NCBI GenBank assembly: GCA_016874535.1 | Contig: VGUA01000001.1 | Coordinates: 105,188-163,455 of the forward strand | Direction of reading: 5' to 3' | Length of the DNA stretch: 58,268 bases | Source: Gammaproteobacteria bacterium | Lineage (GTDB): Bacteria; Pseudomonadota; Gammaproteobacteria; Ga0077536 | Shown: positions 1 through 58,268 of the stretch, one piece after another | Numbering within the stretch: the first letter of the stretch is position 1 | How the letters are laid out: each line of letters starts with the position of its first letter | Notes under the pieces: model-generated | Told to the model about the DNA's origin: nothing | What the model saw: only the letters and a program-made list of their open reading frames with translations | Database searches by the model: none | Made by a program: the position numbers and the translations under genes

Positions 1-794
1 AAGAACACGCCATCGCCGGCCTGCACATCGAACATCGGAATATTGCAGGCTGCGTAGAACCCCCAGAAACCGGTGTAGATCAGGAATATCCCGATAGTCA
101 CCAGCCAGGGATTGTGGGGGTGGATGTTGCGAGGACTGCCGTCCGGGCGGAATTTGCCGATGCGCGGTCCGAGCACGGCGAGGATCCCGAGCGTGAATCC
201 TCCGGCAACGGCATGCACCACGCCTGAGGCGTAAGCATCGTGGTAGCCCAGCTTGGCAACCATCCAGCCCGCGGGGTGCCATCCCCATGCAGCGTCCACG
301 ACCCACAGCACGGAGCCGATGAGGACGGCCAGGATCCAGAACGCGCCAGACCGGATCCGCTCGATGCAATCACCGGAAACGATGGAGGCAGTGGTCCAAG
401 AGAACAGAAGGAATGCAGCGAAGAACACGCCATTAAGCCGCGACCAGAGCGCGGTGTCGGCTGCCGTCAGTTCGCTGCTGACCGGTGTACCGCCCATGTG
501 GGCGGACATAAGCTCGCTCCAGGGCAAGGCAAATGGTGCCGGGATGAGGCCCCCGGTAACCCCGGGTCCGTTCGGCATCGCGGAATAGATCCACCACCCG
601 AACAGGTAGAAGCTGATTCCGACCGTGGGTATGACCATGGTGTTTTTCATCAGCGTGTGCATGTGATTCTTGCGTCGGGACGCACCCACCTCGTACATGC
701 AGAAGCCAACGTGAATCAGGAACATGAAGACCACCGTCACCCAGTAGTAGAACTCGGTGAAAATGACCACCAGTGCCGAGAGATCCTTGTCCAT
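1..794 (-). CDS. amt: Ammonium transporter (Amt family), C-terminus cut by the window edge
   Basis: Minus-strand translation MDKDLSALVVIFTEFYYWVTVVFMFLIHVGFCMYEVG...YASGVVHAVAGGFTLGILAVLGPRIGKF...HPHNPWLVTIGIFLIYTGFWGFYAACNIP: Amt-like membrane helices and the SGVVH...GPRIGKF...HNP motif. Start could also be the in-frame ATG at 808. Confidence 0.85.
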   Translation of the reverse strand, partial: MDKDLSALVVIFTEFYYWVTVVFMFLIHVGFCMYEVGASRRKNHMHTLMKNTMVIPTVGISFYLFGWWIYSAMPNGPGVTGGLIPAPFALPWSELMSAHMGGTPVSSELTAADTALWSRLNGVFFAAFLLFSWTTASIVSGDCIERIRSGAFWILAVLIGSVLWVVDAAWGWHPAGWMVAKLGYHDAYASGVVHAVAGGFTLGILAVLGPRIGKFRPDGSPRNIHPHNPWLVTIGIFLIYTGFWGFYAACNIPMFDVQAGDGVF

Positions 795-1117
795 CCGCCC
801 CCCCATTCGTTGGTTGATGTCGCCAACGGCCAGAGCCGGGAGATTCCCCGGAGGACCGCCGCGACGCTATCGAGGGGGGAGCAAGAACCGTACCTTTGTG
901 GAGCGCGAATCGCTGGTACGTCCGGGACACCCGCAAAGCAGGCCCGAAAACTTCCCCAAGCTCCTGATCTGCCTCGGACGCTGTCAGGCAAGAGCACGCG
1001 TCGGCAGAGCTGCCGACGGTACTACCTGAGCCGCAGTTGCACTGATATCGCCCGGCTGGTCACTGGCGCGCCTCAATTGCGGGCGCCCCACGGCTGACTC
1101 CGGGGCCTGCGCCCACC

Positions 1118-1540
1118 TCAGCGCCGCTGTGGGCCCGGCTGCGCTGCCTTCAGCTCCGCGGCCTTGGCCCGTGCGAGCGCTTCGTCCCCGTATACGAGAT
1201 CCTCGAACAACTGCACCGGCACGACGGGATCGGCACAAAGCTGGCCGACGGCGAAACGCCCGGGGGACGCCTCCACGATCACGTAGAAACCTGCGACCGG
1301 GCCCGGCCTGTGACCGTTGAGCGCATAAAGAATCTTCGCGAGATCCGCATACGCATGACCGTCGTCGATGCCTGCCTCGCCGGAGGCCGCAGGCGCATCC
1401 GAACGCACCCACCGGTGGGGCAGTGTGCCGAGCCCCGTTCCCTCGAGCGGCAGAGTCTGCCCGCCCCGAAACGCCGGGTGCAGCCACCAGCCCTCATCAC
1501 GCGCGAGGGGCACATCGGAAGCCTTGCCGCGGCGACTCAA
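1118..1540 (-). CDS. Small unrecognised protein 'X-1' of DMFase-like cassette 1
   Basis: Open frame ending at 1118; TTG at 1540-1538 overlaps the A2-1 stop (TTGA), matching the ATGA overlap in cassette 2. Homologous by eye to 4466..4846 (shared GPVxGxYVxV..PGxxxVGQLxAD..PVxLxE...Y.D). Confidence 0.65.
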   Translation of the reverse strand: MSRRGKASDVPLARDEGWWLHPAFRGGQTLPLEGTGLGTLPHRWVRSDAPAASGEAGIDDGHAYADLAKILYALNGHRPGPVAGFYVIVEASPGRFAVGQLCADPVVPVQLFEDLVYGDEALARAKAAELKAAQPGPQRR

Positions 1541-3948
1541 GGCAGGGGCCCCGGTTTCAGGAATCCGTCCAGCGCGTTCTTCATCAGTCGCGAGACATTG
1601 TTGTCGTAGCCGTTGTGCGACAGTGAGCCGCACCAGGACATGGAACCGACCGAGAACACCGCGCCATCATTTGGCGTCTTGTAATAGACGATATCGGCCC
1701 GCGTGCGCGGGTTGTTGTCGCCCAAGCTGCCGGGAATGATCCCGCGGGCGTTGAAGGTCGATTCTTCGGTGACCGAGACGAACATGTCCGAATGGCCTTC
1801 CGAGTGCGCCAGCAGGTAGGCCCGATGCGGCGTGCCAAGCTCGAGATCGTAGCGATCAAGTTCCAGCCCGGCAGCGCCACCCCCGACAAGCCCGAAATTG
1901 CCAATCGGCTCGTTGCGCCCGATACCTTTGAACATCCAGCGGCACTCCGGTAGTTCGCTGTCCGGCGCGCGGCGATAGTAGGACGAGTAAGTCAGCCCGA
2001 AGGCAGTGAAAGTCACCCCGAGCAGCTTGCTCATGACCCGCCCGCGGACCCGCCAGAGACCCCCGTGCTTGCCGTCGAATGCGTTGCAGTACTCGCCCGG
2101 CGAGATGGTCCAGGCGCGCGTCCCGTTGTCGCCCTTGCGAACCTCGACGATGTTCGGATTGTCCGGGTGGGGCTGGCAGATCCAGTAAAAGCCATTAGCG
2201 GCCAGATACATGAAGCGCCCGCCCTGATGCTGGTAGTCGTGATAGGCCTGCATCTGCTGTTCGGACATGTATTCCGGGTGATGCCCGGTCAGCACCACCG
2301 GATATTGCTTCAGCAGTGCGACACCCTCGCGCTGCACATCCTCGTCGACGAGGATGTCGACGTCGTATCCCATCTCGAACAGCCAGTCCACCAGATGCAG
2401 ATCCGCGTTGAACTGCCACAGCGACGGTGACAGCACATGGATGTACTTCGGACGCATGTTGAGAATGGGCCGCAACCGCGACGAGATGTTCACACCCCAG
2501 CCGTCGCGGTAGCTGGTGTAGGTACCCAGTCCATAGCCGCGCTCCTTGTTGAGCAGCAGATCACCGGGCTGCAATAACGGCACCTGACCAGTCAGCAGCT
2601 GCGCGATCACGGAATTGACGCTGAGGTTGTCATTCGCGTACGCGAGATAGCTATGCATCGCAACGACGAAGGCAATTTTGGCCGTGGGTCCGTCCGCCGG
2701 CGGTCGCACGAAGAACGGGATGTAGTCTTCACAGTCGGGGTCTGATGATCCATTGACTCGAAGGCGGGCAGCGTAGACCCCGCTCTTCATGGAGGCCGGA
2801 ATCTTCAACCGGAAGGAAGGCTCCCAACGCGCGTCGTCCACGGATTCATCGTGGAAGTGAATCGCACCATACTCCTGGGGCGCGTGCCGGAAGCTCATGT
2901 AATCCGACGACCAGTTGAAGCCCGTCACGCCGCGCACCGGCATATTGACGGCAATGCCATGGAGTCCATGCGGGCCGGCATCCACGATATGGGTGGACGC
3001 GGCATTCTCAGCGATATTCGCACTGAAATCCCACGCGCCGACGATCGCCTCACGCAGCTCACCCGGCAGCTGCTGCACACTGGAGGCGGCAAGCAGCAAT
3101 TCCACCTCGGCCGCAGACAGTGCGCGATTCGCGACACGCGGCCGCTCGATGCGGCCGTTGTACTTGTGGGTGTGCTCCGGCAACTCAACCGGTGCGGCCA
3201 GTTGTGCGTAGTGTGCGCCCTGGACGCTGCGCCCGGATTTGGGCACGAGCGTGCTTGCCGCCATCAGGAAGGGCGCATCGGTCGCGCGCGGCGGACCCAA
3301 GGACGAGCGGTAGCGAACGCTGGCGGCGGTGTCCTCGTGCGGATGGAGCATGCTCATGCCGTGTCCGCCGTTCGTGATGGTGACGTGCGGGATCTGCCAG
3401 ATCCGGACTTCACCACTCGTCGCGTCGTAGGATGCGCCGACCCGATACCACACCTTGCGGAACAGCGGTTTGCGGGTGGAGTACTCGACCAGGCGGCGGC
3501 GTCCGCGCCCGATGCGCAAGGTGAGCTCGCCGGCCTCGTTGATGAACAGGCCGTATCCGGTGTCGGTTTTCGCGTTCCACTTCGTCAAAAGCGCCTGCAT
3601 GCCGACAGGCACGTATTCGCAGTCGACAGTCGGTGTTGTCGGGTAGGCGTAGGCGCAGAGGGTGAAGCTCTCCACATCGAGCCGGGAATCGGCGGGCACC
3701 ATGAGATAGCTCCCCGCGTGCACTGGCTGATGTTGGCCCCGGTAGCGCCCGTTGACCGGGGTGCGCACCACTTTCTCCTTGAACCCCGGCCCCTCCGGAT
3801 TCGTGTCGCCGTGAATCAGCCGCACGATGTCGACCTGATAGGGCTCCTCGAATTCGCTGTGGACATGGAAGCCGATCTCGTCACCGGGCCGCACCGAGCA
3901 GCGGTCCGTGTAACCGGTAATCCTGAGCATCATTTGCTGGGTCGTCAT
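1537..3948 (-). CDS. N,N-dimethylformamidase beta-subunit-like protein, copy 1 (A2-1)
   Basis: 803 aa: MLRITGYTDRCSVRPGDEIGFHVHSE...VRLIHGDTNPEGPGFKE, central LamG-like region, C-terminal ...HSYLAYANDN...LTGHHPEYMSEQQ...; ribosome site AAAGGA upstream. Confidence 0.85.
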   Translation of the reverse strand: MTTQQMMLRITGYTDRCSVRPGDEIGFHVHSEFEEPYQVDIVRLIHGDTNPEGPGFKEKVVRTPVNGRYRGQHQPVHAGSYLMVPADSRLDVESFTLCAYAYPTTPTVDCEYVPVGMQALLTKWNAKTDTGYGLFINEAGELTLRIGRGRRRLVEYSTRKPLFRKVWYRVGASYDATSGEVRIWQIPHVTITNGGHGMSMLHPHEDTAASVRYRSSLGPPRATDAPFLMAASTLVPKSGRSVQGAHYAQLAAPVELPEHTHKYNGRIERPRVANRALSAAEVELLLAASSVQQLPGELREAIVGAWDFSANIAENAASTHIVDAGPHGLHGIAVNMPVRGVTGFNWSSDYMSFRHAPQEYGAIHFHDESVDDARWEPSFRLKIPASMKSGVYAARLRVNGSSDPDCEDYIPFFVRPPADGPTAKIAFVVAMHSYLAYANDNLSVNSVIAQLLTGQVPLLQPGDLLLNKERGYGLGTYTSYRDGWGVNISSRLRPILNMRPKYIHVLSPSLWQFNADLHLVDWLFEMGYDVDILVDEDVQREGVALLKQYPVVLTGHHPEYMSEQQMQAYHDYQHQGGRFMYLAANGFYWICQPHPDNPNIVEVRKGDNGTRAWTISPGEYCNAFDGKHGGLWRVRGRVMSKLLGVTFTAFGLTYSSYYRRAPDSELPECRWMFKGIGRNEPIGNFGLVGGGAAGLELDRYDLELGTPHRAYLLAHSEGHSDMFVSVTEESTFNARGIIPGSLGDNNPRTRADIVYYKTPNDGAVFSVGSMSWCGSLSHNGYDNNVSRLMKNALDGFLKPGPLP

Positions 3949-3962
3949 GCAGGGGTCCTTTC

Positions 3963-4397
3963 TCAGTACGCGAGACCGTAGCGGTCCATCAGTGCGCGCA
4001 GGCGGTGGAGAAAAATGGCGTGCTCGGCGTCTTCACGGGTGGCATGGCGTTCCCGTGTGATCTTGACGACTCCACCGCGTCGTCCCGGCAGGATGCCGAT
4101 GGCGTATTCCTGCCAAGGTATGGTCTCCACAATCGTGTGCTTGCCGGCCTGCGGCACCACCCGCAAGCGGTCAATCAGACGCTTCAAATCCGGGCTGTGG
4201 TTGGGCGGGGGACTGCCCGGCTGGGACGCCGCACCACGTGGATGGGCGCGATGCTCGGCGATGAGTTCGGCGCGCCGCACCGGGTCGCGGAGCGCAGGCA
4301 GGATATAGGTCCGGATGTCATAGTCGTCCACGGTGGTGTAGCCGTAGTCGCGGGCCAGCGCGGTGTCAGGCCCCGTTTTACGTCGTGTCGCCATCAT
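3963..4397 (-). CDS. N,N-dimethylformamidase alpha-subunit-like small protein, copy 1 (A1-1)
   Basis: MMATRRKTGPDTALARDYGYTTVDDYDIRTYILPALRDPVRRAELIAEHRAHP...AGKHTIVETIPWQEYAIGILPGRRGGVVKITRERHATREDAEHAIFLHRLRALMDRYGLAY, directly upstream of A2-1; similar to the A1-2 copy. A GTG at 4469 overlapping the X-2 stop (GTGA) is an alternative start. Confidence 0.75.
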   Translation of the reverse strand: MMATRRKTGPDTALARDYGYTTVDDYDIRTYILPALRDPVRRAELIAEHRAHPRGAASQPGSPPPNHSPDLKRLIDRLRVVPQAGKHTIVETIPWQEYAIGILPGRRGGVVKITRERHATREDAEHAIFLHRLRALMDRYGLAY

Positions 4398-4465
4398 GTT
4401 CCCCGTCTGTCGGGTTGTGCGGCGCAGCCACGCCGCGATGTCATGGGTAGCCCTTGCGGGCCTTC

Positions 4466-4846
4466 TCACAAGCTGCGCGCAGGGGGCCTTTCGCCTCGTT
4501 CCTCGCGCAGGCGCTCGGCGGCGCGTTGCGCCGCCACGGGATCATCGTATTCCATTGTCTCGTAAAGCACGACCGGACGCGCCCGGTCCGCACTCAGTTG
4601 CCCCACGCACCACCGCGCGCCTGGTTGGGTGCAAACCACGACGTAAGCCCCCGGGATGGGGCCGAAGCGTCGGTTGTTCAGTGTAAACAGACATTCGGTG
4701 AGCTGGTTGACGCGGTCAGGGTCCAGATCTCCAAACACCGTGCTCTCCAGCGAGCTCGGTCCGCCCTCGAGTGCCGGCATCACGTGCTTGCCCGTCGGCG
4801 GCGCCACCGGTTTTGCGGCCGACGGTTGCGCTGAGGCGCGTCTCAT
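4466..4846 (-). CDS. Small unrecognised protein 'X-2' of DMFase-like cassette 2
   Basis: 126 aa ORF whose ATG overlaps the A2-2 stop codon (ATGA at 4843-4846); homologous by eye to X-1. Confidence 0.7.
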   Translation of the reverse strand: MRRASAQPSAAKPVAPPTGKHVMPALEGGPSSLESTVFGDLDPDRVNQLTECLFTLNNRRFGPIPGAYVVVCTQPGARWCVGQLSADRARPVVLYETMEYDDPVAAQRAAERLREERGERPPARSL

Positions 4847-7227
4847 GGCAGCGGGCCCGGCTTCAGGAAGCCGTCAAGGACGTTTTTCATGAGCCGTGAC
4901 ACGTTGTTCCGGTAGGCATTGTGCGAAAGGGCACCGCACCACGCGAGCGACCCGGGCGCGAACACCGCGCCGTCGCCCGGTGTCTTGTAGTAGATCATGT
5001 CGGCCCGGATCATCGGGTTCTCGTCGCCACCGCCGTAGTAGCCGCGCACCGTGAAATGGATTTCCTCGTTCACCTGCATCATCAGATCCGTGTGTCCTTC
5101 CGAGCGCGCGAGCAGGAAGGCGTTATGAGGGGTGCCGAACTCGAGGTCGTAGCGATCGATCTCGAGACCGGCGGCGCCGCCGCCCACCAGCCCGAAGTCA
5201 CCGATGATTTCGTCCTTTCCGATGCCTTTGAACATCCATGCGCACTCCGGCCGCAGGCTGTCCGCTTCGCGCCGATAGTAGGTCGAGACATCAAAACCAT
5301 AGCCGGTGAAGGTCAGGCCGCAGACCTTGCTTGGAATTCGGCCGCGGGCGCGCCACATGCCGCCGAATTTGCCATCAAAGGCGTTGTTGTATTCGCCGGG
5401 ATTGGCGGTCCACGCCCGCGTGCCGGCTTCGCCCTTTCGCACCTCGATGAGGTTGCTGTTATCGGGGTGGTACTGGCTGCACCAGTAAAAACCGTTCGCG
5501 CCGAGGTACAGCCAGCGGCCGCCGCCCGCCTGGTAAGCCTCGTAGGCATCAAGCATCTTTTCCGAGGAGTACTCCGGATGGCTGCCCGTCAGCACCATAC
5601 GGTAGCGGTTCAACAGGTCGACGCCCTCGCGGTCCAGATCTTCATCGGTGTGGACATCGAAGGTGTAGCCCATCTGCTCCAGCCAGTCCGTCAAGTGCAG
5701 GTCGGCATTGAACTGCCACAGGGAGGGCGAGAGCCAATGGCGGTACTTCGGGCGCATGTTGAGAATGGGGCGCAGCCGTGAGCTGTAACAGACGCCGCTG
5801 CCGTCAGAATGACACGAGTACGTGGAAAGTCCGTACTCGCGGTGTTCGTTCAGGTAGAGATCCGAGGCATTCATGATGGGCACGCGGCCCGCGAGCAACT
5901 GGGCCACGACCGAGTTCGTTGCGAGGTTGTCGTTCGAGTACGCCATGTAGCTGTTGGTCGGTGCGATGAAGGCAATCTTGGCGGTGGCTTTTCCGCGCGG
6001 CGGGCGCACGAAGAAGGGGATGTAGTCCTCGGTCTCAGGCGAACTCTTGCCGCCGATGCGCAGACGCGCCGCATACACGCCGCTCCGCAGCTTGGCCGGG
6101 ATCGTCCAGCGGAAATCGACCTCCCAGCGCGCATCATCGATGTCATCGTCGTGGAAGTGGATCGCGCCGTATTCCTGCGGTGCGTGATGGTAGACGATGT
6201 CGTCACCGGTCCAGTTGTAGCCCGTCATGCCCCTGACCGGAAGATTGATCGCAAATCCGTTCAGGCGCGCCGGCGAGACGTCCAGAATCTGGCAGGACGC
6301 GATGTTTCGAGTGATGTTGGCGTGGAAGTCCCAAGCCCCAATCACTTTCGCGCGCAGCGCGGCGCTGCAACCCTCGTAGCCCCGCGCGAGCGCATCAATC
6401 TCGGCTTTCGACAACGCTGACCCGGAAACCCGCGGGCGATCGATCTTGCCGTTGTAGCACCAGGTCTGCTCGGGAAGGGCCACTGGCTCTTTCGCTTCCC
6501 GGTAATGTCCGCCGTGGATCGAGCGGCCAGTGTTGGCCTGTGCCGTCGCGGCCGCGAACAGCAAAGGAGCCTCGTTGGCCGCGGGGCGATGTGCACTTTT
6601 TGCCTTCACTGTAGCGCTCGTTTCGCTCGCCGGGTGCAGCAGTGCCATGCCCAGCCCACCGTTGGTCGATGACACGACCGGCTCCTGATACAGCACTACC
6701 TGCCCGCTTTTTGCGTCGTAACTCGCGGCGACGAGATACCAGACCTTGCGCAGCAGCGGCTTGCCGCTGGTGACGGTCGTCAGCTTGCCCCGAGCGCCGC
6801 CAATCATCACGGCGAGGCAGCCGGCCGCATCAACGAACAGGCCGTAGCCGGTCTTTTTGTCGACGTCCCATTTGGTGACGATGCCCTGCATGCCTTTGTC
6901 GTGACAGTAACCATGCGGGCCGGGACCTGGTGTCGTTGGGAAAATGAAGGCCTGCAAGGTGAAGCTCGCGCAGTCGAGTCGCCGATCGTCCGGCACCACC
7001 ACGTAGGAGCCGCCGTGAATGCGCTGGGGCCTGCCCTTCATCCGTGTGTTGCACTCCGCTGCGATCTCCTCCTCCTTGAAGCCCGGTCCCTCCGGATTGG
7101 TGTCGCCGTGGATCAGGCGGACGATCTGCACGTCATAGCGTTCGCCCTGCTCCGAGTTCACGTGAAAACTCAGCGTGTCGCCGGGACACGCGGAATAGCG
7201 GTCGCTGTAGCCGGTAATACGTAGCAT
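4843..7227 (-). CDS. N,N-dimethylformamidase beta-subunit-like protein, copy 2 (A2-2)
   Basis: MLRITGYSDRYSACPGDTLSFHVNSEQGERYDVQIVRLIHGDTNPEGPGFKEEE...; collinear with A2-1 along its length, including ...YMAYSNDN...GSHPEYSSEK...; GGGGGA upstream of the ATG. The track ORF starting at 7350 is over-extended. Confidence 0.85.
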   Translation of the reverse strand: MLRITGYSDRYSACPGDTLSFHVNSEQGERYDVQIVRLIHGDTNPEGPGFKEEEIAAECNTRMKGRPQRIHGGSYVVVPDDRRLDCASFTLQAFIFPTTPGPGPHGYCHDKGMQGIVTKWDVDKKTGYGLFVDAAGCLAVMIGGARGKLTTVTSGKPLLRKVWYLVAASYDAKSGQVVLYQEPVVSSTNGGLGMALLHPASETSATVKAKSAHRPAANEAPLLFAAATAQANTGRSIHGGHYREAKEPVALPEQTWCYNGKIDRPRVSGSALSKAEIDALARGYEGCSAALRAKVIGAWDFHANITRNIASCQILDVSPARLNGFAINLPVRGMTGYNWTGDDIVYHHAPQEYGAIHFHDDDIDDARWEVDFRWTIPAKLRSGVYAARLRIGGKSSPETEDYIPFFVRPPRGKATAKIAFIAPTNSYMAYSNDNLATNSVVAQLLAGRVPIMNASDLYLNEHREYGLSTYSCHSDGSGVCYSSRLRPILNMRPKYRHWLSPSLWQFNADLHLTDWLEQMGYTFDVHTDEDLDREGVDLLNRYRMVLTGSHPEYSSEKMLDAYEAYQAGGGRWLYLGANGFYWCSQYHPDNSNLIEVRKGEAGTRAWTANPGEYNNAFDGKFGGMWRARGRIPSKVCGLTFTGYGFDVSTYYRREADSLRPECAWMFKGIGKDEIIGDFGLVGGGAAGLEIDRYDLEFGTPHNAFLLARSEGHTDLMMQVNEEIHFTVRGYYGGGDENPMIRADMIYYKTPGDGAVFAPGSLAWCGALSHNAYRNNVSRLMKNVLDGFLKPGPLP

Positions 7228-7266
7228 GGGGTCCCCCGCAGTGATTGAGTGGGCGCGTCGACGGGT

Positions 7267-7290
7267 AAAAAAAACCGCGCAATGCGCGGT
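7267..7290 (-). terminator. Rho-independent terminator/attenuator between A1-2 and A2-2
   Basis: On the minus strand: ACCGCGC-ATT-GCGCGGT stem-loop (7274-7280 / 7284-7290) followed by 8 U (complement of A at 7267-7274), abutting the A1-2 stop codon (7290-7292). Confidence 0.8.
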
Positions 7291-7700
7291 CAGTATCCGT
7301 AGGTTGCGAGCAGGTCCCGCACCCGCCTGACGAAAATCGCGTGTTCGCACGCGTCCTCGCTTGGATATCTATGCTCGAGTATCTGCACGGGTTTGCCGCG
7401 CACCCCGGAAGCGATTCCGATGCGATAGTCCGTGTGGGGTGCCACGCAGATTCTCACGTATTTGCCTGCCATCGGCGCGCGCCTGAGCTTGTCGATAACA
7501 CGCGCCAGATCATCGCTGTGCTGGACGCCGCGGCGGCCCGCCTGACCGGGTTTACCGATAGGGTTGTCGCGATGCTCCGCGATGAGCCGATCCCGGGATG
7601 CCGGGTCGACAAGCAGCGGCAGAATGTGGGTGCGGGTGATGAAATCGTCAGTCGCGGAATGGCCGCGGTTGGCCTGGACACCGGTGAGCTTTCTGGCCAT
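7290..7700 (-). CDS. N,N-dimethylformamidase alpha-subunit-like small protein, copy 2 (A1-2)
   Basis: 136 aa MARKLTGVQANRGHSATDDFITRTHILPLLVDPASRDRLIAEHRDNPIG...DLARVIDKLRRAPMAGKYVRICVAPHTDYRIGIASG...SEDACEHAIFVRRVRDLLATYGY; parallel to A1-1. Confidence 0.75.
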   Translation of the reverse strand: MARKLTGVQANRGHSATDDFITRTHILPLLVDPASRDRLIAEHRDNPIGKPGQAGRRGVQHSDDLARVIDKLRRAPMAGKYVRICVAPHTDYRIGIASGVRGKPVQILEHRYPSEDACEHAIFVRRVRDLLATYGY

Positions 7701-7732
7701 GAACTCTCCCCCTTGGGCAATTACTCGCCAAG

Positions 7733-7753
7733 TTGGTATAACAAGTCCACCAA
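7733..7753. promoter_or_regulatory. Candidate operator in the divergent DMFase/GS promoter
   Basis: TTGGTATAACAAGTCCACCAA: contains TGGTATAACAA, a match to the GntR/FadR-type consensus TNGTNNNACNA, and a TTGGT...ACCAA inverted repeat. Confidence 0.4.
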
Positions 7754-7785
7754 TAGCGGGGAACAGCTATGAGCAGGCACAACCC

Positions 7786-9162
7786 ATGACCCCACACACC
7801 GCCCCCATCGTGCCCCGTCAATGGCAGGTCGACAGTCCCGGCGAGCTTGCCGACTTGTTTGCGCGCGAACGCATTGAGTTGGTGCACGCGGGGCTTTTCG
7901 ATACCGAAGGTGTGTTCCGGGAGAAACGGTTGCCGGCGAAGCTCGCGCTGCACTATGCGAAAGAGGGCTGGTCCTTCATCGATGCGCTGCCGTTCTGGGG
8001 GCCAAACGATGCGGTGCGTGCAGACCGGGCCTACCACAGCGAACCCTGCGCCATAGACTGTGCCAGTGTGCGGCCCTATCCGTTTGAAGCCAGCGCGGCG
8101 CTGCTGGTTGCGGACTACTGCGGCAACAGCGCCAATCTGTCGCCGCGCACGCTGCTCTCACGTCAGTTGGCGCGCGCGCAGGGAATGGGTTTCCAGGCAC
8201 TGGGGGCCTCGGAATTCGAATTCATCCTGCTGGCCGAAACACCCGCCACGGTGGCGGCGAAGGACTACCAGAGTCTGACCACTCACGCGCAGGAAAACCG
8301 CTGCTGGTCAGGCCTCTACCCGGCGACCGGGGCCGCCTTCCTGCGCGACTATGACCAATGCCTGCGCAGCGGCGACATCCCGCTGCACCACCTCTGTGCG
8401 GAATTGGGCCCGGGTTGTCTGGAAGCGTCCTTGCCGGTGCGGCCACTGCTCACCGCCGCCGACGATGCGGCACTGTTCAAACTCCACACCAAGGCCTTTG
8501 CGATCGAGCGTGGTCACATCGCCTCCTTCATGGCCCAGCTGTCTGATCAGCATCCCGGGCTTGGGGGTCACCCGATCCTTTCGCTACGCAGCACGGCGGA
8601 TGGCACGGCGAGCTTCCACGATGCCGCCGACCCGCTCGGGATTTCCGCGACCTGTCGCCAGTTCATCGCAGGGGTGCTGCATGCATTGCCCGACCTGATG
8701 CCCATGTTCGCCGGGACCGTCAACGCCTACCGGCGCTACGTTCCGGGCAATTGGGCGCCGCGCACCGCAACCTGGGGCATCGACAACTACACCTGCGCCA
8801 TCCGTGTTGTCGCGGGCGCGCCGGACGATTGCCGTATCGAATTTCGCCTGCCGGGGGCGGACACCAACGCCCATCTGGCGTTCGCCATGTTGCTTGGGGC
8901 CGGACTCGACGGCATCGAGCGTCGCCTGGAGGCTCCGCCAGCCACCACAACCCTCGGGCGCGAGCTCGTGCACCCCGGGATCGGTCCGCTGCCGCGCACC
9001 CTCCTGGAAGCTGCGGAGCGCATGGCCGCGAGCCCGCTGGCGCGGCGTTTTTTCGGTGATGCCTTCGTCGACCACTACACGGCGTCCTGCATCCAGGAGG
9101 ATCACCTCATGCGTCGCCACGTGCCGGCGTTCGAGCGGGCACGGTACCTGCATCACGTTTGA
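7786..9162 (+). CDS. Glutamine synthetase-fold ligase, paralog 1
   Basis: ...ASEFEFILL...ELGPGCLEASLPVRP...GGHPILSLRS...GTVNAYRRYVPGNWAPRTATWGIDNYTCAIRV...: GS catalytic-domain landmarks. Confidence 0.85.
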   Translation: MTPHTAPIVPRQWQVDSPGELADLFARERIELVHAGLFDTEGVFREKRLPAKLALHYAKEGWSFIDALPFWGPNDAVRADRAYHSEPCAIDCASVRPYPFEASAALLVADYCGNSANLSPRTLLSRQLARAQGMGFQALGASEFEFILLAETPATVAAKDYQSLTTHAQENRCWSGLYPATGAAFLRDYDQCLRSGDIPLHHLCAELGPGCLEASLPVRPLLTAADDAALFKLHTKAFAIERGHIASFMAQLSDQHPGLGGHPILSLRSTADGTASFHDAADPLGISATCRQFIAGVLHALPDLMPMFAGTVNAYRRYVPGNWAPRTATWGIDNYTCAIRVVAGAPDDCRIEFRLPGADTNAHLAFAMLLGAGLDGIERRLEAPPATTTLGRELVHPGIGPLPRTLLEAAERMAASPLARRFFGDAFVDHYTASCIQEDHLMRRHVPAFERARYLHHV

Positions 9163-9209
9163 TTTGGTTTGCCCGTTCCAACCACGCTCAAACGCCCGGA
9201 GGCCCCCAG

Positions 9210-10676
9210 ATGACAGCCTTGGAAACCTATGTGAAGGACGCCCAACGGATGGAGGGCGTGAAGAAAGTACGCGCGCTCATCAATTCGCTCGGTATCGAAT
9301 ACATCTACTACCAGTTCGTGTCGGTGACCGGTCGCATCGTCGGCAAGGGAGCACCGGCCGACCACTGGGAACGGCTGGCGACCAAGGGCTTCCAGCTCGT
9401 TTACGGCTCCACGGCCAACCTTTTCATCAGTCGCAAGGGTCGCTACCTGGGCTACGGGCCCGAGGCCAGCGAACTGGTGGGTATAGCCGACCCCGAGACG
9501 TTCGTGCAGTTGCCTTGGGAGCCGCGCGTCGCGCGCGTGTTCTGCACACTGTTCCGCAACCGCGAGGAGCCTGTCTACCCGGGTGGTTTCCTCACGTCCG
9601 ACTGTCGCGGCAACCTGAAACGTATGCACGCCGCGTTCGAAAAGAAGCATGGCCTGCGCCTGCGGCTGGGCACCGAGCCAGAAATGATGTGGCTGAAGAA
9701 GGGCCCGGACGGCAAACCGGACGGTGGCGTGACCCGCCCGTACTGTTACCACATCGATCAGTTCGAGGAGCTGCGCCCGCTGACTCTCAAGGTCAACGAG
9801 TACTGCCGCAAGATGGGACTCGACATGATTCAGGGCGACCACGAGGATGCGCCCGGCCAGCTCGAACTCAATTGGGCTTTCGATGATGTGCTGCGCACCT
9901 CGGATCGCCTCACCACCTATCGCCAGATCTGCGCGCAGGTGGCCCGCGAATTCAATGTCATCGCCTGCTTCATGACCAAGCCGTTCATGCGCCTGTCGGC
10001 CAACGGCTGCCATCACAATTTTTCGCTGTGGAAGGGTGGCAAGGATGTGGTGAACCACTTCGGTGGCCTGTCCAAACACGGGATGTCGGATGTCTACACC
10101 TACGTGACAGGGGGGCAGAACAAATTTGATCCGGAGGGAGACGATCCGCGCATGCCGGGCCAAATCGGGGTGCGGGCTGCTGGCGGCATCGTGCGTCACC
10201 TGCCGGCCCTCACAGCACTCGGTGCCTCGACAGTCAACTCCTATCGACGCCTGCTCGATCAGGGATATTGGGCGCCGGTCTACAACAATTGGGGTTACCA
10301 GAACCGCACCTGTGCGTTGCGCGTTTCAGCGCCGGGCCGCTTCGAATATCGCGCGGTCGACTCGATGGTCAATCCTTACCTGCTGAACTCCGCACTGCTG
10401 GCGGTGATGGATGAGGGGATCTCGAAAAAGCTCGACCCTGGTCCGCTGGAGCAGCGCAACATCTACGAGCTCGAGCTCGCCGGCAAGAAAGTGGTGAAGC
10501 TGCCGTCGAACCTCGGTGCCGCGCTCGATGCGATGGAGGCTGACTCCCTTGTGCGCAGTGCGCTGCCCGGCGAGATGTGGGATGTCTTCATCGACTACAA
10601 GCGCGACGAGTGGGACAAATTCATGGCCACAGTCACGCAATGGGACCACGATACCTACATGGACTGTCTGCCCTGA
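9210..10676 (+). CDS. Glutamine synthetase-fold ligase, paralog 2
   Basis: ...LGTEPEMMW...GDHEDAPGQLELNW...NGCHHNFSLWK...ASTVNSYRRL...WAPVYNNWGYQNRTCALRVSAPGRFEYRAVDSMVNPYL; GGAGG upstream of the ATG. Confidence 0.88.
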   Translation: MTALETYVKDAQRMEGVKKVRALINSLGIEYIYYQFVSVTGRIVGKGAPADHWERLATKGFQLVYGSTANLFISRKGRYLGYGPEASELVGIADPETFVQLPWEPRVARVFCTLFRNREEPVYPGGFLTSDCRGNLKRMHAAFEKKHGLRLRLGTEPEMMWLKKGPDGKPDGGVTRPYCYHIDQFEELRPLTLKVNEYCRKMGLDMIQGDHEDAPGQLELNWAFDDVLRTSDRLTTYRQICAQVAREFNVIACFMTKPFMRLSANGCHHNFSLWKGGKDVVNHFGGLSKHGMSDVYTYVTGGQNKFDPEGDDPRMPGQIGVRAAGGIVRHLPALTALGASTVNSYRRLLDQGYWAPVYNNWGYQNRTCALRVSAPGRFEYRAVDSMVNPYLLNSALLAVMDEGISKKLDPGPLEQRNIYELELAGKKVVKLPSNLGAALDAMEADSLVRSALPGEMWDVFIDYKRDEWDKFMATVTQWDHDTYMDCLP

Positions 10677-10693
10677 CGCGGAGGGGAACGACG

Positions 10694-11578
10694 ATGAAGG
10701 AATTCGAGATCAGCGACAACCAGGTTGAGGACTTCGAACGCGACGGCTTCATCGTCGTTGACCGCATCATCAGCGACGAAGAGGTCGCCTTGCTGCGTGA
10801 GCGCTACGATCTCCTGTTCAAAGGGCAATGGGAAACAGGCCTCGTGCCGGACGAGGTCAACTGGCAGGAGGGGCGCGATCCCCCAGACAGCACGCGCCAG
10901 ATCTGCAACGGTTGGAAGTCTGATCGTTATGTGGCGGGTGTGATCCTCCAGGAGTCAATCGGGCGCGCCTGTGCAAAGCTCGGCCGCTGGCCCGGCACCC
11001 GCCTCAGCCAGGACAACATTCTGTGGAAGCCACCCGGCGGCAAGCCGCTGGGTTTCCATCAGGATTCCTCTTATGAGCTCTGGACCACGCTCCCGGACTG
11101 GGTGAGTTGCTGGATTGCGCTGGACGACACCACCGCCGAGGGTGGCACCGTTGAATACGTGCGTGGTTCGAATCATTGGGGCCGCTCGGGCATGATTGAG
11201 CAGTTCCACGCGCCCGAAAACCCCGTGAAGGATCTCGACAAGGCGGCGGCCGCAGCGGGCGTGAAGACGATTGAGCGCGTGCCCATCGTGGTGAAGGCCG
11301 GAGGCGGTGCGTTCCACGGCGGATGGACCTGGCACGGATCCGACATCAATCGGCGCGATGTACCGCGCCGCGCGATAGTGGCGCACTGCATGTCGAGCGA
11401 GACGCGCTTCCACCCCACCTACGTTGGCTACATCTACAGCCGCTACAAGCGGTTCGGCGATGACACGATGGACGAGTCCTTCTTCCCGGTGACGTGGCGG
11501 CAGGATGGCTATCGATCGCCTTTCATAGATCCCTATTCCGCGCGACGCATCACCTGGGGCGAAGCGCTACCAACATGA
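10694..11578 (+). CDS. Phytanoyl-CoA dioxygenase (PhyH)-family Fe(II)/2-oxoglutarate oxygenase
   Basis: ...DGFIVVDRIISDEEV...LGFHQDSSYELWTTLPDWVSCWIALDDTTAEGGTVEYVRGSNHW...GGGAFHGGWTWHGSDINRRDVPRRAI: HxD...H motif of PhyH proteins. Confidence 0.85.
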   Translation: MKEFEISDNQVEDFERDGFIVVDRIISDEEVALLRERYDLLFKGQWETGLVPDEVNWQEGRDPPDSTRQICNGWKSDRYVAGVILQESIGRACAKLGRWPGTRLSQDNILWKPPGGKPLGFHQDSSYELWTTLPDWVSCWIALDDTTAEGGTVEYVRGSNHWGRSGMIEQFHAPENPVKDLDKAAAAAGVKTIERVPIVVKAGGGAFHGGWTWHGSDINRRDVPRRAIVAHCMSSETRFHPTYVGYIYSRYKRFGDDTMDESFFPVTWRQDGYRSPFIDPYSARRITWGEALPT

Positions 11579-12294
11579 GGCCGCCCCGACTGGGCTTGCT
11601 CGCTTGCGACAGGCTGTGGGAGCCACTGCGCTCGGCCCACGGCGACTACGCCGAGATGTATTCCGCACTGTTGCGCGCCGCCGGTGCCGAGTTCGAGCTG
11701 GTATCGTGGGCGGTATATGCCGGCGAACTTCCTGCCAGCAGCGAGGCGTGTGATGCTTGGCTCGTCTCCGGATCACGTGCATCGGCCTTCGAAGATCGAC
11801 CGTGGATCGCTCCGCTGTTGGAGTTTGTGCGCGCCACCCACGCGACCGGCGTGCGTCAGGTGGGGATCTGCTTCGGTCACCAGGTGCTGGCCCACGCCCT
11901 TGGCGGCCGGGTCGAGCGTGCAGCGGGTGGCTGGGGGCTTGGCAATATCGAACTCACGCTGCGCGATCGCGCGGGCGTTCCCTCGAATGTTCCGGATCGT
12001 CCGCAGCTGTTCATGGCGCATCAGGATCAGGTGGTGAAACTCCCGCCGGGTGCCATGTGGCTCGCCGAGGCACCGCACTGTCCCCATGCGATGTTTGCAC
12101 TGGGCGGATCCACGCTCGGCATCCAGCCACATCCCGAATTCTCGGCCGCCTTCATGCGCGACATGACTCTGGACCAGTCCCTCAACCTTCCGGAGCCGCT
12201 GCGGGCGCAGGCGCTTGCGAGCTATGCGGCGCCGGTCGACAGCCTGGTGGTCGGGCGCTGGATCGCGCAATTCCTCGGCTTGCAGCGGGCCTGA
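11575..12294 (+). CDS. Class I glutamine amidotransferase-like protein
   Basis: ...RQVGICFGHQVLAHALGG...GIQPHPEFSAAF: nucleophile GICFGHQ and HPE triad; ATGA overlap with the PhyH stop. Confidence 0.87.
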   Translation: MRPPRLGLLACDRLWEPLRSAHGDYAEMYSALLRAAGAEFELVSWAVYAGELPASSEACDAWLVSGSRASAFEDRPWIAPLLEFVRATHATGVRQVGICFGHQVLAHALGGRVERAAGGWGLGNIELTLRDRAGVPSNVPDRPQLFMAHQDQVVKLPPGAMWLAEAPHCPHAMFALGGSTLGIQPHPEFSAAFMRDMTLDQSLNLPEPLRAQALASYAAPVDSLVVGRWIAQFLGLQRA

Positions 12295-12377
12295 GTCGAA
12301 TGCACACCGGGGATGGGGCCGGGCGACCTTTCCGACGGCAAGGCCGGGCGCCGTGGTCCTGCGTGCCGGGACGTCTC

Positions 12378-13604
12378 TCAGCGCTTGAGCGTGGACAGTG
12401 CCTCGAGCAGCCGGTCGATCTCGGTCGGGGTGTTGTAGAGCGACACGCCAGTGCGCAGCAGGCCTCCGCGATCGACAAGTTGCAGCGACTCCAAGACCGC
12501 CATGGCGTAGAAGTGTCCGTGCCAGACCTGGATGCCGCGGCCAGCGATCTGCGCGGCGGCATCTGCGGCAGTGATGCCATCAATCGTGACCGACACCGTG
12601 GGCGCGCGCGTGACTTCCGCGCCCGGCCCCCACACGGTGATGGCGGGCAGCGTGGCGAGCCCCGCCAGATAGCGCTGCGCGAGGGTGTGTTCATAAGCAG
12701 CCAGCCCCTGCATGGTGTTTCGCAGACGCTCGCGCCGGCTTCCCCCGGGTGACAGACCGGCCAGATAGTCCACTGCTGCGCGCACGCCCATCAGGGCCGG
12801 ATGATTCGGGGTGCCGGTCTCGATTCGATGGGGCGCCGTGCTGTACTGGGCGCGCAGACGGTCTGTCTCCAGCTCATCCAGCAGTCCCGGCTTTGCATAC
12901 AGCACGCCGATATGCGGGCCATGGAATTTGTAGGCCGAACACAGCAGAAACTCGCAGTCGATGGCTTGCACATCGACAGGAAAATGCGCGGCATAGTGCA
13001 CGGCGTCGCATACCAGCCACGCGCCCACCGCACGCGTCAGCGCGCGAATCTCTGCGATCTCCGGCACCGTTCCCAGCGCATTCGAGGCGAGCGTCGTCGC
13101 CACCAGTTTGACGCGCGGGGTGAGCTTCGCGCGGAAGTCTTCCATGTCGAGCGAACCAGCACTGGTGATCGCCACCTCCTTCACCAGCACTCCATGCGCT
13201 GCCAAGGTCTGCCACGGACCGCGATTCGCTTCGTGATCAAGCCGCGTGATAAGCACTTCATCACCGGCCTTGAAGCGCCGCGCAAACGCCCGCGCGAGCG
13301 CAAAGTTGAAGCTCGTCATATTCGCGCCGAACGAGATGCAGGACGGGCTCTCCGCGCCCAGGAAATCCGCCATCGCGGCACGTGCCGCCTCGACCTCCAA
13401 TCCGACTTCCCGCGAACTGGCGAAGGCACCGCCCGCATTCACATTGCAGCGGTGATAGCCATCGGTCATGGCGTCAAGCACGGCCTGCGGCACCTGCGTG
13501 CCACCGGGTCCGTCGAGAAAGGCCAGCGGTTGCCCCTCGTGCTGGCGCAGCAGAGCGGGGAAATCGATGCGCGCGCGTTCGGCATCAGCGACGGTAAAGG
13601 GCAT
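12378..13604 (-). CDS. Class V aminotransferase / cysteine desulfurase-like protein
   Basis: ...FLDGPGGTQVPQAVLDAM...LITRLDHEANRGPW...LVCDAVHYAAHFPVDVQ...LLCSAYKFHGPHIGVLYAK: PLP-Lys region and class V fold motifs. Confidence 0.82.
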   Translation of the reverse strand: MPFTVADAERARIDFPALLRQHEGQPLAFLDGPGGTQVPQAVLDAMTDGYHRCNVNAGGAFASSREVGLEVEAARAAMADFLGAESPSCISFGANMTSFNFALARAFARRFKAGDEVLITRLDHEANRGPWQTLAAHGVLVKEVAITSAGSLDMEDFRAKLTPRVKLVATTLASNALGTVPEIAEIRALTRAVGAWLVCDAVHYAAHFPVDVQAIDCEFLLCSAYKFHGPHIGVLYAKPGLLDELETDRLRAQYSTAPHRIETGTPNHPALMGVRAAVDYLAGLSPGGSRRERLRNTMQGLAAYEHTLAQRYLAGLATLPAITVWGPGAEVTRAPTVSVTIDGITAADAAAQIAGRGIQVWHGHFYAMAVLESLQLVDRGGLLRTGVSLYNTPTEIDRLLEALSTLKR

Positions 13605-13732
13605 CAGGCTTGCTCCTGCGAACTGGCAGTGGTTTTGGTCGAGTGAAGTAGCGGCCTCGCTGCGATTTGCGTTGGCGACCCCCGTTCCCAGCCATATACT
13701 CAACTGGCCCATCCAAACGCAAGGGGACGGTC

Positions 13733-15208
13733 ATGAGCTCGATTCAGGACGGCAGCGTTGGTCAGGTCGATTTCATCACCCGCCATGGGCTCTACTCCGA
13801 TGAGCAACGCGAGGCCATTTCCCGCCTCAAGGCCGAGATCGAGCGTCTCGGGCTGCGCACCATCCGCATCGCCTGGTGCGATCAGCACGGACTGGTGCGC
13901 GGCAAGCATGTGATGGCGCACGACTTCCTGCTGGCACTGCGCAACGGCATCGACTTCCAGACCGCCACGCTCTTCATGGACACCACCAACAATCTGGCCG
14001 TACCGATGTTTGCAAAACAGGGCGGTGGAATCGGTGTCGCTTCGCTCTGCGGTGGGCCGGACGCCATCCTTGTGCCGGATCCGCTCACCTTTCAGGTGCT
14101 GCCCTGGGCGAAGAGCACCGGTTGGATACTGTCAGAGATGTATCTTAACAGCGGCGAGCCCATGCCCTTCGACACGCGCGCGCTTTTCAAGCGTCTGCTT
14201 GCGCAGAACCGCGCCAAAGGCTACGACTGGATTGGCGGTCTCGAGGTAGAGTTCTACATCTGCAAGCTCGAGGATCGCATGCTGCAGCCCGAGCAATCAG
14301 GCTGGCCGCCGGATCCACCGAAAGTCTCGGCGATTGCCCATGGCTTCCAGTACCTCACCGAAGAGCGGCAGGACGAAATCGATCCCATCCTGCAGATGCT
14401 GCACGACAACCTCTCACAGCTTGGCCTGCCGCTGCGCACGATGGAGGACGAATGGGGTCCGGGCCAGTGCGAGTTCACTTTTGATCCCACGCGAGGGGTC
14501 ACCAGCGCAGACCAGATGGTGCTGTTTCGCACGGCCACCAAACAGTTGTGCCGTCGGCACGGCTATCACGCCACCTTCATGACCCGTCCGGGTCTGCCCA
14601 ATTTCTTCTCCAGCGGCTGGCATTTGCATCAGTCGCTGTGCGATGTGAACAGCGGCGCCAACCTCTTTGCCAACATGGGCGACAGTGATGAGGTGCTCTC
14701 GCCGCTTGGCCGGCATTTTGTGGGCGGCCTGCTGGCGCACGCGGCGCCGGGTTGTGTGTTCTCGACACCCACCATCAACGGCTACAAGCGTTATCGCCCC
14801 AATTCCTTCGCCCCGGATCGCATCACCTGGGCCAGTGAAAATCGTGCGGCGATGATTCGCGTGCTTGGTGGGCCCGGCGATCGTGCTTCGCATATCGAGA
14901 ATCGCGCCGGCGAACCCTGCGCCAATCCCTATCTCTACATGGGCTCGCAGCTGGTGGCCGGCATGGACGGCGTGGCGCGCAAGCTCGACCCCGGCCCGCT
15001 GGAAGAAACGCCCTACGAATCGGCCAACGCCAAGCTGCCGCGCAGTCTCATGGAAGCCACTGCCGCGCTACGCGAGAGCAAGGTGTTTCGCGAGGGCTTT
15101 GGCGATGCCTTCGTTGACTACATGTTGTTGTTGAAGCAGAGCGAGATCGATCGCTTCCTGCAGCATGTGACCGACTGGGAGCATCGCGAATATTTTGAAA
15201 TGTTCTAG
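13733..15208 (+). CDS. Glutamine synthetase-fold ligase, paralog 3
   Basis: ...LEVEFYICK...DEWGPGQCEFTF...SSGWHLHQSL...TINGYKRYRPNSFAPDRITWASENRAAMIRV: GS motifs with canonical HxH. Confidence 0.88.
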   Translation: MSSIQDGSVGQVDFITRHGLYSDEQREAISRLKAEIERLGLRTIRIAWCDQHGLVRGKHVMAHDFLLALRNGIDFQTATLFMDTTNNLAVPMFAKQGGGIGVASLCGGPDAILVPDPLTFQVLPWAKSTGWILSEMYLNSGEPMPFDTRALFKRLLAQNRAKGYDWIGGLEVEFYICKLEDRMLQPEQSGWPPDPPKVSAIAHGFQYLTEERQDEIDPILQMLHDNLSQLGLPLRTMEDEWGPGQCEFTFDPTRGVTSADQMVLFRTATKQLCRRHGYHATFMTRPGLPNFFSSGWHLHQSLCDVNSGANLFANMGDSDEVLSPLGRHFVGGLLAHAAPGCVFSTPTINGYKRYRPNSFAPDRITWASENRAAMIRVLGGPGDRASHIENRAGEPCANPYLYMGSQLVAGMDGVARKLDPGPLEETPYESANAKLPRSLMEATAALRESKVFREGFGDAFVDYMLLLKQSEIDRFLQHVTDWEHREYFEMF

Positions 15209-15235
15209 GCCGCCGCGTGATCCGGAGGACACGAC

Positions 15236-15745
15236 ATGAGCAATTGGCGAGGCAATAAATTCGGTGGTCTGTCGCCGAGTGAATTGGATGAATTTCTCCA
15301 AGGTCCGTGGCTGGCGCGACTCGCCTGCCTCAAGCCCGACGGTTGGCCGTATGTGGTGCCGGTGTGGTACCACTGGGACGGTGCGGCCTTCTGGGTGGTT
15401 GGACGCGCGCGATCCGAGTGGTGTCTTTACATGGCGAAGGACGCGCGGGTCTCGCTGGTGGTGGATGAACCGACACCCCCCATCCGCAAGGTCATCTGCG
15501 AGGGGCTCGCGGAGGTGGTGGAGGAATCCGTCGGACCTTATCTGCCGTCCGGCGAGAAATCCTTGTGGAACAAGCTGGGTGAAGAACACACCGGCCCGCG
15601 CTATCTCGGTGAGCGCGCGCAGGAATATCGCGGATCAGTGAACGTGGAACCCTGCTGGACCTTCCGCATCGTGCCGCAGAAGCTGACCACCTGGCAGGGC
15701 TTCGGCTGGCACACCCGCTACAAGCACCCCGAACTCCACCCCTAA
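15236..15745 (+). CDS. Pyridoxamine 5'-phosphate oxidase-like flavin split-barrel protein
   Basis: ...FLQGPWLARLACLKPDGWPYVVPVWYHWDGAAFWVVGRARSEWCLYMAKDARVSLVVD: split-barrel signature; 27 bp after the GS paralog 3 stop. Confidence 0.75.
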   Translation: MSNWRGNKFGGLSPSELDEFLQGPWLARLACLKPDGWPYVVPVWYHWDGAAFWVVGRARSEWCLYMAKDARVSLVVDEPTPPIRKVICEGLAEVVEESVGPYLPSGEKSLWNKLGEEHTGPRYLGERAQEYRGSVNVEPCWTFRIVPQKLTTWQGFGWHTRYKHPELHP

Positions 15746-15825
15746 CCGGAAATTAGTGACAGTTACCCTATTTCCCGTAATTGGTGACAGTTACCTGATT
15801 AACGGAAATAGGGTTACTGTCACCA
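15745..15825 (+). repeat. Composite palindromic repeat, block A
   Basis: Half copy (15755-15775) plus a full 42-bp element (15783-15824). As a block it is the inverse of block B at 17504-17585. Confidence 0.85.
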
Positions 15826-15858
15826 ATTCTTGCACCTATTCCCCGGGGGAGTGCCGGA

Positions 15859-17088
15859 GTGCCTGAGCAGTCAACCGCGTGGGCGCAAGACACACCGCCT
15901 TCGCTGGAGGCAGCTCTGCGCCGTATCGATGCCATCCGGCCGGGCGACTACGCGCGCACGCGCAATCATCTGCAGGGCGCGGTCACGGGCTTGTCTCCGT
16001 ATGTCACCCACGGGCTCATCACCCTCCGAGATGTGCTGGAGCGGGTGAATCAGAAGACCGCGCTCGCGGTCGGCCACAAGCTCGTCTATGAATTCGGCTG
16101 GCGGGAATATTTCCGGCATGTGTGGGCCTGTGAGTCGGACGGGATTTTTTCATCGTTTCACGAGGGGCCATGTACGGAGCGGGACTATGCGCGCGATCTG
16201 CCGGCTGACATCCGGGAGGCCCGCACGGGCGTGCCTGCGATCGATCAGGCCGTGCGGACGCTTTATGCGAGTGGCACCCTTCACAACCACGCCCGCATGT
16301 GGCTCGCAAGCTATGTGGTCCATCTCCGCCATGTGCACTGGCGCGCCGGAGCGGACTGGATGGTTGCGCACCTGCTGGATGGTGACTTGGCGAGCAATCA
16401 TCTCAGCTGGCAGTGGGTGGCGGGCACAGCAAGCCACAAACCCTATCTCTTCAATGCCGAGAATGTCGCGCGCTATGCACCGGCCTTCTGGCATAGCCCG
16501 GGCTCAGTGATTGATCAGTCTTACGCCGTTTTGGATGCAGTAGCCCGCGGGGCGCGCACGCCGGAGATGCGTGCAGGTGATGTGGTGGCGCAATCCTGCT
16601 TTGAAGTGGGCTTTGGTCTCGAGCCCATGCTGCAAGGGCAGCCCCCGGCTGGCCTTGGGCCTGCCACAGAAGTGCTGTCAGACACTGAGCGTTTCGCCGG
16701 AAGGGAGGTGTGGCTGGTCCATCCCTGGGCGCTGCGCGCTCCACCTGCTTCCCTCGCTTCCGATGCCGTGGTGCTCGGAATCTACTTGCAGGAATATCAC
16801 GCAACTTGGCCGTGGCCGGAGTCGCGCTGGCGCTGGGTGGCTGCGGCGATGGCTGCCGTCACGCCGCAGCGCTGGTTCGTCAATGCAAACGTGCTGGCGA
16901 GTGCATTGGCTGGCGCCGCCTGCGTGAGGACGGTCTCGGATCCGCATATCGACCGTTGGCTTGAACCGTTTGTGCAGCTGGACCCACCAACGCGACTATT
17001 CCCCGTCGTCAACCGCCGCTGCACCAGCTTTTCGCAGTGGTGGACGCGAGCGACGCGCGGACTGGAGCGCGCAGAGGAGTTGCTGTGA
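15859..17088 (+). CDS. Photolyase/cryptochrome-like FAD-binding protein (FAD domain N-terminal)
   Basis: ...LQGAVTGLSPYVTHGLITLRDVLERV...YEFGWREYFRHVW...GVPAIDQAVRTLYASGTLHNHARMWLASYVVHLRHVHWRAGADWMVAHLLDGDLASNHLSWQWVAGTASHKPYLFN: FAD-binding_7 landmarks. GTG start. Confidence 0.83.
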   Translation: MPEQSTAWAQDTPPSLEAALRRIDAIRPGDYARTRNHLQGAVTGLSPYVTHGLITLRDVLERVNQKTALAVGHKLVYEFGWREYFRHVWACESDGIFSSFHEGPCTERDYARDLPADIREARTGVPAIDQAVRTLYASGTLHNHARMWLASYVVHLRHVHWRAGADWMVAHLLDGDLASNHLSWQWVAGTASHKPYLFNAENVARYAPAFWHSPGSVIDQSYAVLDAVARGARTPEMRAGDVVAQSCFEVGFGLEPMLQGQPPAGLGPATEVLSDTERFAGREVWLVHPWALRAPPASLASDAVVLGIYLQEYHATWPWPESRWRWVAAAMAAVTPQRWFVNANVLASALAGAACVRTVSDPHIDRWLEPFVQLDPPTRLFPVVNRRCTSFSQWWTRATRGLERAEELL

Positions 17089-17486
17089 GCAAAGCACGCG
17101 AGGACGAACAGCTGACAGTGTTGTATGACGGGGCCTGTCCCTTGTGCCGCCGGGAGATCTTGCATGTGAAAAACCTGGCGCAGCACCGGCCCGAGAGTGG
17201 GCTCTGCTTTCTTGATCTGAGTAGGATGGATGCAGAGCCGTTGCTGCCTTCAACAGAGCGCAGCATGCTGCTCGCGCGCTTCCACGTGCAGCGCCCGGAC
17301 GGGTCGAAAATCTCCGGCGCTGCGGCCTTTGTTGCGATGTGGCGGCGACTGCCCGGCTGGCGCTGGTTGGCGAAACTGTCCGATCTCCCGGGCATGCTGG
17401 TGCTGATGGAATGGGTCTACCGAGCATTCCTGCGGGTGCGTCCAGCATTGCAGGCCATCGCTCGTCGGCTGGACAAGTCCAAGTAG
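17085..17486 (+). CDS. DUF393 (DCC-type thiol-disulfide oxidoreductase) protein
   Basis: LTVLYDGACPLCRREI DCC motif; GTGA overlap with the photolyase stop. Confidence 0.83.
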   Translation: MSKAREDEQLTVLYDGACPLCRREILHVKNLAQHRPESGLCFLDLSRMDAEPLLPSTERSMLLARFHVQRPDGSKISGAAAFVAMWRRLPGWRWLAKLSDLPGMLVLMEWVYRAFLRVRPALQAIARRLDKSK

Positions 17487-17503
17487 AAATGAGTGACGGG
17501 AAA

Positions 17504-17585
17504 TGGGTGACAGTTACCCTATTTCCGTTAATTAGGTAACTGTCACCCATTACGGGAAATAGGGTAACTGCCACCCATTTCCGGT
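17504..17585 (-). repeat. Composite palindromic repeat, block B (inverted relative to block A)
   Basis: GGTGACAGTTACCCTATTTCCGTTAATTAGGTAACTGTCACC at 17506-17547 with a perfect ATGGGTGACAGTTACC/GGTAACTGTCACCCAT inverted repeat, plus a half copy at 17555-17575. Confidence 0.88.
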
Positions 17586-17611
17586 ACCGATAGTTTTGGG
17601 AGGGGCGCGTC

Positions 17612-18154
17612 ATGATTCGGAGCCTTTTGGCATTGTCACTGACGGCGTGGGCCGCGTTTGCTGCGGCGGAGTCTATCGACGATCTGCGCGCCCGTGCCGA
17701 GCAGGGCAGCAGCTACGCACAAGTGCTCATGGGCGTGAAGTATCACAAGGGCGATGGCGTGCCGCAGGATATGGCAGAGGCAGCGCGCTGGTCTCGGATG
17801 GCGGCGGAGCAGGGTGATTCCCGCGGGCAGTACAACCTGGGCGCCATGTACGATTCCGGCGATGGCGTCTCCCAAGACTTTGCCGAGGCCGCCGCATGGT
17901 ACCGAAAAGCGGCTGAGCAGGGAGATTCACGCGGACAATACAGTCTTGGCGACATGTACCAGCTTGGCCAAGGTGTGGATCAGAGCGATGTCGAAGCGTA
18001 TCGCTGGTTCAGCCTCGCCGCAGTGAGCGGAAACGATGACGCCATCCCCGCGATGCAACGTCTGGCACCGCAGATGACTGCTGAAGAAATCGCTGAAGCC
18101 GAGCGCCTGGCACAGGCATGGCAGCCGTTGAGGCGCGACCAAAAAAATCGGTGA
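17612..18154 (+). CDS. Sel1-repeat protein with signal peptide
   Basis: Tandem AEQGSSYAQVLMGVKYHKGDGVPQDMAEAARW / AEQGDSRGQYNLGAMYDSGDGVSQDFAEAAAWY / AEQGDSRGQYSLGDMYQLGQGVDQSDVEAYRW. Confidence 0.87.
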   Translation: MIRSLLALSLTAWAAFAAAESIDDLRARAEQGSSYAQVLMGVKYHKGDGVPQDMAEAARWSRMAAEQGDSRGQYNLGAMYDSGDGVSQDFAEAAAWYRKAAEQGDSRGQYSLGDMYQLGQGVDQSDVEAYRWFSLAAVSGNDDAIPAMQRLAPQMTAEEIAEAERLAQAWQPLRRDQKNR

Positions 18155-18162
18155 CAAAAATC

Positions 18163-18182
18163 GGTGACAGTTACCCTATTTC
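18163..18182 (+). repeat. Half copy of the 42-bp repeat family
   Basis: GGTGACAGTTACCCTATTTC between the Sel1 and hydrolase genes, with a shorter GGTGAC-containing stretch just before it. Confidence 0.8.
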
Positions 18183-18207
18183 AGGCCGGCAGCCTTGGGG
18201 CCGAGAA

Positions 18208-19005
18208 ATGAACAAAAGCAGTTCGTCTGGAGAACAACGAGTTCGGATTCAAGGGCCAGACCACGACACTTCTCTGGTCTTTGATGTACGCGGTTGCGGG
18301 CGCGCTGCGCTCTATGTACATGGATGGAGCTGCAGCCGGACCGACATTGCCGCCGTTGCTGACCTGTTGGCTCCATCAAATCGGGTATACGCAGTCGACC
18401 TGCCACACCATGGGGCGTCGAGCAGCACAATTTCAAAGTGGACCATGGCAGGTCTCGGCGAGGTAGTGGCAGCGGTGGTGCGCCGACTCGGTCTTCGAGA
18501 TGTTGCTCTCATAGGGCATTCCATGGGCGCCGCTGTTGTGGTCGAGGCGGCGGCGTTGCTCGGAAGCAACGTGCGGCGAGTGATTGCCCTCGACGGCCTC
18601 AGCTATCTCAATGTCTACCCGCGTCAGGACGAAGCTTCTGTCGATGGGTTTGTCTCGCCGTTCGTGGCCAATTTCCGGGAAGCGATAAATCACTTCGTGA
18701 ACATGGCGATGCCAGGTTCGGACGAGACACTCAAACGGCACGTGGCGACGGTCATGAAGAGTGGGCCGTCCCAACATCGGGTGCCGATGCTCGCCGAGCT
18801 CCTGCGCTGGGATATGGATTCAGCGCTCGATCGACTCGTCGCGCAGATCAGCGTGCTGGCGGCGCGTCAGTTCCTTTCTGCCGAACTGGAGATCCGCTAC
18901 GGAAAACGGTTCGAGATCATTCCCACCGACCTCGGCGGCCATTTCTTTTTCATGGAGCAGCCGAGTGCAAGTGCGGAGATGCTCGAGTCGCTCCTGCGCC
19001 GATGA
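18208..19005 (+). CDS. Alpha/beta hydrolase
   Basis: ...LYVHGWSCSRTD...VYAVDLPHHGASS...VALIGHSMGAAVVVEAA...IPTDLGGHFFFMEQP: oxyanion HG, GHSMG elbow and terminal His. Confidence 0.83.
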   Translation: MNKSSSSGEQRVRIQGPDHDTSLVFDVRGCGRAALYVHGWSCSRTDIAAVADLLAPSNRVYAVDLPHHGASSSTISKWTMAGLGEVVAAVVRRLGLRDVALIGHSMGAAVVVEAAALLGSNVRRVIALDGLSYLNVYPRQDEASVDGFVSPFVANFREAINHFVNMAMPGSDETLKRHVATVMKSGPSQHRVPMLAELLRWDMDSALDRLVAQISVLAARQFLSAELEIRYGKRFEIIPTDLGGHFFFMEQPSASAEMLESLLRR

Positions 19006-19072
19006 CATGGCGAACGGGTCCAGACTCACCACCCGGATCTCGTGAACCGTTGCCACCGACGACTCCGGGATC

Positions 19073-19114
19073 TGTGACTATTATCTGATTATCGGAAATA
19101 GGGTAACTGTCACC
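19073..19114 (-). repeat. 42-bp repeat, block D (one arm degenerate)
   Basis: Reverse complement GGTGACAGTTACCCTATTTCCGATAATCAGATAATAGTCACA aligns to the family consensus; further short pieces extend to 19140. Confidence 0.82.
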
Positions 19115-19134
19115 AATTTCAGGTGTCACCAATT

Positions 19135-20451
19135 TCAGGTGGCGAGGCAGTAGGCTGTGAGACGGTGGAACATCTGCAGCACGGAAAGCCAGCAGATGAG
19201 TTCGACGATGGCCTGCGGAGAGATGGCGGACTGTCGACAGCGCTCCACCACATCCGGAGTGATGCGGGCAGGCGTGGGCGCGGCGGCCCGCGCCAGATGC
19301 AATAGGGCGATCGCTGTATCGGTCATCTCCTCCACTGTGATGTCCGCTCCCGCGGCGAAGCTTCTCGCCGATGCAAGCTGCGTCTCGGAAACGCCGTGAT
19401 GAAGAGCCAGCGCCGCCATGTCTTTCGCAAGCGCTGCATTGCCGACAACTTCGGCGAAAATCGTACCGGCCAGAATCTTCTCGCCCACAGGCATCACGCT
19501 GAGTGCGGGATCCAGATTCAGGTTGAGCACCGCGGCGATAGCGCGCACGCAACGCTGGTTGACCAGGCGCCCGAGCACCGGAAAATCATGTCCGGTCTGC
19601 TGCTTGAGATAACGACCCACTTCCGGCCAACGCGATGGCACACGGCGCTGCCAGCGCACGTCCAGCAGAAGGGCGCTGGGCAGGAACCGCAGGATGCGGG
19701 CCTTGCTGACCAAGTTGTCTGCGCCGGGCGGCGGCGTGGTCTTGTCGATGGCAAGGCCCCAGCCCGCACGTCCCGGAGACCATTCGGATCCGAGGGTTGT
19801 CGTCACCTCGGCAACGGTACTCGTCTCCAGCTCCACGCCAGTGGCGTCCATGAATTTGTTCAAGAAGCCCATTGCCACTGCGCCCATGGCAATCCACTCG
19901 GCCTGTGCGCGAGGAAAGTGCGCTTCGAGCGCCGCTCGGTGCTCGGGCGTCAACTCACAGGGCACGCGACCCAGCGCAGTGGCTACCGCTACCACTGCCG
20001 CCTCCGGGGGTGATAGGGCACCTGGCCCGCGCAGAGCGGCCGCAATCGTTTCTGGCGTGGCGCCCCGGCGGAGCGCAAAGGAGCAGGTGTGGGCGGTGCA
20101 GTAGGGACAATCCGCCGCACGACTTGCCATCAGCATGGAAAGCCCAACCTGCGCCTTGGGCGCTCCCCCGATGCCGAACACCGCAGCCGGCAGGTTCATC
20201 AGGTTGGGCACCACAAGATTGTAGGTCCTGAAGGCTGGCGGCCAGATCTCGAGGTAGCGATCGCAATTGGGCACCACGCCAATCAGCGTTCGGACCAGCT
20301 CCATCAGGGCACCATAACGCCCATGGAGCACCGCCATCGGCACGACGTGCGGCAGGAGAAGCTCGGCCAGGCTGTTGGGTGCGGGGATGGCTGACCCGGT
20401 GGTGTCGCCGGAGCCCGCGGTGGATGATGAAAGCTGGGGGGAAGTTGTCAT
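19135..20451 (-). CDS. Carboxymuconolactone decarboxylase/AhpD-like protein
   Basis: ...MNLPAAVFGIGGAPKAQVGLSMLMASRAADCPYCTAHTCSFALRRGATPETIAAAL...: AhpD-type CxxC motif; a second AhpD-like half lacks it. Confidence 0.75.
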   Translation of the reverse strand: MTTSPQLSSSTAGSGDTTGSAIPAPNSLAELLLPHVVPMAVLHGRYGALMELVRTLIGVVPNCDRYLEIWPPAFRTYNLVVPNLMNLPAAVFGIGGAPKAQVGLSMLMASRAADCPYCTAHTCSFALRRGATPETIAAALRGPGALSPPEAAVVAVATALGRVPCELTPEHRAALEAHFPRAQAEWIAMGAVAMGFLNKFMDATGVELETSTVAEVTTTLGSEWSPGRAGWGLAIDKTTPPPGADNLVSKARILRFLPSALLLDVRWQRRVPSRWPEVGRYLKQQTGHDFPVLGRLVNQRCVRAIAAVLNLNLDPALSVMPVGEKILAGTIFAEVVGNAALAKDMAALALHHGVSETQLASARSFAAGADITVEEMTDTAIALLHLARAAAPTPARITPDVVERCRQSAISPQAIVELICWLSVLQMFHRLTAYCLAT

Positions 20452-20497
20452 GGCGAGCCCGCTTGGGAGATGGCGGTATCATGCCACGAGAAGAATT

Positions 20498-20580
20498 GGT
20501 GACAGTTACCCTATTTCATTCAAGATGAAACATGACGGTCAGCGGGGCTCCGGGGCGACGGAAATAGGGTAACTGTCACC
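20498..20580. repeat. MITE-like element with perfect 20-bp terminal inverted repeats, block E
   Basis: GGTGACAGTTACCCTATTTC (20498-20517) and its exact reverse complement GAAATAGGGTAACTGTCACC (20561-20580) enclose a 43-bp unrelated core. Confidence 0.85.
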
Positions 20581-20714
20581 CATTTCCAAAAAAATTGCGT
20601 TTCTTTGACAAAAAAATCACGGCGAACCACGATCCCTTGCGCCGGGGGCGTTCACGCTCTCGGCCAGCACCCACCAGGCACAACGCATCCCCCAACACGC
20701 GCAGTGAGGGTTCA

Positions 20715-22058
20715 GTGAAACGAATTCGTGACGGTCTGACCGATTGGCATCTTGAGTACTGCCGCGCGCTCGCCTTGCGGCTGCTCGGCCATGGGCCAAT
20801 CCGCGAGCCTGAGAAAGACACCTTCCACGTCAACCTCACCGACTTCCTGGCTGCGGAGGCTGGCGTGCGCAGTGCCGACATCGCGGGCGTCATCGACATC
20901 CTCGCCGTCACGCGCACGGAGTCGGGCATCAGCCATCACCGCAGCATCAACGATTATCCCAGGGAGCTGGCGCTCAATTATGGTTCGCTGGAGGAGTACC
21001 TGGCGGGTGGAGAATTCCAGGAATACGAGAGCTACGCCGCAGATCCGCTGATCGGCAATCGATGGGTGCAGAATGTGGAAGAAGCCATTCTCATGACCCT
21101 CGGGCACGAGCTCGCGCATCATGTGGTGGCGCTCCAGCGAAAGGGCAGAGATGTCAAACCCCATGGCCCCGAGTTCAAGCATTTCTATTCCCTGATACGT
21201 CGGTTCGCACTCAACCCGATGCTCGATGAGTTCGCCATGGACACCAAGCAGCGCGCCGCAGCGCGCTTCGAGACGCGGCTCATCAACAAAATCCATGCGC
21301 TGCAGAAGATGGCGACGGACGCCACCTCCAACGAGAACGAGGCGGAACGCGCGCTGGCCCAGCTGCAGGCACTGAAGAGCAAATATGGGCTCACGGATAC
21401 CGTCCTTTCAGACAGCACCAAGCCGCACGTCATCGAGCGGACAGTGCCCGTGGTGCGGCGGGAAGGCTACAAGGCGCTCAGCCACCTTTGTTGGGGCATT
21501 GCAAGATTCTGCGGCGTGGAAGCGGTGCTGCATCCAGGGCGACTGGTCAGCTGGCAGGAGATTGAACGCGGGATTCGCAAAGTGCTGTGGACGTATGACT
21601 ACGTCACCTATTTCGGCTCGACGTCCGATACCGAGATGGCCGTGTACCTCAGCGAGATGATCTTCCATTCGCTCTTTGACGAATCCGAGCGCTATCGCAC
21701 GACAGAGGCCTATCGCGAAGCATTGGCAGTCGGCCACAAAAGCCGGACCCTGGTCTTCTCCTTCCGGCGGGCCTTTGTTGCACGCATCAATCGGCGACTG
21801 GAAGAGAGCCGCAAGGCCGTGCGGGAGGAGTGGGTTGCCTCCCGCGCCGATGGACGCGAGCTCATGACCCGCAAGGACGCCACCCTGCAAGCCCTCTTCA
21901 AGCAGCGCTATCCCAGGCTGGGCGCGTTTCAGGGCGGATCATCATCCTCGACTACCATTGGTAGCGCAGACCGGGCAGGCAGATCAGCCGCAGACCGCGT
22001 GAATCTGAACCGTCCGGTGGGGCAGGCGAGGACGCTGGCGCTGGGGCATCGGCGGTAG
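20715..22058 (+). CDS. SprT-like metallopeptidase-type protein with DUF2786-like segment
   Basis: ...LGHELAHHVVALQ...HGPEFKHFY and KIHALQKMATDATSNENEAERALAQLQALKSKYGLTD; start uncertain (GTG 20715 with GAGGG upstream; the track extends to 20595). Confidence 0.65.
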   Translation: MKRIRDGLTDWHLEYCRALALRLLGHGPIREPEKDTFHVNLTDFLAAEAGVRSADIAGVIDILAVTRTESGISHHRSINDYPRELALNYGSLEEYLAGGEFQEYESYAADPLIGNRWVQNVEEAILMTLGHELAHHVVALQRKGRDVKPHGPEFKHFYSLIRRFALNPMLDEFAMDTKQRAAARFETRLINKIHALQKMATDATSNENEAERALAQLQALKSKYGLTDTVLSDSTKPHVIERTVPVVRREGYKALSHLCWGIARFCGVEAVLHPGRLVSWQEIERGIRKVLWTYDYVTYFGSTSDTEMAVYLSEMIFHSLFDESERYRTTEAYREALAVGHKSRTLVFSFRRAFVARINRRLEESRKAVREEWVASRADGRELMTRKDATLQALFKQRYPRLGAFQGGSSSSTTIGSADRAGRSAADRVNLNRPVGQARTLALGHRR

Positions 22059-22066
22059 GGCGGGCT
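22022..22066 (+). repeat. 45-bp direct repeat, left copy
   Basis: GCAGGCGAGGACGCTGGCGCTGGGGCATCGGCGGTAGGGCGGGCT; 43/45 identical to 30376-30420. Confidence 0.88.
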
Positions 22067-22101
22067 CTCCTGTGCCGCTCGGGCCCGCCATCGATCTTCC
22101 G

Positions 22102-23475
22102 TTACGGCGCTACGCTGGGTCGCTGAGGCGATGCTCCGCCATCCTCCAGCAGCACCGCCCGGGTCGCTGCCACCATGTGATCGATGTCCGCTTCGGTGTG
22201 CGCCGTACACAGGAAGCCGAGCCGGCCGGCATAGAAGTAGAGGCCGTGGCTCAGCAAAGCTTCGTGCAGCCTGCGGATCTTGGCGTGGTCCGCGTCCTCC
22301 GCTTCGCGCGCCGAGCGGACGTCCGCCGCGGTGAAATGCAGGTGGAACAGTGATCCGAGCCCCGTCACACACGTCGGCAGGCCAAGATCCGCCACCACGC
22401 GCCGCAATCCCTCACGCGCGCGTTCACCCAGTTTCAGCAGGTGCGCCTCGCCACCCGCCTCCAGTGCACGCAAGGTGGCAAGCCCGGCAGCAAGGCTCAG
22501 CGGCAGCGCGCTGTAAGTGCCGGACTGGAACACGTAGTCATGCGGATGCGCTGTCGCCGACAGCCACTGCATGAGCTCCGCACGGCCGCCAAATGCCGCC
22601 AGCGGCAGGCCGCCGCCGATGGCCTTACCGAGGATCGTGAGATCCGGCACCACGCCGTAATGTCCCTGGCCGCCGCCCAGGCCCACGCGGAAACCCGTGA
22701 TCACTTCGTCCAGCGCGAGCACGATGCCGTGGCGCGCCGTGACGTCGCGGAGCGCATGCACGAACTCGCGTGTGGCCGGCACCGCGCCCGCGAAACCGAG
22801 CATGGGCTCCATCAGCACGATCGCCAGATCTTTGGCATGCCGTTCGATTAGCGCGCACGCGGCGTCCGCATCGTTGTAGGGCAGCACCACGGTCAGCGCA
22901 GCCAGTTCTTCCGGCAACATGCAGTGATACGGCACCCGCGCGGGCGCGGCGGCCGGACCACGCTCGTCGGCTGGCGCGGCGACGGAGACCATCACGTTGT
23001 CCGCCTGCCCGTGGTATGCGCCTTCGAACTTGGCGATCAGCTTGCGTCCGGTCGCCCGTCGCGCAACGCGGATGGCGGCCTGCACCGCTTCTGTCCCGGT
23101 GGGCAGAAAACGCAGTCGCTCCAGGCTCGGCATCATGCGCTGAATGGTTTCCGCGAGCTCGACCTGGCGCTCCGTGACGGCGATATTCGGCAGCCCTTCC
23201 CCAAGCACCGCCTGCACGGCGCTGACGATGTCCGGATGCTGGTGTCCGAGGATCGCCGGGCCTGCACCCAGCATGAAGTCGATATATGCGTTGCCATCCA
23301 CGTCGTACAGCCGTGCGCCTTCGGCGCGCGTGAGGTACAGCGGATGTGGTGCCCGCGCCTGCGAATACCCGCCCACACCGTCTGGAAACACCTGCAGTGC
23401 GCGGGCATGCAAGGCCTGCGAGCGGGCAAACGACGGGGCAGTCACGGCAAAGGGGGTGCGTTCAGGACGATTCAT
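22102..23475 (-). CDS. Class III aminotransferase, glutamate-1-semialdehyde aminomutase-like
   Basis: ...YDVDGNAYIDFMLGAGPAILGHQHPDI...FLPTGTEAVQAAIRVARRATGR...VLALDEVITGFRVG...TILGKAIGGGLPLAAFGG. Confidence 0.85.
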   Translation of the reverse strand: MNRPERTPFAVTAPSFARSQALHARALQVFPDGVGGYSQARAPHPLYLTRAEGARLYDVDGNAYIDFMLGAGPAILGHQHPDIVSAVQAVLGEGLPNIAVTERQVELAETIQRMMPSLERLRFLPTGTEAVQAAIRVARRATGRKLIAKFEGAYHGQADNVMVSVAAPADERGPAAAPARVPYHCMLPEELAALTVVLPYNDADAACALIERHAKDLAIVLMEPMLGFAGAVPATREFVHALRDVTARHGIVLALDEVITGFRVGLGGGQGHYGVVPDLTILGKAIGGGLPLAAFGGRAELMQWLSATAHPHDYVFQSGTYSALPLSLAAGLATLRALEAGGEAHLLKLGERAREGLRRVVADLGLPTCVTGLGSLFHLHFTAADVRSAREAEDADHAKIRRLHEALLSHGLYFYAGRLGFLCTAHTEADIDHMVAATRAVLLEDGGASPQRPSVAP

Positions 23476-24206
23476 GGATGGTCCTCCTCGACGAGTCTGG
23501 GGCCGGCCGCCGTGCCTGCGCGTTGCGCGACGTCGCGCACGAACGCGCGAAGCGCGCGGATGTCGGATTGTTTCTCACGCCGCGCACGCGGGGCATCATG
23601 CGCGGCGAGCGCCGCCACCAGTGCCGCATGGTTGATCCAGCTCTGATGGTAGTAATCAGGCCGCTCGCGCAGCATCACGCGAACGGCAGCAGTACAATGC
23701 GGCACACTCTTCAGGCGCAGCAGCTCGATCATCTGCAGCAGCAACGGGCTACGCGCCGCGCGATAGATGGCGAACTGGAACGCGTTGTTGCGCTCGAGCA
23801 CCGGGTGCAGGTCGCCCGCCTCGCCAGCGTTCTGCAGGCTGTCCCCCAGCACGCGGATCTCGGCGAGCTCGGCCGCGGTGATATGGCGCGCCGCGCGCGC
23901 GCAGGCCTCGCCTTCCAGCTGCACCCGCAGCGACCACACGTCCTCCGCTTCCTCGTCGCTCAGCAGCGGCAGGCGAATGCCGCGCTTCGGCATCACCACC
24001 AGCGCGTTCTCTGCGGACAGCCGTGTGATGGCCTCGCGCACCGGCATCACGCTGGTGCCGAGCTGTTCGGCGACCTGGCGGAGCGTCAGTGTGGTGCCGG
24101 GCCCGATGCGGCCGGACACAAGCGCGTGCTTCAGGCGCGCGTATGCGAGCTCGTTCAAGGTGGCATGCTCGATGGGCGCGAGCGTCGGCGGGACTGGCGT
24201 GTTCAT
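23472..24206 (-). CDS. GntR-family transcriptional regulator (FCD-type C-terminal domain)
   Basis: ...NELAYARLKHALVSGRIGPGTTLTLRQVAEQLGTSVMPVREAITRLSAENAL winged helix; helical FCD-like C-terminus. Confidence 0.87.
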   Translation of the reverse strand: MNTPVPPTLAPIEHATLNELAYARLKHALVSGRIGPGTTLTLRQVAEQLGTSVMPVREAITRLSAENALVVMPKRGIRLPLLSDEEAEDVWSLRVQLEGEACARAARHITAAELAEIRVLGDSLQNAGEAGDLHPVLERNNAFQFAIYRAARSPLLLQMIELLRLKSVPHCTAAVRVMLRERPDYYHQSWINHAALVAALAAHDAPRARREKQSDIRALRAFVRDVAQRAGTAAGPRLVEEDHP

Positions 24207-24220
24207 GGCCCGATGTTGAC

Positions 24221-24236
24221 ATCTGTGATCACAGAT
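24221..24236. promoter_or_regulatory. Perfect 16-bp palindrome, candidate GntR operator
   Basis: ATCTGTGATCACAGAT in the divergent intergenic region between the gntR-type gene and hyuA. Confidence 0.65.
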
Positions 24237-24282
24237 TTCTAGACTCCGGGCCAAGTGCACACAAACGGGGGCGAGGCACGGT

Positions 24283-26382
24283 ATGGCCGATCTCGACACG
24301 GCGCGCGGCTGGCGAATCAGCGTGGACACCGGCGGTACGTTCACAGACGTCGTGATTGCGGATCCCACGGGCCGCTTCACGCTGGGCAAGGCGCCGACCA
24401 CGCGCGAGCGCATCTTCAACGGCCTGCGCAACGCCATCTCAACTGCGGCGGAGACCCTCGGTCTCACGCTACCCGATGTGCTCGCACGCACAGACATCCT
24501 GATCTACGGCACCACGCGCGCCACGAACGCCATCGTCACCGGTAACATCGCGAAGACCGCCTTCCTGACCACCGCCGGGTTTCCAGACGTGCTGGTGCTG
24601 CGCGAAGGAGGCAAATTCAATCCCCACGATTTCTCCCGGCCGTACCCGGCGCCCTATGTCCCGCGTCGGCACACCTTCGAGATCCCCGAACGCATCGATG
24701 CCCAGGGTCGCGTGGTGCAGGCGCTGGACGAGGGGCAGGCGCGCGACGTGCTCAAGACGCTCGGCGCAAGCGGTTTCGAGGCGATCGCCGTGTCGCTCCT
24801 GTGGGCCACAGCCAATCCCGTGCACGAGCAGCGCCTCGGCGCGCTGATCGAAGATCTGCTGCCCGGGCTGCCGTTCACCCTGAGCCACCGGCTGAATCCA
24901 ATCCTGCGCGAGTACCGGCGTGCCTCGTCGGTGGCGATCGACGCGTCCATCAAGCCCCTGATGCAGGCACACCTGCGCGACCTGCAGGCGGATCTGCGCG
25001 ACGCCGGCTACGCGGGTGAGATCCTGGTCAGTACCACGATGGGCGGCTGCCTCGATATCGACAGCGTCGTCGCCCGGCCGATCCACACCGTGCGCTCCGG
25101 ACCCGCGATGGCCCCAGTGGCCGGTCGGCGCTACGCGGCCGCGGAGGGCGAGCAGGAATCCGTGCTGGTCGTCGACACCGGGGGCACCACGTTCGACGTG
25201 AGCCTCATCCGCGACGGTCGCATCGCGATCACGCAGGAGACCTGGCTCGGCGAGCGCTTCACCAGCCACATGCTGGGGATCCCGGCGGTGGACGCGCGCA
25301 GCGTCGGTGCCGGCGGCGGCTCCATCGCGTGGCTGGACCCCGCGGGCCTGCTCCGCGTGGGGCCGCAGAGCGCCGGCGCGAACCCCGGGCCAGCCTGCTA
25401 CCAGCAGGGCGGCACGGCCGCCACAGTGACCGATGCCGCGCTCGTGCTCGGTTACATCGACCCGAACTACTTCCTCGGTGGTCGCATGCGCCTCGATGTG
25501 GATGCTGCGCGCCGCGCCGTGCAGGCAATCGCCGAGCCCCTCGGCCTTACGGTTGAGGCCGCCGCGTATTCCATCTTCGCGGTCTCCAACGAAGCCATGA
25601 TCAACGCGATCAAGGACATCACGGTCAGCGAAGGCATCGATCCATCGGAGGCGGTGATCGTGGCGGGCGGTGGCGCCGCCGGGTTGGGCATCCTGCCGAT
25701 TGCGCGCGAACTGCGCTGCCGCTCGGTGATCATCCCGCGCACGGCGAGCGTGCTGTCAGCCTGCGGCATGCAGTTCTCCGAACTCCAGCTGGAGGCCAGC
25801 GCGAGCGTACCAACGCGCTCCACCGCGTTCGACCCGGCCCGCGTGAACCAGGCGCTCGACGGCATCGATGCCGCGCTCGAGAGCTTCGCGACGCGCCTCG
25901 CCGCGCGCGGCTTCACCGAACGCCGCATCCAGTATCGGGTTGACGCGCATTACGGCGCGCAGGTGTGGGACCTGCCGATCGATCTGCCATGCCGACGTTT
26001 TGCCACCGCCGAAGACGCCGAGGCACTGTTCGAAGCCTTCCACCAGAGCCACCTGCGCGTGTTCAGCGTGGATGATCGCGCGAGCCCCATCGAGTTCATC
26101 GGCTGGACCGGTCGGGTGTCCATCCGCCTGCCGCAGGCCGCCGACGGGCCGGAAGAGGTGGACTCGGTGGCACGGACCACGCAGGCCGGTACGCGCAGCG
26201 CACTGTTCGATCTAGATGATCGCCGTGACGCGCGTATCTACCGTGGCGATGCGATCCGCGTGGGCGACAAGATCGAGGGGCCCGCGATCATCGAGGAAGC
26301 CACCACCACCCTGGTTCTGCCGCCCGGCGCGCGTGTGACGCTCTCGCCGCACGGCAGCTATGTCGCCACCCTGGATCTTTGA
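24283..26382 (+). CDS. hyuA: Hydantoinase/oxoprolinase HyuA-like subunit
   Basis: ...RISVDTGGTFTDVVIADPTG...YGTTRATNAIVTGNIAKTAFLTTAGFPDVL...VVDTGGTTFDVSLIRDG. Confidence 0.88.
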   Translation: MADLDTARGWRISVDTGGTFTDVVIADPTGRFTLGKAPTTRERIFNGLRNAISTAAETLGLTLPDVLARTDILIYGTTRATNAIVTGNIAKTAFLTTAGFPDVLVLREGGKFNPHDFSRPYPAPYVPRRHTFEIPERIDAQGRVVQALDEGQARDVLKTLGASGFEAIAVSLLWATANPVHEQRLGALIEDLLPGLPFTLSHRLNPILREYRRASSVAIDASIKPLMQAHLRDLQADLRDAGYAGEILVSTTMGGCLDIDSVVARPIHTVRSGPAMAPVAGRRYAAAEGEQESVLVVDTGGTTFDVSLIRDGRIAITQETWLGERFTSHMLGIPAVDARSVGAGGGSIAWLDPAGLLRVGPQSAGANPGPACYQQGGTAATVTDAALVLGYIDPNYFLGGRMRLDVDAARRAVQAIAEPLGLTVEAAAYSIFAVSNEAMINAIKDITVSEGIDPSEAVIVAGGGAAGLGILPIARELRCRSVIIPRTASVLSACGMQFSELQLEASASVPTRSTAFDPARVNQALDGIDAALESFATRLAARGFTERRIQYRVDAHYGAQVWDLPIDLPCRRFATAEDAEALFEAFHQSHLRVFSVDDRASPIEFIGWTGRVSIRLPQAADGPEEVDSVARTTQAGTRSALFDLDDRRDARIYRGDAIRVGDKIEGPAIIEEATTTLVLPPGARVTLSPHGSYVATLDL

Positions 26383-26392
26383 GGAACCCCCG

Positions 26393-28198
26393 ATGGCTGC
26401 CGACACACCAATCTCGACCGTCCGCGACACTGACCTCTCACCAATGCTGCTCGCGGTGCTCGCAAACCGCTTCGATGGCGTGGTGCGGGAGATGACCAAC
26501 ACAATGCTGCGCACCGGCCGCTCGGCGGTCATCAACAGCGCGCGTGACTTCTCCTGCGGCATCACCACCGCCGACAACGAGCTCTTTGCCACTGCCGAGG
26601 GGCTGCCGGCGCACACTTACGGCCTGAACCTGCAGACCGCCGCGATGTGCCGCTTCCACGCCGACATCGCGGAGGGGGATGCATTCCTCCACAACGATCC
26701 CTACAGCGGCAACTCGCATCCCGCGGACCACACCCTGATCGTGCCGGTGTTCTGGGAAGGCGAGCACCTGTTCAACGTCTGCGCGAAGGCCCACCAAGCA
26801 GACATCGGCAACAGCCTGCCGACCACCTACCACGCGGCGGCCAGGAACATCTACGAGGAGGGCGCGCTGATCTTCCCCGCGGTGCGCGTGCAGCGGAACT
26901 TCGAGAGCAACATGGACATCATCCGGATGTGCCAGCGGCGCATTCGCGTGCCGGACTACTGGTATGGGGATTTCCTGTCGATGCTCGGCTCCGCACGCAC
27001 CGGCGAGAAGCGCATCCACGACATCTGCCGCAAATACGGCAAGGCCATCATCAGGCGCTTCGTCACCCAGTGGTTCGACTACAGCGAGCAGCGGATGCGC
27101 CAGGCGATTGCCGAGCTGCCAGCCGCGACCATCGTGCGTGAAAGCTTTCACGACCCTATCCCGCCGTTCCGCGACGACCCGATCCCTGTGCGCGTGAAAG
27201 TGACCATAGATCCGCAGGCACAGACCGTCGAGCTGGATCTCACGTCCAACATCGACTGCATGGACAACGGGCTCAATCTCTCCGAGGCCTGCGCGATCAG
27301 CAATTCGGTGGCCGGCGTGTACAACTGCCTGCCATCGGACATCCCGCGCAACGGCGGCTCCTATCGCTGCATCCGCATGAAGCTGCGCGAAGGCGCCGCG
27401 ATCGGCATCCCGCGCTTCCCGCACAGCTGCTCGGTCGCCACCACCAATGTCTCCGAGCGCCTGCTGAACAACGTGCAGGCCGCGCTCGCAGATCTGGGCG
27501 AGGGCTATGGACTCGCCGAGGGCGGTATCGGGATGGGCGCGGGTTTCTGTGTGATTTCCGGGCTCGATGCGCGCAACGACAATCATCCGTACGTCAACCA
27601 GCTCATCATCGGCAACAATGGCGGCCCCGCGTCGCCGGTGTGCGACGGCTGGATCACCTACGGCATCCCGGTCGTCGCCGGCCTGATGTACCGCGACAGC
27701 GTGGAGATCAGCGAGCTCTCGTATCCCATCCACTATCGCGAGATGCGGCTCGCACCGGACACTTCCGGCGCCGGTCGGTTCCGGGGCGCGCCGGCGCTGT
27801 GCATGACGTATGGGCCAAGCGGCAATCCGATGACCGTGGTGTTCGCGGCCGACGGCCAGACCCGTCCGGCCCGCGGCGTGCGCGGCGGGAACGACGGTAA
27901 CGTCGGCCGCATGGATCTGATCGACGAGCAGGGCACCGAGAAGCAGATGCTGAACGTGGGGCAGGTGGAGATGCGTCCCGGACAGTGGCTGCGAGGACTC
28001 GACACAGGAGGTGGTGGTTACGGCGATCCCCTGACCCGCGATCCCGATCAGGTACGCCTGGATGTCCTCGAACGCTATGTATCGCTCGGGCACGCACGCG
28101 AGCTCTACGGCGTGGTGTTCACCGGCCGCGCGGAAGACGAATCGCTCGCCGTGGACAGCGCAGCCACCGCGCGCGAGCGCGCGCGCCGCGCGAAATAG
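26393..28198 (+). CDS. hyuB: Hydantoinase/oxoprolinase HyuB-like subunit
   Basis: ...MLLAVLANRFDGVVREMTNTMLRTGRSAVINSARDFSCGI...DAFLHNDPYSGNSHPADHTLIVPVF...YGDPLTRDP. Confidence 0.88.
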   Translation: MAADTPISTVRDTDLSPMLLAVLANRFDGVVREMTNTMLRTGRSAVINSARDFSCGITTADNELFATAEGLPAHTYGLNLQTAAMCRFHADIAEGDAFLHNDPYSGNSHPADHTLIVPVFWEGEHLFNVCAKAHQADIGNSLPTTYHAAARNIYEEGALIFPAVRVQRNFESNMDIIRMCQRRIRVPDYWYGDFLSMLGSARTGEKRIHDICRKYGKAIIRRFVTQWFDYSEQRMRQAIAELPAATIVRESFHDPIPPFRDDPIPVRVKVTIDPQAQTVELDLTSNIDCMDNGLNLSEACAISNSVAGVYNCLPSDIPRNGGSYRCIRMKLREGAAIGIPRFPHSCSVATTNVSERLLNNVQAALADLGEGYGLAEGGIGMGAGFCVISGLDARNDNHPYVNQLIIGNNGGPASPVCDGWITYGIPVVAGLMYRDSVEISELSYPIHYREMRLAPDTSGAGRFRGAPALCMTYGPSGNPMTVVFAADGQTRPARGVRGGNDGNVGRMDLIDEQGTEKQMLNVGQVEMRPGQWLRGLDTGGGGYGDPLTRDPDQVRLDVLERYVSLGHARELYGVVFTGRAEDESLAVDSAATARERARRAK

Positions 28199-28268
28199 GC
28201 ACACACGAGGGACAGACCCGGTTTGCCCCGGGAATGTGGGTTGCCCTCTTTTTCCACTGGAGTTGACG

Positions 28269-29639
28269 ATGGTTGCCGTACGCCCCGTCCCCGACGAGAA
28301 CGAGCGCCTGCCGATGCTGCTCGGATTTCAGCCGGTGGCGGAAAACACCGCGCGCCAGACCCGTTTCATCGAGCGGGGCCGCGGAATCTACGTCTACGAT
28401 ACGGACGGTCGCGAGTACATCGAGGCGACGGCATCGTTTTACGTGGCGGCGCTCGGCTACCAGAACGAGGAACTGATCGATGCGCTAACCGCGCAGTACC
28501 GCGAGCTGCCGTTCTTCGTTTCCGCCATGCATCGCACACCGAAGGTGGCGCTCGACCTCGCCGAGAAACTGGTGGAGCTGCTGCCGCTGCGCGATCCGCA
28601 CGTGCTGTTCGGGTCCAGCGGCTCGGAGGCTATCGACTTCATGCTGAAGATGCTGCGCTTCCAGGCTGCTGCACGCGGCACACCGGCGCGCAAGACGGTA
28701 ATCGGTCGCTGGGGGAGCTATCACGGGGGCACGCTCGCCTCGGCCAGCCTGACCGGTGGACATCACGAAGAATTCCTGTTGCCGTTACCGGGCTTCCGCC
28801 ATGTGTCGCAGCCCGACTACCACGGCATGCGCACGCCGGGTGAGACACCCCACGAATTTTCTGCACGCCTGGCCCGCGAACTGGAAGAGACCATCGTGCG
28901 CGAACCTTCTGGCAGTGTTGCCGCGTTCTTCTGCGAGCCGGTGAGTTTTTCATGCGGCTTCAAGGTACCGCCGGCTGAATATTTTCCCGCGATCCGTGGC
29001 GTGCTCGATGCACATGGCGTGGATCTCGTCTGTGACGAAGTGGTCAGCGGCATCGGCCGCACCGGGCAGTGGTTCGGCAGCCAGACGTTGGGCGTCACCC
29101 CCACACACATGACGCTCGCCAAAGGCATCACCAGCGGCTATTTCCCGCTGTCGGTGGTCGCACTCGGGCGGGACCTGTACGACGATCTTGAGCGAGGTTC
29201 GAACCACGTTGGCACCCTCGCGCACGCCGGCACCTACGCCGCCCACCCGGTGGGCGCAGCCGCTGCCCTGAAGATGCTGGAGATCGTGGAGCGCGACGGA
29301 CTGGTCGCGCACGCGGCAGAGATGGGTCGCCATCTCGAGATGCGCCTGCGCGCATTCGCAGATCACCCGCTGGTCGGCGACGTGCGCGCGCTGGGCCTTG
29401 GGGGTGCGCTCGATTTCCTGCGGCGGGATGGCGATGACCGTCCGCTGCAGACAGAAGCCGAGGCGGACGCGGTGTGCCTGCGCGTTTACGAAGCGCTATT
29501 CGATCTCGGTGTTGTGGCGCGCCCTGCCGGGCGCAGCCTGGTGATCGCGCCGCCGCTCATCGTGCAGCGCAGTGAGATCGACGAAATCTGTCGAAGAGTC
29601 GGGAAGGCGTTACATCTGTCGGAAGAAGGCGCTCGCTGA
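28269..29639 (+). CDS. Class III aminotransferase
   Basis: ...IYVYDTDGREYIEATASFYVAALGYQNEEL...VLFGSSGSEAIDFMLKM...VDLVCDEVVSGIGRTGQWFGS...LAKGITSGYFPLSVVALG. Confidence 0.87.
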   Translation: MVAVRPVPDENERLPMLLGFQPVAENTARQTRFIERGRGIYVYDTDGREYIEATASFYVAALGYQNEELIDALTAQYRELPFFVSAMHRTPKVALDLAEKLVELLPLRDPHVLFGSSGSEAIDFMLKMLRFQAAARGTPARKTVIGRWGSYHGGTLASASLTGGHHEEFLLPLPGFRHVSQPDYHGMRTPGETPHEFSARLARELEETIVREPSGSVAAFFCEPVSFSCGFKVPPAEYFPAIRGVLDAHGVDLVCDEVVSGIGRTGQWFGSQTLGVTPTHMTLAKGITSGYFPLSVVALGRDLYDDLERGSNHVGTLAHAGTYAAHPVGAAAALKMLEIVERDGLVAHAAEMGRHLEMRLRAFADHPLVGDVRALGLGGALDFLRRDGDDRPLQTEAEADAVCLRVYEALFDLGVVARPAGRSLVIAPPLIVQRSEIDEICRRVGKALHLSEEGAR

Positions 29640-29706
29640 CTGTCCGCAGAGGTGCGCGCCCGCGTGCGTGTATCCGCCTCGCCCTCACCGATCTCCCGTC
29701 ACGGCG

Positions 29707-30189
29707 CTAAGCCGCCTCGCCGAGGCGACGCTCCACCACGTCTTCGATCGTGACGGTGAGCAGGGTGTTCCCCTGCCTGTCCAGCAGGTCGAACAACCGC
29801 CCGTCTGGTGCGTGGATGCTGAACAGGATGATCATCCCGTCCTTGCCCGCATGCTCCATGTGCATCTCGCCATCCGGCAGCCTGCCCGTGAATCCCGCCT
29901 GCCGGATCTTGTGCACGGTCTCGAGCGGCCCTTCCTCGTGGATATGCTGTTCGCCCTGCAAGATCGTCACGGTGGTCTCGCCAAGGTGGCGGTGGTAATG
30001 GCAGTAGGCGTTCGGAGCCCATTTCACCAGGAACTCGACGCGGCCGGCGACCACGTCGGCGCTGGGTACCGTGTAGGCATAATCGATGGGGTAATCGAAC
30101 TCTGGGCCGCCGCCGATCTTCATCCACTGCACTGCGTTGAGATCAAAGTCTGCCGGCAAGGTTTCCGGCAAACGTACGGGCTTATTCAT
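29707..30189 (-). CDS. Cupin-domain protein
   Basis: ...YCHYHRHLGETTVTILQGEQHIHEEG...DGEMHMEHAGKDGMIILFSIHAPDGRLFDLLD: cupin His/Glu pattern. Confidence 0.65.
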   Translation of the reverse strand: MNKPVRLPETLPADFDLNAVQWMKIGGGPEFDYPIDYAYTVPSADVVAGRVEFLVKWAPNAYCHYHRHLGETTVTILQGEQHIHEEGPLETVHKIRQAGFTGRLPDGEMHMEHAGKDGMIILFSIHAPDGRLFDLLDRQGNTLLTVTIEDVVERRLGEAA

Positions 30190-30375
30190 GTGAGTCTCCT
30201 TTTACAGGACCAGATCGTGTGTTGTGCGTCAGGCGTTGGCTACCAATGCGGACAGTTTTTTTCCGCCTCGTGCATATTGACGCTTATCATCGAAAACGCA
30301 TTGAAAGCCGGTTCTGGCAGGCTAGGCGACTAATCAGGGCGATTCAAGTGCAGCAGCACATGCCGCCCGGCTTGC

Positions 30376-30420
30376 GCAGGCGAGGACACTGGCGCTGGGG
30401 CATCGGAGGTAGGGCGGGCT
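30376..30420 (+). repeat. 45-bp direct repeat, right copy
   Basis: GCAGGCGAGGACACTGGCGCTGGGGCATCGGAGGTAGGGCGGGCT; 43/45 identical to 22022-22066. Confidence 0.88.
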
Positions 30421-30452
30421 GTCCAAACGCCGTTTAGAAAGGCGGCGATCTG

Positions 30453-31015
30453 TCAGATCGCTACCTTCCACTCGCGCAACTGGCCCACGGTCTGTGTCAG
30501 TCCCTGCTTGAGCAGCGTGTCCAGGTACTCGTCGGCTGTCTTGGGTGGGTTCTTCAATGAGCGGCGATGATTGGCCGCTGCCTCGCACACGCGAGCGGGA
30601 TGCAGGTCCAGTAGTTCGAAGATGAAGTCATCCGGGTGCTGGGCGGTCAGGTTGTAGGGTTCGAGCCGTTCTGGCGGAAAGTCCTTCAGGTTGAATGTCA
30701 CGATCAGGCTGGCGCCACCGTGAATGGCGGCCGCCAGCACATGTCGGTCATCTGCGTCTGGCAGTTCCACTGCCGGGATCAGGTGCTCGAACCCGGTGAT
30801 CAGACTGTCGCGGACGTGGGCGTTCATCAGCGCCGCGTCCGATCAAGATCTTCGGCCGTCAGATCCAGCCGCTGCTTCAAAACATTACGCACCCACTCGT
30901 CGTGGATCATGTCCGTCCAACGGGCCCGGTACAAATCTGTCAGCGCCAGGCGCATCAGCAGGTCGCGCAACGGAGCCGGGTAGAGCACGCACGCGTCTGA
31001 AGTCGAGACCCATTC
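30453..31015 (-). pseudogene. PIN-domain toxin gene interrupted by a frameshift
   Basis: Two frames join into one PIN protein: SDACVLYPAPLRDLLMRLALTDLYRARWTDMIHDEWVRNVLKQRLDLTAEDLDRTRR(stop) and MNAHVRDSLITGFEHLIPAVELPDADDRHVLAAAIHG...; break near 30830. Confidence 0.65.
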
Positions 31016-31478
31016 ATTCGTACCCCATCTTGAGCGCCTGCGCTTGTTCGGTCAGCGCATCGAGGGCCTTGCTGCGCTCGGCATCAATCCGCTCCTTGTA
31101 CGCGATCACATCCTGGTAGCGTACGCGGCGGTGCGTTCCAATCTTGTGGAACGGGATCTCGCCGCGCTCCAGTAGTTGCACGAGGAATGGCCGCGAGACA
31201 TTGAGTACGTCCGCGGCGTCCTGGGTCGTGAGCTCGGCATGGGTTGGGATGATGCTGACGGCATTGCCCTCGCCGATTTCCGTCAGCACGTCCACTAGCA
31301 GCCGCAGCGCCGACACCGGAACGTGGACCTGATGGGGTGCGCCCTTGTCGTCGAAGATCTCGATCTGCTGAATTTCCGCGCGGGTCTGCAGGAAGGTGGA
31401 TAGCGCCCGGCCGCTCTCGCGGGCGATGGCAACTTCTTCGGCCGTCGGCAACGGATGGGTGGGTGAGGGCGGGGTCAT
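31014..31478 (-). CDS. Helix-turn-helix (excisionase-like) antitoxin partner
   Basis: ...AELTTQDAADVLNVSRPFLVQLLERGEIPFHKIGTHRRVRYQDVIAYKERI: HTH_17-type fold, adjacent to the PIN gene. Start tentative. Confidence 0.65.
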   Translation of the reverse strand: MTPPSPTHPLPTAEEVAIARESGRALSTFLQTRAEIQQIEIFDDKGAPHQVHVPVSALRLLVDVLTEIGEGNAVSIIPTHAELTTQDAADVLNVSRPFLVQLLERGEIPFHKIGTHRRVRYQDVIAYKERIDAERSKALDALTEQAQALKMGYE

Positions 31479-31828
31479 GGCAGCCTCTGCGGAACCTTTA
31501 AAGAGCGTCACGGGAGGGAATATAAACGAAATAAACAAATAATCGAAATATCCAAAAGACGAGAGCCTCCCCTGGCAGACACCCCTTTACACTCACCCCG
31601 CCGCCAAGCCGCCTTGCGCCCCCCGGCTGGCAGATCAGCCACTGATCAACTGAGTGTGAACCGGCAGTTGGGCCAGCTGAGGATGCTGGAGATGGGTGCA
31701 TGGTATGTAATGACCCAGCCGAATCTGCTCACCTCGATCCTGCTGGTTACGCAGTCAAAGTAATCACAGCGAACAGGCAGACTCTCCCGCCAAAACAACG
31801 AGTTACGGGAAAAAAATACTGAATGAGA

Positions 31829-31905
<77 letters not shown>

Positions 31906-31967
31906 CCGGTGAAAGCGGGGAGCGCCCCAAGGCTGGGGCGTTGCGGCGGGGCCGATGGCCCCGCGCT

Positions 31968-33824
31968 TCAGTCCAGGAAAGTGCGCAGCCGTTCGGAGCG
32001 CGAGGGGTGGCGCAGCTTGCGCAGGGCCTTCGCCTCTATCTGGCGGATGCGCTCACGCGTCACGTCGAACTGCTTGCCCACTTCTTCCAGCGTATGGTCG
32101 GTATTCATGTCGATACCAAAGCGCATGCGCAGGACTTTCGCTTCCCGCGGCGTGAGCCCTTCCAGCACTTCGCGAGTGCTGCGGCACAGGCCTTCAAAGG
32201 TGGCGGAGTCGATCGGGGACTGGATGTTGGTGTCCTCGATGAAATCCCCCAGGTGCGAGTCCTCGTCGTCGCCAATCGGAGTCTCCATGGAGATGGGCTC
32301 CTTGGCGATCTTCAGCACCTTGCGGATCTTGTCTTCCGGCATCTCCATGCGCTGCGCCAGCTCTTCCGGCGTCGGCTCGCGGCCCTTCTCCTGCAGGATC
32401 TGGCGCGAGATGCGGTTGAGCTTGTTGATGGTCTCGATCATGTGCACCGGAATGCGGATGGTGCGGGCCTGGTCTGCAATGGAGCGCGTGATCGCCTGGC
32501 GTATCCACCAGGTCGCATAGGTGGAGAATTTGTAACCGCGGCGGTATTCAAACTTGTCCACCGCCTTCATGAGGCCGATGTTGCCTTCCTGGATGAGGTC
32601 CAGGAACAAGAGCCCGCGGTTGGTGTACTTCTTGGCAATCGAGATCACCAAGCGCAGGTTGGCCTCCACCATTTCCTTCTTCGCGCGGCGGGCCTTGGCC
32701 TCGCCAATGGACATGCGACGGTTGATGTCCTTGATCTCGCTGATCAGCACGCCACTGCGCCCTTCAATTTCGCGCAGCCGGTTCTGGATTTCTTCGATGT
32801 CCGGCGCCTTCTCCTTCAGCGCCGCCACATAGGGCTTCTTCTGCTTGATAAGGTTCTTCAGCCAGGTGTCATCCGTTTCCTTGTCGATGAACATCTGCAG
32901 GAAATCCTTGCGCGGAATCTTGCACTGCTTCACGCAGATATCCATGACGTTCTTTTCGTGCTGGCGGATTTCTTCCACCACCGTGCGCACCTGCTGGCCA
33001 AGATGCTCGGACATGCGCGGGATGAGCTTGAAGACCAGGAACTTCTCCTGCAGCTCCTTGCGCGCTTGCTGGGTCTTGGGATGGCTGCGGCCGTTCTTCT
33101 TGGTGGCCGTCTGCACCTTCTTCTGGAGTTTGCGGAACTCCTCGAAGTGCGCCTTCACTTCTTCCGGATCCAGCTGGTTGGCGGCTGGATCTGCGGCGTC
33201 GTCGTCGCCGTTTTCTTCATCATCGTTGGCGGGCGCAGCGGCTTCCACTTCGTCCGGCAATTCCACCGGCTCCGCCGCCACCGTGGCTTCGGAATAGTCG
33301 ATGAAGCCCGCGATGAGGTCCGTGATCTTGCCTTCGGTCTCCACTGTGCGGTCGTATTCGGCGAGGAAGGTTTCCCCCACGCTCGGGAAATCCGCCAGCG
33401 CGGACAGCACCTGGTTCAGGCCGTCCTCGATGCGCTTGGCAATCTTGATTTCGCCTTCGCGGGTGAGCAGATCCACCGTGCCCATTTCGCGCATGTACAT
33501 GCGCACGGGATCCGTGGTGCGGCCAAATTCCGTATCCACGGCGGCGATGGCGGCGGCCGCTTCTTCCGCGGCTTCTTCGTCGATCTCCGGCTCTGCCATG
33601 AGGATGGCGTCCGGATCGGGGGCCGTCTCGTGGACGGTAATCCCCATGTCGTTGATCATGTTGATGATGTCTTCGATCTGCTCGGGATCGACGATGTCAT
33701 CGGGCAGGTGGTCGTTGACCTCGTGATAGGTCAGGAAGCCCTGCTCCTTGCCTTTGGCAATGAGGCGCTTGAGCTGCGACTGTTCGTCGTTGGTGTCGAT
33801 TTCTTCGAGCGGTTCAGTGGCCAT
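31968..33824 (-). CDS. rpoD: RNA polymerase sigma factor RpoD (sigma-70)
   Basis: ...[11 protein letters not shown]...[44 protein letters not shown]...[41 protein letters not shown]. Confidence 0.97.
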
Positions 33825-34054
33825 GCGCTGTACCTTGATGAATGGCTGGGTACGGAGGGCCTTGAGCCTTCCGTCGGGCGTTTTAGAGTATTGACCGGCG
33901 CGAGCGTTCCGCAGCTGCGGAAACAATGCCGGAGTATAACCCCGAAGCCGAGGGGTGAACCACCCGAGGAGCTCGCAAGTGCGCCCTGTGTCTCGAGATT
34001 GGGATGGCAGTGGGCTTTTGCAATGGCTCCCGTGCCCGTAGGGGCACCCGCAGC

Positions 34055-35809
34055 TCAGCCCGGGTCGCGGCGCCGGGTCTGCTGCAGCTTGGCCCGAGTC
34101 TGCTCGGCGAGCTCGGCCGGGGTGCCTGCGGCCGCTGTTTCCACGAGCCGCGAGTAGTAATTTCGTTGCGCGTGCTTCAGCACTTGGCCCAGGGCCCCCG
34201 TGAATTCGGCGGCCCAGTGTTCGGGCGGCAACAGCATCTGGGTTGCGAGAATCTCCTCGATGAGCGCGCCCTGGGGGGTATCCCGGAAGCGCTCGATGAG
34301 CGCGCCGGAGGTGAGCGTGGGCTCGGCACCCAGCAATTCCAGCAGGTCGACCAAGAGCGCAAGGCGCGGGTCGGCCGTCACGTCCAGAGCCGGAAAGTGG
34401 CTGGCCTGGGCGGCGAGGCCGGGCTCCCGCAGCAAAAAGTAGAGTGCGCGATTGAGCACCGGCGTCACGCTCTGGCGGGGACCGAGCGGCCGGGACTGGC
34501 GCACGGCACCGGGCGGGTCGGGTGGCAGGCGCGCCCCCGGCACGATGACGCGGGTTTGCGCGAGTTCGGCCAGCCGCTCCTGCAGCAGTTGCCGGAAAGT
34601 CCCGCCGGGCACCTTGCCAATCAAGGGCTTGGCGAGCGCCACCAGCCGTGCCCGGCCTTCCAAGGTGCGCAGATCCGTCTGCTTGCCGAGCTCCCTGAAC
34701 AGCATTTCGGACAAACCTTCAAAGCGCGCCGGATCTTCAAACGCCGTGCGCCCTTCCTGACGCACCAGCGAATCCGGATCCTGACCCTGTGGCAGGAACA
34801 GGAAAGCCGCGCTGCGCCCGTCCTGCAGATAGGGCAGGGCGGTTTCCAGCGCCCGCCAGCTGGCGCGTTGGCCGGCGGCGTCGCCATCAAAACAGAACAC
34901 GATTTCCGGCACCGCGCGGAACAGGGTTTCCAGATGTTCGCCGGTGGTGGCGGTGCCGAGCGTGGCCACCGCGTAATCGATGCCGTGCTGGGCCAGCGCC
35001 ACCACATCCATATAGCCCTCCACGATGAGGATGCGCGAAAGCTTGGTATTTGCCTTCAGGGCATGGTGCAGGCCATAGAGCTCGCGCCGCTTCTGGAAGA
35101 TGGGTGTTTCCGGCGAATTGAGATATTTGGGCTCGCCCTGATCGATGACGCGCCCGCCAAAGGCGATGCAGCGGCCGCGCCGGTCATGGATGGGAAAGAT
35201 GATGCGATCGCGGAAGCGGTCATAGGCGCCGCCGCCTTCGCGCTCGATGGTGAGCCCACCCAGGAGCAGAAGTTTCTGTCGCTCGGGCGTGGTGCCGAGG
35301 GCGCTGAGGCAGGTATCCCAGCCTTGCGGCGCGTAGCCAATGCCGAAGCGCTTGGCGATTTCGCCGGTGAGGCCGCGGCGCTTCAGGTAGCTCACCGCGC
35401 GCTCGCGGGTGGGGTGTTCGCGCAGCAGGCGGGCATAGAGGGCTTCGGCTTCCGCCATCACGGCATAGAGCGGGCCGTTGTCTTCGCGCTTCGCCTCCGG
35501 GCCGCCGGCTTCGTATTCGATATCCATGCCGAACTGGGCGGCGAGATCTTCCACCGCCTCGGTGAAGCTCAAGCCATCATGGTTCATCAGAAAGCCGATG
35601 GCCGAGCCGTGCTGGCCGCAGCCAAAGCAGTGATAGAACTGCTTCTCCGGGCTCACGGTGAAGGAGGGCGATTTTTCGTTGTGGAAGGGGCACAGGCCCT
35701 GGAAGTCACGCCCCGCCTTTTTCAGCTGCACGGTCTTGCCCACCACATCGACGATATCGACGCGGTCCAGCAATTTGTCGACGAAGGCGCGGGCGATGCG
35801 ACCAGCCAT
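34055..35809 (-). CDS. dnaG: DNA primase
   Basis: ...[31 protein letters not shown]...[17 protein letters not shown]: zinc finger and TOPRIM. Confidence 0.95.
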
Positions 35810-35916
35810 GGGGCAAGCAAATCCGTGTGACGCGGGCAGTGCGTGTGCCCATTGTAGGCGCTTGGCATCCCGGCGGAATGCTCCGCGCAGGAGAAGGGGA
35901 GCGGGGTGGCCGGCGC

Positions 35917-36369
35917 TCAGGCGCCGGAGAGTCTGGCCTTGATGGTGGCGCTGACGGCGGAGAGGTCGGCCCGGCCCATGACCAGCGGGCGGAGCGTGTT
36001 CATGACCTTGCCCATGTCCTTGATTTGGGTGGCGCCGCACTCGGCGATGGTCTTGTCGATGAGCGCACCCAGCTCCTCGGCGCTCAGCGGCGCGGGCAGG
36101 AATTCCTCGATGATGCGCAGTTCGTCCCGCTCCTTGTCCGCGAGATCCTGCCGCCCAGCGGCATCGAACTGGCTGATGGAATCCCGGCGCTGGTTGGTGA
36201 GCTTGGTGAGGATGGCGATGATGGCATCGTCATCTGGCGTGGTGCGGGTATCGACTTCCACCTGCTTCACCGCGGCCAGCATGCCGCGGAGCGTGGTGGA
36301 GCGGAGTTTGTCCCCGGATTTGAGCGCCTCCTTCACGGCGGCGTTCATGCGGTCCTTGAGTTCGGACAT
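35917..36369 (-). CDS. GatB/YqeY domain protein
   Basis: MSELKDRMNAAVKEALKSGDKLRSTTLRGMLAAVKQVEVD...LADKERDELRIIEEFLPAPLSAEEL. Confidence 0.9.
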   Translation of the reverse strand: MSELKDRMNAAVKEALKSGDKLRSTTLRGMLAAVKQVEVDTRTTPDDDAIIAILTKLTNQRRDSISQFDAAGRQDLADKERDELRIIEEFLPAPLSAEELGALIDKTIAECGATQIKDMGKVMNTLRPLVMGRADLSAVSATIKARLSGA

Positions 36370-36425
36370 GGCGGGAGCTTCCGGGCTGTCTGGCGCTCCC
36401 TCGGTTGAGGCGGCGCCGGGAACAA

Positions 36426-36641
36426 TCAGTACATGCGGGTCTTGCGCAGTGAGGACCGCGCGGCCTTCTTCTGCCAGCGCTTCACCGCGGCAGCGGCCTT
36501 GCGCTTGCGCTCCTGGGTGGGCTTTTCGTAGAACTCGCGCTTGTGCACTTCGGCCAGTACACCGGCTTTTTCACAGGCGCGCTTGAAGCGGCGCATGGCG
36601 ATATCAAAGGGTTCGTTTTCGCGGATTTTGACGCTGGGCAT
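36426..36641 (-). CDS. rpsU: 30S ribosomal protein S21
   Basis: [59 protein letters not shown]. Confidence 0.96.
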
Positions 36642-36744
36642 GGGCTTGCTTTGGATCCTATGGGTCACTGTGCCTTCAGGGACCGGGGATCCTATGCGGC
36701 CAGCCACCGAATGTCCACCTGAAGGAGTGGTAATCTCCCGCCCC

Positions 36745-37767
36745 ATGAACATCCTCGGCATCGAGACCTCCTGCGACGAAACCGGTGTGGCCGTCTACGC
36801 CGAGCCCGGTGGCCTGCTGGCCCATCGCCTGCACAGCCAAGTGGCCATGCACCGCGAGCACGGGGGCGTGGTGCCGGAACTCGCCTCGCGGGACCATGTG
36901 CAGCGCCTGGTACCCCTCATCCGCGAGACGGTATCGGAGGCGGGGCTCGGCCTCCCGGACCTCACCGCCATTGCCTATACCGCAGGCCCCGGCCTCATCG
37001 GGGCGCTGCTGGTGGGGGCGACCTTGGCCCGCAGCCTCGCGTGGGCGCTCGGGATCCCGGCCATCCCCATTCATCATATGGAGGCCCACCTCTTGGCCCC
37101 CATGCTGGAGCCGGATCCGCCTGAATTCCCCTTCTTGGCCCTGCTGGTGTCCGGCGGCCACACCATGCTCGTGCAGGTGGAAAGCCTCGGGCAGTACCGG
37201 ATTCTGGGCGAATCCCTGGACGATGCCGCGGGCGAGGCCTTCGACAAGACGGCCAAGCTGCTGGGCCTCGGTTACCCCGGGGGGCCGGCGGTGGAGCGCC
37301 TGGCGGCGGAAGGCGAGGCCGGCCGCTTCACCTTCCCCCGCCCGATGACGGACCGGCCGGGCCTCGATTTCAGTTTCAGTGGCTTGAAGACCTACTGCGC
37401 CAATACCGTGCGCGACCACGGCAAGGAGCCCGGCGCGCCTGCCGCCATTGCGCGCGCCTTCAGCGAGGCGGTAGTGGATACCTTCATCATCAAGTGTCGT
37501 CGCGCTTTGAAAGAAACAGGTCTGCGAACCCTAGTGGTGGCCGGTGGCGTGAGCGCCAACCGGCAGTTGCGCGCGGGGCTCGATGCTCTCGCCAAGACTC
37601 AGGGCGCGCGGGTGTATTACCCGCAGCCGGCGTTCTGTACGGACAACGGCGCGATGATCGCCTACGCCGGATACCTCAGGCATCGCGCAGGCGAGCGTGC
37701 GCCGCTCGATTTTGCGGCGAGGCCGCGTTGGTCCTTGGAGGAGATTGGCCTGACGGCGGGGGCCTGA
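36745..37767 (+). CDS. tsaD: tRNA N6-adenosine threonylcarbamoyltransferase TsaD
   Basis: [18 protein letters not shown]...[13 protein letters not shown]...[12 protein letters not shown]...[11 protein letters not shown]. Confidence 0.96.
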
Positions 37768-37807
37768 GGGCAGCAAGGCCCGCAGTGCTGGCCGCGCGGT
37801 GGAATGC

Positions 37808-38402
37808 TCAGGCGCGCTTGGCGCCGATGCGACCTTCCGTGCCGGCGCGCAGGCGCTGGATATTCTCCGCATGGCGCCAGAACACTGCCGGGGCCATCAC
37901 GCCCAGCGCCAGGGCGTAGGGTAGGGGCAAGCCCAGCAGCAGTGCGTAAAGTGGTGCCGCCAGAGTGGCGCACAGCGCGGCGAGTGAGGAATAGCGGGAC
38001 ACGGCCGCCACCGCGAGCCAGGTCACGATAAAGCAGAGTCCCAATCGCCAGTCACAGCCGAACAGCACGCCGATGAGCGTCGCCACGCCCTTGCCACCCT
38101 TGAAGCCGAAGAACACCGGATAGAGATGTCCGATGAAGGCGGCGACGCCTGCGCCGGCCACGATGGCGGGATCAAGCTTGAGCCCGGCCGCGATCACGAC
38201 CGGCAGAAAGCCCTTGAGCACATCGCCCGCCAAGGTGAGCAGTGCGGGAAATTTGCCATAGGCGCGCAACACGTTCGTGGCGCCGGGATTGCCCGAACCC
38301 ACGCTGCGCGGATCGCCCTTGCCCATCAGCCTGCAGACCAGAATGGCCGCGGAGATGGAACCGATGAGATAGCTGGCGACGAGATAGGCGATGCCCCACA
38401 TG
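37808..38402 (-). CDS. plsY: Glycerol-3-phosphate acyltransferase PlsY
   Basis: ...YLIGSISAAILVCRLMGKGDPRSVGSGNPGATNVLRAYGK...FFGFKGGKGVATLIGVLFG. Confidence 0.94.
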
Positions 38403-38492
38403 CCGGCTATTGCACTTGATGCCCGGACGGCAATCAAGAGGGCTTATACTCCGGCGCAGCGCGACTCCCGCGCGTTCTCTGGACGGCTTGTG

Positions 38493-38849
38493 ATGGATAT
38501 CGTTTTTCTCCATGGACTCAAGATCGACACCGTCATCGGCATCTGGGACTGGGAGCGCAAGCTCAAGCAGACCTTGGTCATCGATCTCGACATGGGCGCC
38601 GATCTCTCCATCCCCGGCCGCAGCGACAACATCGAAGACACCCTCGACTACAAATCCGTGACCAAGCGGATCATGAAGCTTGCGGACGAGAGCGCCTTCC
38701 TGCTCGTGGAAAAGCTGGCCGAGACGATTGCGGACATCCTCCTCGATGAATTCAAGATCCCCTGGGTGCGCGTGCGTATCAACAAGCAGGGCGCCGTGCG
38801 TCAGGTGCGCGATGTGGGTGTGATGATCGAACGCAGCCGCAAGTCCTGA
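38493..38849 (+). CDS. folB: Dihydroneopterin aldolase
   Basis: MDIVFLHGLKIDTVIGIWDWERKLKQTLVIDLDMG...LVEKLAETIADILL. Confidence 0.94.
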   Translation: MDIVFLHGLKIDTVIGIWDWERKLKQTLVIDLDMGADLSIPGRSDNIEDTLDYKSVTKRIMKLADESAFLLVEKLAETIADILLDEFKIPWVRVRINKQGAVRQVRDVGVMIERSRKS

Positions 38850-38856
38850 TCTGCCC

Positions 38857-39363
38857 GTGCCGCAGGTTTACGTCAGCATCGGCAGCAACCAGTCACCCCG
38901 GCAGTACATTCGCGAGGGCCTGGGCCGGTTGGAAGCCGAGGTTGGGCCGTTGCAGGTCTCACCGGTCTACCGCAGCGTGGCCGTGGGGTTTGAAGGCGAG
39001 GATTTCTTCAATCTCGTGATTGGATTTTCCACCGACTTGCCGCTGCAGACGCTGGCGCAGATCCTGCGCGACATCGAAGCCGCCTGCGGGCGTCACCGCG
39101 GGGAAGCGAAATTCGCACCGCGCACCCTGGATATGGACATCCTCACCTATGGTGATGCTGTGCTCGAAGAAGGCCGCCTGCGCCTGCCGCGCGAGGACAT
39201 CCTGGAATACGCCTTCGTGCTGAAGCCGCTGGCGGACCTTGCGCCCGAGGCGCGGCATCCGGTGCTCAGGCAAACTTATGCGGCGCTCTGGGCGGCCTTT
39301 GCCGGTGACGATGCCGGCATGGTGGAAGCCCCCGGGTTTCTCGACGACGAACCTTCCCCATGA
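38857..39363 (+). CDS. folK: 2-amino-4-hydroxy-6-hydroxymethyldihydropteridine pyrophosphokinase
   Basis: VYVSIGSNQSPRQYIREGLGRLE...FAPRTLDMDILTYGD; GTG start. Confidence 0.93.
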   Translation: MPQVYVSIGSNQSPRQYIREGLGRLEAEVGPLQVSPVYRSVAVGFEGEDFFNLVIGFSTDLPLQTLAQILRDIEAACGRHRGEAKFAPRTLDMDILTYGDAVLEEGRLRLPREDILEYAFVLKPLADLAPEARHPVLRQTYAALWAAFAGDDAGMVEAPGFLDDEPSP

Positions 39364-39800
39364 TGAGGAGTGCGCGCATGCCGTGGATGCGATGGGCCTT
39401 GATCCTGCTGATGCTGCTCTCTGCCGGCTGTGCTTCCATCGTCTCTCCGGGTGAGGAAAAACGTGGACGCGCGCTCTTTGAGGCCACGGATACCTACCGC
39501 AAGCTTTTCCGTTGGGGACAGTACGAACAGGCGGCGCAGTACCTGCGCGGCAAGGGCGAGGAAAAAATTGCCGCACCCGATCTCGAACGCATGCAGCGCT
39601 ATCGGGTGGTGGGATATCACCAGGCGGATCAAATTGCGAGCGCCGAAGGCACCGAGGTGCGGGCCATCGTGCTGATCGAGTACTACGAGATTGACTCGGG
39701 CGTCACCAAGACCGTGCGCGACGAGCAGTACTGGTGGTATGAGGAAACGGAGAAACGCTGGTTTCTGGGCACGCCCATGCCGGTCTTCGGCCGGCGCTGA
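39363..39800 (+). CDS. Hypothetical lipoprotein
   Basis: Lipobox LLSAGC after a hydrophobic stretch; no family recognised. Confidence 0.65.
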   Translation: MRSARMPWMRWALILLMLLSAGCASIVSPGEEKRGRALFEATDTYRKLFRWGQYEQAAQYLRGKGEEKIAAPDLERMQRYRVVGYHQADQIASAEGTEVRAIVLIEYYEIDSGVTKTVRDEQYWWYEETEKRWFLGTPMPVFGRR

Positions 39801-39845
39801 GTCTGCTGAAACCAGAGGCTCAGGCCAGGGGCTCCATCCCGGGGC

Positions 39846-40598
39846 TCAATCGAAGATCGAGCGTCCCCCGTCCACGTTCATCACTTGGCCGGTGATATAG
39901 GGCGCATCGAGCAGATAGCACACGGCGCGCGAGATATCTTCCAGACTGCCGAGCCGCCCCAGCGGGGTCTTCGCGAGTATCGCCTGCTGATCCGCGCCGG
40001 AAGTTTCCGTGCTCCACAGGATGGCCCCGGGCGCAATGGCATTCACGCGAATGGCAGGCGCAAGTTCACGGGCCAGCGCCCGCGTGAGGCCAACGAGCCC
40101 CGCCTTGGCCGCACAGTAGATGGCGAAGCGCGGCTTGGGCCGCTCTGCATACACATCCACGATATTGATGAGGTTGCCGCCTTGCGCCTGCAACAGCGGC
40201 AGCGCCGCCTGCGCCAGAAAGTAAGGCGCGCGCAGGTTCACGTTGTTCATTTCGTCCCATTGCTCCACCGTGCTCTCGGCGAGCGGGGTGGGATGGAACA
40301 GTGCCGCGTTGTTGATGAGCACATCGAGCCGTCCCCAGTGGGTGCGGATGGCCTCGATGATTTTTGCAGGTGTTGCGGCATCGGCGAGATCGCCCTCAAC
40401 CTGCAGGGTGGAACCGGGACGTGTGGATTCCAGCCCCGCGCACAGGGCACGCGCAGCCTCCGCGGATTGACGATAATGCACCACCACCCGCATGCCGCGG
40501 GCGTGCAGGGTGGAAACGATGTGCGCACCCAGCCGCTGGCTGGAGCCGGTGACCAGTGCAACAGGGGCGTCAACTGCGGTGTGCGTTGGCGAGGACAT
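39846..40598 (-). CDS. Pteridine reductase-like SDR
   Basis: ...ALVTGSSQRLGAHIV...LINNAALFHPTPL...YCAAKAGLVGLTRALARELAP...GQVMNVDGGRSI; next to folB-folK. Confidence 0.88.
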   Translation of the reverse strand: MSSPTHTAVDAPVALVTGSSQRLGAHIVSTLHARGMRVVVHYRQSAEAARALCAGLESTRPGSTLQVEGDLADAATPAKIIEAIRTHWGRLDVLINNAALFHPTPLAESTVEQWDEMNNVNLRAPYFLAQAALPLLQAQGGNLINIVDVYAERPKPRFAIYCAAKAGLVGLTRALARELAPAIRVNAIAPGAILWSTETSGADQQAILAKTPLGRLGSLEDISRAVCYLLDAPYITGQVMNVDGGRSIFD

Positions 40599-40621
40599 GA
40601 ATGGGCGTCCGTGAATAGACC

Positions 40622-41803
40622 ATGAAACTCGAAACGAGATTACCTGATCCGGGCCCGGAGGAGACAGCGGTTTCCGCACGCCTGCTCGCGCGCATCCAGC
40701 AAGAAATACACGCGGCAGAGGGCTTTCTGCCGTTTGATCGTTTCATGGAGCTCGCGCTCTACGCGCCGGACCTCGGCTATTACGTGGCGGGCGCGCACAA
40801 GTTCGGGCGTGAAGGCGACTTTGTCACCGCGCCCGAGCTGTCTCCGTTGTTCGGTGCCTGCCTCGCGCGGCAATGTGCCGCCGTGCTGCAGGCAGGCGGC
40901 GAAGGCATCATCGAATTTGGCGGCGGCAGTGGTCGCCTTGCCCTCAGTGTGATGCAGGCTTTGCACAACTTGGGTCAGCATGACTTCCGCTATGCCATTG
41001 TGGAACTCAGTCCTGAACTCCGCGCGCGGCAACGGGATCTCATTGCGCGTGAAGCGCCCGAACTGCTCGCGCATCTCGAATGGTGGCAGGGGCCGCCGGC
41101 AACGCCTTGGCATGCCACCGTGCTGGCGAATGAAATCCTCGATGCGATTCCCGTCTCCTGCTTCAGCCTTGACGAGGGAGCCATCCTCGAGCGCGGTGTT
41201 GGCGTGGAGGTTGCGGGCACCCTCACCTGGCGCACGCGCGCGGCGCCCGCTGCGCTCGCCTCGGCCGTCGAAGCGGTGCTGCCTCTGGCGCCTGCGGACT
41301 ATCCGCCCGAGTGGGGCTCGGAGATCGCCCTGCGTCTGCCGGCTTTCATGGCCGATTTGAGTCGTTTCGTGGCGCGCGGCGCCGTGGTGCTGGCCGACTA
41401 CGGCTATCCGCGGGCGGAGTTCTATCACCCGGATCGCGCCCAAGGCACTTTGCAGTGCTACTACCGTCATCGCGTGCATGCTGATCCGCTGTGGATGCCA
41501 GGTATCCAGGACATCACGGCGGCGGTTGATTTCACCGCGGTGGCCGAGGCCGCGCATGAGGCCGGATGGACCATCGCGGGGTTTGCCGAACAGGCGCAAT
41601 ATCTGATGGCCTGTGGCATCACGGATCTGCTGACCGCACGCATGCAGGCCTCACCGGAAGAGGCCGAACGCACGGCGCGGGCCGTGAAACGCCTGCTGCT
41701 GCCCCAGGAGATGGGAACCCGTGTGAAGATGATGACTCTCACCCGGGACTACACCGGCGCGGTGCCCGGCTACGACCTGCGTGATGCGCGCCACCGTCTC
41801 TGA
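40622..41803 (+). CDS. MidA-family (COG1565) SAM-dependent methyltransferase
   Basis: ...GFLPFDRFMELALYAPDLGYYVAGAHKFGREGDFVTAPELSPLFGACLARQ...IIEFGGGSGRLA. Confidence 0.9.
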   Translation: MKLETRLPDPGPEETAVSARLLARIQQEIHAAEGFLPFDRFMELALYAPDLGYYVAGAHKFGREGDFVTAPELSPLFGACLARQCAAVLQAGGEGIIEFGGGSGRLALSVMQALHNLGQHDFRYAIVELSPELRARQRDLIAREAPELLAHLEWWQGPPATPWHATVLANEILDAIPVSCFSLDEGAILERGVGVEVAGTLTWRTRAAPAALASAVEAVLPLAPADYPPEWGSEIALRLPAFMADLSRFVARGAVVLADYGYPRAEFYHPDRAQGTLQCYYRHRVHADPLWMPGIQDITAAVDFTAVAEAAHEAGWTIAGFAEQAQYLMACGITDLLTARMQASPEEAERTARAVKRLLLPQEMGTRVKMMTLTRDYTGAVPGYDLRDARHRL

Positions 41804-41834
41804 TGCTCGAACCGTCACATTCCCCGAAGGAGGC

Positions 41835-42488
41835 ATGATGAATCCTGAAAGACGCTGGCTGCTGGCCCTGTTGTGCAGTCTGGCCACGGGCATGGCTATT
41901 GGCCCTGCGCTGGCGGCGGACGATTCCAAGGCGATGGCACCTTTGCCCAAACCGGCTGCCGGCCAGCAGGTGGCGACCTTCGCGGGTGGCTGCTTCTGGT
42001 GCATAGAGCAGCCTTTCGATGAATTGCCCGGCGTGCTGGCCACCACTTCGGGTTACATCGGCGGCACCGTGGCCAATCCCACCTATGACCAGGTGACCTA
42101 CGAGGACACCGGGCACGCCGAAGCGGTGCAGGTGTTGTTCGACCCCGCCCAGATCAGTTACGAGCGCCTGCTGGAAGTGTTCTGGCGCAACATCGACCCC
42201 ACCACGCTTGATGCACAGTTTTGTGACATGGGGGCGCAGTACCGCACCGAGATCTTCTTCCATGACGCGGCCCAGAAAGCCGCTGCCCTCGCCAGCCGCG
42301 AGGCCTTGCAGCGTGCCAAGCCCTTTGCTGGTGCAATCGTCACCCGCATCACGGCGGCCGGTGAGTTCTACCCCGCGGAGAACTATCACCAGGACTACTA
42401 CGTGAAGAATCCCGTGCGCTACAAGTACTACCGTTATCGCTGTGGCCGCGACGAGCGCCTGCAGGAATTGTGGGGCAAGGGCACTTGA
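41835..42488 (+). CDS. msrA: Peptide-methionine (S)-S-oxide reductase with signal peptide
   Basis: ...ATFAGGCFWCIEQPFDELPGV...SGYIGGTVANPTYDQV...GHAEAVQV...NYHQDYY; N-terminal signal sequence. Confidence 0.94.
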   Translation: MMNPERRWLLALLCSLATGMAIGPALAADDSKAMAPLPKPAAGQQVATFAGGCFWCIEQPFDELPGVLATTSGYIGGTVANPTYDQVTYEDTGHAEAVQVLFDPAQISYERLLEVFWRNIDPTTLDAQFCDMGAQYRTEIFFHDAAQKAAALASREALQRAKPFAGAIVTRITAAGEFYPAENYHQDYYVKNPVRYKYYRYRCGRDERLQELWGKGT

Positions 42489-42547
42489 TCATGTGATAAT
42501 CGAACCCTGCAATCTCTGCCCCACAATCGCGGAAAAGGAGAGCCCGA

Positions 42548-43477
42548 ATGCCTGGAGCGGAAAAGGAAGTCGGCACTGCACCGCAGGGTGTGGCCCAGGG
42601 AGTAGTGATGCTCGCCGACATCGTTGGCAGCACGGCCCTGTATGAATCGTGCGGTGACACCCGGGCACGGACATTCCTCGCCGAAGTGATTCAAGCCATG
42701 ACCGGAATCATTACCGAACAGGGTGGCAGGGTTGTTGCCGAATTCGGTGATGAACTCATGTGCATCTTCCCGGACCCTCGTCTCGCTGCCGTGGCGGCCT
42801 GCGCCCTGCACGAGAACATCAGTCACGGCTACCAGGTGCCGGGTGCCGATGAGCGCCAGCGCCTGCACATCGGCATGCATTTTGGGGATCTGCCCGAAGG
42901 TGAACCGGACATGCTGGGCGAAGTGGTGCGGCTCGCGCGGTGGGCGGCGATGCACGCCAAACCCGACCAGACGCTGGTGACTGCGGAGGTGATCGAGCGT
43001 CTGCCGCCGATGTTCCGGGCGGTGTCACGCTATATCGATGACGAAACCTGGGATGCCGAGGGCGATGCCCGCGTTGCCCTGTTCGAGATCATCTGGGATG
43101 TGGATGCCGCGACCGTCGCGGGGCTGCCCGCTGGCCTGCCGCCCAAAGGTCCTTACGTCTCGGTGCGCCTTGAGCATGATGGGCGCCGCATCCGTCTGGA
43201 TGCCGAGCATCCGGTGCTCTCCGTGGGGCGCCATCCCGGCAATGATCTGGTGATTTCGCATGAGCTGGTGTCGCGCCAGCATTTCACGCTGCAGTTCGGT
43301 CGGGGTCGATGCACGATTACCGATCGCAGCACCAATGGCATCACTGTGATCGCGGCAGTCGAGAAACCACAACTGCTCCAGCACGACACGGCAGTGCTCG
43401 CAGAGCGCGGGCAGATTCATATCGGTCACAAGCCGGATCAGACGCCGGCGGTGGTGCTCACCTGGGTGTGCGAATAA
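42548..43477 (+). CDS. Class III nucleotide cyclase-like domain fused to an FHA domain
   Basis: VMLADIVGSTALYE...GGRVVAEFGDELMCIFPDP (cyclase homology) and LSVGRHPGNDLVISHELVSRQHFTLQFGRGRCTITDRSTNGITV (FHA). Confidence 0.85.
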   Translation: MPGAEKEVGTAPQGVAQGVVMLADIVGSTALYESCGDTRARTFLAEVIQAMTGIITEQGGRVVAEFGDELMCIFPDPRLAAVAACALHENISHGYQVPGADERQRLHIGMHFGDLPEGEPDMLGEVVRLARWAAMHAKPDQTLVTAEVIERLPPMFRAVSRYIDDETWDAEGDARVALFEIIWDVDAATVAGLPAGLPPKGPYVSVRLEHDGRRIRLDAEHPVLSVGRHPGNDLVISHELVSRQHFTLQFGRGRCTITDRSTNGITVIAAVEKPQLLQHDTAVLAERGQIHIGHKPDQTPAVVLTWVCE

Positions 43478-43515
43478 AGGCGCTCGCGCGGCCTGCATTA
43501 GTCGCCTTTGCCCTG

Positions 43516-44688
43516 TCAGCCGGCTTCCAGGTGCAACACCGCCTGCACCCTCGCGGCGTGCAGGGCGGCCTTGATGCGCGCGCCATCCTTGCTGGCGAGC
43601 ACTGCGGCGTCTGGCTTCACTTCACGACACGCTGCGAGCGCGCGGGCAATGCGGACCGCTGGCGCGTAGTCTGGCAAGACGGGCGCACGGGTATCCACCG
43701 CACACGCACGTAACACTTCCTCCAGTCGCTCGGGCCGACGGAAACCGTCCACGCGCTCGAGCAGCGTCACCACCGCCTCCGCTTCCAAGGCGCAGGCTGA
43801 GCGAATCACCTGCTGCTCGCGCACCAGCGCCAGCGCCGTTTCGGTGAGCGCGACGGGGGCACGCCGGCGCTGGCAGAGACGTTCAGTCTGCTGGAAGGCG
43901 TGCCCATCTTGGGTTGCATCATCCACAGGCGTCTGCGCCAGCAGTGCGAAGCGCACCGGGAGCGGGAGTTCGGCTTCTGCGGCGCGCTCGAGGTTTTCCA
44001 GCAGATGCTCGCCCGCATCCACTGCGGACTGATCGGGCAGCAGCCGGGGCCGGCCGAAGAGTGCGGCGAGTTCCGGCAACAGGGGCGCGAGCGCGCCACA
44101 GGCTCTCAGCACTTCGACGAAGCGCTCGGGATGGGTCTCCATCAAGGCGCGTTCGAGTTCGCGCCACACTCGCTCCGGAGACAAAGTAAGCAGCTCGCCA
44201 CTGTCTGCCAGCTGCTGCATCAGAGCCAAGGTTTCCGGCGCGATGCGGAAATCGAAGCGTGCCGCGAAGCGCGCCACGCGCAGCACCCGCAGCGGATCTT
44301 CCGCAAAGGCAGGCGTGATGTGGCGCAATACCCCGGCGGCCAGATCCTGTTGTCCGCCATAAGGGTCGTGGAGGTTTCCCTGCTCATCGCGCGCCATCGC
44401 ATTAATGGTCACATCGCGTCGCGCGAGATCTTCTTCCAGGGTGACCGTGGCACCTGTATCGAAGGCAAAGCCGCGATAACCCTGGCCCTGCTTGCGCTCG
44501 AGTCGTGCGAGCGCGTATTCCTCGTGTGTGTCCGGATGCAGGAAGACCGGGAAATCACGGCCCACCTGGCGATAGCCGAGGGCGAGCATTGCTTCCGGGC
44601 TGCCCCCCACCACCACCCAGTCGCGATCCGCGACCGGCCTGCCCAGCAGGCGGTCCCGCACCGCGCCGCCCACTTCGTAGATTTTCAT
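43516..44688 (-). CDS. cca: CCA tRNA nucleotidyltransferase
   Basis: MKIYEVGGAVRDRLLGRPVADRDWVVVGG...RRDVTINAMA...DPYGGQQDLAAGVLRHI...FAEDPLRVLRVARFAARF. Confidence 0.95.
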   Translation of the reverse strand: MKIYEVGGAVRDRLLGRPVADRDWVVVGGSPEAMLALGYRQVGRDFPVFLHPDTHEEYALARLERKQGQGYRGFAFDTGATVTLEEDLARRDVTINAMARDEQGNLHDPYGGQQDLAAGVLRHITPAFAEDPLRVLRVARFAARFDFRIAPETLALMQQLADSGELLTLSPERVWRELERALMETHPERFVEVLRACGALAPLLPELAALFGRPRLLPDQSAVDAGEHLLENLERAAEAELPLPVRFALLAQTPVDDATQDGHAFQQTERLCQRRRAPVALTETALALVREQQVIRSACALEAEAVVTLLERVDGFRRPERLEEVLRACAVDTRAPVLPDYAPAVRIARALAACREVKPDAAVLASKDGARIKAALHAARVQAVLHLEAG

Positions 44689-44731
44689 CCGCGCAGGGGG
44701 TTCATGAATCGTCTGCGGGCTTGCGTGGGAG

Positions 44732-45703
44732 TCAGCGCTGCGCGCTGCGCCGCTTCGCGCTGTAGTCGCGGGCGCGTCGGCTGGGTTTGAGGAGCGCAGG
44801 GACGATGGAGTCGATAGGGGTGGCCGTGATGCCGAGCGCGGCGAGGCCATCTTCACCCTGAACGACGGAATCGCGTTTCAGCGAGCGCCAGTTGTCGCGC
44901 GAGAAAGGCTTGCCCGGCAGATGCTCGCAGACTTCCGCCTGTAACCGCCCGGCCCAGGCAGGCAGGCCAATGACCGGGCAGGCGTGGCCGCTGGTGCGCG
45001 CGGTGTATTCCACGAGGCGACCCAAGGTCCAGACTTCCGGCCCACCCAATTCGAACACACTGCCGCTCGCCAGCTGATCGTTGCCGAGAATGCGCAGAAT
45101 GGCCTCTGTCACATCGCCGACGAATACCGGCTGCATGCGCGCGCCGGCACCTGCCAAGGGCAGGAAGGGCAGCCAAGTCACCAGCGGCAGGAAGCGCCCG
45201 AAGAGGCCATCGCCCGGCCCGAAGATCACGGAGGGTCTAACGATTGCCGTGCGCAGGGTGCGCGTCTCGAGCACGCGCTGCTCGGCCTCGCCCTTGCTGC
45301 GCAGATAGTGGCTGGGGCCTTCGGGATCTGCATTGAGCGCACTCACCTGCACGAAGCGCGACACACCGGCTGCTTCCGCCGCCGCGAGCGCGGAGACCGT
45401 GGCGTCCACATGCGCGCGCCGGAAGCCGCGTCCGCTGTCGCCTTTCTCGTTGAGGATGCCGATGAGATTGACCAGGGCTTCGCAGCCACGCAGCGCCGTG
45501 GCGAGCGCGGCTCGGTCGTGCACCTCCACGGCCTCGCAACGGGCATCGGGCAGCAGCCACAGAGGTTTTGCGTGTTCCAGGCGACGGGTGAGGATGCGGG
45601 TGCGAAATCCGGCGGCTTGCAGGCGACTGGCGAGCGCCTGGCCGACGAAGCCGCTGCCACCGAGCAGCGCAACCGTGCGTAGAGGGGCGGGAGATTTCAA
45701 CAT
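44732..45703 (-). CDS. NDUFA9-like NAD(P)-binding protein
   Basis: ...VALLGGSGFVGQALASRLQAAGF...LVNLIGIL...IVRPSVIFGPGDGLFGRF...VFVGDVTEAILRIL. Confidence 0.87.
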   Translation of the reverse strand: MLKSPAPLRTVALLGGSGFVGQALASRLQAAGFRTRILTRRLEHAKPLWLLPDARCEAVEVHDRAALATALRGCEALVNLIGILNEKGDSGRGFRRAHVDATVSALAAAEAAGVSRFVQVSALNADPEGPSHYLRSKGEAEQRVLETRTLRTAIVRPSVIFGPGDGLFGRFLPLVTWLPFLPLAGAGARMQPVFVGDVTEAILRILGNDQLASGSVFELGGPEVWTLGRLVEYTARTSGHACPVIGLPAWAGRLQAEVCEHLPGKPFSRDNWRSLKRDSVVQGEDGLAALGITATPIDSIVPALLKPSRRARDYSAKRRSAQR

Positions 45704-47631
45704 GTGGTACTGGCAGATCCAAAGCGTGTCATGTCGGCCATTCTGGAGCCGAGCGGGCTCACAGTCACGCCGAGCCGGAATTCATAGACCGCCGCGTAAA
45801 AGAGGGCACGGCGCACGTAGCCCTCGGTTTCGAGGAAGGGCAGGGTGTCCACCCAGACGTCCTCCGGCGTGCAGGCCGCGTTCTTCAACCAGGCTTTCAC
45901 GCGACTGGGCCCTGCGTTGTAGGCCGCGGCTGCCAGCGGAAAATAACCGCCGAACTGCCGCAGCACCTGGCGCAAGTACTCGCTGCCGATGGCGATGTTT
46001 GTGTCCACCTGGGTGATCTCTGCATTGGAACGCAGCCGCAGCCCAATCTGTCGTGCCGTGGCATTGGCCGTAGCCGGCATCACCTGCATCAGGCCCAGGG
46101 CGCCCACCGGTGAGCGGGCATCGGTGACGAAAGCGCTCTCGCCGCGGATGATGGCGTAGATGAGCGCCGGCGGCAGACCCCGCGCCTCGGCGAATTTCGT
46201 GACCAGTGATTTGTGCAGCAAGGGAAAGCGCAAATCGAGATCGTCATAACTCTGCATCTGTCCCAGCATGAGGATGGCCTGCGCGTGCCAGCCCCATTCG
46301 TAGATCAGCGCCGCGCCGACTTCCTGCTCACGACGTGGCCGGCCTTCCAGCTCGAAGGCAATCTCGTTGCGTGCCTCACCCGGCCGGTTCAGCTGGTAGA
46401 ACTCGCGTGCACGCTGCAGGCCTCCGGATTCGCCAATGCCGCGTCGCTCTTCGGCCGTCGGACGTATCGGCTTGTGCGTCATCGCATAGGGCACGCCCGC
46501 GCGATCACTCGCCATGAATCCGTAGTAGTCGCGTTCGGTCGCCAGTTCGCGAAAAGTCGTGAGTGAGGCCTCCTGCTGCCCGGTCTCGCCCAAGGCGCGT
46601 GCATGCCAGTAGCGCCAGCGCAAGGCATTGGTGGTGGCGCCGCGCGGCGGTCCCGCCGTCCACACCACCAGATCCTGCCAAGCGCGTGCCCTCAGGCCTT
46701 CGCGCAGGCGGAAGCGCTCCACGGCATCGTCCACGCCGGCATCGTTCACGTCCCGCAGGTAATCGAGGCGCTGTGGATGAGTCGCGGCCACCGCTGCCAC
46801 CGCCAGTTCGCGCTGAACCACGCCGGCCTGGGCGGGGGTGAAGGGATATTTGTCCCGCACCTGGCGCCACGCGAGGGTCGCACTCGCCAGCCCCTGGTGG
46901 GCGTAGCGTCCGAGACCATGCGCGATGACATCGCGCAGCTGCAGGCTGTCCGGCTTGCCGGCAGTGAGTTTGAGGGTCTGGGAGGGCGTGCCGTGCACCT
47001 TGTGCAGCAGGTCGGCGAGCACGCGATCCGATGGGGCCGCGTAGTTCTTGGCAATAACCACGGCAAGACTGGTGTTGCCGCCCTTGGCCGCGAGCATCAC
47101 CCGCTGCCAGACCAGCGCATCCGTGAGTGCGCCGCGAGTGCGCAGGATTTCAAAGACGGCATTGCAGCCCGGGGCCTGTGATTTGCCCGTCAGCCACAAT
47201 TCAAGGCCTGCCTTGACGGCTCGCGGCTTGTTGCCGCCATCGAGATCCCGGCGCAGGGCGTGGCAGCGCAACTCGGGATCGCTTTGCGGTGTGTAGTCCT
47301 CGTTGAAGAGATCGAATCGGCCCTGGCGCGCAGCTTCGCGCAACCAGTCGGTGCGCAGGCGCTCGGCCGGCAGGCTGCCCGCATGGGCCGCCAGAAACGC
47401 CCGCACCTCCTGCGCCGGCAGGGCGCGCAGCTTGCGTTTCAGGGGGTGATAGCTGAGCCAAGGCGTAAGCGGATAGCCGCGCAGCGCGGTCAGCGTCTCG
47501 GCACGCGGCGTGGCGCCCTTGAGGACTTCCCGATACTTCGCTTCAAATAGGGCTCGCTGCCTGGCCAGATCATCGGCCATGGCCGCGAGAGTGAAACCGC
47601 AGAGTGCGGCAAGTAACAGGAATCGCTTCAT
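45697..47631 (-). CDS. Soluble lytic murein transglycosylase
   Basis: ...ALIYAIIRGESAFVTDARSPVGALGLMQVMPATANATARQIGL...LAAAAYNAGPSRVKAWL; N-terminal signal peptide. Confidence 0.93.
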   Translation of the reverse strand: MKRFLLLAALCGFTLAAMADDLARQRALFEAKYREVLKGATPRAETLTALRGYPLTPWLSYHPLKRKLRALPAQEVRAFLAAHAGSLPAERLRTDWLREAARQGRFDLFNEDYTPQSDPELRCHALRRDLDGGNKPRAVKAGLELWLTGKSQAPGCNAVFEILRTRGALTDALVWQRVMLAAKGGNTSLAVVIAKNYAAPSDRVLADLLHKVHGTPSQTLKLTAGKPDSLQLRDVIAHGLGRYAHQGLASATLAWRQVRDKYPFTPAQAGVVQRELAVAAVAATHPQRLDYLRDVNDAGVDDAVERFRLREGLRARAWQDLVVWTAGPPRGATTNALRWRYWHARALGETGQQEASLTTFRELATERDYYGFMASDRAGVPYAMTHKPIRPTAEERRGIGESGGLQRAREFYQLNRPGEARNEIAFELEGRPRREQEVGAALIYEWGWHAQAILMLGQMQSYDDLDLRFPLLHKSLVTKFAEARGLPPALIYAIIRGESAFVTDARSPVGALGLMQVMPATANATARQIGLRLRSNAEITQVDTNIAIGSEYLRQVLRQFGGYFPLAAAAYNAGPSRVKAWLKNAACTPEDVWVDTLPFLETEGYVRRALFYAAVYEFRLGVTVSPLGSRMADMTRFGSASTTC

Positions 47632-47731
47632 CGGCACCACGCAGCCAGGATGTCGCAATTTTCACTGCAGCCCGCGATGCTTGCAAATACGAAGCCTGCA
47701 GGCCGCAGGGGTATTCGAGGAGAGACCCACA

Positions 47732-48316
47732 ATGTCCGGTGCGTTTGCGGGTGAGCAGTCACCTTCGCCTGTCGTGCTTGCGGCCCTCATCAAGGGGCGG
47801 CGCACGATTCATGATTTCACGTCCGATGCAGTGCCCGAGGCGGCGGTGCTGGAAGCTCTGGAGCTTGCCTGCTGGGTGCCCAACCACCATCGCACCGAAC
47901 CCTGGCGGTTCTATCTTCTGGGCGAGACAGCACGTGCGCAGGTGATCGAACTCAATACCGCGATCGTGCGCGCCAGCAAGGGGGATTCGGCGGCAGAGGC
48001 GAAGCGCAAGCGCTGGAACACCATGCCGGGCTGGCTCGTGCTGACCTGTCAGGTCAATCAGGATTCGGCGCGCGAACGCGAGGACTACGCGGCGTGTTGC
48101 TGTGCGGCCCAGAATCTCGCGTTGGCGCTGTGGGCGCGCGGCATCGGCCTCAAATGGGGCACGGGCAAGGTGATCCGGTCGCCCGCATTTTTGGAGATTC
48201 TGGGCGCCGATGCGGCCGAGGAATTTGCCGTGGGTCTTTTCTGGTACGGCTATCCGGCCGAAGTGCCTGAACAGGTGCGTCGGCCGGTGCGTGAGCTCAC
48301 GCGCATCCTTGCGTGA
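47732..48316 (+). CDS. Nitroreductase family protein
   Basis: ...LIKGRRTIHDFTSDAVPEAAVLEALELACWVPNHHRTEPWRFYLLGE. Confidence 0.9.
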   Translation: MSGAFAGEQSPSPVVLAALIKGRRTIHDFTSDAVPEAAVLEALELACWVPNHHRTEPWRFYLLGETARAQVIELNTAIVRASKGDSAAEAKRKRWNTMPGWLVLTCQVNQDSAREREDYAACCCAAQNLALALWARGIGLKWGTGKVIRSPAFLEILGADAAEEFAVGLFWYGYPAEVPEQVRRPVRELTRILA

Positions 48317-48335
48317 ATCGCTTCGGCGCGCGGGA

Positions 48336-49460
48336 TCAGCCCACAGCGCCGAGACGGCGCGCCCGCATCACGCGTTGTGAAGCTTCCTCGGTGTCCGGCG
48401 TGTTGCCCGCGACTTCGGGCCAGCCTTGCAGGTTTCTTTCGATCAAGCCGCACAAGGCCTCCACATGCGCCGGTGCCGCGTTCAGCGCCGGGATGTAGCG
48501 CAGATCGGTGCCACCCGCCTCGATGAAGGCCTCACGGTTCTGAATCGCGATTTCTTCCAGCGTCTCCAGACAATCCACCGAAAAGCCCGGGCACACCACA
48601 TCCACGGTGCGCACACCCTGGCGTGCGGTTTCCTGAAGGGTGAGGTCGGCATAGGGCTCGAGCCAGCGCTCGCGCCCGAAGCGCGACTGGAACACGACCT
48701 GCCATTCGTTCGCGGCAAGTCCGAGTTTTTCCGCGACCAGTCTGGCGGTGGCCTGGCAGTGGCAGAAATAGGGATCGCCCTGCATGAAGTAGCGATAGGG
48801 CAGGCCATGGAAGGAAAAGAAGAGCCGGTCCGGACGGCCGGCCTTTGACCAGTGCGCGGTTATCGAATCCGCCAGCGCCGTGATATAGGCCGGTTCGTTG
48901 TGATAGCTGCTGATGAAGCGCAGATCAGGCACCCAGCGCCAGCCTTGCAGCACTGCGGCCACTGCATCGAAAACCGAGCCGGTGGCAGGGCCCGAATACT
49001 GCGGATAAAGCGGCAGCACGAGCACGCGACGTGCCCCGGCAGCGCGCAGCGCCTCCAGGCCTTGCGCGACCGAGGGTTCGCCGTAGCGCATGGCCAGCGC
49101 CACCGCCACGTGATCACCAAACTGCTGCTGCAGGCGCTCGCGTACGGCCGTTTCCTGTGCGCGCGACAGCACCAGCAGGGGCGATCCTTTCTCGGTCCAG
49201 ATCTTGGCGTAGGCATGGGCGGAGCGTCGCGGCCGGATGTTCAGGATGATTCCGTGCAGAATGGAAAGCCACAACCAGCGCGGCAGCTCGATGAGCCTCG
49301 GGTCTGACAGGAACTCCGCCAGGTAACGCCGCAGGGCCTTGGGTGTGGGCGCGGCGGGCGTTCCCAGATTGCACAGGAGCACGCCCACCCGGCTGCCTGC
49401 GGCATGGGAGAACTCTGCCGCATCGGTACCGACGTAGCTGGAACTGGGGGGCTGCTGCAC
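48336..49460 (-). CDS. hemH: Ferrochelatase
   Basis: ...VGVLLCNLGTPAAPTPKALRRYLAEFLSDPR...RVLVLPLYPQYSGPATGS...LFFSFHGLPYRYF...VVCPGFSVDCLETLEEI. Confidence 0.95.
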   Translation of the reverse strand: MQQPPSSSYVGTDAAEFSHAAGSRVGVLLCNLGTPAAPTPKALRRYLAEFLSDPRLIELPRWLWLSILHGIILNIRPRRSAHAYAKIWTEKGSPLLVLSRAQETAVRERLQQQFGDHVAVALAMRYGEPSVAQGLEALRAAGARRVLVLPLYPQYSGPATGSVFDAVAAVLQGWRWVPDLRFISSYHNEPAYITALADSITAHWSKAGRPDRLFFSFHGLPYRYFMQGDPYFCHCQATARLVAEKLGLAANEWQVVFQSRFGRERWLEPYADLTLQETARQGVRTVDVVCPGFSVDCLETLEEIAIQNREAFIEAGGTDLRYIPALNAAPAHVEALCGLIERNLQGWPEVAGNTPDTEEASQRVMRARRLGAVG

Positions 49461-49664
49461 GGGAAAATCAGCGGGATTTCAATGATTCGATGTTAACAGG
49501 ATTCATCGCCATGCTGGTCAATTCCACTGCCTGCAGGCGCCGCCTCACCGCGTTCGTCACTCCGCGCTGGATGGCAGCGCATGACGAGCGGCCGGAGTGG
49601 ACGCTCGTGCCGTCGGAAGGCAGAGTACGCCGCCTCCTCCATTCCTGAATAAGGCGGCACCGCC

Positions 49665-50471
49665 ATGGATCCCTCCCGCTATCTGCTCAAACCCGGCTCC
49701 CGGCTCGTGCTGGAAAAACTGCCCACGCGTGATCATTTCGGCATGCCGCAGAAAGCGGAGCGTGTGGCGGCAACCGAGGCGCTCTCGCAGGAAATCGGCC
49801 ACTTGCAACAGCTGCTTTACGCCACCCAGCACCATCGCCTGCTGGTGGTGCTGCAGGGCATGGATACCTCGGGCAAGGATGGCACCATCCGCAGCGTGTT
49901 CGCCGGGGTGGCGCCACTCGGGGTGCGGGCGGTGAACTTCCGCGCGCCCTCGGAAGAGGAACGCGCTCGCGACTATCTCTGGCGTATTCACCAGCACGTG
50001 CCCCGCACCGGTGAAATCGTGCTCTTCAACCGCAGCCCTTACGAGGACGTGCTGGTGGTGCGCGTGCAGGGGCTCGTGAGTGCGAAGGAATGCGTGCAGC
50101 GTTACCACCACATCCGCGAGTTCGAACGCATGCTGGTCGAAACCGGCACCACGCTGGTGAAGATCTTTCTGCACATCTCCAAGGACGAGCAGCGCGAGCG
50201 CCTGCAGGCCCGTATCGACAATCCGGCCAAGCACTGGAAGCTGATGCCTTCTGATCTGGAGGCGCGGCGGCAGTGGGCGGACTACATGGAGGCCTACGAG
50301 GATGCCTTGCGTGAAACCTCCACCCCGCAGGCCCCATGGCATGTGATACCGGCAGACAGCAAAACCACCCGCAACCTGATTGTCGCGACCTTGTTGCGGG
50401 ATTGCCTGGCCGGCCTCTCGATGAACGCGCCTCAACCGACGACCGATTTGAGTGGTCTCATCATCGCCTGA
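49665..50471 (+). CDS. Polyphosphate kinase 2 family protein
   Basis: ...LLVVLQGMDTSGKDGTIRSVFAGVAPLGVRAVNFRAPSEEERARDYLWRIHQHVP...VLFNRSPYEDVLVVRV. Confidence 0.93.
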   Translation: MDPSRYLLKPGSRLVLEKLPTRDHFGMPQKAERVAATEALSQEIGHLQQLLYATQHHRLLVVLQGMDTSGKDGTIRSVFAGVAPLGVRAVNFRAPSEEERARDYLWRIHQHVPRTGEIVLFNRSPYEDVLVVRVQGLVSAKECVQRYHHIREFERMLVETGTTLVKIFLHISKDEQRERLQARIDNPAKHWKLMPSDLEARRQWADYMEAYEDALRETSTPQAPWHVIPADSKTTRNLIVATLLRDCLAGLSMNAPQPTTDLSGLIIA

Positions 50472-50674
50472 GGCGTTGGGCACCCGGTTCCTTGCCGCCA
50501 GCGCCCGTGGCGCGACGCTCCTGTGCCGAGCCCGGTAACTTGCCTCCCGGGACCTCCCATCCTCCGACGGATCCGGAAGGGCAGAGCATGTAGAATCGGG
50601 CGCTCCCGTGCGCTCGAAAAACGAGAATGCCCTGGGCACTGCACGCGGGGAGTGCCCAAAGCCCGGAAAACGCC

Positions 50675-51874
50675 ATGATCAGTGCTCCCAGCCTGCCGCG
50701 TATCGGCAGTGTCGTCCTGCTCGCATCCCTTCTCGTTGCGTGTGACCGCGCCCCTGAACCCCCGGCCGGAGGCCCCGCCGGCGCGCCTCCTGTGAGCGTG
50801 GCCGCGGCGGTCACGCGGGAGGTCACCCTTGCGGACGAATATCCCGGCCGCTTCGAGGCGGTGGACGAGGTGGCCATCCGGGCCCGGTTGAACGGCTATC
50901 TCGAATCCGTGCACTTCAAGCCGGGTACCGAGGTTGCCAAGGGAACCCTGCTGTTCCAGATCGACCCGCGACCCTTCAAGGCCCAGCTGGCCGAGGCGCG
51001 CGCGGCGCTCGCCAACACCGAAGCTCAACTTGCCCTGGCCCGCACTGAGAAGAATCGGCAGGCCAAGATGCTCGCCACACGTGCGACCAGTCAGCGTGCG
51101 TTCGACACGGCAGTGGCGCAGGTGCAAACCCTGGAAGCTGCGCGCCAGGCCAATCTCGCCACCATTGAGCGCGCCCGTCTCAATCTTGAATACACGCGCA
51201 TCACTGCGCCCATCGCGGGGCGGGTGGGCAAGGACGAGGTGACTCTCGGCAATCTCGTGCAGGGTGAGGGCCCCGACTCTCCCGTCTTGACCACGCTGGT
51301 CTCGTTGGACCCCATCCGGGTCTCCTTTGAAGCCGATGAGCAGGCCTATCTGCGCTACATCGCAGGCGCCCGCGACGAGGGCCTGGCCGTGGAAGTGGGA
51401 CTCGCCGGTGAAGAGGGTTTCCCGCATCAGGGCACGCTCGAATTCGTGGACAACCAGGTGGCGCTCACCACCGGCACGGTGCGCATGCGGGCGGTGCTGC
51501 CAAATGCGGATCGGCGCTTCACGCCCGGACTTTTCGCCCGCGTGAGGTTGCGCGCAACCACCGGCGCCGAACGCGTGGTGCTGGTGGCGGAACGTGCCAT
51601 CGGCACCGACCAGACCAAGCGTTTCGTGTTGGTGCTGGGCCCGGACAATGTTGCGAACTATCGCGAAGTGACCCTCGGTCGCCAGATGGGCAGCCTGCGG
51701 GTGCTCACCAGCGGACTGAAAGAAGGCGAGCTGGTGGTGGTGAATGGCCTGCAGCGCTTGCGTCCCGGCACGCCCGTGACACCGGAACAGGTGCCGATGG
51801 AGGAATCGACTGCTGATTCGCCGTCAGGGCCGGCAGGGGACGCCAGCGCCAGCAGCACTTCCGCGGGCGGCTGA
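50675..51874 (+). CDS. RND efflux periplasmic adaptor (lipoprotein)
   Basis: ...YPGRFEAVDEVAIRARLNGYLESVHFKPGTEVAKGTLLFQIDPRPFKAQL...ITAPIAGRVGKDEVTLGNLV. Confidence 0.93.
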   Translation: MISAPSLPRIGSVVLLASLLVACDRAPEPPAGGPAGAPPVSVAAAVTREVTLADEYPGRFEAVDEVAIRARLNGYLESVHFKPGTEVAKGTLLFQIDPRPFKAQLAEARAALANTEAQLALARTEKNRQAKMLATRATSQRAFDTAVAQVQTLEAARQANLATIERARLNLEYTRITAPIAGRVGKDEVTLGNLVQGEGPDSPVLTTLVSLDPIRVSFEADEQAYLRYIAGARDEGLAVEVGLAGEEGFPHQGTLEFVDNQVALTTGTVRMRAVLPNADRRFTPGLFARVRLRATTGAERVVLVAERAIGTDQTKRFVLVLGPDNVANYREVTLGRQMGSLRVLTSGLKEGELVVVNGLQRLRPGTPVTPEQVPMEESTADSPSGPAGDASASSTSAGG

Positions 51875-51879
51875 GCAGC

Positions 51880-54800
51880 ATGAACATCTCGCGCACGTTC
51901 ATCGAACGGCCAATTCTTGCGGGCGTGATGTCCGCGGCGATCTTTCTGGCCGGTCTCATCGCAATCTATGTTCTGCCGGTTTCCGAATACCCGGACGTCG
52001 TACCGCCTTCCGTGGTGGTGACCGCTACCTATCCCGGCGCCAATCCGGAAGTGATTGCCGAGACCGTTGCTGCACCGTTGGAGGAGCAGATCAACGGTGT
52101 GGAGAACATGCTCTACATGTCTTCCATGGCGACCACCGACGGCATCCTGCAGCTCACGGTCACGTTCAAGATTGGGGTGGATCCAGATTTGGCCGAATCC
52201 CAGGTCCAGAACCGGGTGCAGCGCGCGCTCCCGCGCCTGCCGATGGAAGTGCGGCAGTACGGCGTCATCACCAAGAAGCAGTCGCCCAACCTGACCATGG
52301 TGGTGCATCTCATCTCCAGCGACAGTCGCTACGACGAGCTGTATCTGCGCAACTACGCGATGATCAACCTGCGCGATGATCTGCGTCGCCTGGAGGGCAT
52401 GGGCGATGTGGTCATCTTTGGTGGCGGTGATTACGCCATGCGCGTGTGGCTGGATCCGCAAAAGCTTGCCGCCCGTGAACTCACGGCGGGCGACGTGGTG
52501 GCGGCCATCCAGGAGCAGAACCAGCAGGTGGCGGCCGGTGTGATCGGCGCGCAACCCGCGGCCACCAATATCGAATTCCAGCTCTCCGTGAACACGCAGG
52601 GCCGACTCACCACGGAGGAAGAGTTCGGCGAGATCATCGTTGGCACCGCGCCCGATGGCGGCATCCTGCGGCTCCGGGACGTGGCGCGCATCGAACTCGG
52701 CGCGGGTGATTACTCCCTGCGCAGCTATCTCAACAGCAAGCCCGCCGTTGCACTGGGGCTCTTCGAAGCGCCGGGTGCGAATGCCGTCGCGCTGTCGCGC
52801 AACGTGCGCGACCTGATGACCAAGGCCGCCAAGGACTTTCCGCAGGGCGTGGAGTTCCAGGTCATCTACGACCCGCCGCGCTTCGTGCGCAAATCCATCG
52901 AGGCCGTGGTGAAAACCCTGCTGGAGGCTGTGGCGCTGGTGGTTGTGGTGGTCATCGTGTTCCTGAAGACCTGGCGCGCCTCCATCATTCCGCTCATCGC
53001 GGTGCCGGTGTCGATTGTCGGCACATTTGCAGTGATGCTGCTGGCCGGATTTTCCATCAATACGCTGACCCTGTTCGGGCTGGTCTTGTCCATCGGCATC
53101 GTGGTGGACGATGCCATCGTGGTGGTGGAGAACGTCGAGCGCAACATCGAACTCGGCCTGAACCCGGTGGCCGCCACGCGGCGCGCGATGGAGGAAGTTT
53201 CCGGCCCCATCATCGCCATCCTGCTCACCCTGTGCGCGGTGTTCATTCCCATCGCCTTCATCAGCGGCCTGCAGGGACAGTTCTATCGCCAGTTCGCGCT
53301 GACGATTGCGATCTCCGCCGCCATTTCGGCCTTCAGTTCGCTGACCCTGTCGCCAGCACTCGCAGCGGTGCTGCTGCGTTCCCATCACGCGCCCAAGGAT
53401 GCCTTCACGCGCTTCATGGACGCGCTGTTTGGCTGGTTCTTCCGCGGCTTCGATGCGGTATTCCGCGGCGCTGCCCGCCGTTATGTGAGCGCGGTGCGCG
53501 GCATCCTGCGCGGCAAGCTCGTGGTGCTGGCCCTGTATGTCTGCCTGCTGGGCCTGACCTGGGTGTTGTTCCACAAGGTGCCGACGGGCTTTATTCCCAA
53601 TCTGGACAAGCAATACCTGGTGGGCTTCATCCAGCTGCCCGATGGCGCGTCGCTGGAACGCACCGACCGCATCGTGCACAAGGTGACGGACATTGCGCGC
53701 GAGACTCCCGGCGTGGTGGACGTGGTGGCCTTCACCGGGCTTTCGATCAACGGCTTCACCAATTCACCGAATGCGGCGGTGTTCTTCTTTGGCCTCGAGG
53801 ATTTCGAGAAAAGGGAGAGCCCCGAGCTCAAGGGTGGTGCGCTCGCGATGGCGCTCAACCAGCGGCTGGCGGTCATCCAGGATGCCTTCGTTGCGGTGTT
53901 CCCTTCGCCCGCGGTGGATGGTCTTGGTTCCATCGGCGGATTCAAGATGCAGCTGGAAGATCGGGCGGGCCTCGGCAGCAAGGAACTCTATGCCACCTTG
54001 CAGTCCGTGTTGATGCAGGCCTGGCAAAGTCCCGAGATGGCGGGCGTCTTTTCCAGCTACCAGATCAACGTGCCGCAACTTTTTGCCGACGTGGATCGCG
54101 CCAAGGCCAAGCAGATGGGGGTGAGCCTCAACGACGTCTTCGCCACCCTGCAGGTGAATCTCGGCTCCTACTACGTGAACGACTTCAACCGCTTCGGCAA
54201 GACCTACCGCGTAATCGTGCAGGCCGATGCGCCCTTCCGCGAAAGCGCGGAAGACATTCCCGTCCTGAAGACCCGCAACCGCATGGGCGAGATGGTGCCA
54301 CTGGGCGCGCTGGTGAATGTGCAGCAGAGCTTCGGGCCCGATCGCGCGATGCGCTACAACGCCTTTCCGGCGGCGGACATCAACGGCGCCACTGCCCCGG
54401 GGTTCAGCTCCGGCCAGGCCCAGGCCAAGCTGGAGGAACTGGTGCGTGCCAATGCGCCGCGCGGCGTCACCTTCGAGTGGACTGATCTCGTCTATCAGGA
54501 GATTCTCGCCGGCAATACGGCGGTCATCGTGTTTCCCTTGTGTGCGATGCTCGTCTTCCTGGTGCTGGCCGCCCAGTACGAAAGCCTCAAGCTGCCGCTT
54601 GCCATCATCCTCATCGTGCCGCTGTGTCTGCTGTTCGCGGTGACGGGGGTGTATCTCACGGGCGGCGATCGCAACATCTTCACGCAGATTGCGCTCTTCG
54701 TGCTGATGGGGCTGGCCTGCAAGAACGCCATCCTGCTGGTGGAATTCGCGCGGGAATTCGAGATGCGCGAGCCGCTCGCAGGCCCGGTGGTCGCTGCCCT

Positions 54801-55053
54801 GCAGGCCTGCCGCATGCGTCTGCGGCCCATCCTCATGACGTCCATTGCCTTCATCATGGGCGTGGTGCCGCTGGTCACCTCCAGTGGTGCCGGCGCCGAG
54901 ATGCGACACACCATGGGCATTGCCGTGCTGTCCGGCATGATTGGCGTGACGTTCTTCGGCCTTTTCCTGACGCCCGTGTTCTACGTGCTGCTCCATCGCA
55001 AACCGCGGCGCGAGAAGCAGGTGAAGGCAAGCGCCGGGGAGGGCATGACATGA
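51880..55053 (+). CDS. RND efflux inner-membrane transporter (AcrB/HAE1-like)
   Basis: MNISRTFIERPILAGVMSAAIFLAGLIAIYVLPVSEYPDVVPPSVVVTATYPGANPEVIAETVAAPLEEQINGVENMLYM...GIVVDDAIVVVENVERN. Confidence 0.96.
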   Translation: MNISRTFIERPILAGVMSAAIFLAGLIAIYVLPVSEYPDVVPPSVVVTATYPGANPEVIAETVAAPLEEQINGVENMLYMSSMATTDGILQLTVTFKIGVDPDLAESQVQNRVQRALPRLPMEVRQYGVITKKQSPNLTMVVHLISSDSRYDELYLRNYAMINLRDDLRRLEGMGDVVIFGGGDYAMRVWLDPQKLAARELTAGDVVAAIQEQNQQVAAGVIGAQPAATNIEFQLSVNTQGRLTTEEEFGEIIVGTAPDGGILRLRDVARIELGAGDYSLRSYLNSKPAVALGLFEAPGANAVALSRNVRDLMTKAAKDFPQGVEFQVIYDPPRFVRKSIEAVVKTLLEAVALVVVVVIVFLKTWRASIIPLIAVPVSIVGTFAVMLLAGFSINTLTLFGLVLSIGIVVDDAIVVVENVERNIELGLNPVAATRRAMEEVSGPIIAILLTLCAVFIPIAFISGLQGQFYRQFALTIAISAAISAFSSLTLSPALAAVLLRSHHAPKDAFTRFMDALFGWFFRGFDAVFRGAARRYVSAVRGILRGKLVVLALYVCLLGLTWVLFHKVPTGFIPNLDKQYLVGFIQLPDGASLERTDRIVHKVTDIARETPGVVDVVAFTGLSINGFTNSPNAAVFFFGLEDFEKRESPELKGGALAMALNQRLAVIQDAFVAVFPSPAVDGLGSIGGFKMQLEDRAGLGSKELYATLQSVLMQAWQSPEMAGVFSSYQINVPQLFADVDRAKAKQMGVSLNDVFATLQVNLGSYYVNDFNRFGKTYRVIVQADAPFRESAEDIPVLKTRNRMGEMVPLGALVNVQQSFGPDRAMRYNAFPAADINGATAPGFSSGQAQAKLEELVRANAPRGVTFEWTDLVYQEILAGNTAVIVFPLCAMLVFLVLAAQYESLKLPLAIILIVPLCLLFAVTGVYLTGGDRNIFTQIALFVLMGLACKNAILLVEFAREFEMREPLAGPVVAALQACRMRLRPILMTSIAFIMGVVPLVTSSGAGAEMRHTMGIAVLSGMIGVTFFGLFLTPVFYVLLHRKPRREKQVKASAGEGMT

Positions 55054-56483
55054 GCCCACGTCTTGCCTGGCCTTTGCTGCTGATGCTGGGCGGCTGCTCC
55101 TTGGCGCCTGCTCTGCCTGATCCTGCCGTGAACACCCCAGCGGCATGGAAGGAAAGCCCGGCCCAGATTACGGGTGACTGGAAAGTCGCGACGCCGGCCG
55201 ATGACGCCGCCCGTGGGCAGTGGTGGACGGTATTCCGGGATCCGCTGCTCGATGGACTGGTGGCGCGCGCCAGTTCCGGTAACCAGAATCTGCAGGCGGC
55301 ACTCGCAAGACTCGAGCAGTCCCGGGCCCAGGTGCGCGTGGCGAGTGCGCAGCGGTTACCGCGGATCGATCTCGGCGTGGGGGCCTCGCGGATCCAGCCG
55401 AGTGCGGTCATCCTCGATTCCTTCGGGGGCGGTGGGCCCGAGACCCTGGAAGATTACACACAGATCAACACCAGACTCAGCGCAAGCTACGAGCTCGATG
55501 TGTTTGGCCGTGTGCGGGATTCGGTCAAGGCAGCCGAGGCCGATTTCGCGGCCCAGCGCGCACTCTACGAAAGCCTCACCCTGAGTCTGCAGGGCGATGT
55601 CGCCCAGACCTATTTCCTCATCCGCGCGACGGACGAGGAACTGCGGGTGCTGCGGGAGGGCATCAAGCTGCGCGAGGACACCTTGCAGCTGGTGGCGGCG
55701 CGCGTGGCAGCGGGCGATACCGACGATTTCGATCTGGAACGCAGCCGGGCGGAGCTGGAAACCGCACGCGCCGAACTGGAAGCCGTCGCGCGCAGTCGTG
55801 CGGCTTACGAACACGCGCTCGCCGTCTTGTGTGGAGAAACCCCGGCGGCATTCAGTCTGGCGGAAGCGCCCGCCACCCGCGCCCTGCCCGAGATTCCACC
55901 CGGTCTGCCGTCCAGCCTGCTGGAGCGTCGCCCGGATGTGGCGGCAGCCGAGCGCCGCATGATTGCCGCCAATGCGCGCATCGGGGTGGCGAAGGCCGCG
56001 TTTTACCCGCTGATCAACCTTACGGCCAATTTCGGGGTGGAGTCCGGTGGCGTGGGTGAGCTCTTCAAGTGGAGCAGCCGGACCTGGGCCCTTGGCCCCA
56101 TTGCCGGGCCGCTGCTCAGCCTGCCCATTTTTGATGGGGGACGTAACAAGGCCAACCTCGCCTCGGCGGAAGCCAGCTTGGATGCGGAAGTGGCGGTCTA
56201 TCGCCAGACCGTGCTGGATGCCTTCGTCGAAGTGGAGGACAGCCTCTCGGGCCTGCGCACGCTCGCCACCCAGCGCGCGGCGCTGACGCGTGCAGTTGAT
56301 TCAGCGCAAGCCGCGAGCACGATTGCCGAGGCACGCTTCGAGGCTGGGGCGACAGGCCTGCTCGAAGTGCTGGATGCGAGGCGCAACCTGCTGGCAACCC
56401 AGCGCCTGGGCGTGCAGGTGGACGGAGCCCGTGCCGCCACCACGGTGGCTCTGGTGCGTGCGCTGGGGGGGGGCTGGCAATAA
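55050..56483 (+). CDS. RND efflux outer-membrane factor (OprM/NodT-like)
   Basis: ...GGCSLAPALPDPAV...RGQWWTVFRDPLLDGLVARASSGNQNLQAALARLEQSRAQ...LLERRPDVAAAERRMIAANARIGVAKAAFYP; ATGA overlap with the transporter stop. Confidence 0.95.
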   Translation: MSPRLAWPLLLMLGGCSLAPALPDPAVNTPAAWKESPAQITGDWKVATPADDAARGQWWTVFRDPLLDGLVARASSGNQNLQAALARLEQSRAQVRVASAQRLPRIDLGVGASRIQPSAVILDSFGGGGPETLEDYTQINTRLSASYELDVFGRVRDSVKAAEADFAAQRALYESLTLSLQGDVAQTYFLIRATDEELRVLREGIKLREDTLQLVAARVAAGDTDDFDLERSRAELETARAELEAVARSRAAYEHALAVLCGETPAAFSLAEAPATRALPEIPPGLPSSLLERRPDVAAAERRMIAANARIGVAKAAFYPLINLTANFGVESGGVGELFKWSSRTWALGPIAGPLLSLPIFDGGRNKANLASAEASLDAEVAVYRQTVLDAFVEVEDSLSGLRTLATQRAALTRAVDSAQAASTIAEARFEAGATGLLEVLDARRNLLATQRLGVQVDGARAATTVALVRALGGGWQ

Positions 56484-56628
56484 TTTGAACGGGTCCGTGG
56501 CGCCTCGGCCGACAGGACGGCGGAGGCGACCCGGAGGGAAGCTTGCGCGCCGGCAAGGCGAGACTTTCACGTAAGCACCCGGCCCGTTAGGCTGCGGGTC
56601 CGCAGATACCGTGCCGCAGGCAGGAGAC

Positions 56629-57585
56629 ATGACAGCGCGAATTTTCATCGACGGCGAGGCGGGGACCACCGGCCTGCAGATCAAGGATCGCCTTGCGTCC
56701 CGCGAGGACCTCACGCTGGTCAGCATCGCGCCGGAGCGGCGCAAGGATCCGGCGGCGCGCGCGGAGCTGCTCAACAGCGTTGACCTCGTGATGCTCTGCC
56801 TGCCGGACGATGCGGCACGCGAGGCGGTTGCGCTCATCACCAATCCTGCGGTGCGGGTGATCGATGCCAGCACGGCACACCGCACGGCAGCGGGTTGGGA
56901 ATACGGATTTCCGGAGATGGATCGCGGGCAAGCCGCGCGCATTGCCGCGGCCCTTCGTGTGGCCAATCCCGGTTGCTATCCCACCGGAGCCATCGCGCTC
57001 ATCCGTCCGCTGGTGGCGGCCGGCATCCTGCCCGCCGATTTCCCCGTCACGATCAGCGCGGTGTCCGGCTACAGCGGTGGTGGCAAGGCGCTCATCCAGC
57101 GCTATGAGGATCCCGCCTCTGCGGAACCACTCGCCCTGCCGTTCTGGATTTACGGGCTTGGGCTCGAACACAAGCATGTGCCGGAGATCCAGCGTTTCGG
57201 CCTGCTGGAGACGCGTCCCCTGTTCCTGCCTGCGGTGGGACGCTTCGCGCAAGGCATGCTGGTACAACTGCCCTTGCAGCTGCGCGCCTTGCCGGGCAAG
57301 CCCTCCGTGCACGACGTGCATGCCGCACTCGCTGCGGCCTATGCCGGCCAGACCTTTGTCTCGGTCGAACCGCTGGCGGACGGCGCCGCGCTGGAGCGCC
57401 TGGGACCCGAGGGCTTGAACGACACCAATGCGCTGAAGCTCTACTGCTTTGGCAATGAACAACATCATCAGGTGGTGCTCTGTGCGCTGCTGGACAATCT
57501 CGGCAAGGGCGCCTCGGGCGCCGCAGTACAGAACATGAACCTGATGCTGGGCTTGCCCCCCGAGACCGGGCTGCGCGGCGCCTGA
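56629..57585 (+). CDS. argC: N-acetyl-gamma-glutamyl-phosphate reductase
   Basis: RIFIDGEAGTTGLQI...VIDASTAHRTAAGWEYGFPEMD...VANPGCYPTGAIALIRPLV...SGYSGGGKALI. Confidence 0.95.
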   Translation: MTARIFIDGEAGTTGLQIKDRLASREDLTLVSIAPERRKDPAARAELLNSVDLVMLCLPDDAAREAVALITNPAVRVIDASTAHRTAAGWEYGFPEMDRGQAARIAAALRVANPGCYPTGAIALIRPLVAAGILPADFPVTISAVSGYSGGGKALIQRYEDPASAEPLALPFWIYGLGLEHKHVPEIQRFGLLETRPLFLPAVGRFAQGMLVQLPLQLRALPGKPSVHDVHAALAAAYAGQTFVSVEPLADGAALERLGPEGLNDTNALKLYCFGNEQHHQVVLCALLDNLGKGASGAAVQNMNLMLGLPPETGLRGA

Positions 57586-57608
57586 AACGACCAAGCGAGT
57601 CTGAAGCC

Positions 57609-58268
57609 ATGACCGACTACACCCATTTCTCCGTTCAACCGATCGCCGGCGCCTGCGGCGCCATGATTTCCGGCATCAACCTGCTGGAAAAAGTCAGTGA
57701 CGAGGCGATCGCCGAGCTGCGCGCCGCCTGGCTGGCACACGGCGTCATCTTCTTTCGTGACCAGCCCTTGCCGCCGGCCGATTTTCTGGCCTTCGCCAAC
57801 CGTTTCGGTGAGGTGGTCGAATATCCGTTCGTGAAGGGCATCGATGGCTTTCCGCTGATCATTCCGGTGCTCAAGCTCGAGCATGAGCGCAACAATTTCG
57901 GTGGCATCTGGCACACGGACACGGCGTATCTCAAGACGCCGCCGATGGCGACCATGCTGATCGCCCGCGAGATTCCGCCCTACGGCGGCGACACGCTTTT
58001 TGCCAGCGGCTATGCGGCTTACGAGGCCTTGTCGCCGGGCATGAAAGCGATGCTTGAAACGCTGAAGGGTGTGAACACTTCGGCCAAGGCCGATGTGACC
58101 AAGACCCGTGAAGATCGCATCAAGGATTCAGGATCTGATCAAGGCAAAGCCAAGGAAGAGCTGGTGTCCGCGCATCCGGTGGTGCGCACGCATCCGGAAA
58201 CGGGGCGCAAGAGCCTGTATGTGAATTTCGGCCATACCGCGCGCTTTGCCGGCATGACCGAGGAGGAG
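57609..58268 (+). CDS. TauD/TfdA-family dioxygenase, truncated at the window end
   Basis: ...AAWLAHGVIFFRDQPLPPADFLAFANRFGEVVEYPFV...GGIWHTDTAYLKTPPMATMLIAREIPPYGGDTLFASGYAAYEAL: HxD motif. Confidence 0.92.
   Translation, partial: MTDYTHFSVQPIAGACGAMISGINLLEKVSDEAIAELRAAWLAHGVIFFRDQPLPPADFLAFANRFGEVVEYPFVKGIDGFPLIIPVLKLEHERNNFGGIWHTDTAYLKTPPMATMLIAREIPPYGGDTLFASGYAAYEALSPGMKAMLETLKGVNTSAKADVTKTREDRIKDSGSDQGKAKEELVSAHPVVRTHPETGRKSLYVNFGHTARFAGMTEEE

Follow-up and report, generated by a model that had tools for sequence, protein, structure and literature searches.

The window, meaning the whole 58,268-nucleotide stretch of DNA analysed here, carries two three-gene cassettes side by side on its minus strand at positions 1118-7700, read in the order A1-2, A2-2, X-2, A1-1, A2-1 and X-1 (Table 1). 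All six genes are present in the order given by an initial annotation made from the sequence. The start codon of X-2 overlaps the stop codon of A2-2 (ATGA), and X-1 most likely starts at the TTG at 1540, overlapping the stop codon of A2-1 (TTGA). A four-base overlap between the X start and the A2 stop is found in 28 of 41 loci, suggesting that the translation of A2 and X is coupled. A terminator-like hairpin lies between A1-2 and A2-2 but has no counterpart in the relatives, and its role as a conserved stoichiometry control was rejected for this reason.

Table 1. Genes of the two cassettes and of the adjoining region, in window coordinates.
Feature	Position	Strand	Evidence
A1-2, DMFase-type small subunit, type 2, 136 aa	7290..7700	-	6lvb_B matches, AlphaFold2 model
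A2-2, DMFase-type large subunit, type 2, 794 aa, ATG at 7227	4843..7227	-	PF20254, 6lvb_A, Fe ligands
X-2, diverged paralogue of the small subunit, shortened, type 2, 126 aa	4466..4846	-	A1 profile homology, gene position
A1-1, DMFase-type small subunit, type 1, 144 aa, ATG at 4397	3963..4397	-	Identity to A1-2, family profile against 6lvb_B
A2-1, DMFase-type large subunit, type 1, 803 aa	1537..3948	-	PF20254, identity to A2-2, Fe ligands
X-1, diverged paralogue of the small subunit, shortened, type 1, 140 aa, TTG at 1540	1118..1540	-	A1 profile homology, identity to X-2
GS1, glutamine-synthetase-like ligase, divergent from the cassettes	7786..9162	+	PF00120, E 6e-72; below NCBIfam cut-offs for true GS
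GS2, glutamine-synthetase-like ligase	9210..10676	+	Nearest solved relative glutamate-methylamine ligase 9qur, E 1.2e-59
PhyH-type Fe/2-oxoglutarate dioxygenase	10694..11578	+	PF05721, E 5e-20; HxD and distal His motifs
Class I GATase-like hydrolase	11575..12294	+	Nearest solved relative gamma-glutamyl peptidase 1, E 7e-20; Cys in GICFG, HPE motif
Amt-family ammonium transporter gene, 5' part, runs off left window end	1..806	-	PF00909, E 2e-52, measured on full gene L004:14576-15994

The two A2 proteins are collinear over their whole length, as had been claimed, with 60% identity, and both match the Pfam family PF20254 (DMFA2_C), with E values of 1e-88 to 4e-88 for A2-1 and 1e-97 to 5e-97 for A2-2. 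Among solved structures, A2-2 matches best the large subunit of the Paracoccus N,N-dimethylformamidase (DMFase) DmfA1-DmfA2 (6lvb_A, E 9e-186; PDB 6lvb; PMC7686228), to which the two window A2 proteins are homologous along the whole length, at 44% and 40% identity. All 63 full-length A2 proteins compared, drawn from types 1 and 2 and an outgroup, keep the three residues known to bind iron in the Paracoccus enzyme, Y399, Y440 and E521, as well as its catalytic H519 (PMC7686228). Position N547, near the active site, is Asn in both window A2 proteins and Asp in 9 of 21 type-2 relatives.

The two A1 proteins share 44% identity over 130 aa (E 9e-35). The motif AEHAIF, initially attributed to both, is present in A1-1, but A1-2 reads CEHAIF. 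The small subunit of DMFase, 6lvb_B, was matched by the A1-2 sequence alone at E 0.0015, by the A1 family profile at E 8.8e-12 and by the AlphaFold2 model of A1-2 with a TM of 0.73, and the A1 gene directly precedes A2, as in the DMFase order. The A1 model consists of helices at 12-31, 33-45 and 63-73, strands at 81-87, 91-96 and 106-112, and a closing helix at 115-133. Together, the family and structure matches, the invariant iron ligands and the profile and model matches to 6lvb_B identify A1-1 and A1-2 as DMFase-type small subunits and, as judged from sequence, A2-1 and A2-2 as DMFase-type large subunits. The kinship with DMFase claimed in the initial annotation is therefore upheld, and A2 does not fall in an unrelated characterised family.

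X-1 and X-2 share 35% identity (E 1e-14) and have no credible match in Pfam or NCBIfam, so that the homology searches that assigned A1 and A2 leave X outside any known family. The X profile matched no PDB sequence, 6lvb_B included, and a literature search for a third dmf gene found none. A first hint of kinship with A1 came from a search with the X-2 sequence, which matched an A1 gene (L017, E 3e-5). Iterated A1 and X profiles were set aside because they mix the two families, and clean profiles were built from gene position alone, with A1 as the small gene before A2 and X as the small gene after it. Aligned with hhalign, these profiles gave 97.0% (E 1.1e-10) over 60 columns, against a maximum of 2.1% in 200 column shuffles and 0.2% with a reversed profile. 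Between subgroups, the score was 95.8% for outgroup A1 with type-2 X and a weak 28.6% for type-1 A1 with type-1 X. A six-frame search of 36 whole relative genomes with an X-only profile returned the X copies beside A2 and nine extra matches, of which eight were A1 genes, with E values between 4e-5 and 9e-4, and the ninth was a fragment of 31 residues in G029.

The AlphaFold2 model of X has a helix at 42-55, strands at 61-73, 77-85 and 91-99, and a helix at 102-116, and is thus predicted to share the alpha-beta-beta-beta-alpha core of A1, with the same order of helices and strands. It lacks any equivalent of the A1 helices at 12-31 and 33-45, among them the N-terminal one that is inserted as a wedge between large subunits. 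No PDB fold matched the X model significantly; 6lvb_B was among the best of the 50 matches listed by probability and TM (E 0.86, TM 0.33). The reading of X as a diverged A1 paralogue without the two N-terminal helices is well supported by sequence, and the predicted structures are consistent with this homology, rather than proof of it. By the profile comparison and the X-only searches, X is not an independent third component, a point that the initial annotation missed.

The A2 comparison and tree comprise 63 full-length A2 genes, 38 of which form one clade with full SH-aLRT support that holds every full-length X-bearing locus. No X follows any of the 25 A2 genes outside this clade (one of which ends at a contig edge). 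The proposed conservation of A1-A2-X synteny holds across the clade in that X follows A2 wherever the contig continues, but it fails in two Binatia loci, which carry type-1 A1-A2 with no X in the 7 kb after A2; otherwise X is absent only at contig ends. X is therefore dispensable for the type-1 enzyme of these two Binatia. At L014, A2-X has an A1 after it instead of before it. An A2 insertion (DMFase positions around 230) was considered as a docking site for X and rejected, as it is also present in the X-less Binatia protein of L011.

Trees of A1, of A2 and of X each show the same division into two types (A1 100/100; X 99/96), and this congruence indicates that the three-gene set was duplicated as a whole, before the family diversified, in agreement with the whole-unit duplication initially proposed and placing it, on these trees, in the distant past. 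When all small subunits are placed in a single tree, the X sequences group together (100/99), although the alphaproteobacterial X of L013, on a long branch, shifts from type 2 to the type-1 side. Among 36 genomes of the family, large-subunit and X matches place type 2 in 23, type 1 in 23, both in 22 and neither in 12; the two types co-occur with a Fisher p of 1.3e-7, kinship between genomes being ignored. X was rejected as a widespread family, since its profile found no match in 398 other, evenly sampled Pseudomonadota genomes, nine of which carry a DMFase-like A2. Outside the family, the three-gene set turned up on a few contigs of alphaproteobacterial and unclassified MAGs and on a single short contig with an Armatimonadetes label. 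Among the labels of the public relatives are Gammaproteobacteria bacterium Ga0077536 and Lake Baikal MAGs, with several entries under "Klebsiella pneumoniae" that are evidently mislabelled.

Among the relatives examined, the cassettes stand back to back only in the window and in G030. They flank the GS1-GS2-PhyH-GATase block in G005, which is of the same genus as the window, lie a few kilobases apart in G013 and 78 kb apart in G022, and in most other relatives are on separate contigs or far apart. Each window copy is 84-88% identical to its orthologues in other genera, compared with 60% to its neighbour. The side-by-side cassettes are thus a juxtaposition of ancient paralogues found through the whole bacterial family and mostly unlinked, and not the tandem duplication event described in the initial annotation. 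Window A2-1 is closest to the type-1 A2 of G030, which is listed as another genus, and not to that of G005, so the joined two-cassette block may have moved between lineages.

The neighbouring genes offer some indication of function. The GS1-GS2-PhyH-GATase block, whole or partial, adjoins the cassettes in at least five relatives, and the Amt gene directly follows X-2 in G005 and G002, with cassette 1 lying between the two in the window. Type-1 cassettes in other genera continue into enoyl-CoA hydratase and EthD genes, and others into MFS and SDR genes, close to a gene for an acyl-CoA dehydrogenase. Type 2 lies beside glutamate-amine-ligase-like, gamma-glutamyl-peptidase-like, PhyH and Amt genes and type 1, elsewhere, beside acyl-CoA genes, which suggests that the two types differ in substrate. 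Type-specific residues also distinguish the two A2 types, so that the divergence of the copies is borne out by both residues and neighbourhoods. The gene make-up of a gamma-glutamyl-amine (GoaS-type) pathway is present, with a GS-like ligase, a GATase-like hydrolase and an oxygenase encoded together. On the simplest reading, the amine of the type-2 amide would enter a gamma-glutamyl route and the acid of the type-1 amide would enter CoA routes.

With a probability of roughly two in three, the cassettes encode two paralogous iron amide hydrolases of the DMFase kind, each made from A1-A2-X, with X most likely a second small subunit of the same complex and with substrates that have probably diverged. 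The known two-part DMFase would then probably have a three-part form. A2 would bear the iron site of two Tyr and one Glu, plus the catalytic His, and A1 would be the normal small subunit alongside the shortened, diverged X. We infer that X probably packs its alpha-beta-beta-beta-alpha core on A2 close to the substrate channel, in the way the small subunit of DMFase is placed, although it should be unable to form the bridging contact between large subunits that the N-terminal helix of A1 makes. X would have arisen from A1 once, before the whole three-gene duplication, and the two sets would later have diverged, probably in substrate, yet both were retained. Type 2 may release an amine that is processed by the neighbouring glutamate-amine-ligase-like enzymes, PhyH oxygenase and gamma-glutamyl-peptidase-like hydrolase, while type 1, judged from the relatives, may serve an acyl-CoA-linked route. 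The fuller proposal of an A1-A2-X heterotrimer with X as a third subunit class, two such enzymes being paired and feeding the gamma-glutamyl-amine pathway, is more tentative, its chances being slightly short of even.

Alternatively, X could be a dedicated, A1-derived assembly or iron-loading factor of A2 that stays outside the finished enzyme. The synteny, the start/stop overlap and the homology to A1 would fit this equally well, and it would also be in line with the missing N-terminal helices, the dispensability of X in Binatia and its faster evolution, with a mean column identity of 36% in the X alignment (33 rows) compared with 56% in the A1 alignment (29 rows). This role is nevertheless unlikely, as X was kept and diverged along with each A2 type, as expected of a specific and lasting partner, and the outgroup A2 proteins, whose iron ligands are the same, occur without X. 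It is more doubtful still that A2-1 and A2-2 form one mixed holoenzyme with two kinds of large subunit. Such an enzyme would explain why both types are retained, even unlinked, in 22 of the 24 X-carrying genomes, and in DMFase F693 reaches the active site of the neighbouring large subunit (PMC7686228), a residue kept in both A2 types. However, the operon partners differ between the types in relatives, G019 carries type 2 only and G029 (73% complete) type 1 only, and the Binatia and alphaproteobacterial MAGs have one type on the contigs fetched.

It is quite improbable that the likeness of X to A1 is superficial, with an unrelated small alpha-beta protein recruited beside A2. The lack of a PDB sequence match and the non-significant fold match to 6lvb_B would agree with this, but the profile scores are far above the shuffled and reversed controls, the X-only profile retrieves A1 genes from whole genomes, and the helix and strand order is the same. 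The head-to-tail order in the window and G030 would speak for a tandem duplication that took place locally and recently in this strain, but the three trees and the distribution refute it, the copies being far closer to orthologues in other genera than to each other and separated in most relatives.

The reading as three-part amide hydrolases sits close to what is known of the Paracoccus DMFase, which shares with the window cassettes all iron ligands, the catalytic His, the A1 homology and the A1-A2 order, and which prefers small formamides (PMC7686228). DMFase (EC 3.5.1.56) is defined by the hydrolysis of DMF to dimethylamine and formate and by an alpha-beta composition of two subunits. Its operon has two structural genes (PMC4543880), whereas the window cassettes add X after A2 and come as two co-retained types. 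There is a precedent for two DMFase-like loci per genome in Paracoccus aminophilus JCM 7686, where a second dmfA1-dmfA2 locus is not linked to DMF use and both loci are described as two-gene, with no X mentioned (PMC4543880). The homologous large subunit of N-acetyl-(R)-beta-phenylalanine acylase (PDB 8i5a, 8huy) extends the family to larger N-acyl amides and is more distant (E 3e-130) than DMFase (E 9e-186). As in the window, a GS-like ligase, a GATase-like hydrolase and an oxygenase occur together in the aniline system AtdA1-A2-A3-A4-A5 and the 1-naphthylamine system NpaA1-A5 (PMC11335346); the oxygenase there is a Rieske dioxygenase, in contrast to the PhyH type of the window, whose block adjoins putative DMFase-like amidases.

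What is new, and well supported, is a conserved third gene, X, a diverged copy of the small subunit, in an otherwise DMFase-type cassette. To our knowledge, a single type of characterised enzyme accounts for what is known of the DMFase iron site and its unusual folds, and the family is known mainly from the degradation of an industrial solvent. A natural three-gene version with a copied, shortened small subunit would offer a route to the role of the small subunit in substrate entry, stability and range, and the genes for a ligase, an oxygenase and a transporter linked to the cassettes suggest natural amides as substrates of the DMFase family.

Genes of the A1-A2-X type, in which X is the shortened, diverged A1 paralogue that follows A2, also occur on four public contigs titled as Klebsiella pneumoniae MAGs (L007, L016, L019 and L020). 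These contigs match members of the gammaproteobacterial family to which the window belongs, and their Klebsiella pneumoniae labels look wrong. The window's genome itself carries a third DMFase-like A1-A2 pair that is without X. By inspection, the genes downstream of this pair encode a luciferase-like flavin monooxygenase and a cupin-like protein.

Positions of features discussed in the text
Feature	Position	Strand	Remark
GS3, third glutamine-synthetase-like gene	window 13730-15208	+	adjoins PNPOx-like gene
Terminator-like hairpin	window 7273-7291	-	between A1-2 and A2-2; 8 pairs then 8 T
Third DMFase-like A1-A2 pair	L005:8495-10771 = G000:C22:10491-12761		

The alpha-beta-beta-beta-alpha core of the A1 model (m73e8b5e109d3) has its elements in the same order as double-stranded-RNA-binding domains, which were also among the fold-search matches to this model, at sub-significance only. 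Within the type-2 A2 proteins of relatives, Asp replaces the active-site Asn at DMFase position 547 in 9 of 21, with Asn found in the window's A2-2; this represents natural variation close to the iron. The hairpin could reduce transcription of A2-2 and X-2, and no such terminator-like hairpin was seen in relatives.

In most relatives GS3 was not seen adjoining the cassettes. An A2 without X at L056 (G019:C196), with 55% identity to the Paracoccus DMFase, higher than that of the window copies, likewise adjoins GS1- and GS2-like ligase genes, suggesting that the association with glutamine-synthetase-like genes may be older than X.
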